Shown: piece by piece, positions 1 through 54,502 of the stretch
Position numbering within the stretch: position 1 is the stretch's first letter
How the letters are laid out: every line of letters starts with the position of its first letter
Assembly (NCBI GenBank): GCA_020723345.1
Contig: DYJA01000040.1
Span: 1-54,502 of the forward strand
Source: Candidatus Aquidulcis sp.
GTDB lineage: Bacteria > Chloroflexota > Anaerolineae > UBA4142
Direction: 5' to 3'
DNA: 54,502 nucleotides
Made by a program: the position numbers and the translations under genes
The notes under the pieces: model-generated
Seen by the model: the letters and a program-made list of their open reading frames with translations, nothing else
Databases searched by the model: none
Told to the model about the DNA's origin: nothing

Positions 1-2
1 TT

Positions 3-47
3 CCCCCCCCCGGTTGCTGAAACGAAGTTCATTTTCAGCAAGGGGGG
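3..47. repeat. Palindrome downstream of the sugar ABC operon
   Basis: A nine-base inverted repeat, TTGCTGAAA at 14-22 and TTTCAGCAA at 33-41, is extended outward by a C run (3-11) and a G run (42-47). It lies just after the stop of the permease gene at 65. It could act as a transcript-end stem for the minus-strand operon, but no T tract follows, so it is called only as a palindromic repeat. Confidence 0.5.
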
Positions 48-64
48 AGGGTTAGGGAGGGGGT

Positions 65-961
65 TTATCCTTTCACTGCCCCGGCGGTTAGGCCGGAGAC
101 GATTCTTTGCTGGAACAACAGCACAAGCAGTACGAGTGGTATGGTTACAATCATGGACGCGGCTGAGATCTGTCCCCAGGGCATGAGTTCCTCCCCCATC
201 CCCTGGAACATTTGCAGCGCGACCGTGATCGTGTACGATCCTTCGCGGTTCATAAAAGTGCGCGCAAACAGGAATTCGTTCCAGGCGTGGATGAAAACTA
301 GAATGGCGCAGGTGAAGATACCCGGCGCCGCGAGCGGTGCGATCACGTGCCAAAATGCTTGCAGTGGCGTAGCCCCGTCAACCTTGGCTGCCTCTTCCAA
401 CTCGACAGGGAGTTCTTGGAAAAAGGCGGTCAGAGTCCAAATGCACAGCGGCAGACTAAAGGTCACGTACGGCAACACCAACGCCGGATTGGTATTGATG
501 AGTTTCAACTTGCTGAACCACAAATAGAGCGGCGCGACGATGGCGATCCCAGGGAACATCGAGACCATCAAGATCATCGTCAGAATGATCCGTTTGCCCC
601 GGAACCGCAGCCGCGCCAGGGCATACGCCGCCAAAGAGCCGATGGTCAGCGCGAAGAGCGTGGACGCGCCGGCGATGGAGGCGCTGTTCAGAATGTTTTG
701 CAAAAAAGGGCGGCCCTGAAAAGTCATGAAATAGTAATTCACATTGAGCGGAATAGGCAACAGCGCTGGCGGGTTCCGGTAGAGTTCGCTCGGTATTTTC
801 AGTGAGGTGATGGCGACCCACACGAAAGGCGCCAAGCAAAAGACGACAAAGAGCGCCGCGAAAAGGTAAAAGAGCATTTGATTGACTAACCGCCCAGCGC
901 GGCGAAACAGACGCTGGCGCTGCGGCGAAACGGTCCGAGCGAGTTGCATGGTTGGTGGCAT
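65..961 (-). CDS. Carbohydrate ABC transporter permease, MalG type
   Basis: Inner-membrane permease subunit of a sugar importer, 298 residues. A short cytoplasmic N-terminus is followed by a hydrophobic segment at about residues 27-50 and five further membrane segments. The ATPase-coupling EAA loop is clear: E190-A191-A192, G196 and the following IAPL motif. The ATG at 961 has a GGAAAGGA site about 11 nt upstream; an internal Met at residue 5 is an alternative. It starts 3 bp after the MalF-like gene, so the two are translated together. No ATPase gene follows before the window edge, so the transporter either uses an ATPase encoded further left or shares one. The sugar cannot be read from sequence. 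Confidence 0.93.
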   Translation of the reverse strand: MPPTMQLARTVSPQRQRLFRRAGRLVNQMLFYLFAALFVVFCLAPFVWVAITSLKIPSELYRNPPALLPIPLNVNYYFMTFQGRPFLQNILNSASIAGASTLFALTIGSLAAYALARLRFRGKRIILTMILMVSMFPGIAIVAPLYLWFSKLKLINTNPALVLPYVTFSLPLCIWTLTAFFQELPVELEEAAKVDGATPLQAFWHVIAPLAAPGIFTCAILVFIHAWNEFLFARTFMNREGSYTITVALQMFQGMGEELMPWGQISAASMIVTIPLVLLVLLFQQRIVSGLTAGAVKG

Positions 962-964
962 CGG

Positions 965-1915
965 TTAGATCGTCCTTTCCGTCCGTGCGCCAAGCACCTT
1001 AATGTAAAAGAAACTGATCGCCATGACAAACAGAAACACAAATACTGCCAGCGCCGAGCCGAGACCAAAATCCAGATTCACAAAGAGCGTGCGGTAGGTG
1101 AGAATAGACAGCGATTCGGTGGCGTAGCCGGGTCCCCCGCCGGTGAGGATAAACAACAAGTCAAACACGCGCGTCGCGTCGAGCGTGCGAAAGAGCAACG
1201 CGACCAGCATGGTGGGCTGGAGGAGGGGCAGCGTAATTCGCCAAAAGCGATGCCAGACATTGGCGCCGTCAATCATCGCGGATTCGTAGAGTTCGTGCGG
1301 TATGACTTGCAAACCCGCGAGGAGCAGTAACGACATAAAGGGTGTCGTCTTCCAGACATCGGCGAGGACCGCCGCCCAGAACGCAAACTGCGGATCGGTG
1401 GTCCAAGCTCGATAGGCGTCAATGAGTCCGATGCCGCGCAGAGTCGCATTGAAAATGCCGTACTGCGCGTTATAGATCCACTCCCACATTCGCGCGGAGA
1501 TGACCGTCGTCAAAGCCCAGGGCACGAGCAAAGCCGTGCGAACCAGCCCACGTCCGCGAAACTCTTCGTTCATGATCAGGGCAATCGCCAACCCCAGCAC
1601 GAGTTCCAGCGTTACCGTCGCGCCGGCGAAGGCGACAGTGACGCCCAACGCGTTGTGCAGTCGTTCGGAACCGGCGAGAGTGAGATAGTTGCCCAGACCG
1701 ATGAAGGGTTCTCCCCGCGCGGGATAGCGCAGGTCAATATCGTGCAGACTGAGCCAAAAGGCAGAGAGTAATGGGACGAAAGCCACGGCAATCATCACCA
1801 AAATGGCTGGCGCGACAAAGAGCAAGCCCAGTCGCTCCTCTGCCGAGCGAAGCCCGCCGCGTGGTCTGAGAGCGATACGTCTCTTCATCTGTTCTTGTAT
1901 AACCAAAACGCTCAT
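965..1915 (-). CDS. Carbohydrate ABC transporter permease, MalF type
   Basis: Partner permease of the sugar importer, about 316 residues with six predicted membrane segments; the first hydrophobic stretch follows a basic N-terminus (MKRRIALRPRGG). The EAA-type coupling loop appears as E211-S212-A213 with D/G and the LPLL segment after it. Start choice is uncertain: a TTG at 1921, the ATG at 1915 and an ATG at 1888 are all in frame and none has a convincing ribosome site, because a 105-bp palindromic element sits directly upstream. The gene lies between the binding-protein gene and the MalG-like gene, the usual order in these operons. Family assignment is firm; the exact start is not. Confidence 0.92.
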   Translation of the reverse strand: MSVLVIQEQMKRRIALRPRGGLRSAEERLGLLFVAPAILVMIAVAFVPLLSAFWLSLHDIDLRYPARGEPFIGLGNYLTLAGSERLHNALGVTVAFAGATVTLELVLGLAIALIMNEEFRGRGLVRTALLVPWALTTVISARMWEWIYNAQYGIFNATLRGIGLIDAYRAWTTDPQFAFWAAVLADVWKTTPFMSLLLLAGLQVIPHELYESAMIDGANVWHRFWRITLPLLQPTMLVALLFRTLDATRVFDLLFILTGGGPGYATESLSILTYRTLFVNLDFGLGSALAVFVFLFVMAISFFYIKVLGARTERTI

Positions 1916-1929
1916 CGGCAAATGAATGA

Positions 1930-2034
1930 GTAGGGGCGAGGCATTCGCGCAAGTGTGTTCGTCGTGTCAGACGACTTGCCAATTGGAAGACGATTTGCCA
2001 TTGAAGAATATTTTGGCGAATGCCTCGCCCCTAC
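1930..2034. repeat. MITE-like element with perfect 19-bp terminal inverted repeats
   Basis: GTAGGGGCGAGGCATTCGC at 1930-1948 and its exact reverse complement at 2016-2034 enclose 67 bp. The interior holds two similar halves around GACGACTTGCCA and GACGATTTGCCA. It has no coding capacity. It occupies almost all of the gap between the binding-protein and MalF-like genes, so the operon message would carry a long hairpin there. That could favour expression of the upstream binding protein over the permeases, which is inference. Confidence 0.75.
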
Positions 2035-2056
2035 TGAACGGTTATCTACCTTTCCG

Positions 2057-3403
2057 TTATTTGACTTTAGCCAGGATCTCCTCGGTTTTTGCTTTCATGT
2101 TCTTCACCGCTTCCTGCGCGGTGTTCTTTCTTGTCAACGCCGCCGTCAGGTTGACTTGGATGGCTTCGACCGAGATCTGCGGATAAGCCGGAGTGACCGG
2201 GCGCGGCAATGCCGTGTTCATGACTTCACCCAGTGCCCCAAAGTGAGGGAACTGAGCGAGGACTTCTTTGTCGTTGTACACTGCCTTGCGCGCCGGTGGG
2301 TTGCCGCCCATCATCGCTCTGGTCTTTTGCGCGTCGGTCGTGGAAAAGAACTTGACGACTTCCCAGGCTTGCTGCGGATACTTTGTGAATTTGGAGACGG
2401 CAAGGTTCCAAGTCCCGAGGCAGGCGCCTGGTTTCTTCCCCGGCGCACGAACCATCGCTTTGATGCCCGTGACTCCTTTGACCTTCGATTCATCCTTGTT
2501 CGCGGTCACGTAGAACGAGGGCCAACCGCGAACGAAGATGGCGTTCTGAGCCAGGTACACGTTGTAGGATTCCGTCTCTTTGAAGGTGAGAACGGACTCG
2601 GGGCTGATCTTGTGTTTGTGGATCATGTCCACCATCAACTGCACCGATGCCACTCCTTCTGGACTATCCACCAAGACTTTGCCCGTCTTGGGATCCCAGA
2701 AATCGCCGCCCATGCCCCAGAGAAACTCGAGCCAGTCGCAGACCAGACCTTCGTACTGGAACCCCTGCCAGACGAATCCGTGCAAATCCGGCGGCTTTTG
2801 GAGTTTCAAGCAAACCTCCACCAGTTCTTCAAAAGTTTCGGGAGGTTTGACGCCGGCTTTGTCCAGAATGTCCTTGCGCCAAAAGAGCACTCCGGCATTG
2901 TTGAACCAGGGAATCGCGTAGACGTGGTCTTTGTAGGTGGTTCCGAGGAGAGGCCCCTCGAAATATTCTTTCCGAATGTCTTCATAGCCGGGCATCTTTT
3001 CCAATTCCAAAAGCCAGCCCGCTGAGGCGAATTCGGGCGCCCAAGGAATATCGGCGGCGACGATGTCAATGCTCGAATCCTTTGCCGCGAAGACCGTGGC
3101 GTACTTGTCATGCTGCTCCGTCGACGACGAGGGCATTTCCTGATAATCAATTTGGATGTCCTTGCGCGAAGCGTTAAACTGACTCACCAGTTTCGGAGTG
3201 GAACCGGAGGAATCCTTGCCGGTGCATAGAACAATCTTTACCGGCGCGGCAGTCGGGGGTACCGCCGTCGGCGCAGCGGGAGCCGAAGTCGCCGCGGGGG
3301 GAGCCGAAGTCGGCGCAGCAGACGGCGCGCACGCCGCCAGAACTGCGCCCGCGCCAGCAATCGCGGATAGGCGTAGGAATTCTCGACGCGTCAGTGTGTT
3401 CAT
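2057..3403 (-). CDS. Sugar ABC transporter substrate-binding lipoprotein (family 1)
   Basis: Extracellular solute-binding protein, 448 residues. The N-terminus combines a twin-arginine-like motif (TRREFLRLS) with a lipobox LAAC, so it is probably exported by Tat and lipid-anchored. An Ala/Pro/Thr-rich linker follows the cysteine. The rest has the two-lobed family 1 pattern, including FVWQGFQYEG and the PAYPQISVEAIQ stretch near the end. The ATG at 3403 is preferred because an AAGGAGG site lies six bases upstream; the in-frame TTG at 3409 directly abuts that site. It is the first gene of the binding protein-MalF-MalG operon. Confidence 0.93.
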   Translation of the reverse strand: MNTLTRREFLRLSAIAGAGAVLAACAPSAAPTSAPPAATSAPAAPTAVPPTAAPVKIVLCTGKDSSGSTPKLVSQFNASRKDIQIDYQEMPSSSTEQHDKYATVFAAKDSSIDIVAADIPWAPEFASAGWLLELEKMPGYEDIRKEYFEGPLLGTTYKDHVYAIPWFNNAGVLFWRKDILDKAGVKPPETFEELVEVCLKLQKPPDLHGFVWQGFQYEGLVCDWLEFLWGMGGDFWDPKTGKVLVDSPEGVASVQLMVDMIHKHKISPESVLTFKETESYNVYLAQNAIFVRGWPSFYVTANKDESKVKGVTGIKAMVRAPGKKPGACLGTWNLAVSKFTKYPQQAWEVVKFFSTTDAQKTRAMMGGNPPARKAVYNDKEVLAQFPHFGALGEVMNTALPRPVTPAYPQISVEAIQVNLTAALTRKNTAQEAVKNMKAKTEEILAKVK

Positions 3404-3501
3404 ATTCAACCTCCTTCAAATGCCCGGGTGATACCAGTCTATCCCCGATGGGATTGTTCAGAATTCTAGCGACTGGACTAGAGTTCTTGAATTGGGAGAA
3501 T

Positions 3502-3530
3502 TTAGTAGGCGACCTGATTCGTGTTATAAT
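3502..3530 (+). promoter_or_regulatory. Extended -10 promoter for the response-regulator gene
   Basis: TATAAT at 3525-3530 is preceded by TG at 3522-3523, the extended -10 arrangement. A weak -35 (TTAGTA) lies 17 bp upstream at 3502-3507. Transcription would begin near 3537, giving an 80-nt leader before the ATG at 3617. Confidence 0.6.
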
Positions 3531-4802
3531 GGTCAAGACCCAATTTTACCCTATCACAAATCCCCGGGCACGACAAGTATTCTAGTCCGATACTGCTCCC
3601 ATTTTGGTTTCTCTCTATGTCGCGATCCGATACTCCACCGCAAGAATTTTCCGATTGGGTACACGACGCGCTCAACCGTTTGTACGACTCGCCCTATCTC
3701 CAAACGCACCCGCTCGTCGCGCGACTGTGCAACGGTCAAGCCGACCGGTTGCTCGGCGGTAGCCAATGCTTGCGGCGCGCTTTGCTCCAGGTCATCCAAT
3801 CCATGCGCCCCGGCGCGGGCGTACCGGCGCGTTCGCCGGATTGGCGGGCGTTTCGCATTCTGGAATTGCGCTACATCGAAGGACTGGGACCAGCAGAAGC
3901 GATGGCGCGTTTGGGACTGGGCAAGAGCCAGTATTTTCGCGAGCAAGCGCGCGTCCTAGAAATGCTTACGGAAGCAATCTGGGCGCGCGCGCAGCAAAAC
4001 CGCGCCGACCGCGCGCCCACAGCGACCAGCGCGCCAACGGAGCAAACAACGCTGCGCCAGGAAGTTGAAGACCTGGCAGGCGCGACCGCATGGGAACCGG
4101 TGGACGTCGCGGCTTTGCTCGAAGACTTGATGACGTTGATCAAGCCGCTTGCCGAAAACAACGCGGTCACGGCGCAAGCCAATCTGGCAGCGCGCCCGAT
4201 CATTCAGGTCAATCGTATCGTCGCACGGCAAGCCATCCTCAAACTACTCACCTGCGCCCTGGAATTTGAGGTAGGCAGCCGCGTGGACATTTCGACGTTT
4301 GCCGATGCGCGCGAAGCCGGCGTTGCGGTTATCGTGCGCGGAAGCGAGTCAAACGCGAGTCAAGATCGCGCGCCGCAAACGCTCGAAACCGGATTAGCGC
4401 TGTGCCGCCAACTCATGGAGAGCATCGGCGGTGCGCTCACTCGCGCGCAGAAGGACGCTCAAACGTGGGAGGCGCGCCTGGCTCTGCCGGTCGCAACGCG
4501 CGTGTTGCTCGTCGTGGACGACAATCGCGAATACCCCAATCTCTTCCGTCGCTATCTGGCGGGCTACAATTGGCGCGTGATCGGCGCGCACAGCGTAGAG
4601 CAAGCCCGCCGATTGATCGCGGAGACGCAGCCCGCCGTAATCTCGCTCGATGTGCTGATGCCTGGCGCGGACGGGTGGGAACTACTCACCACGCTCAAAC
4701 GCGATGCGAAAACCAACGCCATCCCCGTAATCGTTTGCTCGATCTTGGACGAACCGCGACTCGCGCTGGCATTGGGCGCGGCGCAATATCTTCCCAAACC
4801 CG

Positions 4803-7001
<2,199 letters not shown>

Positions 7002-7046
7002 AGATTCCTTTCGAGAGCGTCGTCCCCAAAAGTGCTTGCTATGCTA

Positions 7047-7085
7047 AAATCAGACCCCAGGTTTCGCAAAGAAACCCAGGGTCTG
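7047..7085 (-). terminator. Rho-independent terminator
   Basis: A 15-bp stem (7051-7065 with 7071-7085, two mismatches) built on CAGACCC/GGGTCTG with a five-base loop is followed on the minus strand by ATTTTAGC. It lies between the protease-like gene stop (7099) and the kinase start (7001), so it would end the ruv/toxin-antitoxin transcription unit. Confidence 0.65.
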
Positions 7086-7098
7086 TCTCCCCATTCTC

Positions 7099-7461
7099 TC
7101 ACTTCGCCTTCATTGTGCGCCGCCGCGTAATCGTGTGATGCTCCAGGTCAATCACCAGCCGAAAATCCTGCAAGACAGGTGTGCCAACAATCGGCTCGCT
7201 GTCCGGCGGACCAATAATCACGTTTCCCGCAACGGTTTCGCCGTTGAACGCAAAAATGCACATGCCGTACGCGAACTTTCTGGCGTTGCCCTTCGCCAGT
7301 TCTAGCGAAACCTCGCCGATTTTTTTGATGCCAAATTCTTTGGCGACCTGCTTTGAAATCCACGCGCGTGTCGCGCCCGTGTCCACCAGAAACGCGAGTT
7401 CCTTTTGGCGTCGGCGATCTGCGATGTTGGCAATCGTCAGTTCAAGATAGATTTCGCCCAT
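7099..7461 (-). CDS. Retropepsin-like aspartic protease domain protein
   Basis: 120 residues. The active-site-like motif is FLVDTGATRAWIS near residue 24, followed by the flap-like GMCIFAFNG region and a hydrophobic-hydrophobic-Gly motif (PIVGTPVLQDF), the features of single-domain clan AA proteases. A functional enzyme would be a homodimer. The ATG at 7461 is chosen because it begins the family-like sequence and follows the RelE-type stop (7473) by 11 bp, with GAGG about 10 nt upstream. There is no signal peptide, so it is cytosolic. The substrate is unknown; coupling to a toxin pair is notable but may be coincidental. Confidence 0.75.
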   Translation of the reverse strand: MGEIYLELTIANIADRRRQKELAFLVDTGATRAWISKQVAKEFGIKKIGEVSLELAKGNARKFAYGMCIFAFNGETVAGNVIIGPPDSEPIVGTPVLQDFRLVIDLEHHTITRRRTMKAK

Positions 7462-7472
7462 ACTCCATACCT

Positions 7473-7733
7473 CTATTTGAACCGATCCACGATCTCGTGT
7501 CCGCCTACGTGTTTGAGAATGTAAACGTTTCCCTCTTGCCGAAAGATACAACGATAGTGCATGTCCACATAAAATTCCCAGTGATCGGCGAGACGATGAA
7601 TTTGCAGTGATGGATGCTTGGGGTTTTGCGCGAGGAAGCGCAGTTGCTTGTCGAACTTGCGCTGAATGGGCTCGGGTAAGCGGCGATAGTCCGCCCTGAG
7701 TGTTTCAGTCAAGATGATCTGAATTTCACTCAT
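7473..7733 (-). CDS. RelE/ParE-superfamily toxin-like protein
   Basis: 86 residues, normal size for the family. The sequence has the fold's typical elements: ITET..ADYRRLPEPIQRKFDKQLRFL, then HPSLQIHRL, then a beta stretch WEFYVDMHYRCIFR and VYILKHVGGHEIVDRF. The combination of Y-R-x-I-F and a C-terminal HEI segment points to a ribosome-dependent mRNA interferase like RelE/YoeB rather than a gyrase poison, but this is inference. It overlaps the upstream gene by 8 bp, the usual antitoxin-first arrangement. Confidence 0.82.
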   Translation of the reverse strand: MSEIQIILTETLRADYRRLPEPIQRKFDKQLRFLAQNPKHPSLQIHRLADHWEFYVDMHYRCIFRQEGNVYILKHVGGHEIVDRFK

Positions 7734-7971
7734 TCAACCACGCGATTCCTTTCTCAACTTCTGACGCGTCAATTTTTTTGAACCGCCCGCTTTTCAAATC
7801 TTCTTCGGATGCGCGCAGACGTTCCTGAACTTCTTGGCTGTAAAAGTACGCGTACCGCTCGACGAATTCCATGAGTGTTTGGAATTTGGCGTAATCGATC
7901 AACACTTCGCGTTTATTTCCTTGATTATCGTAGACCACTTTGATGTCACTGTCATTCAATATTTGGATCAT
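7726..7971 (-). CDS. Putative antitoxin of the RelE-type pair
   Basis: 81-residue protein, acidic toward the C-terminus (SEEDLKSGRFKKIDASEVEKG), encoded directly upstream of and overlapping the RelE-like gene. The N-terminal half (MIQILNDSDIKVVYDNQG..VLIDYAKF) resembles Phd/YefM-like or prevent-host-death-adjacent antitoxins, which bind operator DNA N-terminally and neutralise the toxin with the C-terminal helix. I assign it mainly by position and size. A GAGG lies just upstream of the ATG. Confidence 0.68.
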   Translation of the reverse strand: MIQILNDSDIKVVYDNQGNKREVLIDYAKFQTLMEFVERYAYFYSQEVQERLRASEEDLKSGRFKKIDASEVEKGIAWLNE

Positions 7972-8043
7972 CTCAACCTCACTTTCTGGAGTGGTCGAAT
8001 CTTATCACATTCAGGTTGTGCTGGCAATCCCCGCGCCCAACTG

Positions 8044-8622
8044 TTATCTCCCTCCCAAATACTGCAACGCGATTCGCACGCGGTCTTCAATCGTCTGCGC
8101 GGTTATCGGCACCGCGCGCGCGGCGCGCGCCGCCTCCGCCGCGCTGTAACCCAGGTTGATGAGCGCGTCCATCACGTCCTTGTCCACCGGCGTCAATTCG
8201 CTCACTTCACCCAAACCACTCACGTCAACCTTGCCTTTGAGTTCCAGCACGAGTCGCTGCGCGGTTTTCTTGCCGATGCCCGGCAGCGCAGTCAGCACGT
8301 CGAGATTGCCTTGCGCGATTGCCGCGCGCAGCGTATCGGTTGGCGCGGACGAGAGAATGCCCATGCCGACTTTTGGACCGATGCCACTCACCGTCAGCAG
8401 CGTTTCGAACAAGCGCAATTCATCTTCGGTCGCAAAACCGTACAGCGACAGTTCGTCTTCGCGCACGTGCAGATGCGTGAACAACTGCACCTCGCTGCCA
8501 ACCGCGCCCAGATTCGCGAGCGTCCCGGTCGGCACGCGCACGCGAAAACCGACGCCGCCGACGTTGACGATGAGCGAGTCGTCGGTGCGCGCCTGGATTT
8601 TTCCGTGAAGAGTGGCGATCAT
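8044..8622 (-). CDS. ruvA: Holliday junction branch migration protein RuvA
   Basis: 192 residues, normal length. Domain I begins MIATLHGKI; the two helix-hairpin-helix motifs are VSGIGPKVGMGIL and LPGIGKKTAQRLVLELKGK; the C-terminal domain III (DALINLGYSAAEAARA) contacts RuvB. RuvA tetramers bind the four-way junction and load RuvB hexamers. The ATG at 8622 is preferred over an upstream in-frame start because domain I begins there. It starts one base after the stop of the BrnA-like antitoxin, so it is translationally linked to that pair. ruvC lies just beyond the pair, and ruvB is at 46020-47039. Confidence 0.97.
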   Translation of the reverse strand: MIATLHGKIQARTDDSLIVNVGGVGFRVRVPTGTLANLGAVGSEVQLFTHLHVREDELSLYGFATEDELRLFETLLTVSGIGPKVGMGILSSAPTDTLRAAIAQGNLDVLTALPGIGKKTAQRLVLELKGKVDVSGLGEVSELTPVDKDVMDALINLGYSAAEAARAARAVPITAQTIEDRVRIALQYLGGR

Positions 8623-8623
8623 G

Positions 8624-8872
8624 TTATGCTGTCCGTACTCTGGTCTTGGTAGGGTGCTTGATCTTTTGCCGCGCGATTCTGACCAAGACATGGAGCGCTT
8701 CGTTCACAGACTCGGAATCTGGAAAGACCTGCGCCAAGTCGGGTGAGAGGACGACAATATTGCTGCCCTCCGCGTACCGTTTGGCATACTTGCCCCGCAC
8801 GCCTTTGCTGAAATCATATTCATCCAGCATGTCTGGATCGCGTCTAGATCGAGTTGTAATTGCTTTCTTCAT
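8624..8872 (-). CDS. BrnA-like antitoxin
   Basis: 82 residues. It contains the stretch EYDFSKGVRGKYAKRYAEG typical of small antitoxins paired with BrnT-like toxins, then [21 protein letters not shown], a ribbon-helix-helix-like dimer and DNA-binding region. The ATG at 8872 has a GGAAG site nearby and overlaps the toxin gene by 29 bp. A longer upstream reading frame is rejected because it runs antisense-like through the toxin. The pair probably autoregulates, but the operator cannot be placed because the genes are inside the ruv cluster. Confidence 0.85.
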   Translation of the reverse strand: MKKAITTRSRRDPDMLDEYDFSKGVRGKYAKRYAEGSNIVVLSPDLAQVFPDSESVNEALHVLVRIARQKIKHPTKTRVRTA

Positions 8873-9137
8873 ATTTCTTCCTTTCTGTTGGGGTAGCAAC
8901 ACGCGCGCTGATAATTCGGATGATGTCCCCACGCGCAACGTGAACCACGACCAGCAATTGCCCGCGCTTCGATTCACCGATGAGCACCCACCGATCTTCA
9001 TCCTCCGAATGAAGTGGATCCTCAATCGTTCGAGAAAGTGGATCGGCGAAAACAGTCGCGGCTTCCTCAAACGTGATATCGTGATTTCTGAGATTGAGTT
9101 TGGCTTTCCGCTTGTTCCATTGAAAGATGAACGCCAT
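8844..9137 (-). CDS. BrnT-family ribonuclease toxin
   Basis: 97 residues. The family pattern is complete: FQWNKRKAKLNLRNHDITFEEA, then FADPLSRTIEDPLHSEDEDRW, then a beta strand pair and the C-terminal IIRIISARVATPTERKKYEE. BrnT is a RelE-fold RNase neutralised by BrnA. The gene starts 9 bp after ruvC and precedes its antitoxin, the usual toxin-first order for brnTA. This makes it part of a yebC-ruvC-brnT-brnA-ruvA string. Confidence 0.9.
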   Translation of the reverse strand: MAFIFQWNKRKAKLNLRNHDITFEEAATVFADPLSRTIEDPLHSEDEDRWVLIGESKRGQLLVVVHVARGDIIRIISARVATPTERKKYEESNYNSI

Positions 9138-9146
9138 TGTCCCTGA

Positions 9147-9641
9147 TCACCCGTCCCTTGCCATATCGCTGAATTTCGCGGAGTGCGCGTGACAAATCGC
9201 GATGGCGAGCGCGTCCGCCGCGTCGTCCGGCTGCGGAACGAAATCGAGTTGCAGCAGCAGCTTGACCATTTGCTGGATTTGCATTTTCTCGGCGCGTCCG
9301 TAGCCGACGACCGCTTGCTTGATTTGCAGCGGCGTGTACTCGTGAACCGCAAGCCCGGCTTGGGACGCGGCGAGTAAAGCGACACCGCGTGCCTGACCTA
9401 CAGACAGCGCGGTGCGAACGTTCTTGCTGAAAAATAATTTTTCGACGACGGCGTCCGTCGGTTGGTACTGCGCGATGAGCGCGGTCAGTTCGGCGTGAAT
9501 ATGCTGCAAGCGCCGCGGCAATCCCCAATCGGGTGGCGTCGTGATCGCGCCATACGCGATCATCTGCAACGCGTCGCCGTCGCTCGCGAGGATGCCGTAC
9601 CCCGTAATCGCCGTCCCTGGATCGACTCCCAAAATAATCAT
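9147..9641 (-). CDS. ruvC: Crossover junction endodeoxyribonuclease RuvC
   Basis: 164 residues, normal length. Catalytic acidic residues are visible in family positions: D7 (GVDPGTAITGYG), E67 (VVEKLFF), and D140/D143 (DDAADALAIAICHAH). The GQARG and YGRAEKMQ segments are also typical. RuvC is a dimeric nuclease that resolves Holliday junctions bound by RuvAB. It lies 29 bp after yebC and 9 bp before brnT. The toxin pair between ruvC and ruvA is atypical. Confidence 0.97.
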   Translation of the reverse strand: MIILGVDPGTAITGYGILASDGDALQMIAYGAITTPPDWGLPRRLQHIHAELTALIAQYQPTDAVVEKLFFSKNVRTALSVGQARGVALLAASQAGLAVHEYTPLQIKQAVVGYGRAEKMQIQQMVKLLLQLDFVPQPDDAADALAIAICHAHSAKFSDMARDG

Positions 9642-9670
9642 ACCGTTTCAGAGCGCTACGTCAGCGTTCC

Positions 9671-10426
9671 CTACTTCGCCGCCTCAAATTTTGCCATCAC
9701 CGCGTCGGTGATTTCCAAATTCGTGTACACTTTTTGCACGTCATCGTGTTCTTCCAACGACTCCATCAATTTCAACGTCGCCACGGCTTGCTCGTCGCTG
9801 ACCTGCGCGGGATTCTTGGCGATCCAGGCGACTTCTGCCGACGCGAAGGCGATCTTGCGTTTCTCCAACGCATCGCGCAACGCTTTCAAATTCTCCGGCG
9901 CGCAGTACAATTCGAGCAGCGTTTTGTCCGCCTTGTAATCTTCTGCGCCCGCGTCGATCAGTTCGAGCGCGAGGTCGTCCGGGTTTTTCGCGTTTTCAAT
10001 TGTGAGGACGCCTTTCTTCTCGAACATCCACGCGACCGCGTTCGCCGCCGCGAGATTGCCGCCGCCGCGCGTAAACAAATGCCGGACTTCGGACGCCGTG
10101 CGATTGCGATTATCGGTCAACACCTGAACGAGCAGCGCCGCCCCGCCCGCGCCGTACCCTTCGTACGTCACGTCTTCGAGTTGACCGCCTTCGCTCAGTT
10201 CGCCGGTGCCGCGTTTGATCGCGCGCTCGACGTTTTCTTTCGGCATATTCTGGGCGCGCGCTTTATCCATCGCCAAACGCAGCGTGAAATTGGCATTCGG
10301 ATCGCCGCCGCCTTCGCGCGCCGCCAGCATAATTTCGCGCCCGAGCCGCGTGAACATTTGCCCCTTCTTTACATCCGCCACGCCCTTTTTGCGTTTGATT
10401 TGCGCCCACTTGGAATGTCCAGACAT
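9671..10426 (-). CDS. yebC: YebC/PmpR-family (TACO1) regulatory protein
   Basis: 251 residues. The N-terminus MSGHSKWAQIKRKKGVAD and the segment NMPKENVERAIKRGTGE are diagnostic. Members are annotated as DNA-binding regulators, and some promote translation through proline-rich stretches; which role applies here is not visible. A GGAGG site lies 5 nt upstream of the ATG and an extended -10 promoter at 10465-10473. yebC immediately upstream of ruvC and ruvA is a widespread order. Confidence 0.96.
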   Translation of the reverse strand: MSGHSKWAQIKRKKGVADVKKGQMFTRLGREIMLAAREGGGDPNANFTLRLAMDKARAQNMPKENVERAIKRGTGELSEGGQLEDVTYEGYGAGGAALLVQVLTDNRNRTASEVRHLFTRGGGNLAAANAVAWMFEKKGVLTIENAKNPDDLALELIDAGAEDYKADKTLLELYCAPENLKALRDALEKRKIAFASAEVAWIAKNPAQVSDEQAVATLKLMESLEEHDDVQKVYTNLEITDAVMAKFEAAK

Positions 10427-10464
10427 AATTCCTCCACGTCAACTGAACTCCGTCGTTCGCGCGT

Positions 10465-10473
10465 ATTATACCA
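10465..10473 (-). promoter_or_regulatory. Extended -10 promoter for yebC-ruvC operon
   Basis: On the minus strand the sequence reads TGGTATAAT (10473 to 10465), a TGn-TATAAT extended -10. No good -35 is visible. Transcription would start near 10458, about 30 nt before the yebC ATG at 10426. Confidence 0.6.
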
Positions 10474-10494
10474 CGCGAGCGCAAAAACGAAAAA

Positions 10495-10630
10495 TGTCAT
10501 TTCGAGCGGAGCGACCCTGGCATGACTGTGGCGCACTTCAGCCACAGCCACGTTCCCGCCAGGGCAAGGGGAAATCTCGCGCCCGCGTTGTCGAGATTTC
10601 TCGACGCAAAAATCGCATCTCGAAATGACC
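10495..10630. repeat. Palindromic intergenic repeat with GTCATTTCGAG ends
   Basis: GTCATTTCGAG at 10496-10506 and CTCGAAATGAC at 10619-10629 are exact inverted repeats; internal pairs such as GAAATCTCG and CGAGATTTC add further stems. It fills the divergent gap between yebC and the GT4 gene. Similar ends are seen in dispersed repeats of several phyla. No coding potential. Confidence 0.65.
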
Positions 10631-10683
10631 GTCCACGCAAATACGAATTTGCGCCATCGCCGCGCAATGCGTAAAATGGATCT

Positions 10684-11949
10684 ATGAATATCGCCATGCT
10701 CAGCGTTCACACCTGCCCGCTCGCCGCGCTCGGCGGCAAAGAGACCGGCGGGATGAACGTCTACGTCCGCGAACTTGCGCGCGAGTTGTCCGCGCGCGGG
10801 CATCGCGTCGACATCTATACGCGCTCGCAAGACCCGACCGTGCCGCACGAAGTCCCCGGGCTCGAAATCGGCGCGCGCGTCTTTCACGTACCCGCGGGAC
10901 CTGAAGCGCCGTACAACAAACACCGCCTTTTCGATTACTTGCCGGAATTCGTGCGCGGCGCGCGCGCGGAAGCAGAACACGAAAAGATCCGCTACGCCGT
11001 CTACCACGCGCACTATTGGCTCTCCGGCTGGGTCGCGCGCGAATTGCAGCGCACGCAGCCCGCGCCGATTATTCAAATGTTTCACACGCTCGGCGCGATG
11101 AAAAACCAGGTCGCGCTGGGACACGCCGACCGCGAAACCGAGCGCCGCATCGCCGTCGAAGGCGAGATCATGCGCTTTGCCGACCGCATCGTCGCCGCGA
11201 CACCGCGCGACCGGCAGCACATGCTCGATCTGTACGACGCGCCCGCCAACAAAATCTCGATTATTCCCGCCGGAGTTGATCTCAAACTATTTCATCCGCT
11301 CGATATTCAAGATACCAAACAATATTTCAAAGACGATCACACGGTTCTCTTCGTCGGGCGCATCGATCCGATCAAAGGGATCGACACCTGGTTCCGCGCG
11401 ATGAAACTCGTCGTCGAACAAGACCCCTCGCTGCGCGGACGCTTGTGCGTCTGTTTGATCGGCGGCGATTTGGACGAAGAGGAACCGGATGAAGAATTCG
11501 CGCGCTTGAATGCGTTGAAGGACGAATTGGGTATCGCCGACGTCGTGACGTTTTTGGGCAAGCGATCCCAGGAATCGCTCCCGTACTACTACGCGTCCGC
11601 CGATGTCATCGTGATGCCGTCGCGCTACGAATCGTTCGGCATGGTCGCGCTCGAAGCGATGGCATGTGGGACGCCGGTCGTCGCGTCCGATGTCGGCGGC
11701 TTGTCGTTCATCGTCCGCGACGGCGAAACCGGCTATCTCGTGCCGGAAGGGGACGCGCGCGCGATGGCGGATTGCTTGTATCGCCTACTGCACGATCCCG
11801 ATTTACGCGCGCGTTTAGGCAAGTGCGGCGTACAAGTTGCCCGCGAGTACGCGTGGACGCGCATCGCCGATCAGATCGAGGCGCTGTACTGCGAGGTGCT
11901 GGATAGGTGGGGAGATCGCCAAGCCGATTTGATTTTTGCCCCCAGTTAA
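10684..11949 (+). CDS. Glycosyltransferase family 4 (GT-B), MshA/sucrose-phosphate-synthase-like
   Basis: 421 residues. The N-terminal Rossmann domain has LGGKETGGMNVYVRELARELS, the acceptor-side loop typical of the MshA/sucrose synthase branch. The C-terminal domain has FVGRIDPIKGIDTW and the donor-binding EX7E motif, E316 (SRYESFG) to E324 (ALEAM). It probably retains anomeric configuration and uses a nucleotide sugar in the cytoplasm. The acceptor cannot be assigned: its neighbours (a Wzy-like polymerase/ligase and a WecA-like transferase) suggest surface glycan synthesis rather than mycothiol. No clear ribosome site precedes the ATG. It is 16 bp from the next gene and likely co-transcribed. 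Confidence 0.88.
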   Translation: MNIAMLSVHTCPLAALGGKETGGMNVYVRELARELSARGHRVDIYTRSQDPTVPHEVPGLEIGARVFHVPAGPEAPYNKHRLFDYLPEFVRGARAEAEHEKIRYAVYHAHYWLSGWVARELQRTQPAPIIQMFHTLGAMKNQVALGHADRETERRIAVEGEIMRFADRIVAATPRDRQHMLDLYDAPANKISIIPAGVDLKLFHPLDIQDTKQYFKDDHTVLFVGRIDPIKGIDTWFRAMKLVVEQDPSLRGRLCVCLIGGDLDEEEPDEEFARLNALKDELGIADVVTFLGKRSQESLPYYYASADVIVMPSRYESFGMVALEAMACGTPVVASDVGGLSFIVRDGETGYLVPEGDARAMADCLYRLLHDPDLRARLGKCGVQVAREYAWTRIADQIEALYCEVLDRWGDRQADLIFAPS

Positions 11950-11965
11950 GGTATGATGCGTCGCG

Positions 11966-14900
11966 ATGACAACTCGACTCTCGATCTACTGCGACAAATT
12001 ATTGGAAGCCGGATGGCTCGCCGCGCTCGTCGTCGCGCCGCTCTACTTTAACGTCTACTCCAGCCGCGTCTTTGAGCCGGACAAGGCGATGCTGATTCGC
12101 TCGCTCGCGCTCGTGATGGTCGGCGCGTGGCTCGTCAAGCAACTCGAAATGAGTTGGCGCGCCGCCGCGCAAAGTCAAGACCTGCGCCCGCCGGGGCGCG
12201 CGCCGCTTGGCGAAATCCTCCGCGGGCTGGTACGCGGCAATCCGTTCACGCTGCCGGTGCTCGCGATCATCATCACCTACATCATCGCGACGATCTTCTC
12301 CGTCATTCCGAGCGTCAGTCTGTGGGGATCGTACCAACGTTTGCAAGGAACGTACTCCACTTTTTCGTACATCGCGATTTCGGTGATCGCCGCGAGCGCG
12401 CTCCGCACGCGCGCGCAACTCGACCGCGCGGTCAACACGATCCTCGTCGTCAGTTTCCCGATCGCGTTTTACGGGCTCCTCCAACACTTTCGCCTCGATC
12501 CGCTGCCGTGGGGCGGCGACACCGTGGATCGCGTCGCCGCGAACATGGGCAATTCGATCTTCGTCGCGGCGTACTTGATCATGGCGATTCCGCTCGCCGT
12601 CGCGCGCTGGTTGGAAACGCTCGCGCGCGCGACGCAAAGCGCCGCGCCGCGCGTTCTGCCCGTCGCGTTCATCGCGCTGTTTCTCGTCGCGTTGACGGTC
12701 GTGTGGCTGATCGATTTCACGGCGGGCGCGGCGTTGGCATTCGCACTGCTCCTGGGCGCGAGCGTGTTCGCGTTGATCGCCAAAGCCAGTTTTCGCGACG
12801 CGCTCCTCACCGCGACGTACACCGTGCTGCTCGCGGTTCTATTCGTCGGCGTCTTTTTTACGCAGAGCCGCGGACCCTGGCTCGGTTTGGCGGGCGGCTT
12901 GTTCGCGTTCGTCGTGTTGTACGCGCTGACGCGCGGCGCGCGCCAAGTCGTACTGCTCGCGATTGGTTTGGCAATCGTCGCGAGCGCGTTCCTCGCGGTC
13001 TTCAATCTGCCGACCTCGCCGCTCGATCCGCTCAAGCAAGTGCCGTACGTCGGACGCCTCGGACGCATTTTCGAAACGGAATCCGGCACCGGCAAGGTGC
13101 GCGAATTGATCTGGGAAGGCGCGCTGCCGCTGTTCCTGCCGCACCCACCGATTTGGGCGCCGACGACCGGCGACGATCCGTTCAACGTCATTCGTCCGCT
13201 CGTCGGATACGGTCCCGAAGCGATGTACGTCGCGTTCAATCCATTTTATCCGCCCGACCTCGCGCACTATGAATCGCGCAACGCGTCGCCGGACCGCGCG
13301 CACAACGAAACCTGGGACGCGCTCGTGATGACCGGCTTGTTGGGGTTTGGCGCGTACCTGTTGCTCTTCATTTCGGTAGTCTATTTTGGATTAAAGTGGC
13401 TGGGGTTCATCCGTTCGCCGGGCGAGCGGAACGCGTTCATCGCGTTGTGGCTGACCGGCGGCTTTGTGTCGGCGATCATCTTCGGCGTGTGGCGCGGGTG
13501 GAGTTATTTCGGCGTCGCGCTGCCGTTCGGCATGATCGTCGGCTTTTTCATTTTCTTGATCGCCGACGCGATCCGGCACTATGGCTCCGACTTGTCGCTC
13601 GACCCGGCGCGCGGGCTGTGGCTCAGCGCGTTGATCGCCGCGCTGATCGCGCACTTTATCGAAATCCACTTTGGGATCGCGATTGTCGCGACGCGCACGT
13701 ACTTTTGGTTCTTCATCGCGCTGCTCGTGATCCTGGGTATGAACAAATTGATCGAACCGGTCGCGCTGGGGGCAGTGAAAAGTGAACCGTCAACAGTGAA
13801 CAGCCAACCGGCGGCACGCGCGGAACCCGCGCTACGGCGCAAACATCGCCGGCGCGGGACCGAGATCACGCGTGCGCGCGCGAAACAGATCGAAGTTTCG
13901 CCGGTGCCGGTCGTCGCGTGGACGGCGGTGACGACGTTGATCGGCGTGACGCTCGCGTTCGAATTCATCACGAATCAAATCGGCACGCCCAACGCGCTGG
14001 AACTCGTCAACGCCGCGCTCTTTACCAAAGGGGGCGAACCGTCGTACGGCGTCTTTCTGCTTTTTGCGTTGACGTGGCTCGTCGCCGGCATCGTCGGCTT
14101 GGGCGAAGAGTACTCGCCGCGCGCGTCGCGCGACGTGCTGGGGTACGAAATCGCCTTGTTCGTCGTGCTCGCGTTTACCGCGTGGCTGTGGTTCGTCTTG
14201 CTGCAAACGCGTTGGATCACGCAAGCCGGCGATCTCACTCCCTCGCTGATCAATCTGCTGGGATTTTATTACATCGCGCTCTTTGTTTTCGTCGCCGTCG
14301 TCGCGTTCGGGTTGTGGTTCGACGAAACGCCGCGCCCGATTGCTTGGCTGCACGCGTCGCCCAATCTTCTCGTCACGCCGATTCTGTTGATCGCGCTGCC
14401 GGCGCTGATTTATCTGACGAACTATTCCGCCGTCGCCGCCGACATTTGGTACAAAGCCGGTCTCAATTTCGACGGTACCGGCGCGTGGGACAAAAGCATC
14501 GACGCGTATCAGCGCGCGTTCACGCTGCAACCGACGCAGGATTTTTACGCGCTCTTCCTGGGACGCGCCGACCTAGAAGCCAGCCGCGCGACGACGGATG
14601 CCGCCAAACGTTCCGCCTACGTTGCGGCGAGCGAAAAGATTTTGCAAACCGCGCAGCGTCTCAATCCGCTCAACACCGATCACACCGCGAACCTCGCGCG
14701 CTTGAATCGCATCGTCGCCGGATTCACCACCGACCCAGCCGAAAAAGCCGCGCGCCTGCAAAAGTCGTCCGACTATTACAAAGCCGCGACGCGCCTCAGT
14801 CCGTACACCGCGTATTTGTACAACGAATGGAGCCAAACGTACATCCAAGCCGGCGATTTGGACAGCGCGCGCGCCGCGCTCGAAAAATCGCTGACGCTCG

Positions 14901-15799
14901 ACAATCGGTACGCGCAGACGTACTCTTTGCTCGGCGAGTTTTACCGGAGTCGGGGAGATCACACGCGCGCGGCGGAATATTATCTGGAAGCCCTTGCGAT
15001 CGATCCGGGCGCGCTGACGGAGCCGGACGGCTCTCCGGCGGCAGGCGCGCTGAGCGCGCTCGCGTCGTCCGAGTACCTCACCCGCGCGTTGGACCTTTTG
15101 CGCGCGGCGAGCGAACAAAATCCCAAAGCCATTTTTCCGCACTCGGTGCGTGCGGATTTGTTCAAGCGCGCCAATCAACTCGATCTCGCGCGGCGCGAGT
15201 TGGAACAAGCCGTCGAAATCGCGCCGACGGATTTCATGGTGAACCTCGCGCTCGTCAATTTTTTATCCGAGTCGGGACAAATCGACGCGGCAGTTCCGGC
15301 GATGGCACGCTTGATGAACTTGCTCTCGCCGCAGCGCACGCCGGACTATCAACGCTTTCAAGATTTCTACGGGCAACTGCAAAATCTTCAAAAGCAAATT
15401 GACGCCGTCCGCAAATCGCCGAACGATGCGAACGCGCGGCGCGCGCTCGCGCAAACGTGGAAGGCGCGCGGGCAGCCGCAAATCGCGCTGCCGGAGTATC
15501 AGGCGCTCGCGCGTCTCGCGCCGAACGATTACGACGCGCAGAAAAACGTCGCGCTCTTGAGTTTGCAGACGAACCGGCTGGAGGACGCGCAGCGCGCGCT
15601 CGTCAGCGCCGCCGCGCTCGCGCCGGAGAACGAAAAGCCGCTGTGGCAGAACATCCAGGTCGCGCTGAACGCGCAAAAAGCGAACCAGCCCGATCAGGCG
15701 TTAAAAGCCGCGCAAGCCGCACTCGCGCTCGCGCCGGACGCGGACAAGCCCGCGCTGCAGGTGTGGGTGAACGCGCTGCAAGTACCGGGCAGCAAATAG
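11966..15799 (+). CDS. O-antigen ligase/polymerase (Wzy_C) fused to C-terminal TPR array
   Basis: 1277 residues, much longer than a stand-alone ligase (~400-450). About twelve membrane helices occupy residues ~10-510, with the ligase-type loop motifs TQSRGPWLGLAGG and RNASPDRAHNETWDALVMTG. A charged cytoplasmic loop (~600-650) contains a short word-like repeat encoding VKSEPSTVNSQPA. Further helices run to ~820. Residues ~830-1270 are soluble tetratricopeptide repeats (for example NGTGAWDKSIDAYQRAF-like units and NLALVNFLSESGQIDAAVP). Such proteins transfer or polymerise lipid-linked glycans outside the membrane, and the TPRs probably bind partners. It sits between a GT4 gene and a WecA-like gene. 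Confidence 0.85.
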   Translation: MTTRLSIYCDKLLEAGWLAALVVAPLYFNVYSSRVFEPDKAMLIRSLALVMVGAWLVKQLEMSWRAAAQSQDLRPPGRAPLGEILRGLVRGNPFTLPVLAIIITYIIATIFSVIPSVSLWGSYQRLQGTYSTFSYIAISVIAASALRTRAQLDRAVNTILVVSFPIAFYGLLQHFRLDPLPWGGDTVDRVAANMGNSIFVAAYLIMAIPLAVARWLETLARATQSAAPRVLPVAFIALFLVALTVVWLIDFTAGAALAFALLLGASVFALIAKASFRDALLTATYTVLLAVLFVGVFFTQSRGPWLGLAGGLFAFVVLYALTRGARQVVLLAIGLAIVASAFLAVFNLPTSPLDPLKQVPYVGRLGRIFETESGTGKVRELIWEGALPLFLPHPPIWAPTTGDDPFNVIRPLVGYGPEAMYVAFNPFYPPDLAHYESRNASPDRAHNETWDALVMTGLLGFGAYLLLFISVVYFGLKWLGFIRSPGERNAFIALWLTGGFVSAIIFGVWRGWSYFGVALPFGMIVGFFIFLIADAIRHYGSDLSLDPARGLWLSALIAALIAHFIEIHFGIAIVATRTYFWFFIALLVILGMNKLIEPVALGAVKSEPSTVNSQPAARAEPALRRKHRRRGTEITRARAKQIEVSPVPVVAWTAVTTLIGVTLAFEFITNQIGTPNALELVNAALFTKGGEPSYGVFLLFALTWLVAGIVGLGEEYSPRASRDVLGYEIALFVVLAFTAWLWFVLLQTRWITQAGDLTPSLINLLGFYYIALFVFVAVVAFGLWFDETPRPIAWLHASPNLLVTPILLIALPALIYLTNYSAVAADIWYKAGLNFDGTGAWDKSIDAYQRAFTLQPTQDFYALFLGRADLEASRATTDAAKRSAYVAASEKILQTAQRLNPLNTDHTANLARLNRIVAGFTTDPAEKAARLQKSSDYYKAATRLSPYTAYLYNEWSQTYIQAGDLDSARAALEKSLTLDNRYAQTYSLLGEFYRSRGDHTRAAEYYLEALAIDPGALTEPDGSPAAGALSALASSEYLTRALDLLRAASEQNPKAIFPHSVRADLFKRANQLDLARRELEQAVEIAPTDFMVNLALVNFLSESGQIDAAVPAMARLMNLLSPQRTPDYQRFQDFYGQLQNLQKQIDAVRKSPNDANARRALAQTWKARGQPQIALPEYQALARLAPNDYDAQKNVALLSLQTNRLEDAQRALVSAAALAPENEKPLWQNIQVALNAQKANQPDQALKAAQAALALAPDADKPALQVWVNALQVPGSK
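13773..13808. repeat. In-frame word-like repeat (GTGAA/CAGTGAACAG)
   Basis: Imperfect copies of GTGAA and ACAGTGAACAG lie inside the Wzy/TPR gene and are read in frame as a loop between membrane segments. The same word occurs at 45282-45317. Confidence 0.5.
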
Positions 15800-15805
15800 A
15801 TTTTC

Positions 15806-15850
15806 ACGCAACACGTTCGGTCAAGCGTGTTGCGTGTTGCGTGTTGCGTA
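15806..15850. repeat. Word-like repeat (CGTGTTG)
   Basis: ACGCAACACG at 15806-15815 pairs exactly with CGTGTTGCGT at 15826-15835, and GCGTGTT then continues as a three-copy tandem to about 15848. It fills the gap between two glycan genes. The same word reappears at 37530-37592 inside another glycosyltransferase gene. Confidence 0.65.
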
Positions 15851-15853
15851 GAC

Positions 15854-16846
15854 ATGTCCACTTTGATATTGATCTTCGCCGCCGCGCTCGTGTTCGCGGT
15901 GGGCGTGACGCCGCTCGCACGTGTGCTCGCGCTGCGCGCGGGCTTTATCGACGAGCCAAGTGCGCGCAAAATCCACGCGTCGCCGATTCCGCGCCTGGGC
16001 GGCGTCGCGATGTACGGCGCGTTCGTGCTCGCGCTGATTTTATTCGCCGATCGCTTTTACGTGCCGCAGATGATCGGCATCGTCGTCGGCGCGACCTGGG
16101 TTTCGTTCCTGGGGCTGTGGGATGATCGCGTCGGACTGCACGCGGGCTTGAAACTGATCGGGCAAATCGGCGGCGCGCTGATTCTCGTCCTGACGGGCGT
16201 AAGCGTGGAACTCGTTCCGTTTCCGCTCGTCAACATTGCGATTACGGTGCTGTGGGTTGTCGGCATCACGAACGCGATGAACTTGCTCGACAACATGGAC
16301 GGCTTGTCCGGCGGCGTCGCGGCAATCACCGCGGCGTTCTTCTTGCTGATCGCCGCGCTGAACGGGCAATATCTGGTTGGCAGTCTCAGCGCGGCATTAC
16401 TCGGCGCGTCGGTCGGCTTTTTGATTTACAATTTCAATCCCGCGCGAATTTTCATGGGCGACGCGGGGAGTTTGTTCATCGGCTTTATGCTCGCCGCCGT
16501 CGGGATCAAACTGCGTTTTCTCAATCTGCCGGTGACCGCGACCTGGTTCATTCCGATCCTCGTGCTCGGCTTGCCGATTTTCGACACGACGCTCGTTTTC
16601 ATTTCGCGCTTGCGGCGCGGCTTGAATCCGCTAACGCATCCCGGCACCGATCACACTTCGCATCGACTCGTCGCGCGCGGACTGACGCGACGCGAAGCCG
16701 TGCTGACGTTGTACCTCGTTTCCGGCGCGCTCGGCGTTGCCGCGCTGTTTTGCGCGCAGGGAAGCATCACCGCGAATTATTTGGTGCTCGCGATGATCGC
16801 GGCGACCGGACTGGTCGCGCTGTACGAGTTGGAGTTTAGAAAATGA
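15854..16846 (+). CDS. Undecaprenyl-phosphate GlcNAc-1-phosphate transferase-like protein (MraY/WecA family)
   Basis: 330 residues with about ten membrane helices. Catalytic motifs are present: D90/D91 in [26 protein letters not shown], and GDAGS at 203-207 ([15 protein letters not shown]). The cytoplasmic His-containing loop near the end ([15 protein letters not shown]) is of the WecA/TagO type rather than MraY. It would transfer a sugar-1-phosphate to undecaprenyl phosphate, starting a lipid-linked glycan. The ATG at 15854 is chosen; an in-frame GTG at 15827 lies inside the word-like repeat. With the upstream genes it forms a surface-polysaccharide cluster. Confidence 0.92.
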
Positions 16847-16868
16847 CGCGCGCCTTTTCAATGCGTGA

Positions 16869-16897
16869 TAGACTATCGCTGTACTTTGGTGTATAAT
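16869..16897 (+). promoter_or_regulatory. Promoter of the DUF433/DUF5615 module
   Basis: TATAAT at 16892-16897 and TAGACT at 16869-16874 are separated by 17 bp. The DUF433 ATG follows at 16933 with a GAGG site between. Confidence 0.55.
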
Positions 16898-16932
16898 CGC
16901 TTCGCAAGATTGAGGGCGAGGAGGTGTTCGAA

Positions 16933-17262
16933 ATGGGAAATGGAAAAACATTGAAATTCAAGAGAAAGAATACCTTAAAGTCTCGAAATGATGGCAAGGC
17001 ACGCTTTGTGGGGCGCTATGTCGTCACCGATCCTGACATTTGTCACGGCAAGCCAACTTTTCGCGGTACGCGGATCATGGTCGTCCACGTGTTAGAACAA
17101 GTTGCCGAGGGAATGTCGTGGGACGCGATCGTCCGAGAATGGCGCGGCAGTATCGGCAAAGAAGCCATTGCGGAGGCGGTTCGTTTGTCCGCCCAGGCAT
17201 TTCTCGAACACGCGCAAGAGTACACCGCGCCCGAATACACTTTGCAGCGAGTCGCCGCGTGA
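16933..17262 (+). CDS. DUF433 antitoxin (VapB45-like)
   Basis: 109 residues. The family signature is complete: VTDPDICHGKPTFRGTRIMV, then VLEQVAEGMSWDAIVREW and IAEAVRLSAQAF. DUF433 proteins are winged-helix antitoxins paired with DUF5615 PIN-like toxins. The ATG at 16933 is preferred to an in-frame GTG at 16924 because GAGG (16921-16924) sits at suitable distance. The N-terminus is basic and longer than usual. The stop overlaps the toxin start (GTGA). Confidence 0.9.
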   Translation: MGNGKTLKFKRKNTLKSRNDGKARFVGRYVVTDPDICHGKPTFRGTRIMVVHVLEQVAEGMSWDAIVREWRGSIGKEAIAEAVRLSAQAFLEHAQEYTAPEYTLQRVAA

Positions 17263-17651
17263 ATATTCTCGACGAGCAAGTTCCAGATAATCAACGCCAA
17301 CTTTTGCTGAGTTGGCGCGTGCGGGTCCGCCAAATGGGACACGATGTAGGACGGAAGGGGATGAAAGATTATCACATCATCCCCTTTTTGCTACAACATC
17401 GCCGCGTCACCTTTTTTACGCTTGATGCCGATTTCTTCAAACACGGTTTGTGCCACGCGGAATACTGTCTCGTCTCCATGGATGTCCGAAAGCAAGAAGC
17501 CGCCGAGTACGCGCGCCGCGTGTTGCGTCACGCTGAATTTGATACAGTTGCCAAACGCATGGGCAAAGTTATCCGTGTCTCCCCGATGGGAATTGCCGTG
17601 TGGCAACTTTACGCTGAACGAGAAGCGTATTACGACTGGGCAGACGAATGA
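17259..17651 (+). CDS. DUF5615 PIN-like toxin (VapC45-like)
   Basis: 130 residues starting at a GTG that overlaps the antitoxin stop by 4 bp. It begins NILDEQVPDNQRQLL, carrying the first PIN-like acidic residue, and has FFTLDADFFKHGLC in the middle. The C-terminus departs from short DUF5615 members with MGKVIRVSPMGIAVWQLY. RNase activity is expected from the family and not shown. Its own stop overlaps the start of the large GH2-like gene by 4 bp (ATGA), so a toxin and a glycosidase are translationally coupled, which is odd. Confidence 0.83.
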   Translation: MNILDEQVPDNQRQLLLSWRVRVRQMGHDVGRKGMKDYHIIPFLLQHRRVTFFTLDADFFKHGLCHAEYCLVSMDVRKQEAAEYARRVLRHAEFDTVAKRMGKVIRVSPMGIAVWQLYAEREAYYDWADE

Positions 17652-20600
17652 TGAAATTTTTTTCCTCTCCTCTCGCGTTCCTCCTCCTTTTCATTCTCGC
17701 CGCGTGTACCGCCGCGCCAACCGCCACGCCCACGCGCGTCGCGCCCACCGCGACCGTGCCCGCGCCACCGCGCGCGCCCGCAACTGCGACGCCTGCGGTA
17801 AAACCGTGGGACACGCGCCAAGAAATTTCACTCGATGGCAAGTGGGAATACACTGAGGTGAAATCGCTGGACGACGCGCTGCCGACGAGCGGCTGGCAAT
17901 CGTTCAACGTCCCTGGACTGCTCGGCGATTTCGATTACGAGCGCGCGTGGTTTCGCCGCAAGTTCACCGCGCCCGAAAATTGGCGCGGGCAAAAATTGTT
18001 TCTGCATTTCGGCGGCGTGAAATTCAACAGCCGCGTTCTCGTCAACGGCAAAAGCGTTGGCGGCGCGTTCAACGGCTACGACGCGTTCGACGTGGACATT
18101 TCCGACGCGGTGCGTTTCGGCGCGGAGAACGAACTCGTCGTCGGCGCGCACGATTGGACGGGCATTTTCAGCGCGGGCGCGCAAATTGATTTCCCGGCTG
18201 GCATCGACGGCAACGCGCTGCGCGGGGTTCCGCGCGACCGCATCCTCGCGCCGATTGGCGGACAATTCACGCTGTACGGAATCTGGGACAGCGTAACGCT
18301 GCGCGTCGTGCCGCCGGTGTACATCGAAAATATATTCGCGCGACCGCTTGTTTCGCAAAATCGTTTGGAAGTGGACGTGACGATCACGAACGCGAGCGCG
18401 CAAGCGTTCGCGGGTTCGCTCAACGCGCGCATCTTCAAATGGGACGGCGCGGCGCGCGACGATTCAGGGCAGTGGTCGCTGCAAGGCAACGCGCTCGCGA
18501 ATTTCGCGCCAAGCGACGTGAACATCGCGGCGGGCAAAACGATGACGACGACGCTGCGCCTCGACACGCTGCGCGCGCCGCTCGAAACCTGGTCGCCGCG
18601 CTCTGCGGCGCCGCGCTTGTACATCCTCGAAGTCGGCTTCAGCGCGGGCGACGCGGTGCGCGAGCGCATCGGCTATCGCGAATTTACGACGCGCAACGGC
18701 GATTTCTATCTCAACGGAAATAAAGTCCATCTCCTCGCGACATCGTACTGGCCCCCCACGCAGGAAATCGATCGCGAGTACGTCGCGACCGAACTCAACG
18801 CGATTCGCGCGATGAACGCGGTCGCGTTTCGCACGCACACGCAGCCGTGGCGGCGCGTGTGGTACGAAATCGCAGACGAAGTCGGCGTGATGATGATTCC
18901 CGAAGGCGCGGTGTGGAACGACGACATGGTGTATCGCGTCGACGATCAGAAATTCTGGGACAATTACGCCGCGCATCTGCGCGCGATGGTGCGCGACCTT
19001 CGCAATCATCCCTCCGTCGTGATGTGGTCGCTCGAAAACGAACTGTACGGTTCGCGCGCGAAAGAAGGATCGCGTTCGGAAACCGAACTTGCGAAACTGG
19101 GCGCGCTCGTCAAGCGCGAAGACCCGACGCGTCCGATCACGTACGAATCGGATGGCGATCCCGGCGGCGCAACCGACGTCATCGGCATTCATTATCCGAA
19201 CGAGTTTCCCGACAAACGTTTGTGGCCCCCCGACGCGTATTGGCTCGACACCGCGCGGCGCGTGTGGGGCGGCGGCGGAATGTTTTGGAACGACGCGACG
19301 TTTTTGTGGAAGCATAACAAGCCGCTTTACATCGGCGAATATTTGTGGATCCCGTCCGACAGTCCCGCCGCGAACACCTTGTTCTTCGGCGACGACGCGT
19401 ACCGCGATTACCGCACGTACCGCGCGGAAGCAAAGGCGCTCGCGTGGCGAATGCAAATGCTCGCGTACCGCACGTTCGACGTGAGCGGTCATTCGCCGTG
19501 GACGGTTCACGAAGAAGGTCCGATGGACGGGCGCAATCCAACCTGGGTCGCGCAGCAAGATTTATACCGTCCGCTTGCCGCGTTCACGCGCCAGATGGAC
19601 ACGCGGTTTTACGCCGGCGAAACGATTACGCGCACCGTCGAATTGTTCAACGACACGATGAACGATTTGCCGCAAGTCGCGTTTCGCTGGACACTGCTCG
19701 ACAGCGGAGTTAAAATCGTAGACGGCGGCGAAACGCTCGCGCTGACCAGCGGCGACCATCAATCGCGCGAAATCAAAATCGCGCTGCCGAACGTCGCGGC
19801 GCGTCAGTCATTCATTCTGCGCTTGACGATGAACGTCGGCAGCGACGAACGATTCCGCGATGATCTCGCGCTGGAAGTTTTTCCGCGCGAGAAATGGTCG
19901 CCGCCCAGCGCGCCGCTCGCGCTTTTCGATCCGAAAGGAAATCTCGCGGCAAGTTTGACGCGCCAAGGCGTCGCGTTTCGCGCGCTCAAACAATTGCAAG
20001 ACTGGGACGCGCAAGGCGTTCTCGTCGTCGGATCGGACGCGCTGACAAAAACGACGACGGCGAACATTCCCGTCATCGGCGAAGCGCGGAGCGAAGATTG
20101 GCTTTCACAAAAGGTCGAACAAGGCGCGCGCGTCCTCGTCCTGGAACAAAACGCGAGCGCGTCCGATTGGCTGCCGGTGCGCTTGAGCAATCAAGCGTCC
20201 ACGTTCGCGTTCCCGCAAATCGCATCGCATCCGATTTTGCGCGGCATCACCGCGAACGATTTGCGCTGGTGGCGCGGCGACCACATCGTCAGCCGCAACG
20301 AGCCGTACCGTTTGCCGCTGGGTGGAATGAAACCGCTGATCGTCACCGGCAACGCGAACGGCATCGCGAACGCGCCATTGATCGAAGTGCAGCAAGGGCG
20401 CGGCGCGTGGCTGATTTGTCAATTGTTCGTCGCAACCAAATTCGATAGCGAGCCGATGGCGCGCGTGTTGTTCGAGCGGATGGTGAATTACCTGGCGGTT
20501 GAAACCGCAGCAACAAGTTCGCCAAGCCGACCTGCGTCGGCTGTACTCTATTTCGGCGACGCGTTGCCGGATCAACTCACGCGGCTTGGGATCGACGCGC

Positions 20601-21904
20601 AAGCGCGCGTGGATTGGACTACGTTGACCGTGTCGAACGCGCGTCTGCTCATCCTGCAAACCGACGGCGCGACCATCGCGCAAAACGCGGACAAGATTCG
20701 CGCGTTCGCCGACGCGGGCGGCAATGTGTTGTGGCATCGTCCGAGCGCGAACGATTTCGTTCAAGCGCGTGACGCGCTTAAACTGCCCGTGACGATGCAA
20801 TCGTTTCGCGGTCCTTCGCTGCGCGCGGAAGGGACAAGCGATTTCTGGCAAGCGTTGACGCGCGAAGATTTGTACTGGCTCGGTCAGCACGAAGGCGCGG
20901 CGTGGTCGGAGACGCCGCTCGCGACCGCTGTCGCGGACGCGGTTTTTGTTACCGACGAAAAAATTCCGACGAACACTCTCGACGCGCGGCAAAACGTGCG
21001 GCTCGAAGGCGTCAGCGTGCGCGCGCAAGGCAACGCGATCGCGTTCGCGACGAATGGTCGCGCGACGTGGACGACGCAAATTCCGGCAGCCGGCACGTAC
21101 CAGTTTGGCATCGTCGCGCGCGGCACACCGCTCAAAGACGTGTATCCGATGGTGTCGGTGTACCTCGACGGTCAACGCGTCGGCACGTTGTATATCGCGA
21201 AAAAAGAATCGGCGTATTACAGTTTGCCGATTCGCGCGACGGCGGGCGCACACCAAATCGCGATTGTATTTGCGAACGACGAGTACGCGCCGCCCGAAGA
21301 CCGCAACCTGTACGTCGAGCGGTACGCGCTCGTACAAAGCAAAGACGCCGCGTCAGTCGAGGCGTTGACGGTGCCCGCGTCGCTCGTCAGCGTGCCCGTC
21401 GGCAAGGGACGCATCGTGCTGAGCGCGATTCGATGGGACGACCCAGGTCGCAACGCGGCGCGCGCGCCGCGCTTTATCGCGAGTTTGTTGACGACGCTCG
21501 GCGCAACGTCGCGCACGCGCGCGCAGACGAGCATCGTCGAAGCCGAAGCGATGACGCCGATGCCGAACTATCGCTATTTTGCGCCGCAGGGCGATTTCGT
21601 TACAATGGTGACGAACGGTTACGTCGAAACCCAGGTGCGCGTCGCAACGGCGGGCAAATATCGTATCGGCGTGATGGCGCGCGGCGCGCCCGCCGCCGGC
21701 GTCTATCCAATCGTCGCGCTCGAACTGAATGGCAAAGCGATCGGGCAAGTCGAGTGCAAGAGCGACGGATTCAGTTTGCACTACATCGTCGCCGATTTGC
21801 CGGCGGGCACGTTCACGCTGCGCGTGCGGTACACGAACGATCTGCAAACGCAGACCGAAGATCGGAATTTGTATCTTGATCGAATTGAGTTTGAATTGCT
21901 TTGA
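17648..21904 (+). CDS. Large GH2-like glycoside hydrolase lipoprotein
   Basis: 1418 residues. A signal peptide ends in lipobox LAAC and is followed by an Ala/Pro/Thr linker, so it is a cell-surface lipoprotein. Residues ~55-190 form a GH2 sugar-binding jelly roll (LDGKWEYTEV, WFRRKF, FGGVKFNSRVLVNG), then an Ig-like domain, then a TIM barrel. Catalytic acid/base E465 follows the GH2 pattern MWSLENELYG and the probable nucleophile is E564 (YIGEYLW). A long middle region resembles glutamine-amidotransferase-like/ThuA-like domains of large glycosidases. Two similar C-terminal beta domains (~1118-1225 and ~1295-1418, both with RNLY(V/L)(E/D)R) look like carbohydrate-binding modules. Beta-galactosidase or beta-mannosidase/glucuronidase activity is possible; the substrate is not inferable. 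Confidence 0.85.
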   Translation: MMKFFSSPLAFLLLFILAACTAAPTATPTRVAPTATVPAPPRAPATATPAVKPWDTRQEISLDGKWEYTEVKSLDDALPTSGWQSFNVPGLLGDFDYERAWFRRKFTAPENWRGQKLFLHFGGVKFNSRVLVNGKSVGGAFNGYDAFDVDISDAVRFGAENELVVGAHDWTGIFSAGAQIDFPAGIDGNALRGVPRDRILAPIGGQFTLYGIWDSVTLRVVPPVYIENIFARPLVSQNRLEVDVTITNASAQAFAGSLNARIFKWDGAARDDSGQWSLQGNALANFAPSDVNIAAGKTMTTTLRLDTLRAPLETWSPRSAAPRLYILEVGFSAGDAVRERIGYREFTTRNGDFYLNGNKVHLLATSYWPPTQEIDREYVATELNAIRAMNAVAFRTHTQPWRRVWYEIADEVGVMMIPEGAVWNDDMVYRVDDQKFWDNYAAHLRAMVRDLRNHPSVVMWSLENELYGSRAKEGSRSETELAKLGALVKREDPTRPITYESDGDPGGATDVIGIHYPNEFPDKRLWPPDAYWLDTARRVWGGGGMFWNDATFLWKHNKPLYIGEYLWIPSDSPAANTLFFGDDAYRDYRTYRAEAKALAWRMQMLAYRTFDVSGHSPWTVHEEGPMDGRNPTWVAQQDLYRPLAAFTRQMDTRFYAGETITRTVELFNDTMNDLPQVAFRWTLLDSGVKIVDGGETLALTSGDHQSREIKIALPNVAARQSFILRLTMNVGSDERFRDDLALEVFPREKWSPPSAPLALFDPKGNLAASLTRQGVAFRALKQLQDWDAQGVLVVGSDALTKTTTANIPVIGEARSEDWLSQKVEQGARVLVLEQNASASDWLPVRLSNQASTFAFPQIASHPILRGITANDLRWWRGDHIVSRNEPYRLPLGGMKPLIVTGNANGIANAPLIEVQQGRGAWLICQLFVATKFDSEPMARVLFERMVNYLAVETAATSSPSRPASAVLYFGDALPDQLTRLGIDAQARVDWTTLTVSNARLLILQTDGATIAQNADKIRAFADAGGNVLWHRPSANDFVQARDALKLPVTMQSFRGPSLRAEGTSDFWQALTREDLYWLGQHEGAAWSETPLATAVADAVFVTDEKIPTNTLDARQNVRLEGVSVRAQGNAIAFATNGRATWTTQIPAAGTYQFGIVARGTPLKDVYPMVSVYLDGQRVGTLYIAKKESAYYSLPIRATAGAHQIAIVFANDEYAPPEDRNLYVERYALVQSKDAASVEALTVPASLVSVPVGKGRIVLSAIRWDDPGRNAARAPRFIASLLTTLGATSRTRAQTSIVEAEAMTPMPNYRYFAPQGDFVTMVTNGYVETQVRVATAGKYRIGVMARGAPAAGVYPIVALELNGKAIGQVECKSDGFSLHYIVADLPAGTFTLRVRYTNDLQTQTEDRNLYLDRIEFELL

Positions 21905-21913
21905 GAGAGGGGA

Positions 21914-22019
21914 TGCGAGGGGAGACGAAGGCATAAGAAGGCGGAAAAGGCGCGCGCCCTCTCGCCTTCTCGCCTTCTGCGCCCTCTCCAGACCTCTTAT
22001 GCCTTCTTACCCCTTCTGA
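21914..22019. repeat. Word-like purine/pyrimidine palindrome
   Basis: A left half rich in GAAGGC, GAGGGG and AAGAAGGC faces a right half rich in GCCTTCT, CCCTCTC and CCTTCTTA; GAAGGCATAAGA near 21926 pairs with TCTTATGCCTTC near 21995. It occupies the gap between the GH2-like gene and proC, ending close to the proC ribosome site. Confidence 0.6.
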
Positions 22020-22035
22020 ACTTTTGGAGAAAATT

Positions 22036-22881
22036 ATGCTATCTTCAATCGCCTTCATCGGCGGCGGCGTGATGGCGGAAGCGATGATCGGCGGACTGCT
22101 CAATCGCCAAATCGTCGCGCCCGATCACATCACCGTCAGCGAACCGCGCGAGAAACGCCGCGCCGAACTCGCGACGCGCTATTCGATTCACACGACGAGC
22201 GACAACCACCAAGCCGCGCGCGCGGGCGCAATCGTCGTTTTCGCGATCAAGCCGCAAGTGCTCGCGCGCGTCCTGCCGGAATTGAAAGGCGCGCTGCGCG
22301 TCGAACAACTCGTCATTTCGATCATCGCGGGCGGACGTATCGCGACGTTGAGCGAAGGCCTCGCGCACACCGCGATTGTCCGCGCGATGCCGAACACGCC
22401 CGCGCAAATCGGCGAGGGACTGACGGTGTGGACGACGACGCCGAACGTGACGGACGCGCAGCGTGACGACGCGCGCGCGGTCTTTCAATCGCTCGGCAAA
22501 GAAATTTTTCTGGACGAAGAAAAGTATCTCGACATGGCAACCGCCGTCAGCGGCACGGGACCGACGTACGTCTTTCTCGTCCTCGAAGCGCTGGTCGACG
22601 CGGCGGTGCATCTTGGCTTTGGGCGCGACGTCGCGCACGACATCGTCATCGAAACGATGCGCGGTTCGATTCTGTACGCGGAGAAAACCGGCAAGCATCC
22701 CGCCGAACTGCGCAACATGGTGACATCGCCGGGCGGCACGTCGGCGGAAGCGATTTATCAAATGGAAAAAGGATCGCTGCGAACGGTGTTATCAAAAGCG
22801 GTGTGGGCGGCGTATCAAAAATCGCGTTTGCTCGGCGAGACGGTGGGGAAAGCAGAACCGAGGAAACCGGTGGACGCGTGA
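22036..22881 (+). CDS. proC: Pyrroline-5-carboxylate reductase
   Basis: 281 residues, standard length. The N-terminal Rossmann motif is FIGGGVMAEAMIGGLL, the NADPH-binding region includes FAIKPQVLARVL, and the C-terminal dimer/active-site block is TAVSGTGPTYVFLVLEALVDAAV with the conserved TSPGGTSAEAIYQME. It reduces 1-pyrroline-5-carboxylate to proline in the cytoplasm. The ATG at 22036 is preferred over an in-frame TTG at 22024 because GGAGA lies 8-12 nt upstream. A word-like repeat begins three bases after the stop. Confidence 0.97.
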   Translation: MLSSIAFIGGGVMAEAMIGGLLNRQIVAPDHITVSEPREKRRAELATRYSIHTTSDNHQAARAGAIVVFAIKPQVLARVLPELKGALRVEQLVISIIAGGRIATLSEGLAHTAIVRAMPNTPAQIGEGLTVWTTTPNVTDAQRDDARAVFQSLGKEIFLDEEKYLDMATAVSGTGPTYVFLVLEALVDAAVHLGFGRDVAHDIVIETMRGSILYAEKTGKHPAELRNMVTSPGGTSAEAIYQMEKGSLRTVLSKAVWAAYQKSRLLGETVGKAEPRKPVDA

Positions 22882-22884
22882 AGG

Positions 22885-22915
22885 CAGTATTCAGTGTTCA
22901 GTATTCAGTGCAGTA
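22885..22915. repeat. Word-like repeat (CAGTATT/CAGTGTT)
   Basis: Four imperfect tandem copies of CAGTATT or CAGTGTT follow the proC stop directly. Only one arm is present. The same word builds the palindrome at 47048-47125. Confidence 0.6.
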
Positions 22916-22927
22916 CGGGAGGAAAAT

Positions 22928-23620
22928 GTGAAAACGATTGGGTTGATTGGCGGGATGAGTTGGGAATCGTCGCTGGAGTACTATCGCATCATCAACGAAA
23001 CGGTCAAGCAAAAACTTGGCGGGTTTCATTCGGCGAAATGTCTCATGTATTCCGTCGATTTTGCGGAGATCGAAGAACTGCAACGTCAAGATCGCTGGGA
23101 CGATGCCGCGCAAATGATGATCGACGCGGCGCAGCGGCTCGAGCGCGGCGGCGCGGAGTTCGTCGTCATCTGCACCAACACGATGCACAAATCGGTTGAC
23201 GCGATGCAACCCGCCATCCACATTCCGCTTTTGCACATCGCCGACGCGACGGCGGAAAAGATCGAGACGGCGGGTCTGCGGAAAGTCGGCTTGCTCGGCA
23301 CGCGCTTTACGATGGAGCACGATTTTTACAAGGGGCGGCTGGTGGATCGATTCGGTCTCGCCGTCGTCATTCCAAACCGCGACGAACGCGAAATGATCCA
23401 TCGCGTCATCTACGACGAGTTGTGCTTGGGGATCATCAAGCCGGAATCGCGCGACGCGTACATCCGCGCAATGGACAACTTGATCCAGCAAGGCGCGGAG
23501 GGAATCATCCTGGGTTGCACCGAAATCGAATCGCTGGTGCGCGCGGAGGACAGTCGCGTGCCGCTGTTTCCCACCGCCAAGATTCACGCCATCGCCGCCG
23601 TCGAATACGCGTTGGCGTAA
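22928..23620 (+). CDS. Aspartate/glutamate racemase family protein
   Basis: 230 residues. Opening IGLIGGMSWESSLEYYRIIN is typical of aspartate racemases; the two catalytic cysteines are C82 (CTNTMHK) and C197 (GCTEIE). Family members interconvert L- and D-aspartate without cofactor through a two-base mechanism. It starts at GTG 22928 with GGGAGG (22917-22922) as ribosome site. It follows proC, so amino-acid metabolism is a shared theme, but there is no overlap to prove an operon. Confidence 0.93.
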   Translation: MKTIGLIGGMSWESSLEYYRIINETVKQKLGGFHSAKCLMYSVDFAEIEELQRQDRWDDAAQMMIDAAQRLERGGAEFVVICTNTMHKSVDAMQPAIHIPLLHIADATAEKIETAGLRKVGLLGTRFTMEHDFYKGRLVDRFGLAVVIPNRDEREMIHRVIYDELCLGIIKPESRDAYIRAMDNLIQQGAEGIILGCTEIESLVRAEDSRVPLFPTAKIHAIAAVEYALA

Positions 23621-23624
23621 AGAG

Positions 23625-23690
23625 AAAATTTTCGATTTTGGATTTTCGATTTTCAATTTAACGACTACCCAACCGAAAATCGAAAACAAG
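23625..23690. repeat. Word-like palindrome (GATTTTC)
   Basis: Left arm from 23625 contains TTTTCGATTTTGGATTTTCG and further copies; right arm at 23672-23690 contains CCGAAAATCGAAAAC. The same word occurs at 35996-36082. Confidence 0.65.
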
Positions 23691-23700
23691 CGAGAGACAC

Positions 23701-24186
23701 ATGATAAGCGCAAATGAGTTGACCGAAGCGTTCGCGCGCAACGTAAATATCGTCAAGATGCAGACGAAAGATTTGACGCACGCGGACAGTTTGCGTCGAC
23801 CGCCGTTTCGCGGCAATTGTTTGAACTGGGTGCTCGGCCACATCGCGGAGAATCGCGATCACATTCTCGGACTATTGGACGAGCAACCGCTGATGGACGC
23901 GCGCGGCGCGCGCTACAAACGCGGCTCGGAGCCGCTGACGGAAACAAGCGCCGGTGTGTTGCCAATGGAAGAATTAATCACGTGGATCGATCGCGCGCAA
24001 GAGCGGATCGCGGCGGCAATCGCGCAGATGGACGATGTGGCGTGGGCGCGCGAGATCACGGTGGGCAACAATCGCAAGACGACCGTCGGGCAGCGCGTTT
24101 TTTTCCTGTACTTTCACGAGTCGTATCACGTCGGGCAGACGGAATTGTTCCGGCAACTGGCGGGGAAAGACGACAAGGTGATTTAG
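23701..24186 (+). CDS. DinB-family protein
   Basis: 161 residues, four-helix-bundle DinB/YfiT-like. Metal-ligand histidines sit where expected: GHIAENRDHIL in the first half and FHESYHVGQTELFRQ near the C-terminus. Members bind Ni/Zn and some are thiol-dependent transferases; the substrate here is unknown. No clear ribosome site is visible. The stop codon TAG (24184-24186) lies inside the left arm of a 20-bp perfect inverted repeat. Confidence 0.88.
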   Translation: MISANELTEAFARNVNIVKMQTKDLTHADSLRRPPFRGNCLNWVLGHIAENRDHILGLLDEQPLMDARGARYKRGSEPLTETSAGVLPMEELITWIDRAQERIAAAIAQMDDVAWAREITVGNNRKTTVGQRVFFLYFHESYHVGQTELFRQLAGKDDKVI

Positions 24187-24255
24187 GATTTATGATTTCT
24201 GATTTCAGATTTAGGATTTAACCGCCTCGCAAACGAGAAATCATAAATCCTAAAT
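24181..24255. repeat. Word-like palindrome with 20-bp perfect arms (GGATTTATGATTT)
   Basis: 24181-24200 and 24236-24255 are perfect reverse complements over 20 bp. After the left arm the word is repeated again with variations (GATTTCAGATTTAGGATTTA). The DinB stop codon is inside the left arm. Confidence 0.75.
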
Positions 24256-24271
24256 TCCCCGGGGGGTTTCT

Positions 24272-24667
24272 ATGGCAACTGTTTCGCTCATCGAATATGA
24301 AAACGCGTCGGCGGAAGTGCGCGCGGTCTTTGACGACATCAAGCGCACACGCAACGTCAAGGACGTGAACAATTTTTGGAAGGCGCTCGCGCATCATCCC
24401 GCGACGCTCAAACGAACCTGGGAAAGCGTGCGCGAGGTGATGCAGCCCGGCGCGCTCGACGCGGTGACGAAAGAGATGATTTACGTCGCGGTGTCGGTCG
24501 CGCACAACTGCGATTACTGCATCCATTCGCACACCGCTGCCGCGTTCGCGAAAGGGATGACGCCGGAGCAGTACGCGGAATTGCTCGCGGTCATCGGCAT
24601 GGCAAGCGAGACGAACGCGCTCGTGACCGCGATGAAGGTGCCGGTCGATCCGCAGTACTTGAAATAA
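24272..24667 (+). CDS. Carboxymuconolactone decarboxylase/AhpD-family protein
   Basis: 131 residues. The redox-type CxxC plus histidine motif is visible in HNCDYCIHSHTAAAF near residues 80-90, as in AhpD-like peroxidase-associated proteins. Substrate unknown; a generic antioxidant role is plausible. It lies 15 bp before the HEPN gene. Its last 26 codons have a diverged second copy at 26936-27013. Confidence 0.9.
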   Translation: MATVSLIEYENASAEVRAVFDDIKRTRNVKDVNNFWKALAHHPATLKRTWESVREVMQPGALDAVTKEMIYVAVSVAHNCDYCIHSHTAAAFAKGMTPEQYAELLAVIGMASETNALVTAMKVPVDPQYLK

Positions 24668-24682
24668 TCTCGGAGGTGCGCG

Positions 24683-25096
24683 ATGACCGCTCAGGATGTT
24701 CGCTGGATTCAACGACTGAATCATTTCAACCAAGCCCTCGGACAACTAACGAAATTCATCCAGAAAGGCGCGTTGAATGAACTTGAAAAGCAAGGATTGA
24801 TTCAAGCATTCGAGTACACGTACGAACTTGCCTGGAACACAATAAAAGACTATCTCGAAGCCCAGGGCGAGACCAACCTGCTCGGCAGCCGCGATGTCAT
24901 TCGCTTGGCATTCAAACGCGGCTTGATCGAAGATGGCGAAACCTGGATGGACATGCTCAAGAGTCGCACCTTGACTAGCCACACCTATAACGAAGCGCTT
25001 GCCGAGACAATTGCCGCGGATATCGCCAAGCGATATTTCTCAGAATTCGTGACGCTGCGAACCAGAATGGAAGCATTGAGGAAAGATGCGCTATGA
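24683..25096 (+). CDS. HEPN-fold protein, HI0074 family (toxin-like partner of MNT)
   Basis: 137 residues, all-alpha. The sequence ENTIKDYLEA-like core (YTYELAWNTIKDYLEAQG) is diagnostic of HI0074 (nucleotidyltransferase substrate-binding) proteins. The HEPN RNase motif RX4H is present as R95-TLTS-H100 in KSRTLTSHTYNE, so ribonuclease activity is possible. A GGAGGTG site precedes the ATG. It overlaps the MNT gene by 4 bp. In characterised HEPN/MNT pairs the MNT protein nucleotidylates and silences the HEPN toxin; that role is inferred here. Confidence 0.9.
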   Translation: MTAQDVRWIQRLNHFNQALGQLTKFIQKGALNELEKQGLIQAFEYTYELAWNTIKDYLEAQGETNLLGSRDVIRLAFKRGLIEDGETWMDMLKSRTLTSHTYNEALAETIAADIAKRYFSEFVTLRTRMEALRKDAL

Positions 25097-25416
25097 CCAC
25101 GCGCTTTGGTTTGAAGGAAACCACCATCGAAAAAATCTGCGGCGTCCTGGCGCGCTATCCGCAGGTGGAACAAGCGATCCTGTACGGCTCGCGCGCCAAA
25201 GGCAATTACAAGAACGGCTCGGATATTGACCTGACGCTGCGCGGCGGCGCGGACTTGACGGTGCCCGTGCTCTACAAAATCATGGGCGAACTCGACGACC
25301 TGCTCCTACCCTACACGATTGACTTGTCCATTTTCCACGACATTAGCGATCCCGATGTGGTTGACCATATTCGCCGCGTAGGAGTGACGTTTTACGAGAA
25401 AAAGGTTGAACGATAA
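25093..25416 (+). CDS. MNT-type minimal nucleotidyltransferase (antitoxin-like)
   Basis: 107 residues. The catalytic signature is intact: G32-S33 in YGSRAKGNYKNGSDIDL, metal-binding D44 and D46, and the third acidic residue D77 (TIDLSIF). It overlaps the HEPN gene (ATGA) and the pair is thus translationally coupled. Minimal nucleotidyltransferases of this class attach nucleotides to the HEPN partner. The methyltransferase gene follows after one base. Confidence 0.92.
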   Translation: MTTRFGLKETTIEKICGVLARYPQVEQAILYGSRAKGNYKNGSDIDLTLRGGADLTVPVLYKIMGELDDLLLPYTIDLSIFHDISDPDVVDHIRRVGVTFYEKKVER

Positions 25417-25417
25417 G

Positions 25418-26191
25418 ATGTACGTGGCAGACATCAACGATTACGGAATCGTCGCCGATTTGTACGACATCTATGTTCCGGTCACCGACGACATTGCTTT
25501 TTTCGTCAATGAAGCAAAAAAGTGTTCGGGTAAAGTACTGGAATTGATGGCGGGCACCGGCAGAGTCTCTCTTCCGCTCGTTGAGGCAGGCGTCAAACTG
25601 ACATGCGTAGACATATCCGCCGAACTGCTCGCGATCCTACGCGACAAACTTGCCCAGCGCGGTCTCGCAGCAAGTGTTTATCAAAGCGATGTATGCGAAC
25701 TCGACCTTGGCAAACAATTTGACTTGGTGATTATCCCGTTCAACTCTTTCGCGCATCTCGTTTCCGTACAAGATCAACGCAGCGCGCTGGAACACATCCG
25801 CCGGCACGTGACGCCGAATGGACGATTCATTTTGACGCTGGGCAATCCCGCCAAACGGCGCGCGTCGGTGGACGGCAAACTGCGACTGTTTCGCAAATAT
25901 CCGCGCGGCGCTGGACAAGGCACGCTGCTGCTTTGGCTATTGGAAAATTTCAGTCCGACCGACGATCACATCGTCGAAATGTCCGAGTTCTTTGAAGAGT
26001 ACGACGCGCGCGGCGTCTTGCAATCCAAGCGATTGACGGAATTGCGATTTCGGCTGACGACGAAAGAAGAATTTGAGCAAGCGGCAAAGGCAGTTGGGTT
26101 TGCGGTGACCGCGCTGTACGGCGATTATGCATACTCCAAATTTTACGAAGACAGCAGCGCGATGATGATTTGGACGCTGAGGAAAAAGTAG
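25418..26191 (+). CDS. Class I SAM-dependent methyltransferase
   Basis: 257 residues. Motif I is VLELMAGTGRVSLPL (residues ~40-54), then LTCVDISAELL as motif II and LVIIPFNSFAHL as motif IV. The acceptor is not recognisable; small molecules are more common than nucleic acid for this subgroup. An in-frame TTG at 25406 is rejected in favour of ATG 25418, directly after the MNT stop, so co-translation with the HEPN/MNT pair is likely. Confidence 0.88.
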   Translation: MYVADINDYGIVADLYDIYVPVTDDIAFFVNEAKKCSGKVLELMAGTGRVSLPLVEAGVKLTCVDISAELLAILRDKLAQRGLAASVYQSDVCELDLGKQFDLVIIPFNSFAHLVSVQDQRSALEHIRRHVTPNGRFILTLGNPAKRRASVDGKLRLFRKYPRGAGQGTLLLWLLENFSPTDDHIVEMSEFFEEYDARGVLQSKRLTELRFRLTTKEEFEQAAKAVGFAVTALYGDYAYSKFYEDSSAMMIWTLRKK

Positions 26192-26210
26192 TGCGGCTGT
26201 GAAATGTGAT

Positions 26211-26239
26211 TTGACAAGCTCGAATTTTTGATAGATAAT
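26211..26239 (+). promoter_or_regulatory. Promoter of leader cassette copy 1
   Basis: A perfect TTGACA (26211-26216) and GATAAT (26234-26239) are 17 bp apart. The GC-rich discriminator AGCGGC follows, then a predicted start at A26246. The same arrangement recurs at 27068-27095. Confidence 0.75.
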
Positions 26240-26245
26240 AGCGGC

Positions 26246-26309
26246 AGATCCCCCCTAGTAGCTTCGGCGAAAGGGTGCCAAGCCGCCGCAAGGCGGCTTG
26301 CGTGTTTTC
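26246..26309 (+). ncRNA. Structured leader, copy 1 (5' of NYN gene)
   Basis: About 64 nt from the predicted start. It contains TAGTAGCTTCGGCGAA, then a perfect 8-bp hairpin AAGCCGCC-GCAA-GGCGGCTT (26280-26299) followed by GCGTGTTTTC. Sequence, promoter and spacing are shared with copy 2 (27102-27165), and base changes between copies keep the hairpin. It resembles a transcription attenuator or a short terminated RNA. I do not recognise it as a named riboswitch class. Confidence 0.6.
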
Positions 26310-26315
26310 AGAGCA

Positions 26316-26930
26316 ATGAAGGCATACATTTACGTAGATGGGTTAAATCTGTATTACGGCGCGGTCAAAGGCACACCGTACCGCTGGCTCGACATTGCGG
26401 CGCTGTGTCGCTTGTTGTTGCCGCGTGATGACATTCTCCAAATCAAGTACTTCACCGCGCTGGTTCATCCGCGTTCGTACGATCCAGACCAACGCACGCG
26501 CCAACAAACCTACCTCCGCGCGCTCAAGACTATCCCGAATCTCTCCATTGTTTTCGGCAGTTTCCTCGCGCACGATATAATGATGCCGCTCGCGCCGCCC
26601 GCCACCGGTTATGCCAAAGTGATCAAGACCGAGGAAAAGGGTTCCGATGTCAATCTGGCAACGCATCTTTTGATGGACGCTTTCGACAACACCTTCGAAA
26701 TCGCAGTGATCGTTTCAAATGATTCGGATCTGTTAGAACCGATTCGCGTGGTGACCAATCGGTTCAAAAAGCCGGTCGGATTAATCAACCCGCAAAAGAA
26801 TCCGAGCAAGACATTGTTGCCGCACGTCGCGTTCATCAAACAAATCCGCGCCGGTGTTTTGGCAAAGAGTCAGTTTCCAATTACACTGACTGACGCACGC
26901 GGAGCATTTTCCAAACCGCCATCGTGGTAA
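26316..26930 (+). CDS. NYN/LabA-like PIN-fold nuclease domain protein
   Basis: 204 residues. It starts MKAYIYVDGLNLYYG with catalytic-type D8 and N11; further acidic residues are D111 (KGSDVNLATHLLMDAF) and D136/D138 (VSNDSDLLEP). This is the NYN arrangement seen in LabA/DUF88 RNases. The ATG lies 16 nt after the leader hairpin and has no strong ribosome site, so expression probably depends on the leader. An upstream in-frame TTG falls in the leader and is rejected. Substrate RNA is unknown. Confidence 0.88.
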   Translation: MKAYIYVDGLNLYYGAVKGTPYRWLDIAALCRLLLPRDDILQIKYFTALVHPRSYDPDQRTRQQTYLRALKTIPNLSIVFGSFLAHDIMMPLAPPATGYAKVIKTEEKGSDVNLATHLLMDAFDNTFEIAVIVSNDSDLLEPIRVVTNRFKKPVGLINPQKNPSKTLLPHVAFIKQIRAGVLAKSQFPITLTDARGAFSKPPSW

Positions 26931-26935
26931 GAGAC

Positions 26936-27013
26936 ATCGTCGGCATGGCAAGCGAAACGAACGCGCTCGCGACGGCGATGAAGGTGCCGGTGGATCCGCA
27001 ATTCTTGAAATGA
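26936..27013 (+). pseudogene. Remnant of a second carboxymuconolactone decarboxylase gene (3' end)
   Basis: The last 26 codons, including the stop, of the gene at 24272-24667 are repeated here (GMASETNALATAMKVPVDPQ and beyond). Of the eight codons that differ, four are synonymous and four are conservative changes (V/I, I/V, V/A, Y/F); the stop codon also differs. That suggests the copy was once a working paralogue that later lost its 5' part, rather than a fresh duplication. Confidence 0.8.
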
Positions 27014-27046
27014 GCCAATTTACCAATGAGCCAATGAGCCAACAGG
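27012..27046. repeat. Word-like repeat (CCAATGAG)
   Basis: GCCAATTTACCAATGAGCCA and a further copy form a short tandem with no opposing arm. It lies directly after the decarboxylase remnant. Confidence 0.5.
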
Positions 27047-27067
27047 AGCCGACGGCGCGTTGAAAAC

Positions 27068-27095
27068 TTGACACGCGTGTTTTTTGATAGACAAT
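27068..27095 (+). promoter_or_regulatory. Promoter of leader cassette copy 2
   Basis: TTGACA (27068-27073), a 16-bp spacer and GACAAT (27090-27095), followed by the same AGCGGCA discriminator (27096-27102) as copy 1. Confidence 0.65.
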
Positions 27096-27101
27096 AGCGG
27101 C

Positions 27102-27165
27102 AACCTCCAGTAGTAGTTTCGGCGAACCCGGTGTCAAGCCGCCTCGCGGCGGCTTGTGTGTTTTC
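27102..27165 (+). ncRNA. Structured leader, copy 2
   Basis: Shares TAGTAGTTTCGGCGAA, GGTGTCAAGCCGCC and GGCGGCTTGTGTGTTTTC with copy 1. The hairpin AAGCCGCC-TCGC-GGCGGCTT is at 27136-27155; only the loop differs in its paired region. It is followed not by a full gene but by a 36-codon open frame. Confidence 0.6.
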
Positions 27166-27173
27166 ATGCCGGA

Positions 27174-27284
27174 ATGGAGCGTCGCGTAACACTGGATCAT
27201 CTTGCGATGCTGCTCAAGACGCGGGCGCGCGAGCAGATGGCGGGTAACAATCACATGCCCTTGTTGTCACTTACCGTGATATAA
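27174..27284 (+). pseudogene. Short open frame behind leader copy 2, possibly a truncated gene
   Basis: 36 codons beginning MERRVTLDHLAMLLKTRARE and ending at TAA 27284. It begins 18 nt after the hairpin, nearly the same distance as the NYN gene from copy 1, so it could be the surviving start of a gene once controlled by this leader. Its end overlaps the promoter of the next gene. I do not recognise a family. Confidence 0.3.
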
Positions 27285-27285
27285 T
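27277..27285 (+). promoter_or_regulatory. Extended -10 promoter of the coiled-coil/helicase operon
   Basis: TGATATAAT, that is TG (27277-27278), A, TATAAT (27280-27285). No convincing -35 at 16-18 bp. The predicted start near 27292 leaves a leader of about 48 nt, with GAGGAG at 27324-27329 before the ATG at 27340. Confidence 0.65.
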
Positions 27286-27339
27286 CTCGTTCGACCTCAT
27301 CAAGATTGTGGTTAGACTTCTTCGAGGAGTCAATTCACT

Positions 27340-30300
27340 ATGGCAATCCTTGAAACGGCGCTACTATTCACGGCGATTCTGGTCAGCGTAGGGTCTGTCT
27401 TTTTCCTGCGTTCCGCTATCCAGGAAAAACGAAATGCTGTGCAAAGGAATCGTGATGCCGAACAAAAATACCGCCAATCCAGAGAAGCACGGCTTTCGGC
27501 GGAAGACGCGCTTCGCCGCGCGGAAAACGAGCATCGCGAATCCGAGCGCAAACTTCAGCAAGCACAAAACGCACTCCAAACCGCAGAGAAGATTCGTCAG
27601 CAAGCGCAAGCCGAAGTTCGCGTCGCAAATGACGCGCGTGACGTGGCAATCAAGGAACGTAACGAAGCAAACGAACGCGCCCAACTCGCCGAAGAATTGC
27701 AGACGCGAGCCGAGCACGAACGTGACGCGGCAAACAAACGCGCGGGGTTGGCAGAACAGGCAAGAACGCGGGCGGAAGAAGAACGCGACGTTGCAAAGCG
27801 CGAGCGCGACGATGCCATAGAACAAGCGCGTCTAGCGAACGAACGCGCGGGGTTGGCAGAACAGGCAAGAACGCGGGCGGAAGAAGAACGCGATGCTGCA
27901 AGACGCGAACACAACGAAGCAATTCAGGCAAGAAAGATTGCCGAAGAAAACACGCGTCGCGCAATTCAAGCCAAGTTTGACGCTGAAGAACAAGCGCACC
28001 TCGCGATTCAACGCGCAGAGGAACTACGGAAGCAAGCCGAAGATGCGCGCGACGCGGCAATCAAGGAACGCGATGCGGCACTTGAACAAGCACGTCTTGC
28101 GAGTGAACGTGCCCAACACGCAGCAGAGTTACAGGCGCAAGCCGAACGCGAACGCGACGCGGCAAACGAACGCGCAGGGCAAGCCAAGAAGGAACGTGAT
28201 GAAGCAATCGCAGCCAGAAAAGTTGCTGAAGAAGACTCGCGGCGCGCAATTCAAGACAAGTTTGCGGCAGAGGAACGCGCAAAACAAGCCGAGAAAGAAC
28301 ACGACGATGCGAAAGAACAAGCGCGCTTAGCAAAGGAGGCGCAATCCAAAACAGAGAAGGAACGCGACGACGCAAACGAGCGCGCAAATAAAGCAGAGAA
28401 AAAACGCGACGCAGAAAGAGAACGGGCAGAGAAAGCAGAGAAAGAAGTCGCTGAGTTAAAGAAGACGTCCAAACCAGCCCCTGACGTACCATCAGAACCG
28501 CCACAGACTCCAAAACCGCCAAGCGTTGGTGAAAAGCCCCCAAAACTAACTATCTCACTAGACAACCGTCCACCGCAACGATCTGACGAGCCGATCTCTT
28601 CCAAGCCATCTACACCCAGACAACCCCAGCCAGAAATCACGTGTATCCAGAAACAGAACGAGTGGGTATTAAGAGTTGAGTTGCCGCAAGAGTTACTCGA
28701 GCGGTATCCTGATCCACAGGTTTTTCAAAATGGAATACAACTTGATGGTACAGAGGATTCCTGGCAATTGAACGATGCGCGAGGCAATTTGGTCGTCCGC
28801 GCAGATGGCAAGGATATTTGGCAGACCGATCTTGGTGAGTGGACCGATGATCCTTTGCTGTTCAAGTTAATTGGTAAAAGCGAACACGGTCGTCGTGTGC
28901 GTGCTGTTACTCAAGGGTGGTTTTTGTTGGTTGTACCAGAGCATTGGAAACACGCGAGCTATGAACCGCAGTTTGTGTCTGTCAGAGGTTATCACGCATA
29001 TTGGCGTCTGATTGATGATCGCCGTGAAATCTCCTTTCAAACGTCGAGCGGAAAAAACAAAGCCGTTACTCCGCGTGTAGCGCAATTCACCTTGATTGGG
29101 AAGGATCTCCACGACGCCGATGAACTACAATGCCCCCTTTTTGGTGATGAACTGCCAAACATCCGCGCGGCAAATCCAAATGCCTGGCAACAAGTCAAGA
29201 CGATTGTTTTAGGCGAGGAAGGACGCGCGCGAAAGAATTGGGAATCCATCCCAATCACTCCTGTCGCAAATAAAGCCGAGCAAGACCTGCCGACCAAAAT
29301 ACTGAGCTGGCAAGGATCTTGGTTTTTTGTCCGCTTCTATGACGAAAACGATCAACTGATTGAAAGCATGGATTTTCGATTAGCGCGCGGCTTGAGCGAT
29401 ATTCAAGTCAATCAAGCATCGCCGTTTCCTGGGGAGGATGGCCATTCTGCGACATCGGTCGAATTTCATCACACGGCGGAATGTACTATTCAGCCACCAT
29501 CTGATTTTACAGCGGTACCATCTGAGCGTGGGACTCGTACCGAAATCCCAGCGAGTGCCACGTCGGACAAAACTTGTTGGCGCATAATTGCGGAAGGACA
29601 CGAAGACAATCCAATTGACATCACCGTTTTGGTAGAAAGAATTTGGTGGGCAGTTGGAACAAAGGACAAAACGCCGTCCGATTCGGAATGGAATGACAAG
29701 CCACTTTCCTTGACACGCACAGATTTCGCTGCCGTCTCCGAAAAAGTTTTGTGGATTCGGTTGCCTAAACCGCGCTGGACAGATACGGTACTGGTTGGAT
29801 TTTCACAGGAAACCGCACGACCATTCCCCGTCAAAGTAACAGAACAAACTGTTTCCATTCCATTATGCGAATTCGAGAGCAACGAGTCCCTTCGGCAAAT
29901 TAGCGTGTCACGTTTTGGCATTTGGGTTGGCGATTCCAACGCGACACTCGCGTATGTTCGTGTTCAAGCCAAGTGCCGACATTGCGATTTCTCGGCAGAT
30001 TTGCAAACGGATATGATGACTCATATTGAATCGCGACATTTGATCGAGATCTTTCAGTCGCTGACATATGAGGAACATCGCAAGAGAAACCCTGCCCTGC
30101 CACGTCGCATCGCGATTTGTTTGATTTGTTGGGAACAGGGTTATCATTTCGTCGCTCGCGAAGATAGTCCAAAAGACAACGTGAACGACATGATGAAGGA
30201 TCACAAACGCCAAAAGAGACATGCACACAACTTCTACGAAGAACTAACAGATGTCGAAAAGATACGCGAACGATTGCCGAGCTTGATTCCTGACATCCAG

Positions 30301-30408
30301 AGGTGCACATTACACTCGTGTGAATGGGAAAAAGAAGAACCATCCAAAGCCGATTTGCTTCGCCACTTGAAAGAGAATCATTTAAACGCGCTCTACGAGC
30401 TTCGTTAA
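27340..30408 (+). CDS. Membrane-anchored coiled-coil protein with three C-terminal C2H2-type fingers
   Basis: 1022 residues, not recognised as a named family. Residues ~4-23 form a single N-terminal membrane helix. Residues ~27-375 are a continuous Glu/Lys/Arg/Ala coiled coil with internal duplications (LAEQARTRAEEERD twice, encoded by an exact 51-bp direct repeat 105 bp apart). A Pro-rich linker (~376-435) leads to a mainly beta region (~436-875). The C-terminus holds three candidate zinc fingers: C879/C882/H895/H900, C927/C930/H955/H961, and C989/C994/H1009/H1014. Such fingers are rare in bacteria. GAGGAG lies 10 nt before the ATG. The helicase gene follows after 14 bp; by eye both are lower in GC than flanking genes. 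A role as membrane-tethered sensor or recruiter for the helicase is inference. Confidence 0.85.
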   Translation: MAILETALLFTAILVSVGSVFFLRSAIQEKRNAVQRNRDAEQKYRQSREARLSAEDALRRAENEHRESERKLQQAQNALQTAEKIRQQAQAEVRVANDARDVAIKERNEANERAQLAEELQTRAEHERDAANKRAGLAEQARTRAEEERDVAKRERDDAIEQARLANERAGLAEQARTRAEEERDAARREHNEAIQARKIAEENTRRAIQAKFDAEEQAHLAIQRAEELRKQAEDARDAAIKERDAALEQARLASERAQHAAELQAQAERERDAANERAGQAKKERDEAIAARKVAEEDSRRAIQDKFAAEERAKQAEKEHDDAKEQARLAKEAQSKTEKERDDANERANKAEKKRDAERERAEKAEKEVAELKKTSKPAPDVPSEPPQTPKPPSVGEKPPKLTISLDNRPPQRSDEPISSKPSTPRQPQPEITCIQKQNEWVLRVELPQELLERYPDPQVFQNGIQLDGTEDSWQLNDARGNLVVRADGKDIWQTDLGEWTDDPLLFKLIGKSEHGRRVRAVTQGWFLLVVPEHWKHASYEPQFVSVRGYHAYWRLIDDRREISFQTSSGKNKAVTPRVAQFTLIGKDLHDADELQCPLFGDELPNIRAANPNAWQQVKTIVLGEEGRARKNWESIPITPVANKAEQDLPTKILSWQGSWFFVRFYDENDQLIESMDFRLARGLSDIQVNQASPFPGEDGHSATSVEFHHTAECTIQPPSDFTAVPSERGTRTEIPASATSDKTCWRIIAEGHEDNPIDITVLVERIWWAVGTKDKTPSDSEWNDKPLSLTRTDFAAVSEKVLWIRLPKPRWTDTVLVGFSQETARPFPVKVTEQTVSIPLCEFESNESLRQISVSRFGIWVGDSNATLAYVRVQAKCRHCDFSADLQTDMMTHIESRHLIEIFQSLTYEEHRKRNPALPRRIAICLICWEQGYHFVAREDSPKDNVNDMMKDHKRQKRHAHNFYEELTDVEKIRERLPSLIPDIQRCTLHSCEWEKEEPSKADLLRHLKENHLNALYELR

Positions 30409-30422
30409 GGAGACACCCCAAA

Positions 30423-33400
30423 ATGGATCCTATCACCCTTGCACGCCAAGTTGAAGAACGCTACCAACGTTATCTCAAGACGATGTTCTATTTTCGTGAC
30501 CCCGCTCTGCGTGAATCGTTCGCGCAAGCTCTTGCGGCGGGACATCTGAGCAAAGGACCATTCCTCGAAGCGACACCAATTTTCAAGAAGGGGGACACTC
30601 CGCGCGCGTTGTTCACACGCCTTCTCGGTTCTGCTCCAGACACAGGGTTTATCAAAGCGCTAGAAGGTGAGCGCCCACTCCACATGCACCAGCATCGCGC
30701 GATAGAACGCGTTGACCAAGGTCACAACGTTATCGTGGCGACAGGCACAGGTAGCGGCAAAACAGAAGCGTTTCTTTATCCCATTCTCCTGCACCTTTAC
30801 CGCCAACATAAAGCGGGTAAACTCGGCGCAGGCGTGCGCGCGCTCGTGCTCTATCCCATGAACGCGCTTGCCAACGACCAGCGTGATCGCTTGGCAACAA
30901 TCAGCAAGAAACTTGAGGCAGAAAATTCCTCTTTCAGATTTACGTTTGGGCAGTACATCGGCGAAACACCTGAAGGCGTGAAGAACGTGGCGCGTAGCAC
31001 AGGCAAACTCGCGGGCGAATTGAAAACGCGTGCCGAAATCCGCGATACACCTCCGCATATTCTCCTCACCAATTACTCGATGCTCGAATATCTCTTGATT
31101 CGTCCCAACGACCATCCGCTTTTTGACGAAAAGAGCGCGCCGTGGTGGACATTCCTGGTATTGGATGAAGCGCACCTCTATCGCGGCGCACGCGGCATCG
31201 AAATGGGAATGTTGATCCGACGACTCAAGCAACGTCTGCATGAAGGTGGTTGCGCGAGCGAGTTCCGCTGCATCGCCACAAGCGCGACGCTAGTAAGCAA
31301 AGAAAAAGACAAGCAGGCTGTCGCGGATTTTGCCACCAATCTATTCGGTGAACCTTTTGCAGAAGAAGATGTCATTCTCGGTGAAACCGAAAAGATCACG
31401 TTGACGGATCAGCGCGCCACGCAACTATGCGATCTCATCACGGGCAAGCCATTGCCTGTGGAACAAGTCGCCGATCAAGTTTTCGGGGATGTGCCAGCAG
31501 AGAATCGTCCACGCGAGTTGACGAACCTTGTCGAACGGCTAACGCAAACTAAAGACTCGCTCACCAATCCGGCTGTGTTATCGGCACGGTTTCATGTGTT
31601 TCTGCGTTCGCTGGAAGGCGCATACATTCAGTTTTTGCCGCAAGAGAGAATCCTGCTCGAAAAGAATGATGGCGATCCATCCGCTGCTATATTTGAAATT
31701 GCCTTGTGCCGCGAATGCGGTCAGCACTATATCGTCGCACCAAAAGGATTCGAGGGCGGTAAGTTGACTGAAGCGATTCGCGATCCCAGTCACGAGGATT
31801 TTGGCGCAACATTCTTGCGACCAATCGAGGACAAAGATGATGCAAGCGAAGAAGATGAAGATACCAAACCCACCGCCAAAGACACATATCAATTGTGCGT
31901 TCGATGTGGCGAGATGGCAAAGGACAAACCGCGTTGCGGGCATAGCCATTTGATACGTGTTGTCAAAGAAAAATCCAATGATAGTGTCAGGGCAGATCAA
32001 ATCAATGACAAGGCGGATCAAATCAAACGTTGTGGCATGTGTGGTTACAACGCAGCAGGGCGCGACCCTGTGCGTGAAGTCGTGCATGGCACAGATGGGC
32101 CACACTCGGTTATCGCGACGACGCTGTACCAAAACTTGGACAGCAAAAAAGTACTGGCATTTGCCGATGGACGTCAAGAAGCCGCGTTCTTTGCGTGGTA
32201 CCTCGACAAATCCTATCATGACATTCTGAGCCGCAATTTGTTTTTGCGTATCGCCAGGAGTTTCCAAGAATTTCCAGCCAGCGGGGTTGCTCTCGCGACG
32301 ATTGCTGACCGCGCTTTATCAAATTTTCGTGATTCATTCAAAGAAAGCGAGAGCGATGACGAACCGACAATTCGTAAAAATATTTGGCGCGCGCTCTACC
32401 GTGAATTTCTGACCGAAGAGCAACGGATTTCGCTTGAAGGCGTCGGGCTAATTCGCTGGTCAATCGAATTCCCCAAGTGGTTCACTGTTCCCGATATTTT
32501 GCTTCAACCGCCATGGTCACTCACCGAAGCCGAGGCGCGCGGCTTGATTGCGCTGTTGCTCAACACAATGCGAACCGACTATGCTGTTGAACTCAAATGC
32601 AAAGGTGATGTCGCACTCAATTGGCAAGACCTCGCTTTGGGTCGGACGCAAACGAGATTCCGAATTGGTTCACGCGCCAAACAGAAAGATGTCGAGAGTT
32701 GGAACAGTACTCGCACTCGTCGCGCCAAATTGCTGGGAAAACTTGCGCGAGGTCAGGTTGACACCTCGCGGATTGACCAAGCCCTCCGTGAAATCTGGCA
32801 GGCGTTTACGCTTGACGAGAATCCACCTTTCCTTGAACGCATAGATGACGCGCGTCGACTAAATCCCAATTGGTGGCGATTGCGCCTGATTGCGGAGCAA
32901 GAAACGATTTTTGAATGTCGCGTGTGCGGACAGATTCAAACCATTTCCGTACAGGGATTTTGCGCGCGGCGCGGCTGTCCTGGCAAACTGCAAGAAAAAA
33001 CGCGACAAGACTTGGAACTCGATCACTATCGCGCGCTGTACGAAGATAATTTGCCAAGTTCGCTTGTCGTGGAAGAACATACCGCGCAACTCGATCATGA
33101 CAGGGCGCGCGAATTTCAACAGCGATTCAAGGACAACAAGATCAACGTTCTCAGTTGCTCGACCACTTTCGAGTTGGGCGTTGATTTGGGCGACCTCGAT
33201 ACTGCGTTTCTGCGGAATGTTCCTCCCGAAAGTTTCAATTACGCGCAGCGCGTTGGGCGCGTTGGGCGACGACTGGGTCGTCCTGGCTTTGTGGTGACGT
33301 ACTGTCGGCGCAATCCCCACGACTTGTACCACTTTAACGATCCTTACCGAATGTTGCGCGGTCAGACCCAACCGCCCGCTATCGCGCTTTGCAATGAAAA

Positions 33401-34898
33401 GATCATCACGCGCCACATCGCCGCTGTTGTGTTCTCCGCGTTTTTCCGCGCAAACGCAGATAGATTTGGCAATGTGGAAACACTGTGCAGAGACATTGCT
33501 AATCCATCGAGCAACACAGACCTGCATGGTTTTTTGCAACAACATCGCCGCGAACTGGAAGAATCCTTGCGGAAGATCGTGCCAACCGAGATTACGTTTG
33601 AGGTTGGCTTGAATGATAACACGTGGATTGAGAAAATCGTCGGAGCAAACAGCCGCTTCGCAGAAGCAGAAGCCGAAGTATCGAGCGATTACAAGCAAGT
33701 TGCTGATTTGAGAAACGAATCTGCACAAAAGTATGATCCCCAACAGATGGGGTGGGCAAACCGACGACTTGATACTATCGCCAAAGAGAATACACTTTCG
33801 TTTCTTTCACGCAAGGCAGTGATTCCCAAGTACGGCTTTCCCGTTGACGTTGTGGAGTTGGATACGCATCGGACCACCAATGCCGAATCCAGCACTGTAT
33901 CGCTTCAACGCGATCTCTCGATTGCCATTTCGGAATTTGCGCCATCTAGCGAATTGATTGCTAACAAAAAGATGTGGAAATCCTACGGACTGAAAAAGGT
34001 CGCAGGAAAGGAATGGGAACGCTACTGGTATGCGCGTTGCGCCACCCACGCGCGCTTTGAACGAAAACGTTACGCACAAGGCGAGCCGCGCCCATCGTTC
34101 GACAAATGTTGTGACAAAATGAGCGTCACAGACTATATTGAGCCACGCTTTGGTTTCGTGACGGAAAACACCAAGCCGAAGGAGCCAACGGGACGCCCTG
34201 TCCGCGTGTTTACCACACGACCCTATTTCTGGGGCTTCAAAGATGGCGACGAAAAAGCAGGAGAGCCGATCAACGCAGTCGTTAGCGCGACAAAGGTCTC
34301 ACCTGGCATTATGGTTGTGGTATGTGAAGGACGACGCGGGCAAGGTTTCTACGTCTGCGACAAGTGTGGCGCGGGATTCCAGAACAAGAATCAATTTACA
34401 AAGGGACACGACACTCCTTATGGGCAGGAATGTTCGGCGCGCCCAGATACTCTGAGTCGAGTTATGCTTGGCCATGAGTTGCTCACCGATGTCCTGAAAC
34501 TCCAATTCCAATTGCCACCTCCCAGTCCAAGCAATTCAACCTGGCTTGCGTTCGCGCTCGCCTATGCGCTTGTGGAAGGCGCGGCAGAGACGCTCGACGT
34601 TCCAGCCACCGATTTGAGCGCGACGGTTGCCTACGCGCGGGACAAACAGATTCCTCCAATCGTGCTTTTCGACAATGTGCCAGGCGGCGCGGGCTTGGTA
34701 GCGCGGCTAGAAAACAAGAACAAGTTGAAGGAATGTCTTGAAGCGGCAAAAGAACGCGTCAGCGGCAAGTGTGGATGTCGAGAGGAAGATAGTTGCTACG
34801 GTTGTCTGCGAAACTATCGCAATCAATTTGCTCACGCCCACATCCAACGGGGAGCAGCGCTCCATTACTTGGAATCAGTGTTGTCGCAGTGGGAATAG
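30423..34898 (+). CDS. Large DEAH-box helicase with internal Cys clusters and C-terminal DUF1998
   Basis: 1491 residues from ATG 30423, chosen because GGAG (30409-30412) precedes it; longer in-frame upstream sequence overlaps the previous gene. Superfamily 2 motifs: TGTGSGKT (K113), [14 protein letters not shown] 248-251, SAT 287-289, and QRVGRVGR (942-949) after [11 protein letters not shown]. Zinc-type cysteines occur in the insertion (C429/C432, C492/C495/C505, C537/C540) and at C832/C835. The DUF1998 module has [11 protein letters not shown] near 1416-1425 and C1450, C1452, C1458, C1461 in [18 protein letters not shown]1998 helicases include repair enzyme MrfA (much shorter) and large defence helicases such as Druantia DruE, with DISARM splitting similar domains over two genes. 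Its partner upstream and the nearby HEPN/MNT and NYN genes favour defence; this is inference. Confidence 0.93.
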
Positions 34899-34945
34899 AC
34901 ACACCGCGCAAAATACCTATCCACAATTCATTCGATCGGAGTCCA

Positions 34946-35995
34946 ATGAAAGGTCTACTCACCACCTACCGCAATCATTTGCCAATTGCCGATTCCACCC
35001 CCGCGCTCTCGCTCGGCGAAGGCGACACGCCGCTTGTCACCGCGCCCGCGATTTCGCGTGAGACTGGCGCGGAAGTTTTCTTGAAACTGGAAGGATGCAA
35101 CCCGACTGGCTCGTTCAAAGATCGCGGCATGGTCGTCGCGGTTGCGAAAGCGGTCGAGGAAAACGCGCGCGCGGTCATCTGTGCGTCGACCGGCAACACC
35201 GCGGCAAGCGCGGCGGCGTACGCGGCGCGCGCCGGGCTGGCGTGCGCGGTCGTCATTCCAGCCGGTAAAATCGCACTCGGCAAATTGTCGCAGGCGATCA
35301 TTCATCACGCGCGCGTGCTGCCGATCGAAGGCAACTTTGACGCCGCGCTCAAACTCGTGCGCGAACTCGCGGAGCAGGGCTCGATCACGCTCGTCAATTC
35401 GGTGAATCCGTACCGCATCGAAGGGCAAAAGACCGCCGCGTTCGAAATCGTGGACGCGCTGGGCGACGCGCCGGAGATTCTTGCGCTGCCGGTTGGGAAC
35501 GCGGGCAACATCACCGCGTACTGGCGCGGTTTCACCGAGTACCACAAAATCGGCAAAGCGACGCGCACGCCGAAGATGTTCGGCTTTCAAGCGGCGGGCG
35601 CTGCGCCCATCGTCAATGGCGCGCCGGTTGAAAATCCGCAAACGGTTGCGACCGCGATCCGGATCGGCAATCCGGCATCGTGGCGCGGCGCGACGAACGC
35701 GCGCGACGAATCGGGTGGCTTGATCGAGGCAGTCACCGATGACGAAATTCTCGCGGCGTATCGTTTGCTCGCCGAGCGCGAAGGCGTCTTCTGCGAACCG
35801 GCATCGGCGGCGGGCGTCGCGGGGATTTTGAAACTCGCGCGCGAAAATCCGCGAAGCGTGCCGCGCGGTGCGCGCATCGTTTGTATTTTGACCGGCAGCG
35901 GACTCAAGGATCCGGACAACGCGATCGCACAGGCGGAAATGCCCAAGCCGATACCGGCGACGATGGACGCACTTGTGCGCGCGTTAGGATTGTAA
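34946..35995 (+). CDS. thrC: Threonine synthase
   Basis: 349 residues. PLP-binding lysine K58 lies in [10 protein letters not shown]; the phosphate-binding glycine loop is LPVGNAGN and the [17 protein letters not shown] stretch contacts substrate. It converts O-phosphohomoserine to threonine. This short class lacks the N-terminal extension of plant/yeast types. ATG 34946 has GGAG 5 bp upstream; an in-frame start at 34793 inside the helicase is rejected. thrB follows, separated by a word-like repeat. Confidence 0.96.
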
Positions 35996-36082
35996 TTTTG
36001 GATTTTCGATTTGCGATTTTCGATTGACCATTCTGAGAATCGCAATTCCCCAATCGAAAATTAGAAATCAAAAATCGAAAAT
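35996..36082. repeat. Word-like palindrome over the thrB start (GATTTTCG)
   Basis: The left part has TTTTGGATTTTCGATTTGCG and another copy; the right part has CAATCGAAAATTAGAAATC and AAAATCGAAAATG, the last three bases being the thrB start codon. No ribosome site is visible in it. Confidence 0.7.
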
Positions 36083-36983
36083 GAAATTAAAAATTCGCGT
36101 TCCCGCCACAACTGCTAATCTGGGACCGGGCTTTGATTGTCTGGGGCTTGCGCTCGATTGGTGGAACACTATACAAGTCGAAACGATTGAACGTGGGCTG
36201 GAAGTTGAAGTAGATTGCCCGCCGGGCGTTGATATTCCGCGCAATCGCAGCAACCTGGTCGTCTACGGCATGGACACCGTGTACCGGCTCGCCAAGCAAA
36301 AACGCCCGCCGCTCCGCATCCATATCACCACGCACATTCCGATTGCCAGCGGTCTCGGCTCAAGTTCGGCGGCGATTGTCGGCGGACTGGTCGCGGCGAA
36401 CACGCTGCTCGGCAATTTGTACTCGCGCGATGAACTGGTCACGCTCGCGACGCGCATCGAAGGACATCCGGATAACGTCGCGCCCGCGCTGCTCGGCGGG
36501 TTGATGGTTGCCGCGATGGAAGGGAAGCAAGTCACCGTCGCGCGCTTTCCCGTGCCGCGCGAATTGCGCTGCGTACTGTTCGTGCCCAAGATCGCGCTCT
36601 TGACGAAAAAGTCGCGCGGCATTTTGCCGCAACGAATTCCGCGCGCGGACGCGATCTACAACGCGAGCCGCGTCGCGCTCTGGATCGCCGCGCTGCGCGA
36701 ACGCCGCTGGGAGTGGCTCGCCGCCGCGACCCAGGATCGCTTGCATCAGCCGTACCGCGCGAAACTCGTGCCGGGGATGTACGAGTTGTTCGACGCCGCG
36801 AAAAGCGCGGGCGCGTGCGGCGCGGCGCTCAGCGGCGCAGGACCGACGATCATCGCGTTCGCCGTTCATCACGGCGAGCCGGTCGCGCGCGCGCTGATGC
36901 AGGCGGCGCAGCGCATCGGCTTGACCGGCAGTACGCGCATCGTCAGCGTCAGCCCGCGCGGCGCGAACGTCCGAAAAATGTAG
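36081..36983 (+). CDS. thrB: Homoserine kinase
   Basis: 300 residues, GHMP kinase family. Opening KIRVPATTANLGPGFDCLGL and the ATP loop PIASGLGSSSAAIVGGL (residues 87-103) are diagnostic; GAALSGAGPTIIAF is the third GHMP motif. It phosphorylates homoserine for ThrC. The ATG at 36081 is the best fit to family starts but has no ribosome site, because a word-like repeat runs into it. The stop codon lies inside a palindrome shared with the convergent gene. Confidence 0.95.
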   Translation: MKLKIRVPATTANLGPGFDCLGLALDWWNTIQVETIERGLEVEVDCPPGVDIPRNRSNLVVYGMDTVYRLAKQKRPPLRIHITTHIPIASGLGSSSAAIVGGLVAANTLLGNLYSRDELVTLATRIEGHPDNVAPALLGGLMVAAMEGKQVTVARFPVPRELRCVLFVPKIALLTKKSRGILPQRIPRADAIYNASRVALWIAALRERRWEWLAAATQDRLHQPYRAKLVPGMYELFDAAKSAGACGAALSGAGPTIIAFAVHHGEPVARALMQAAQRIGLTGSTRIVSVSPRGANVRKM

Positions 36984-37008
36984 AGACGTTCAATCGAACG
37001 TCCCTACA
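36979..37008. terminator. Palindrome carrying both convergent stop codons
   Basis: TGTAGAGACGTTC (36979-36991) pairs with GAACGTCCCTACA (36996-37008) with one mismatch and a 4-nt loop. It contains the thrB stop (36981-36983) and the stop of the opposing glycosyltransferase gene (36990-36992). It may act as a bidirectional transcript end, but has no T tract; it may also be a dispersed repeat. Confidence 0.5.
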
Positions 37009-38156
37009 TACACCCCCATCACCCGTTCCACCATTTTCTCCAGCGTAAATTCCCGCCGCACGCGCGCGCGCCCCGCCGCGCCCATCCGCGCGCGCAAATC
37101 CGCGTCGTCGATCAGCCGCGCAATTGCGCCCGCGAGCGCGCGTGGATCGCGCGCCGGCACGACGAAACCGGTTTCGCCATCCACGTTCACGAAACTCGTC
37201 CCTGTTCCTAATTCGGCGCAGACGACCGGCTTGCCTGCCGCCATCGCTTCGAGTTGCACCGCGCCGAACGCCTCGCTCCGCTCCGACGCGGGTAGAACGA
37301 AAATGTCGGCGGCGGCGTAGTAGCCCGGCAACTCCGCGTCGCGCACCGCGCCGACGAAGACGATGCGCGCATCCACGCCAAGTTGCCGCGCGCGCGCGCG
37401 CCACGCGCGTTCCATCGGTCCCGCGCCGACGACGATCAACTGTGCGCGCGGCAATTCGCGCAACGCTTGTATCAAATAGTTCAGTCCTTTGTAATAACGA
37501 AGATGACCGACGAACAAGAGTGAAACGTGATGCGTGTTGCGTCCCGAGCGGAGCGCAGCGTAGTCGAAGGAGGCGTGTTGCGTGTTGCGTGACAAAGTCT
37601 TGGAGAATGTCCCTTGCAATTCGGCGGTCGCATTTTCAAACGGCGCGGGGTTGATACCGAGCGGCACGACCACGCACTTGTCTTTCCAGCGCGCCAGCAC
37701 CGGCGACGACGCGATGTAATTCGGACTCGTCGCGATGATGCGATCCACGCGCGCGAACACGCGCGTCATCAGCGGGCGATAAAGCGCGCGCGTGATTCTT
37801 TGGCGAATGATGTCGCTGTGATACGTGACGATGGTGCGCCGGGCGCGTCCGCAAAAATAATTCGCAATTTCGCCGAACGGGTACGGAAAATGAAGATGCG
37901 CGATGTCGGGCGTTTCGCGGCGCAGGAGCGCGAACAGCGCGGGGCTAATCGGCGCGGAGAGGACTGTCGCAAGACGCGCGGCGAAGATTACGCGCACGCC
38001 GTTGATCGTCTCAATGTGCGTGCGATGATCGCGGCTCGTGACGAGAACGCTGACCGCGTGACCGCGCGCGGCTTGCGCTTCGGCAAGCATCTTGATGTGA
38101 TTCTCGATGCCGCCGACGACGGGGAAATAATCCTTGTAGATGTGGAGGATTTGCAT
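36990..38156 (-). CDS. Glycosyltransferase family 4 (GT-B)
   Basis: 388 residues. N-terminal domain begins MQILHIYKDYFPVVGGIENH; HFPYPF and TYHSDIIRQ are typical. The donor-binding domain has LLFVGHLRYYKGLNYL and the EX7E region SERSEAFGAVQLEAMAAGKPVV. Just before the second domain, residues ~185-215 are an anomalous segment (SRNTQHASFDYAALRSGRN and on) encoded by a word-like repeat, probably an in-frame insertion in the interdomain linker. ATG 38156 begins the conserved sequence; longer upstream sequence is rejected. Sugar and acceptor unknown. It follows the Gfo/Idh gene on the same strand. Confidence 0.9.
   Translation of the reverse strand: MQILHIYKDYFPVVGGIENHIKMLAEAQAARGHAVSVLVTSRDHRTHIETINGVRVIFAARLATVLSAPISPALFALLRRETPDIAHLHFPYPFGEIANYFCGRARRTIVTYHSDIIRQRITRALYRPLMTRVFARVDRIIATSPNYIASSPVLARWKDKCVVVPLGINPAPFENATAELQGTFSKTLSRNTQHASFDYAALRSGRNTHHVSLLFVGHLRYYKGLNYLIQALRELPRAQLIVVGAGPMERAWRARARQLGVDARIVFVGAVRDAELPGYYAAADIFVLPASERSEAFGAVQLEAMAAGKPVVCAELGTGTSFVNVDGETGFVVPARDPRALAGAIARLIDDADLRARMGAAGRARVRREFTLEKMVERVMGVYVGTFD
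37530..37592. repeat. Word-like repeat in a coding region (GCGTGTTG)
   Basis: Copies of GCGTGTTGCGT at both ends flank CGAGCGGAGCGCAGCGTAG. Read on the minus strand it stays in frame with the GT4 gene. The word is the same as at 15806-15850. Confidence 0.65.
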
Positions 38157-38159
38157 ACG

Positions 38160-38296
38160 ACCGCCGACCGCCGCCGACCGACCACCACCAAGAGACTTCG
38201 GAAATAAGTTACGAACACAAGCGGGACACGGATGAACACTGATTCGCACAGATTTTTGTATTCTTAATCTGCGTTCATCTGTGTTTATCCGTGTCC
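38160..38296. repeat. Two word-like elements between GT4 and Gfo/Idh genes
   Basis: 38160-38195 is a loose tandem of CCGACCG/CCACC words. 38224-38254 and 38266-38296 are 31-bp arms with 25 matches, built on GGATGAACAC and CACAGAT words. Together they fill the 160-bp gap and lie in the leader of the GT4 gene. Confidence 0.65.
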
Positions 38297-38316
38297 ACAT
38301 CCATTCGCGATAATAC

Positions 38317-39366
38317 CTAATGCGCCCCGTTCCAACTGCCTGTCGTCATGTCGACCGGCTTGCCCGTGCGCGCGGATTCATAGATTGCGAGGACGAGCGC
38401 GACCGATTTGCGCGCTTCAAGTCCGTTCGTGCGCGGCGCGCGGTTTTCGCGGATCGCCGCGATCATATCGGCGATGACGTGATGGTGGCTCGTGCCGTAC
38501 ACCGACGGCGGATCGACTTGATCGCGCGTCAGCAGAACATGCTCGTGTTCCAACTCACCGGCGACTTTCCACAACACTTTGCGATTGAGCGCGGTGCCGC
38601 CAACCTTGACCGAACCGCGTTCGCCGAAAAGCGCGACCGAACCCTCCAGGTTTTCCGGATACGTCAACGTCGATCCTTCGATCGTGCCGAGCGCGCCGGA
38701 GGCAAAGCGCACCGCGACGACGCCGACATCTTCCGCTTCCATTTTGTGCGCGAGCGTTCCCGTGTACGCAAACACACTCGCCGCGTCGCCCATCAGCCAT
38801 TGCAGCGCGTCGATGTGATGAATCGATTGGTTCATTAGCGCGCCGCCATCCATCGCCCGCGTGCCATGCCAGCCATCCTCGTAATATTCCTGCGGACGAT
38901 ACCAGCGCACCGTCGCGTTGCCGAGCAAGAGACGACCCAGTTTTCCTTCGTCGACGACGCGGCGCAAATCCTGCATCGGCGGATTGTAGCGATTTTGCAG
39001 AATGACGCACATCTTGACGCCGGTCGTCCGCTCGGTCGCGATCATCTGGTCTGCATCGCGCAGACTCATCGCCATCGGTTTTTCGACGATGACGTGCTTG
39101 CCTGCCTGCATCGCTTCGATTGCCATTGGCGCGTGCAATCCGCTCGGCGCGCAAATGCTCACGACCTCCACATCGCGCCGCTCCAACACGCGCCGATAGT
39201 CGGTGTACGCGTCCGCGCGATATTCTTTTGCAAAACGCTGCGCGCGCGATTCGATCACATCCGCGACCGCGCACAGACGCGCGTCGGGCAGTTCGGTCAA
39301 CGATTGCGCGTGGCGCGGCGCGACTTTGCCACAGCCGATCAGACCAAAGCGAATTGGATCAGTCAT
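38317..39366 (-). CDS. Gfo/Idh/MocA-family NAD(P)-dependent oxidoreductase
   Basis: 349 residues. N-terminal Rossmann motif GLIGCGKVAPRHAQSL, the GxH-type loop ICAPSGLHAPMAIEAMQAG and the catalytic EKPMAMS are family hallmarks; the C-terminal alpha/beta dimer domain includes GGALMNQSIHHIDAL with a probable catalytic histidine. Acts on a sugar or inositol-like substrate, probably supplying or modifying a sugar for the neighbouring transferase. AGGAG lies about 8 nt before the ATG. Confidence 0.92.
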   Translation of the reverse strand: MTDPIRFGLIGCGKVAPRHAQSLTELPDARLCAVADVIESRAQRFAKEYRADAYTDYRRVLERRDVEVVSICAPSGLHAPMAIEAMQAGKHVIVEKPMAMSLRDADQMIATERTTGVKMCVILQNRYNPPMQDLRRVVDEGKLGRLLLGNATVRWYRPQEYYEDGWHGTRAMDGGALMNQSIHHIDALQWLMGDAASVFAYTGTLAHKMEAEDVGVVAVRFASGALGTIEGSTLTYPENLEGSVALFGERGSVKVGGTALNRKVLWKVAGELEHEHVLLTRDQVDPPSVYGTSHHHVIADMIAAIRENRAPRTNGLEARKSVALVLAIYESARTGKPVDMTTGSWNGAH

Positions 39367-39377
39367 TCACACTCCTG

Positions 39378-39417
39378 GACAAGGTAGGACAAATTTCCAA
39401 TTTTGTCCTACCTTGTC
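39378..39417. repeat. Hairpin between DUF4015 and Gfo/Idh genes
   Basis: GACAAGGTAGGACAAATT (39378-39395) pairs with AATTTTGTCCTACCTTGTC (39399-39417) with one bulged base and a 3-nt loop. It overlaps the last bases of the DUF4015 gene. No T tract, so its role as terminator is uncertain. Confidence 0.6.
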
Positions 39418-41365
39418 ACTTGTTGTTCGGCGGATCGAACGTCTTGGGATCGTACACGCCGGTGCCGCTCCAAAACATCCAGCCGCTGCTGCCGACATCG
39501 GTGGCGGCTTTTTTCTGGAGCCGATATTGCGCGACGCCGAAACCGCCACGTCCCGAGTACGCTTGCAGCCACAAGCGCACCTTGGTCGCTGTTTTCTCGG
39601 TGGCGCGCTTGTAACTGTTGTAGACAACCTCGTACGGGCATTTGTTTGCTTCCGTACAATCTTTGATTTGCAAACCGCGCGCCAACAAACTCGACGCTTC
39701 GACCCAGGTGTCGGGGTACACCATCGGGCAAACGTAATCGACGTACGGCGCCAGATCGCGCAAACGCTGACCGGTGTGCTGATCGTCGTCCGTCGCCGTC
39801 GTCAAACCGAAAACGTCGGCGGAGATAAACGCGCCGGTCGGGCGCAATTCTTTTTGCGCGCGCGCCAGAAATCCCGCAATCGTCGCGATGCGCGTCTCTT
39901 CGTTGTGCTCCGTCCCCCAATACAAATTTCCGGCGATGCCGGGAAAACGCACATAGTCGAATTGAATCTCATCGAAACCGAGCGCGGCAACTTCCTTCGC
40001 GAGCGCGATGACGTAACTCCAATTCTCCTGCACGTACGGATTGACCCACGCCGCGCCGCCGTTCTCGAAAAAGACTGCGCCGTTCGGATGACGCACGGCT
40101 TGCTGCGGTCGCGCGTTCGCGAGCAGCGTGTCTTGAAAAACCGGCAAGCGCGCGATGCAATAAATATTTTGCGCGCGGCACCGCTCGAGCACTTCGGCGA
40201 CATCAATGCTGAACTGCGAGTACGCGCCGATTTGTTTCGCGAGCGGCACCGCGCTGTCCCACGCGATCCGCCCCTTTTCCGATTTTACATCCACGACGAT
40301 CGCGTTCAACTCGGTCTTGGAAATCATGGCAAACAAATCACGCACCTGCTCCATCGGCAAGGCAAACGGAATGCGAATACCTTTGACGATGAACGGCGTC
40401 AATTTCTGATCGCGGCGCGTGACGTTGCTCACCGTCGCTTCAGTCTTGCGATAGCCCGGCGCTTTGAAAACAAGCGTCGCCTTCGCCGGAACGTTGTCGA
40501 GATGATACGCGCCTTTCGCGTCGGTCGTCGCGATTACCTTGCCGAGATAAACGAGCGTGCCACTGATCGGTTGACCGGTCGCCGCGTCGGTGACGATGCC
40601 GGCGAGCGTGTTGGGTCGCAGCGCGATGCGCAGATCGCCGTTCGCGAATTGCGCGCTCGCACTTTCGTACCCCGGCGCGGACGCGCGCACTGGCGCGCCC
40701 GGTTTGACGCGGCGCAACACGCCGACGCCGCTCGCGTCGGTGCTGGCTTTGAGATTATCGGATTGGAGTTGCGCGTTGCCGATCGGTTGATTGGCGTACT
40801 GATCGTACACCAAAACGTTCACGGTGTTGGGCGTCAAGTCCAGCGCGACCGGGGAGCGTCCTTCAAATGGCACGACCGTCGGGTGATAACCGAACAACTG
40901 CGCGGCAATCGGCGTTTCCTTTTTCACGTTGTGGACGAGCAGCGAACCCGCCGCGCTCGTCGTCAGCGCTTTGTCGCCGACGACGATTTGGACGTTCGGC
41001 AGCGGTTGATTCGTCTCCGCGTCGCGCGCGATGATCGTCACGCGATTTTGTTCCAGCGCGAGATCGACCGCGAACGCGCGCGCAAAGAGATCGTCGCCGT
41101 TCACGTCGGCGCGAAAGGGCACATAGCCATCCGCTTCGACGATGAGCGCATGATTGCCGCGCGGAATGCCGACCGCGTATTCGCCTTGCGCGTTCGTCGT
41201 GACCGTGCGGTTCGCAATGCTGATACGCGCGTCGGCGATCGGCGCGCGCACCGCGGCATCGCTGACGACGCCGGTCAATTGCCGCGTCTCGACCGCGAGA
41301 TAGACGAGGACCGCGGTGACCGCGCTTGCAATGAGAATCAAACTTGTCAGGATACGTCTAAACAT
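39416..41365 (-). CDS. DUF4015 glycoside-hydrolase-like protein with carboxypeptidase-regulatory-like repeats
   Basis: 649 residues. A single N-terminal membrane anchor (~7-27) is followed by three or four Ig-like carboxypeptidase-regulatory domains (TGVVSDAAVRAPIADARI; ITVxxRDAETNQPLPN-like; GIVTDAATGQPISGTLVYLG). The C-terminal ~330-640 is a TIM-barrel domain of the DUF4015 type: IVVDVKSEKGRIAWDS, YCIARLPVFQD, FDEIQFDYVRFPG and VCPMVYPDTW. The family is predicted to be glycosidase-like and I know of no firm substrate. The protein would be anchored outside the cell. An extended -10 promoter lies at 41374-41382. Confidence 0.85.
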   Translation of the reverse strand: MFRRILTSLILIASAVTAVLVYLAVETRQLTGVVSDAAVRAPIADARISIANRTVTTNAQGEYAVGIPRGNHALIVEADGYVPFRADVNGDDLFARAFAVDLALEQNRVTIIARDAETNQPLPNVQIVVGDKALTTSAAGSLLVHNVKKETPIAAQLFGYHPTVVPFEGRSPVALDLTPNTVNVLVYDQYANQPIGNAQLQSDNLKASTDASGVGVLRRVKPGAPVRASAPGYESASAQFANGDLRIALRPNTLAGIVTDAATGQPISGTLVYLGKVIATTDAKGAYHLDNVPAKATLVFKAPGYRKTEATVSNVTRRDQKLTPFIVKGIRIPFALPMEQVRDLFAMISKTELNAIVVDVKSEKGRIAWDSAVPLAKQIGAYSQFSIDVAEVLERCRAQNIYCIARLPVFQDTLLANARPQQAVRHPNGAVFFENGGAAWVNPYVQENWSYVIALAKEVAALGFDEIQFDYVRFPGIAGNLYWGTEHNEETRIATIAGFLARAQKELRPTGAFISADVFGLTTATDDDQHTGQRLRDLAPYVDYVCPMVYPDTWVEASSLLARGLQIKDCTEANKCPYEVVYNSYKRATEKTATKVRLWLQAYSGRGGFGVAQYRLQKKAATDVGSSGWMFWSGTGVYDPKTFDPPNNK

Positions 41366-41373
41366 TGTGCGCC

Positions 41374-41382
41374 ATTATAACA
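41374..41382 (-). promoter_or_regulatory. Extended -10 promoter of the DUF4015 gene
   Basis: On the minus strand TGTTATAAT (41382 to 41374). The predicted start lies within a few bases of the ATG at 41365, so the message would be leaderless or nearly so. Confidence 0.45.
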
Positions 41383-41615
41383 CAGTTTCCACAACCAATC
41401 CACATTTATCACCGCAATCGTCCACATGTCTTGTGGCGCGCGCGCGCGCGGCACACCATATTCAGTAGTTCGCGGCAAACAGAAATCGCAATTCACCGAC
41501 GATGCACCTGCTTTCCACAGAAAAATTTTCGTCGCGCGGATTTTCCGAGCGCGCAAAATATTTTTTGTCAATCTTAAAACCTTGGCGCGCGTTTTTCTTT
41601 TTTAAGGTAGATCGC

Positions 41616-41644
41616 TTGCGCGACGCGGCAACTTTTGTTACAAT
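41616..41644 (+). promoter_or_regulatory. Probable dnaA promoter
   Basis: TACAAT (41639-41644) with TTGCGC (41616-41621) 17 bp upstream. The ribosome site GGAGG lies at 41665-41669. Confidence 0.45.
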
Positions 41645-41680
41645 GGCGCGGCACGTATTCCCCCGGAGGGCACTCGAATT

Positions 41681-43093
41681 ATGAATGCAAACGACATCTG
41701 GCACGCGACCCTCGGTGAACTGCAACTGCAAATGACCAAAGCCACCTTCGATACGTGGGTGCGCCCGACCCACGCGATTGCGTACAACGACGGCGAAATG
41801 ACCGTAGGCGTTCACAGCCCGTACGCGAAAGAGTGGCTGGAGAATCGTTTGCACACGACGATTGCGCGCACGGTAACGGGCATCGTCGGACAGTCGGTGC
41901 AAGTGCGGTACATCGTCAAAGACAAAAGCGTGGCGCGCGACACACCGCCGTTTGTGAGCGCGCGCGTCGCGGAAGCGTCTTTGCCCCGCGCGCGCATCCC
42001 CGCTTCCGATGGCGACGGCGCGGAATCCGAAGCCCAACTCGCGCCGCCAAAATCGTACGGCGATGATTTGCCGACGCGTCCATCCGCGCCGCTCAATCCC
42101 AAGTACACGTTCGAGACGTTCATCGTCGGCAATTCCAATCGGCTCGCGCACGCGGCGACGCTCGCGGTTGCGGAGCATCCCGGCGAATCGTACAACCCGC
42201 TATTTTTGTACGGCGGCACCGGACTCGGCAAGACGCATCTCTTACACGCGCTCGGGCAGCATCCGAACGTGCGCGGCAAGCACGTGCTGTACGTTTCGTC
42301 GGAAACTTTTACGAACGATCTGATCAACGCGATCCGCAATCAGACGACGCCGGAATTTCGCCGCGTCTATCGCGACGTGGACGTGCTGTTGATCGACGAT
42401 ATTCAATTCATCGGCGGCAAAGAATCCACGCAGGAAGAATTCTTTCATACGTTCAATCATCTGTACGCGGCGAACAAACAAATCGTCATTTCGAGCGACC
42501 GCCATCCGCGCGGAATTCCGACGCTTGAAGACCGCGTCCGCTCGCGCTTTGAAGGCGGCATGATCACCGACATCCAGCCGCCCGATTTGGAAATGCGGAT
42601 CGCGATTCTCCGCACCAAAGCCGACGCGCTCGGCGTCGCGGTACCGAGCGAGGTGCTGGATTTCATCGCGCACAAAGTGCAAAGCAACATTCGCGAATTG
42701 GAGGGCGCGCTCACGCGCATCCTGGGTTACGCGCGCTTGATGAATACCGCGCTTTCGGTCGACCTGGCGACGAACGTTCTGCAAGACATCGTGCGCCAAC
42801 AACCGATTACGGCGGAACAAGTGCTGAGCGTCGTCGCCGAGTACTACCACGTCGACCCCACCGATTTGACAGGGCGCAGCCGCAGCAGAGAAATCGTTCT
42901 GCCGCGGCAGATGGCGATGTATCTGCTGCGCGAAGAGACGGGGGCATCGCTTCCGCAAATCGGCGACGTGCTGGGTGGGCGCGATCACACGACGGTGATT
43001 TACGCCCACGAGAAAATGACCGAAGAAATCGAAACAAACGACCAGCGGCGGCGCGAATTGCTTGCCATTCGCGAACGCCTCTACAAAAAGTAA
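41681..43093 (+). CDS. dnaA: Chromosomal replication initiator DnaA
   Basis: 470 residues, typical length. Domain I starts DIWHATLGELQLQMTKATFDTWVRP; a variable Pro-rich domain II follows; domain III begins LNPKYTFETFIVGNSNRLAHA with Walker A GGTGLGKTHLL and Walker B VLLIDDIQFI; domain IV ends with the DNA-binding GGRDHTTVIYAHEKM. It opens the origin and recruits DnaB. DnaA-box clusters on both sides agree. dnaN and recF, often next to dnaA, are absent here. A strong terminator follows. Confidence 0.98.
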   Translation: MNANDIWHATLGELQLQMTKATFDTWVRPTHAIAYNDGEMTVGVHSPYAKEWLENRLHTTIARTVTGIVGQSVQVRYIVKDKSVARDTPPFVSARVAEASLPRARIPASDGDGAESEAQLAPPKSYGDDLPTRPSAPLNPKYTFETFIVGNSNRLAHAATLAVAEHPGESYNPLFLYGGTGLGKTHLLHALGQHPNVRGKHVLYVSSETFTNDLINAIRNQTTPEFRRVYRDVDVLLIDDIQFIGGKESTQEEFFHTFNHLYAANKQIVISSDRHPRGIPTLEDRVRSRFEGGMITDIQPPDLEMRIAILRTKADALGVAVPSEVLDFIAHKVQSNIRELEGALTRILGYARLMNTALSVDLATNVLQDIVRQQPITAEQVLSVVAEYYHVDPTDLTGRSRSREIVLPRQMAMYLLREETGASLPQIGDVLGGRDHTTVIYAHEKMTEEIETNDQRRRELLAIRERLYKK

Positions 43094-43103
43094 TCCACAG
43101 GCA

Positions 43104-43144
43104 AACGCCACTGCAAGTTTATCGAGCTTGCGGTGGCGTTTTTT
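43104..43144 (+). terminator. Rho-independent terminator of dnaA
   Basis: AACGCCACTGCAAG (43104-43117) pairs with CTTGCGGTGGCGTT (43127-43140); the stem is followed by six T residues (43139-43144). Confidence 0.85.
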
Positions 43145-43529
43145 GTCTGTTTTCAAATTTACAAACGATTATTTTATGGTCAAACTTAGAGTTATCCACA
43201 TGTGGAAAACCCTGTGGATGTGTGGATAACTACCCTAATATTGGGGATAAACAGGCGTTTATGGGGATAACCTGCCGTTTACTTGAAGTTGTCACCTACA
43301 AATTGTGTCTCTGGAAAACAGAAAGCACAACTTGTTGGACACCTATCATGCTGGTTCGATTGTTGAAACAGCGCTTCAACATAACCACAGACCGCTCACA
43401 CGTGCCTGGAAAAACTGCCTCCAACCGGACGCTAGATCTCGCGAAGCGACTGGCTAGCAAACCCAAATCTGGCGTACTTTCGCACGAATGTTCGGCGGTT
43501 GCACATATCCACAGGTACTACGACGACTA
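43145..43529. other. Probable replication origin (oriC)
   Basis: About 385 bp without a gene, between dnaA and DUF2905. It has an exact DnaA box TTATCCACA at 43192-43200 and an inverted exact box TGTGGATAA at 43221-43229, near-boxes TGTGGAAAA (43201) and TGTGGATGT (43213), the related GGGGATAA at 43244 and 43263, and ATATCCACA at 43505-43513. An A/T-rich stretch at 43152-43190 adjoins the box cluster and is a plausible unwinding element. Confidence 0.78.
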
Positions 43530-43754
43530 CTATTTATTAAATAACCGAATGATGAGATTGAGTACGATCGTCAAAACGATGCTCAACAAAAGCGAAGTGA
43601 CAATTGGAAACAAACACGATCCATTACCGGTTTGAATGACGATGTCACCGGGCAAGTGTCCCACACCGGGAATTTTGCTGAGCAGCCAAATTGTCACGCC
43701 GCTAAGCAGGATCAGTGCGCCGACGAGGATCAACGTTTTTCCAATTTCTTCCAT
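43530..43754 (-). CDS. DUF2905 small membrane protein
   Basis: 74 residues with two membrane helices separated by the family motif GHLPGDIVIQTGNGSC. Function is unknown; the family is often encoded near ruvB, as here. The ATG at 43754 has GAGG upstream and lies 9 bp after the stop of the GT39-like gene. It is the last gene of the ruvB operon and ends at the edge of the origin region. Confidence 0.88.
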   Translation of the reverse strand: MEEIGKTLILVGALILLSGVTIWLLSKIPGVGHLPGDIVIQTGNGSCLFPIVTSLLLSIVLTIVLNLIIRLFNK

Positions 43755-43763
43755 TGACGCCTC

Positions 43764-45329
43764 TTACTTTTTGCGTCGATACAGCGTCAGAAATTTTTGC
43801 AGCGCCGGATCGTTCGTCCATTCGACCGGCGCGCGCTCGTATTCTTTCACGCTGTCCAGCAGCGTGCCGAAAATAACGACATATTCGGGCTGCCGTGTGA
43901 TGACGTACACCAAATCGAACTTTTCGTGTCCCGGCGTGCCTTGTCCCAGCGTCGCAATTTGCAGCCGTCCGATGTGCAGATCATTGATGCCGAACATATC
44001 AATCGCGGGCAGTTCGGAAAAGTACGGCACTTGTCCAGCGGCGTCGACGGCGATCCAAGTCCCATAAGCCACGTTCGCGCGAAGCCAGCGCCCCATTGTC
44101 ACGCGCGCTTGCGTCGCGCGCCCCGCGTCGAAACTGCGGATGTAAATGCCGTACTCGCCGTTCCACGACGACGCGACGAATATGGAAATCGCTAACAGGA
44201 CACTCACAACCGCGCCCGCGTATTTGCTAACTTGTCCCCAAGCGCGCACGCGTGGCTCCACAACCGCTGTCCACAAATCCACAAGCCCTGTGGAAAAAAG
44301 CAAGTAGAAGAACGGAAGCAACGGCGCGAAGAATCGCCCAACCGACCAATCACCGCCGACGTAGACGATGTACGCGGCGTAAGGAATAATGAGCGCGGCG
44401 AAGTAGGTTGTCCAAAATGACCGACGACCGACGACCAACGACCGCAACGCCGAAAGTACTGCGACGATTGACGGCAGTACGACAATCCAACTCAAGTGGA
44501 CGCCGACGAACTGCGCGAGATGATGCCACCCGCGCTCAATCTGTGCAGCAGGACCCGATGCGGCGACTTTGGCGTGGAACGTGTTCGGCAGAAACGATTT
44601 GTAGTACCACCAGCGTCCCAGCCAGTACGGCGCGAAGATCGCACCAAACGCAAAAATGCGCGCCAGATCGCGCCAGGTGAGCAGCCGTCGCTCCGCGCAG
44701 ACGCGCCACGCGGCTTGGTGCGCGACGGTGATCGCAAAAACGAACAGTCCTTCCGGACGCGTCATCGCCGCGAGCGCGAAAAAGATACCGCTATAGGGCA
44801 AGTCCGACGAAAGACGAAGGACGGAGGATGAAGGTTCGTTTTTCGTTTTTCGTCTCTCGTCTTGTTCTTTAACGTAAAGCGCCGCGCCGGCGAAAACCAA
44901 AAACGCGAACAGCGGCGTTTCCATCCCGCTGACCGACCACAGGACGAACGAGCCATCCACCGCGAGCAGGAACGCGGCATGCCAGCCCGCGCCGCGCGGC
45001 GCGCCGACGTTTTTCGCGAGCTGCACGACGAGCCACATCGTCGCGATGCCGAACAGCGCGCCGATCAACATGCTCGCGCGTCCAACGTCCACGCGCGCGG
45101 CTTCGAGCGGAATCGTCATCGTCGTCCACAAGAAATTCGTGAACCCTTCGACGCGCTCGCCAGGGTTGAACGCGAGTCCGTAGCCGCGCAGCGCGTTTTG
45201 CGCGTACCGAAACGAGATGTACGCGTCGTCCACCGCGTCGGTGCCAAGCGCGGTGTAGTAGAAGAGCGCGTGCGCGAGAAAAATAGTGAACAGTGAACAG
45301 TAAACAGTGAACAGTCGTGAGGATTTCAT
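43764..45329 (-). CDS. GT39-like polytopic membrane glycosyltransferase
   Basis: 521 residues with about ten membrane helices. The first external loop carries DDAYISFRYAQNALRGYGLAFNPGERVEGFTN, a motif of GT-C/GT39-like transferases with an acidic pair. It probably uses a lipid-linked sugar donor. Three anomalous stretches are encoded by word-like repeats: residues ~5-16 (RLFTVYCSLFTIF, part of the first helix), ~154-176 and ~295-304. ATG 45329 overlaps the stop of the upstream gene by 4 bp. Acceptor unknown. Confidence 0.78.
   Translation of the reverse strand: MKSSRLFTVYCSLFTIFLAHALFYYTALGTDAVDDAYISFRYAQNALRGYGLAFNPGERVEGFTNFLWTTMTIPLEAARVDVGRASMLIGALFGIATMWLVVQLAKNVGAPRGAGWHAAFLLAVDGSFVLWSVSGMETPLFAFLVFAGAALYVKEQDERRKTKNEPSSSVLRLSSDLPYSGIFFALAAMTRPEGLFVFAITVAHQAAWRVCAERRLLTWRDLARIFAFGAIFAPYWLGRWWYYKSFLPNTFHAKVAASGPAAQIERGWHHLAQFVGVHLSWIVVLPSIVAVLSALRSLVVGRRSFWTTYFAALIIPYAAYIVYVGGDWSVGRFFAPLLPFFYLLFSTGLVDLWTAVVEPRVRAWGQVSKYAGAVVSVLLAISIFVASSWNGEYGIYIRSFDAGRATQARVTMGRWLRANVAYGTWIAVDAAGQVPYFSELPAIDMFGINDLHIGRLQIATLGQGTPGHEKFDLVYVITRQPEYVVIFGTLLDSVKEYERAPVEWTNDPALQKFLTLYRRKK
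44419..44444. repeat. Word-like repeat in coding region (GACCGAC)
   Basis: Three to four imperfect copies of GACCGACGACC read in frame within the GT39-like gene; a similar word occurs at 38160-38195. Confidence 0.5.
44801..44867. repeat. Word-like palindrome in coding region (GACGAAA)
   Basis: A left arm with GACGAAAGACGAAGGACGG is opposed by a right arm with TTCGTTTTTCGTTTTTCGTC. It is in frame with the GT39-like gene, giving a charged loop (KEQDERRKTKNEPSSSVLRL). Confidence 0.65.
45282..45317. repeat. Word-like repeat at the GT39-like start (ACAGTGA)
   Basis: Four imperfect copies of GTGAACA, 12 bp inside the start codon of the GT39-like gene; translated as part of its first membrane helix. 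The same word occurs at 13773-13808. Confidence 0.65.
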
Positions 45330-45682
45330 TCTTGATCGAGTAGTCCGGACATTTTCAAGATTTCGTCTGACCAGGCGCGCGCTTGTGCGGCGAGTTGGGC
45401 GCGTTGGGCGGGGTCGTGTTGCGCGTCGTTCCAAATCCGGTACCAACGCGTCAAGCCGCGCTGAATGTCTACGAGGCGCGCGGCGTCGTCGACGCGATCG
45501 GGTAGGAGATCGGGCGCGCTCCATTCCACGAACGCGCGACTTTCTTCGAGCATAGTTTCTACTGCGCGTATGTCAGGGATCTCAGCAAATGAGGAAACGC
45601 GCGCAATGTCGGTTGATAATCCACCCAATCGGATTGGGAGTGACTGCTTTAGATATCTCTCACGACGAGTTACTGGAATCAT
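45326..45682 (-). CDS. Uncharacterised 118-residue protein
   Basis: I do not recognise the family. The protein is soluble, mostly helical, rich in Arg/Asp/Ala, with ETMLEESRAFVEWSAPDLLP and RGLTRWYRIWNDAQHDPAQR in the middle. It overlaps the GT39-like start (ATGA) and begins 2 bp after the DUF5674 stop, so it is clearly a translated member of the ruvB operon. It has no signal peptide or membrane segment. Confidence 0.75.
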   Translation of the reverse strand: MIPVTRRERYLKQSLPIRLGGLSTDIARVSSFAEIPDIRAVETMLEESRAFVEWSAPDLLPDRVDDAARLVDIQRGLTRWYRIWNDAQHDPAQRAQLAAQARAWSDEILKMSGLLDQE

Positions 45683-45684
45683 TC

Positions 45685-46023
45685 TTACGTTTCCTCAAAC
45701 ACATAGCGGACAATTTGTTCGATTTGTTTTCGCAAACCAGGATTCTGAATTACTTGCGTGCGATTGTTTTGACGCGGACGGATATTGATTAGCGCTTCGA
45801 ATTCTACGGTCTTGGTGTTTGGTAACCAATTTGCGCCCCAGATATTTTCTTGCTGACTTCCATCTTTGAACAACTCTGTTTCGCAATCGGCATGCCACTC
45901 ACCGCCACCGGCAACAACGTGACGCTTCACATCTACCGCAAGTTTGATCAGCGAACCATATTCCGCGAGCATGTCAGACACTTGTTCAGCCGTTGCGCGG
46001 TCACGCAAAATATGAATTTTCAC
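45685..46023 (-). CDS. DUF5674-family protein
   Basis: 112 residues starting at GTG 46023, which overlaps the ruvB stop (GTGA). It begins [20 protein letters not shown] and contains [20 protein letters not shown] and the strongly family-like NIWGANW...[13 protein letters not shown]. Function unknown. A conserved His/Asp/Cys cluster (GEWHADCE) could bind metal, which is speculation. Confidence 0.82.
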
Positions 46024-47039
46024 AACAACCGCTCCTGTCCGGTGTCTGGATACTTGATTCCCAAGTGCTCGTACGCGCGACGCGTCGCGACGCGTCCGCG
46101 CGACGTGCGATCCAGAAAGCCGAGTTGCAAAAGGTACGGCTCGTACACGTCCATGATCGTGTCCGCTTCTTCGCTGATCGATGCGGCAATCGTCTCCAAG
46201 CCGACGGGACCGCCTTCAAATTTTTCGATGATCGTTCGCAGCACCTTGCGATCGATTTCGTCGAGTCCGAGCGCGTCCACCTCGAGCAACTTGAGCGCGT
46301 CTTGCGCGACGTGCGCGGTGATCGCGCCGTCCGCGCGCACCTGCGCGTAATCGCGCACGCGGCGCAGCAGCCGATTGGCGACGCGCGGCGTGCCGCGCGC
46401 GCGCGTCGCGATTTCCTTGACGCCGCTCTCGTCAATCGGGACGTTCAAGATTCCGGCGGAGCGATGCACGATCGTTTCCATCGCGGCTTGATCGTAATAA
46501 TCGAGTCGGTAGATCGCGCCGAAGCGGTCGCGCAGCGGCGCGGACATCATCGCGTAGCGCGTCGTCGCGCCGATGAGCGTAAAGCGCGGCATTTTGAGTC
46601 GGATACTGCGCGCGCTCGGTCCCTTGCCGATGATGATGTCGAGTTGAAAATCTTCCATCGCGGGGTAGAGAACTTCTTCGACCGGACGCGCGAGGCGATG
46701 CACTTCGTCGATGAACAGCACGTCGCCGGCGCGCAAGTTCGTCAGAATCGCGGCGAGATCGCCGGGACGTTCAATCGCGGGACCCGACGTCGTTTTGATC
46801 GCGACGCTCATTTCGTTCGCGATGATGTTGGCAAGCGTCGTTTTGCCAAGCCCCGGCGGACCGTACAACAGAACGTGATCGATTGCCTCGCCGCGCGCCT
46901 TTGCCGCTTCGAGCAAGATCGCCAAGTTCTGTTTGATCTTGTCCTGCCCGATGTACTCGGCGAGCCGCTTGGGGCGCAGCGAGAGTTCGAACTTGCCTTC
47001 GTCGTCGCTTGTTTTGGGTGAGACGATGCGATCTGCCAT
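46020..47039 (-). CDS. ruvB: Holliday junction branch migration ATPase RuvB
   Basis: 339 residues, normal length. Walker [14 protein letters not shown], Walker B DEVHRL, sensor [18 protein letters not shown] (with the arginine finger) and a C-terminal winged helix ending in [12 protein letters not shown]. It forms hexamers that drive branch migration with RuvA. Unlike many genomes, it is not adjacent to ruvA or ruvC, which lie 37 kb away. A word-like palindrome fills its leader. It heads the operon ruvB-DUF5674-unknown-GT39-like-DUF2905. Confidence 0.97.
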
Positions 47040-47047
47040 TGTAACTC

Positions 47048-47125
47048 CAGTGTTCAGTAGTCAGTATTCAGTTTTCAGTGCCGCCCGTCTGAACACTGAA
47101 TACTGGATACTGAATACTGTAGTGG
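47048..47125. repeat. Word-like palindrome in the ruvB leader (CAGTATT)
   Basis: Left arm CCAGTGTTCAGTAGTCAGTA and on (47048-47080) opposes right arm GAACACTGAATACTGGATAC and on (47091-47125). It lies between the ruvB promoter and its ATG. The word is shared with 22885-22915. Confidence 0.7.
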
Positions 47126-47126
47126 C

Positions 47127-47135
47127 ATTATACCA
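47127..47135 (-). promoter_or_regulatory. Extended -10 promoter of the ruvB operon
   Basis: TGGTATAAT read on the minus strand (47135 to 47127). The predicted start lies near 47120, so the whole word-like palindrome is transcribed as part of the leader. Confidence 0.6.
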
Positions 47136-47245
47136 AAAATATCGCGAGTTGGAAAACCGCGCGGGCAGCCGGGTGTGCGTCACGTTTTTGGATGATGCGT
47201 AAGTCGGAGGAGATGCGATCATCGCGTCGCTTGATCGCAAACGAG

Positions 47246-47282
47246 AAAACGCGCGGCAGACGATTCTCCTGTCGCGCGTTTT
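47246..47282 (-). terminator. Terminator of the gntR-dpp operon
   Basis: AAAACGCGCGGCAG (47246-47259) pairs with CTGTCGCGCGTTTT (47269-47282), one mismatch, loop of nine. On the minus strand it is followed by TTTTCTCGTTT. It lies 30 bp after the dppC stop. The remaining gap up to the ruvB promoter shows nothing else. Confidence 0.75.
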
Positions 47283-47311
47283 GGGATAGCTTTTTGGTCA
47301 TCGACGCATGC

Positions 47312-48235
47312 CTACTCGACGTGATGGGGATCCAATGCGTCGCGCAAACCATCACCGATGTAATTCACGGCGATGACCGTGAGGAAGATGAACAGACCCG
47401 GAAAGATCGCTGTCCACGCCGCATAATCCATCTCGGATTGCGCGTTCCGCAACATATTGCCCCACGTGGGCGTTGGTGGTTGCACGCCGAAACCGAGATA
47501 GCTCAACCCGGATTCCGTGATAATTGCCGCGCCGACCCGGAGGGTTGCTGCGACAATGATCGGACTGAGCGCGTTGGGCAGGATATGGCGAAGGATGATG
47601 CGCCAGTTGCGCGCGCCTGCCGCGCGGGCGGCTTGAATGTATTCCTGCTCCTTGATCGAAAGGAACGCGGCGCGCACGAGCCGCGAGACGCTCATCCATG
47701 AAGTTGCGCCAATGACGAGGACAATCGGTACAAAGCCACTGCTCAGAAATGGAATCACCCCGGCGCGGAGTAATTGCGTGAGCAGAATCGCGACGAAGAG
47801 CGTCGGCAGGGTCAGCATAATATCTGCCACGCGCATCAAGAGATTGTCAACCCCGCCGCCGTAAAAACCTGCCAACGCGCCCACGCTCGTGCCGATGACT
47901 ACCGCGAGCAACATGGCGGTCAACCCGATGAGCAATGAAATGCGTCCGCCATCCATCGAACGGATAAAGACATCGCGTCCCAAGCCGTCGGTACCCATGG
48001 GATGTTGAAGTGAGGGCGCTTGATATTTCTCGACGACGCGCGTCTTGGTCGCATCATAGTTCGTAATGATCGGCACGGCAATCGCGCTGAAGATGAGCAA
48101 GGCAAGGACTGCGACGCCGGCGAGCGCGGGACGATGCTTGCGAAAATGTCGCCACGCAATCGAAAGGAGGGTATCGTACCGCGCTGAATTTTTTTGCCCC
48201 ACATGCAGCGCGAGGGTCGGAGTGAGTTGTGCCAT
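47312..48235 (-). CDS. Peptide/nickel-type ABC transporter permease, DppC type
   Basis: 307 residues, six membrane helices. An N-terminal cytoplasmic segment precedes WRHFRKHRPALAGVAVL. The family signature MGTDGLGRDVFIR and the ATPase-coupling loop YIQAARAAGARNWRIILRH-I-LPN are clear. It imports di/oligopeptides or related compounds with DppB and the binding protein. It shares one base with the dppB stop region, so translation is coupled. The Dpp ATPases are not encoded here, since a terminator follows. Confidence 0.94.
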   Translation of the reverse strand: MAQLTPTLALHVGQKNSARYDTLLSIAWRHFRKHRPALAGVAVLALLIFSAIAVPIITNYDATKTRVVEKYQAPSLQHPMGTDGLGRDVFIRSMDGGRISLLIGLTAMLLAVVIGTSVGALAGFYGGGVDNLLMRVADIMLTLPTLFVAILLTQLLRAGVIPFLSSGFVPIVLVIGATSWMSVSRLVRAAFLSIKEQEYIQAARAAGARNWRIILRHILPNALSPIIVAATLRVGAAIITESGLSYLGFGVQPPTPTWGNMLRNAQSEMDYAAWTAIFPGLFIFLTVIAVNYIGDGLRDALDPHHVE

Positions 48236-49242
48236 CAGTCGTACCGAATCCTTGGATCGAGAAATGCGTAAGCGATATCGGCAACTAGGTTAAAGACAAC
48301 GATCAAAGTCGCACTCAACATGAGGATGCCCATCAGCACGGGATAGTCGCCGCGTTGAGCGTGATCGAAGAAAAGGCGTCCCATGCCGGGCCAAGAAAAA
48401 ATCGTTTCCGTGAACACCGCCCCGTTGAAGAGATGTGGAACTTCGAGAGCGATGATCGTGACCAGCGGAATCGCGGCATTCTTCAGCGCGTGTTTGTAGG
48501 TCACGACGCGCTCGCTGAGACCTTTGCCGCGGGCGGTGCGAATGTAATCCATCTTGAGCACATCGAGCATACCCGCGCGCATGTAGCGGACGTGTTGGGG
48601 AAGTTGGACAACGGAGAGCATCGTCACCGGCAAAACGAGATGCCACAGACGGTCGACGAGCGGCGGCGGTGCGTCTGCGCCCAGGGTTGTCATTCCGCCG
48701 CCCGGGAAAAGGGGCAAGGGCGCGGCATGTGGAAAAAGCAAAGTCCCTGCCAATGGGTTCTGCATATTCACAGAGAAAACGATAATCAACAGAAGACCGA
48801 ACCAAAAGACCGGGACGGAGTGTCCCATGAACGCGAGCGTTGTGGTGATGTGATCGAACCACGAGTATTGGCGTACGGCTGAGACAACACCAATTGGGAT
48901 GGAGACAATCAGCGAGATCACAAACGCGATAATGGAAAGATTCAGCGTATTCGGGAGACGCTCGGCAATCTCGTCGAACACCGGGCGATGCGTCGTAAGC
49001 GACTCACCCCAGTCGCCGCGCAACGTCTGACTCAGCCATTTGAGGTACTTGACCGGCAATGGATCATTCAGACCGTACTGCTCGGCAAGCCGCTCCAGAT
49101 CTTCCGGCGAAATGTCGGGATTGTTCTGATAAATGGCGAGCGGGTTATTAGGCGCGACCTGGATCAAGGCGAAGACGAGTACGCTGACGACGAACAGAAC
49201 CGGGATCGCTTGCAGGAGGCGACGGATGATATAGGCGGTCAT
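48235..49242 (-). CDS. Peptide/nickel-type ABC transporter permease, DppB type
   Basis: 335 residues. It begins MTAYIIRRLLQAIPVLFVVS, the usual DppB opening, and contains the coupling loop YIRTARGKGLSERVVTYKHALKN. A longer upstream in-frame start is rejected because the ATG at 49242 matches the family, although no ribosome site is visible: a word-like palindrome abuts it. Partner of DppC in the inner membrane. Confidence 0.93.
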   Translation of the reverse strand: MTAYIIRRLLQAIPVLFVVSVLVFALIQVAPNNPLAIYQNNPDISPEDLERLAEQYGLNDPLPVKYLKWLSQTLRGDWGESLTTHRPVFDEIAERLPNTLNLSIIAFVISLIVSIPIGVVSAVRQYSWFDHITTTLAFMGHSVPVFWFGLLLIIVFSVNMQNPLAGTLLFPHAAPLPLFPGGGMTTLGADAPPPLVDRLWHLVLPVTMLSVVQLPQHVRYMRAGMLDVLKMDYIRTARGKGLSERVVTYKHALKNAAIPLVTIIALEVPHLFNGAVFTETIFSWPGMGRLFFDHAQRGDYPVLMGILMLSATLIVVFNLVADIAYAFLDPRIRYD

Positions 49243-49318
49243 AGTGCAATAGTTCCAAGTGGTGCGATAGTGCGATAGTTGAAGAACAGACATCTATCGC
49301 ACTATTGCACTATCGCAC
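49241..49318. repeat. Word-like palindrome before dppB (GCGATAGT)
   Basis: Left part with ATAGTGCAATAG and GTGCGATAGTGCGATAGTT; right part with ATCTATCGCACTATTGCACT at 49292 onward. It fills the gap between the binding-protein stop and the dppB ATG and touches the start codon. Confidence 0.7.
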
Positions 49319-49325
49319 GAGCCAA

Positions 49326-51140
49326 CTACTTGAGCCACCAGTTCGCGGCGTTCGCGCCAAAGTCCGGGTTTGAGGCGTTGTAGCCGATATAGTTCTGCAG
49401 TCGTTCTGAGTATCCGCTCGACGCGGAGCGATTGTAAAGGAAAATCACCGGCAGTTCGTTCGAAATCAATTGCGCGCTCTGGCAGTACAAATCGTGCCGC
49501 TGTTTGAGATCGAGAATGCCGCCGGCTTGTTCGATGGCTTTGTCGGCATCCTTGTTGACCCAGCGCGAATAATTTGCGCCGGCGCCCTTGTTCGCCGCCG
49601 TCGGCATCATCGCCGAATCATAGTATTGGTACATATGCGAGTGAGGATCGGCGATGTCGGGATTGGGCGAGAACTGAATGATGTCGAATTGACCGTGGCG
49701 GCGGAATGCACCACTCGCCCATGTGCCGAACAAGACATCGGACGGAACATTCTCGATGTACAACTCGACGCCGATTTGCTTGAGTTGATCGAGGATGATC
49801 TGTTGTGTATCTTCACGTAATTTGTCGCCGCTCGTCGTCTGATATTTCAAACGCAGTCGCGTTCCGTCCTTTGCGAATTTCGCGCCTTTCGCTACGCGGA
49901 CACCATCCGCGCCGGGAACCCAGCCCGCATCGGTCAGCAATTGTTTCGCTTTGTCCAAACTAAATTCGCTCACTTTCAGCTCACACATCGCCCAGCCGGC
50001 ATGTACATCCGAGGTTGCGACCGACGCTTTGCCGAAGAGAAGAGCGTCAATGATCTGTTGTTTGTTGATGGCATACTCGATCGCTTGACGCACGCGCAGA
50101 TCGCCAAGGATGGGATGTGGATTGTTCACGGGATCCGGCGTCGCATCAATTTTCGGATCCGCGAGATTGAGGACAAGACGCTCGGAACTGGTCGATGCCT
50201 TGGAGACGTACTTGATGCCTGGCATCTTTTCGACAGTCGGGAGGACCGCTTCGCTCAAGTTCCACATTACCTCCACTTGACCGCTCTTGAGGAGATTCAG
50301 TCCAACGTCAACACTTGGGACGAATTTGACGATGATGCTATCGAGATACGGTTTGCCCGCTGTCGCGTCGCGATAATTCGCGTTGCGGACGAGGGTGATG
50401 TGATCGGCGCTCGCCCACTCTTGCAATTGAAAAGGACCGGTGCCAATGGGTTTGCGGTTGTATGCCCATTTTTGCATGTTCGCCGGATCGCCCGCGCTCT
50501 TGGGCATAATCGGGTTGCGGAAAAGTGCGAGATAGGGCGAATAGAGTTTCTTGAATTTGGCGACAGTCGTGTCGGGGTCGGCGCAGGTGATCGAATCTAA
50601 ATCCGTCCAGCCGACGGTGGATGCCGCGCCGCTTTCTTTCGTCATGACTGCTTTCCAAGTAAAGACAACGTCGTCGCACGTAAACGCCGTGCCATCAGAC
50701 CACTTGATGCCTTTCTTGTGCTTGAACGTAATCGTCAGCCCATCGGCAGAGACCCCGCCATTCTCTTTGGTCGGCAGTGCTTCGGACAGTTGGGGCATGA
50801 AATTCCCATCGGGGTCTAACGTGACCAGTCCTTCAAGAGACATCGCATTGATGCTCCACATCGCCGACGTGGTGCCGATATAGTGATTGAGTGTCGGGGG
50901 TTCCTGGCTGTACGCGATAGTGACTGTCCCGCCGCGCCTGGGCGTTGTTGCCGACTGGGTCGCGGCAGTCGCCGGCGCGGTTGTTGCTCCTACCGCCTTC
51001 GTCGGCGCACTCGGGGCAGTGACTTGGGTTGGCGCACTTGTCGCTGCCGGCGCTTGGGTTGGCGCGGCGGGCGCGCACGCGACGCCAATCATGACGATTA
51101 ACCCCACGCCAAGCAACACGCGAATGGATTTGGACAACAT
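49326..51140 (-). CDS. Peptide ABC transporter substrate-binding lipoprotein, DppA/OppA type
   Basis: 604 residues. The signal peptide has lipobox GVAC followed by an Ala/Pro/Thr linker of ~45 residues. Family 5 signature regions include WSINAMSLEGLVTLDPDGNF-type text near residue 100, GLTITFKHKKGIKWSDG, and GTGPFQLQEWASADHITLVRN. Binds peptides or similar amides outside the cell and delivers them to DppBC. An M20 amidohydrolase gene lies 21 bp upstream, suggesting that the imported compound is an N-acyl or peptide amide. Confidence 0.95.
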   Translation of the reverse strand: MLSKSIRVLLGVGLIVMIGVACAPAAPTQAPAATSAPTQVTAPSAPTKAVGATTAPATAATQSATTPRRGGTVTIAYSQEPPTLNHYIGTTSAMWSINAMSLEGLVTLDPDGNFMPQLSEALPTKENGGVSADGLTITFKHKKGIKWSDGTAFTCDDVVFTWKAVMTKESGAASTVGWTDLDSITCADPDTTVAKFKKLYSPYLALFRNPIMPKSAGDPANMQKWAYNRKPIGTGPFQLQEWASADHITLVRNANYRDATAGKPYLDSIIVKFVPSVDVGLNLLKSGQVEVMWNLSEAVLPTVEKMPGIKYVSKASTSSERLVLNLADPKIDATPDPVNNPHPILGDLRVRQAIEYAINKQQIIDALLFGKASVATSDVHAGWAMCELKVSEFSLDKAKQLLTDAGWVPGADGVRVAKGAKFAKDGTRLRLKYQTTSGDKLREDTQQIILDQLKQIGVELYIENVPSDVLFGTWASGAFRRHGQFDIIQFSPNPDIADPHSHMYQYYDSAMMPTAANKGAGANYSRWVNKDADKAIEQAGGILDLKQRHDLYCQSAQLISNELPVIFLYNRSASSGYSERLQNYIGYNASNPDFGANAANWWLK

Positions 51141-51161
51141 CGTTTTCCTCCTAGAGATTTT

Positions 51162-52346
51162 TTATTTCCGCACCGTTGCGGCAAACTCTGATTTAACTTC
51201 CTGCATCAAGTTGTCGTCGCACAGCAAATCGATGGTCGTCATCGCCAACCCTTTTGCCGCGTTCAACATTCCGAGGTGACCCTCCGCCGAGATCGCGGCT
51301 TGGCGAAACGCGGCGGTATGTCCGCCGGTGCCTTCGGGTGCGATAGCAATGTAAGGATGCAAGGAGGGTACGCTGTGGCTCACATCTCCATGATCGGTTG
51401 ACCCCATCCGTTCGTTTGGACGCGCTTCGTAGACTTCAATGCCAAGCGCGCGCCAGTTGTCGGCAAACGCGCGTCCCATCGCGCGATTGGGAATCATATC
51501 GGCAAGACCGTCGTCTACAGTGTGCTTCAGTTCCGCGCCGGTTGCGAACGCGCCCGCCTGGGCGCACTGGATGACGTGTTGCGTAATTTCTTCAAGGTAC
51601 GAATTGCTCGCGGCACGCAGACTAAACTTGGCGGCGGCATATTCGGGAATGATGTTGATGGCTGCGCCGCCGTGCGTAATGATGCCATGAATCCGCGCAT
51701 CCGCTTTCAAATGCAAACGCAGCGCATTGACGTTGTGGAATGCCGCCAGCAATGCTTCGAGCGCACTGATGCCATCTTCGGGTGCGGCGGCGGCATGGGC
51801 TGCCTTGCCAAAGAATTCGAGCGTCAGACGCACGGTCGCGAGTGAACCGCGCGTGACCATCGTGCGCGAAGAAGGATGCACCAGCATCGTCGCATCCAGT
51901 CCATCGAATGCTCCTTGCTTGAGCAGATGAATTTTGCCGCTGCCGCCTTCTTCGGCGGGCGTGCCAATGATGAGCACTTTGCCGGGTAATTCATTCATCA
52001 AACCATGTAAGGCGATTTCCGCGCCAATGGCGGCAGCGCAAATGATATTGTGACCACACGCGTGACCTAACTCCGGCAACGCATCATATTCTGCGAGAAG
52101 CGCAATCGTCGGACCAGTTAGTTTTCCACACACCTCGGCGCGAAAAGCAGTGGCGAGTCCGCCGATTCCGCGCTGCACTTGGATTCCCTGCTTTTCCAGC
52201 GCATCACAGAGGAGTGCCATCGACTTTTGTTCCTGGAAGGCGAGTTCAGGATTGGCATGGATTGTCTCACTCAGTTGAATGAGCGCGCGACTATGCGTAT
52301 CAATCGTTTCAATGGCTTGCCGCTTTAAGATTGCGGTATTTGGCAT
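51162..52346 (-). CDS. M20-family amidohydrolase (AbgB/IAA-amino-acid hydrolase-like)
   Basis: 394 residues. Metal ligands appear in LGHACGHNIICAAAIGAE, the general base pair in GTPAEEGGSGK, and the later motif GSTDHGDVSHSVP as in AbgB-like members. The dimerisation domain spans about residues 180-300. It hydrolyses an amide bond in an N-acyl amino acid, such as aminobenzoyl-glutamate or an acylated peptide; which one is not inferable. ATG 52346 has GGAGA 7-11 nt upstream. It follows gntR by 13 bp and precedes the binding protein, so it is in the transport operon. Confidence 0.92.
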   Translation of the reverse strand: MPNTAILKRQAIETIDTHSRALIQLSETIHANPELAFQEQKSMALLCDALEKQGIQVQRGIGGLATAFRAEVCGKLTGPTIALLAEYDALPELGHACGHNIICAAAIGAEIALHGLMNELPGKVLIIGTPAEEGGSGKIHLLKQGAFDGLDATMLVHPSSRTMVTRGSLATVRLTLEFFGKAAHAAAAPEDGISALEALLAAFHNVNALRLHLKADARIHGIITHGGAAINIIPEYAAAKFSLRAASNSYLEEITQHVIQCAQAGAFATGAELKHTVDDGLADMIPNRAMGRAFADNWRALGIEVYEARPNERMGSTDHGDVSHSVPSLHPYIAIAPEGTGGHTAAFRQAAISAEGHLGMLNAAKGLAMTTIDLLCDDNLMQEVKSEFAATVRK

Positions 52347-52359
52347 CGAGTCTCCAGCT

Positions 52360-53136
52360 TCACATGTCCACCACTTGGGCGGCACGGGTATGCGCCTTGA
52401 GCGCATTGCGACTGTGTTCCTGCGCAAGCTGCTCTGCGCGAGGCGCATCATGTGCGGCAATGGCTTCGTAGATCGCGCGATGTTCGGCAATCGCCGGCGC
52501 AAATCGCTCCGGGTCGGTGAACTCGTACAGCGGCATTGCGCCTGAATTGAGACGGATCAAATTCTGCAAGCGCCGATTTTTGGAGGCGAGTTCAATCGCG
52601 CGGTGGAATTGCGCGCTCGCTTGCGACAGTCCCTCGGCATCTCCCGCGTCACGCGCCCGTTCCATCCGTGCAATGGATTGTTCCATCAGAGAAATTTCCG
52701 TTGCGCTCGCGTGTTGCGCGGCACATCGCGCAACCAGCCCAAGCAGAACCTCACGAATCTCATAGATTTCCACAATCTCATTCAGCGAGAGGACAGGGAT
52801 GACAAAACCACGGCGCGGCGATTTTTGGAGCAAGAACTCCATCTCTAATCTTTGCAGCGCTTCACGAATGGGTGTCCGGCTGATGTGGAGCACGGTTTCG
52901 AGATCGAGTTCGGTCAAATGCGTACCGGAAATCACCAGTCCGTTGCGAATGGCTTCACGGATGGTCCAGTAAACGATGTCGACATTGGTGCCGCGGTAGG
53001 AGTTCTTCCGATACAATCCCAGCAATTGGTCAGCCACTTGCGCTAGACCCGATCCCGGTGCGGCGAGTCCTTCGCGGTTCGACTTGTTGACGCGGCGCGG
53101 CTTGCTATCTTTTTGCATTCGGCGTGGCATAGGCAT
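52360..53136 (-). CDS. GntR-family regulator with FCD ligand domain
   Basis: 258 residues. The winged helix-turn-helix has IREAIRNGLVISGTHLTELDLE and SRTPIREALQRLEMEFLL; the C-terminal FCD all-helical domain carries metal/ligand-type residues in SAQFHRAIELAS and AEHRAIYEAIAAHD. A basic, Lys/Arg-rich N-terminal extension of ~40 residues is longer than usual. It is the first gene of its operon, with a consensus promoter and GntR-type palindrome upstream, so it probably represses itself and the transporter until an imported ligand or product binds. Confidence 0.92.
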   Translation of the reverse strand: MPMPRRMQKDSKPRRVNKSNREGLAAPGSGLAQVADQLLGLYRKNSYRGTNVDIVYWTIREAIRNGLVISGTHLTELDLETVLHISRTPIREALQRLEMEFLLQKSPRRGFVIPVLSLNEIVEIYEIREVLLGLVARCAAQHASATEISLMEQSIARMERARDAGDAEGLSQASAQFHRAIELASKNRRLQNLIRLNSGAMPLYEFTDPERFAPAIAEHRAIYEAIAAHDAPRAEQLAQEHSRNALKAHTRAAQVVDM

Positions 53137-53183
53137 TCTATACTCCAGCGGCGAGTCCCTCGTTAAATGGAATTGACGAGTTA

Positions 53184-53212
53184 ATTATACAGCGAATTCA
53201 TCAGTATGTCAA
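53184..53212 (-). promoter_or_regulatory. Consensus sigma-70 promoter of the gntR-dpp operon
   Basis: On the minus strand TTGACA (53212 to 53207), a 17-bp spacer and TATAAT (53189 to 53184): both hexamers match the consensus exactly. The start near 53177 leaves a short leader before ATG 53136. Confidence 0.88.
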
Positions 53213-53213
53213 G

Positions 53214-53229
53214 GTATACTTTTGTATAC
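53214..53229. promoter_or_regulatory. GntR-type operator next to the promoter
   Basis: Perfect palindrome GTATAC-TTTT-GTATAC, one base upstream of the -35 box of the gntR promoter. TTGTATACA within it matches the kind of site bound by FCD-type GntR proteins. Autoregulation is inferred from position. Confidence 0.65.
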
Positions 53230-53303
53230 ACAGAAGATCCAAAATAAGGCGGGCGCACTGGAGACCACGGAGACGAGGACGATGGGCGCGCGTTACAAAA
53301 CGT

Positions 53304-54374
53304 TCAATCGGAGTGATCCCAGAAGTTGATCGCCAAGCCGCGCGGATCGAGCGCGGTCTGAAATTCGCGCAACTCGTCCGCGTTCAATTCGCCCCACAGC
53401 ACAATCGTTTTGTGGCGCGCTTGAATTGCGCGGCAAGTTGCCAGAAACGCTTCTTTCTCCCAGACGCCGGTCTCGCGATCCAAATGAATTTCGATGCCGC
53501 CGAGTTCCGGAATCGCGATGAGCGATGCGACGTGGCGCAAGCTGGCGGCGTGCGTATGGACGATGGAATAGGGAAATGCCTGCAAAACTTTGCGATCCGC
53601 GTCCAAAAAACGTTCGGCGTACATCTTGGGTGAGAAAAGACTCGACGCGTCGAGCTGATAATCGATGATCGGTTCGGGCGCGTAGACGCGCCACGCCGAA
53701 ACATACCCCGCGTTCCAGCGCTGGCGCAATTCCAAGCCGCGGCGCGCCACGGCGATCCAAGTGTCGGCGAACTTGTCTGCGAGGACGCGCAATGCGTCAG
53801 GGAAATCGTAGACGAGGGTACACAGCGCGGCTTCCCCAAAATATGCTGCGAGCATATCTACGACGCCGCGCATGTGCCATTGCCGCACCGCCAGTTGATC
53901 GCGCGCGCACTCGCCCGCGCGCTCTAGCACGCGAACCATCAACGCAAACCATTTCGAAGCGAAGATAGCGTCCGTCGAAAAATTCTGCGCGGCTTGACGC
54001 AGATCGACGTTTGGACTTTTGGCGACGCAGCCAAATGCCGACGCGTGGATCGAACAACCGATCACGGCTTCCATCCACGCGGTCGGGAAAATATTGCCGA
54101 CCGATTCGATCATGTCGCCTTGCGCCCAATCGGGCAGCGGGCGATCCACGCCTAGCAAGCGATCAATGTCCACATCGTCCGGCGTGATCGCGGTCGGTTC
54201 GGTGATCGCGCGTCCGCGCAGCGGGTACGGCTTGCCGCCCCAGTAGGGTTGCGGCATTTTCGCGACGAGCGCGGTCGAGTTCGCGCGTCGCCAAAATGCG
54301 CGGTGCCGCTCTAGAATGGCGCGCGGGTCGGACGCGTTTCCATCGCGGTCTTCATTCCAAGTACCTGGCTTCAT
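53304..54374 (-). CDS. Uroporphyrinogen-decarboxylase-superfamily-like protein
   Basis: 356 residues. The family-like parts are EAVIGCSIHASAFGCVAKSP, the LVYDFPDALRVLADKFADTW helix, IVHTHAASLRHVASLIAIPE and WGELNADELREFQTALDPRG near the C-terminus. Such proteins are often corrinoid-linked methyltransferases rather than haem enzymes, and they lack the usual UroD N-terminal signature. Function is a guess. ATG 54374 has AAGGAG upstream; a longer frame is rejected. A good promoter lies at 54407-54435. It faces the gntR promoter region. Confidence 0.6.
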   Translation of the reverse strand: MKPGTWNEDRDGNASDPRAILERHRAFWRRANSTALVAKMPQPYWGGKPYPLRGRAITEPTAITPDDVDIDRLLGVDRPLPDWAQGDMIESVGNIFPTAWMEAVIGCSIHASAFGCVAKSPNVDLRQAAQNFSTDAIFASKWFALMVRVLERAGECARDQLAVRQWHMRGVVDMLAAYFGEAALCTLVYDFPDALRVLADKFADTWIAVARRGLELRQRWNAGYVSAWRVYAPEPIIDYQLDASSLFSPKMYAERFLDADRKVLQAFPYSIVHTHAASLRHVASLIAIPELGGIEIHLDRETGVWEKEAFLATCRAIQARHKTIVLWGELNADELREFQTALDPRGLAINFWDHSD

Positions 54375-54406
54375 CGAATTGCTCCTTGGTTGATCATGTT
54401 GTCGAA

Positions 54407-54435
54407 AGAATACTCTCCTTTCGATTTTTTGACAA
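54407..54435 (-). promoter_or_regulatory. Promoter of the URO-D-like gene
   Basis: On the minus strand TTGTCA (54435 to 54430), 17-bp spacer and TATTCT (54412 to 54407). The leader is about 25-30 nt long and contains AAGGAG. Confidence 0.6.
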
Positions 54436-54502
54436 TTTAACTGCTCACGGTAACACCCCATCATAGGGTGGAGTGAGGGCGCATAATGCGGTAGAATTCG
54501 GT

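Follow-up and report, generated by a model that had tools for sequence, protein, structure and literature searches.

A putative two-gene variant of Druantia III in Candidatus Aquidulcis, with a partner protein remotely related to DruH

Two large, co-directional genes of Candidatus Aquidulcis sp. (Chloroflexota) lie on contig DYJA01000040.1, of which positions 1 to 54,502 were analysed (the window), and they raise the question of whether they specify a new defence system, a form of a known one, or a pair serving genome maintenance. The answer favoured here, with a probability of about 0.62, is that the cassette specifies an anti-phage system of two genes, Druantia III-like but divergent, in which a partner protein with remote homology to the core of DruH acts with a DruE-type helicase in the manner proposed below. 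All features described are on the + strand.

Layout and composition of the gene pair

The DruH-like partner gene (27340–30408; ORF call and family searches) specifies a protein of 1022 aa, and the DruE-family helicase gene that follows it (30423–34898; profile searches, alignment and tree) specifies one of 1491 aa without a C-terminal nuclease domain. These open reading frames, their positions and sizes, and the intergenic gap of 14 bp agree with the initial annotation. The helicase start is an ATG at 30423, in a frame that opens already at 30324, and is preceded by the ribosome-binding site TAAGGAG (30406–30412; read from the sequence). Upstream of the partner gene is an extended -10 promoter-like element, TGATATAAT (27277–27285; consensus match only), which had been proposed as the one promoter of both genes; the element can be seen in the sequence, though we found no good -35 to pair with it, and we infer its use as a common promoter.

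Both genes had been judged by eye to be less GC-rich than their neighbours, and measurement bears this out. Overall GC is 0.511 for the partner gene and 0.521 for the helicase gene, against 0.577 upstream and 0.590 downstream, and GC3 is 0.475 and 0.539, respectively, against 0.63–0.79 for the 15 other genes of the window, a comparison made within this contig. The two-gene cassette was probably acquired horizontally. Its annotated neighbours are mostly metabolic genes, the exceptions being a nucleotidyltransferase/substrate-binding pair and a NYN gene, and no clear defence island surrounds the pair within the window. A search of the window against Rfam gave no matches.

The helicase and its relatives

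The helicase carries a RecA1 (DEAD) region (30687–31298; Pfam match and alignment) with the Walker A motif GTGSGKT (about 30744–30764), in which K113 is invariant in the alignment, a RecA2 (Helicase_C) region (33048–33269) and an MZB/DUF1998 zinc-binding domain (34557–34808), all above the Pfam cut-offs and in one polypeptide. The initial annotation had likened it to DUF1998 helicases of known anti-phage families, and the profile searches confirm this: PADLOC scores were 591 bits for DruE1 (E=1e-177) and 527 bits for DruE3, with the best non-DruE model at 88, and the other helicases of the family likewise score as DruE. DISARM can be set aside, as helicase core and DUF1998 are not split between DrmA and DrmB, and the DrmA score is far below that of DruE. 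The family profile also matches a solved DEAD/DEAH helicase of 2108 aa (9tu7, E 5e-121); the number of this entry adjoins that of solved DruH, 9tud. On these profile matches, the protein belongs unambiguously to the DruE family. Another, shorter helicase of the source genome, YprA-like, is specified on a different contig (C111).

At about 1500 aa, the window helicase lacks the C-terminal PLD domains found in the 2114-aa DruE of E. coli (L049): no PLD nuclease was matched in it by Pfam, and all 13 family helicases compared end soon after DUF1998. The helicase tree mixes phyla. In it, the window lineage is monophyletic (support 100) and joined with the nearest Chloroflexota clade (support 98), apart from both the ARMADA helicases and the clade of E. 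coli-type Druantia III; nor are the genes beside the pair in the window those of ARMADA. The next group comprises the helicases of Druantia II and type IV CoCoNuT, at a support of 93, which is below the 95 mark. Bell et al. described a 'Druantia type III-like' branch, with a representative labelled III-B (GIH50614.1) and separate from III-A, whose helicases are DruE-like and most often without a nuclease (PMC12458937). In the parts of that paper drawn upon here, DruH is not named for this branch and the architecture of the partner is not described. The window clade and its nearest clade plausibly fall within it.

Architecture of the partner and its link to DruH

The partner had been described as a membrane helix, a coiled coil, a Pro-rich linker, a beta-rich body and three C2H2-type fingers, and this architecture is upheld by hydropathy, periodicity and AlphaFold2 modelling. 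A single hydrophobic segment begins at residue 3 (mean KD 2.06 over 19 residues), giving a putative membrane helix at about residues 3–23 (27346–27408); as K/R residues occur only after it (four in the following 15 residues, none preceding), the positive-inside rule predicts an N-out/C-in topology. Such a segment is present in 17 of the 29 rows of the partner family, the window protein counted in, so that the helix is kept in most relatives, and mostly with the same predicted topology. In residues 26–375 (27415–28464), A/E/K/R/Q/D/N make up 83% of the sequence and hydrophobic positions recur strongly every 3.5 residues; by periodicity and repeat analysis, this stretch is a predicted canonical coiled coil built of duplicated repeats. 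The Pro-rich linker, residues 376–435 (28465–28644; alignment and sequence analysis), corresponds to a region where most relatives have a KRGGRPR-like basic motif just ahead of the body, a motif not found in the window's own protein. The C-terminus, residues 871–1022 (29950–30405), holds three C2H2-like zinc fingers, recognised by conserved Cys/His residues, modelled beta-beta-helix units and weak C2H2 profile matches. The Cys/Cys and His/His pairs of finger 1 and several later Cys/His residues are invariant across four close relatives.

Between linker and fingers lies the conserved body, residues 436–870 (28645–29949). Structure prediction of residues 436–1022, suggested at the time of annotation, gave a beta-sandwich chain followed by the three finger units, the body being modelled as an Ig-like chain with a pLDDT of 88. 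A PDB fold search with the body returned numerous Ig/FN3 proteins at Z about 7, a score too low to point to any particular family, and DruH (9tud) was not among the matches listed. Foldseek against viral models found generic Ig-like chains only and did not show any particular resemblance to baseplate J proteins.

By hhalign, the partner core matches its counterpart from the closest DruE clade (97%, E 1.3e-10, 421 columns), and the family of the latter matches the core of true DruH (95.9%, E 5.5e-9). The two steps are colinear over 340–420 columns, and rearranged (shuffled) control profiles scored at most 33 against real scores of 68–106. The direct comparison of partner core with DruH is weak (19%, E 0.0012), and it needs a DruH profile, since the lone E. 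coli DruH sequence did not match the body. Of 27 partner family members, none matched the PADLOC DruH models (STY4851/ECs_5259, YjiT-like) at E<=1, whereas 12 of these models are matched by DruH from E. coli. At curated cut-offs, the partner was not matched by any model of PADLOC, Pfam or NCBIfam. The similarity is limited to the core: no likeness to the N- and C-terminal regions of DruH rose above controls in the partner family, and the N-terminal region of DruH compared with that of the nearest-clade partner was not above shuffled controls. A search of known profiles fails to find DruH directly, an intermediate family links the core to it, and a remote, stepwise homology of the partner body to the DruH core is probable at the level of sequence profiles.

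Relatives of the partner were found in about a dozen phyla, and none in plasmids and phages (tblastn with the body) or in IMG/VR. The pair is patchy, occurring in 4 of 99 relatives and 8 of 400 in the phylum. Whether partner homologues adjoin DUF1998 helicases had been posed as a check, and a DruE-like gene is directly downstream and co-directional at every one of the 25 non-duplicate loci whose sequence extends far enough. Relatives are 22–54% identical to the window's partner and 44–82% identical to its helicase, so the partner diverges faster. Its ends are exchanged within the family: the N-terminal module may be a membrane helix, coiled coil, LmuB-like ATPase (SMC) or Mrr_N, and the C-terminal one C2H2 fingers, a ribosomal-S9-like domain or a helical domain, while the nearest-clade partner carries a full sigma-70. 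The literature library searched held no paper naming Druantia together with a sigma factor. The membrane/coiled-coil/C2H2 arrangement is one of several swappable end sets and not the defining feature of the family.

A Druantia III variant and its alternatives

Like Druantia III (DruH-DruE of E. coli and M. smegmatis), the window pair consists of two co-directional genes, a large partner followed by a DruE-family helicase. The partner shares with DruH, by prediction, the Ig-like domains described for that protein (PMC13192584) and, probably, a remotely homologous core, and DruH has likewise been reported to diverge faster than its helicase (PMC13192584). It differs from DruH in its membrane/coiled-coil N-terminus and C2H2 C-terminus, DruH-type ends not being detected, and no counterpart of the nuclease activity reported for DruH or of the DruE PLD nuclease was seen in the pair. 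Druantia II and type IV CoCoNuT also combine a DruE-family helicase with coiled-coil-containing components (PMC12458937, as far as drawn upon here), but their gene sets differ. The partner has no GTPase match in Pfam, no McrB/CnuB-like component was found, and its body shows no profile similarity to two Nostoc type II upstream proteins and no match to DruB and DruC of Druantia I. Lamassu (LmuB) and Shield (ShdA) resemble the pair only in how they may work, some family members having an LmuB-like SMC ATPase N-terminus; the window pair has a different core, a helicase partner, no LmuA effector and no RmuC nuclease. Judged from these comparisons, the pair appears to be a variant of Druantia III, neither a textbook member, because the DruH link is remote and stepwise with no direct HMM match, nor an unrelated system. 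Of the earlier proposal of a candidate undescribed defence system, what stands is a conserved, compositionally atypical two-gene unit, one relative of which (L018) lies 2.2 kb from the BREX gene BrxC; the helicase is DruE, however, and the partner body is probably tied, remotely and stepwise, to the DruH core.

The partner is most likely a membrane-tethered sensor that activates or recruits the helicase, and the role of sensor or platform proposed at annotation is still plausible. Through its N-terminus it would be anchored at the cytoplasmic side of the inner membrane, it would oligomerise through the coiled coil, and the fingers would probably bind nucleic acid or protein. In the system of E. 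coli, sensing is probably the task of DruH, and DruE unwinds 3'-tailed DNA and itself discriminates such DNA (PMC13192584); together they block phage DNA circularisation and replication (PMC13316683). By analogy, the Ig-like core and exchangeable C-terminal module may respond to a sign of infection, perhaps close to where DNA enters the cell. The helicase would then be activated or recruited, load on phage intermediates at their 3' single-stranded DNA and, by unwinding, block circularisation or replication. Any cutting would be left to host nucleases. In the SF2 helicase itself, zinc modules and DUF1998 are present and no nuclease domain is recognisable.

It is possible, if doubtful, that the partner is mainly a scaffold tethering the helicase to membrane or DNA, with the helicase alone sensing DNA structure. 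The zinc fingers and the basic motif of relatives suggest nucleic-acid binding, and DruE discriminates 3'-tailed DNA by itself (PMC13192584), but such different swapped ends (S9-like, LmuB-like ATPase, Mrr_N and, in the nearest clade, sigma-70) fit variable sensing better, and the likely sensor role of DruH in E. coli also speaks against a mere scaffold (PMC13192584). An independent helicase defence, sharing only a YprA/DruE helicase with Druantia and with Ig-like chains that are convergent and unrelated to DruH, is unlikely: the colinear two-step homology far above rearranged controls, and the shared gene order and helicase family, weigh against it, even though Ig-like chains are common folds, the flanking domains differ entirely, and DruH is not matched by HMM (19% in the direct profile comparison). 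A role in DNA repair or genome maintenance is very improbable. The repair enzyme MrfA is among the DUF1998 helicases and the immediate neighbours are mostly metabolic, but the genome already has its separate YprA-like helicase, and the pair is patchy and compositionally foreign, with phyla mixed in the tree and a helicase scoring as DruE.

The reading of the cassette as a Druantia III-like system also admits a bolder and decidedly unlikely extension, in which the partner would be a general modular immune receptor, its constant Ig-like core wired to DruE and its exchangeable ends acting as bait or decoy when a phage takes over host machinery. Sigma-70 would then report on transcription, the S9-like domain on translation, membrane anchors on entry, and the LmuB-like ATPase and Mrr_N on DNA, a logic comparable to the integrated decoys of plant immune receptors.

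Since the PADLOC 2.0 profile library detects the helicase but misses the partner, pairs like that of the window are probably under-counted. The family as a whole suggests that two-gene Druantia-like systems keep an Ig-like core and DruE constant and exchange everything else in the partner wholesale. Sensing by DruH was called likely, and left unsettled, in the 2026 papers, and the family supplies natural chimeras with which to ask what DruH senses.

The gene pair and its partner family

The system consists of two co-directional genes, one for a partner protein of 1022 aa (27340-30408) and one for a helicase of 1491 aa (30423-34898) that begins 14 bp after the partner gene and has a good ribosome-binding site ahead of it. 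Their GC contents (0.511 and 0.521, respectively) are below the 0.577 and 0.590 of the flanks, and their third-position GC values (0.475 and 0.539) are far below the 0.63-0.79 of 15 other genes.

The partner has no match at curated cut-offs among Pfam, NCBIfam or PADLOC models. Relatives of its body (residues 436-1022) were found in Chloroflexota, Planctomycetota, Bacteroidota, Acidobacteriota, Thermodesulfobacteriota, Bipolaricaulota, KSB1 and others, the phylum labels resting on binning, as all or nearly all are metagenome-assembled genomes. Including the window, a DruE-like helicase of the family lies directly downstream on the same strand in 25/25 non-duplicate loci with downstream sequence; the contigs of L015, L022 and L025 end before the downstream gene and fall outside this count, and L083 has a family helicase without upstream sequence. 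A Dehalococcoides mccartyi bin (L035, 7995-8264) has an orphan piece of the partner body, 90 residues long, with no family helicase beside it.

The body is predicted (mean pLDDT 88) to form beta-sandwich domains arranged in a chain, plus three fingers of the beta-beta-helix type, and the solved structures matching this model are Ig and FN3 chains (Z about 7). Both ends of the protein vary across the family. At the N-terminus, a single membrane helix is predicted in 17 of 29 rows of the family, with positive charge higher after than before the helix in 13 of these 17, and a long coiled coil is additional in the window's genus and close kin. In two members an LmuB-like SMC ATPase is found there instead (PADLOC LmuB, best E 8e-11); these were identified as L019 and L023 by their ABC signature and Walker B sequences. 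Another member carries Mrr_N (E 1e-12). Just ahead of the body, most members have a KRGGRPR-like motif with no more than a resemblance to an AT-hook. The C-terminus bears C2H2-like fingers in most members and a ribosomal-protein-S9-like domain in four (L017, L018, L020 and L026), the latter matching above gathering score with E down to 2.7e-14 over model positions 1-94 of 121, so that nothing matches the C-terminal part of the S9 profile; the remaining type is a helical-looking tail with no named domain.

Relation to Druantia

The window helicase contains DEAD, Helicase_C and MZB/DUF1998 domains, and DruE profiles score 591 bits on it versus 88 bits for the next kind of model. The family helicase profile matched a solved DEAD/DEAH helicase of 2108 residues, 9tu7 (E 5e-121), which is taken as E. 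coli-type DruE because 9tud, of the same series, is DruH. E. coli DruE has two PLD domains (PMC13192584), whereas the 13 family helicases with 44-82% identity to that of the window all stop shortly past DUF1998. In L026 and L027 the helicase is divided between two open reading frames (870+691 aa and 648+889 aa, respectively), reflecting decay, sequencing error or a real split.

In a tree of 45 helicases, made by a quick method and with some long branches (none within the family), the family forms one clade (support 100). Its sister is a Chloroflexota clade of ~1650-residue helicases (98). Next come two helicases of Druantia type II, joined at 93 and so short of the 95 mark, and the E. coli-type DruE III and ARMADA helicases lie apart. 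Phyla are intermingled within the family clade, which fits horizontal transfer.

None of the 27 family partners matched any DruH model in profile HMM searches; in the same kind of search, twelve DruH models matched E. coli DruH. The sister-clade helicases likewise have a large partner directly upstream, and profile comparison linked this partner family both to the window family body (97% probability, E 1.3e-10, 421 columns) and to DruH (95.9%, E 5.5e-9, 342 columns of its middle region). Reversed and block- or column-shuffled controls for these two strong links scored at most 33, versus 68-106 for the real profiles. Directly compared, body and DruH gave a weak but colinear match (19%, E 0.0012). 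When the regions were split, the cores matched, and only the cores; the ends gave no match. We conclude from these profiles that the Ig-like core is probably the common part of these partners and that the ends appear exchangeable.

Sigma-70 regions 1.2, 2, 3 and 4 were found at the C-terminus of 6/11 sister-clade partners, identified from the alignment as those of L085, L087, L088, L089, L093 and L094, all upstream of the clade's DruE; these ends of the Chloroflexota DruH-like partners look like a full sigma-70. PADLOC labels part of this end MzaA in three tested sister-clade members. In E. coli K-12 (L045, 10415-14856), a short yjiT is followed by the pseudogene yjiV, an arrangement suggestive of a Druantia III locus in decay.

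Genomic surroundings

The immediate surroundings of the pair in the window are, upstream, an NYN-domain gene, a methyltransferase gene and a nucleotidyltransferase/substrate-binding pair, and downstream is a PALP-family pyridoxal-phosphate enzyme. The former pair (24683-25416), specifying a nucleotidyltransferase substrate-binding protein and a Polbeta-type nucleotidyltransferase, is likely an MNT/HEPN-type toxin-antitoxin. Just upstream of the system, copies of a 75-nt direct repeat (91%; 24591-24665 and 26937-27011), made up of the 3'-terminal sequence of a carboxymuconolactone decarboxylase gene, bracket the nucleotidyltransferase pair, methyltransferase and NYN genes. Two similar stretches of ~85 nt, seen by eye, lie upstream of the NYN gene (~26224-26312) and of the system (~27083-27168); each ends in a hairpin, then T (AAGCCGCC...GGCGGCTTG), and neither has a match in Rfam.

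The 83 ORFs examined next to relatives include single members matched by PADLOC models, among them those for a type III restriction enzyme, HmaB/HmaC and BREX genes. In L018, BrxC lies 2.2 kb from the pair (position checked). The defence context is thus suggestive at some loci and not uniform.

Placement and proposed mechanism

A Druantia III-like branch with helicases mostly without nuclease has been described by Bell et al. (PMC12458937), and the family clade may fall within it. Since this branch has been described, and no description of the partner architecture and its swapped ends was found in the literature searched, the pair is placed as a variant of an already known system.

DruH is a likely infection sensor and DruE a helicase acting on 3'-tailed DNA (PMC13192584); together they block phage DNA circularisation and replication (PMC13316683). 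Applying these published roles to the window's pair, we infer that a membrane-tethered partner would sense infection and then switch on or recruit the helicase. As the helicase is without a nuclease domain, this suggests that the damage may be done by unwinding itself or by a host nuclease.
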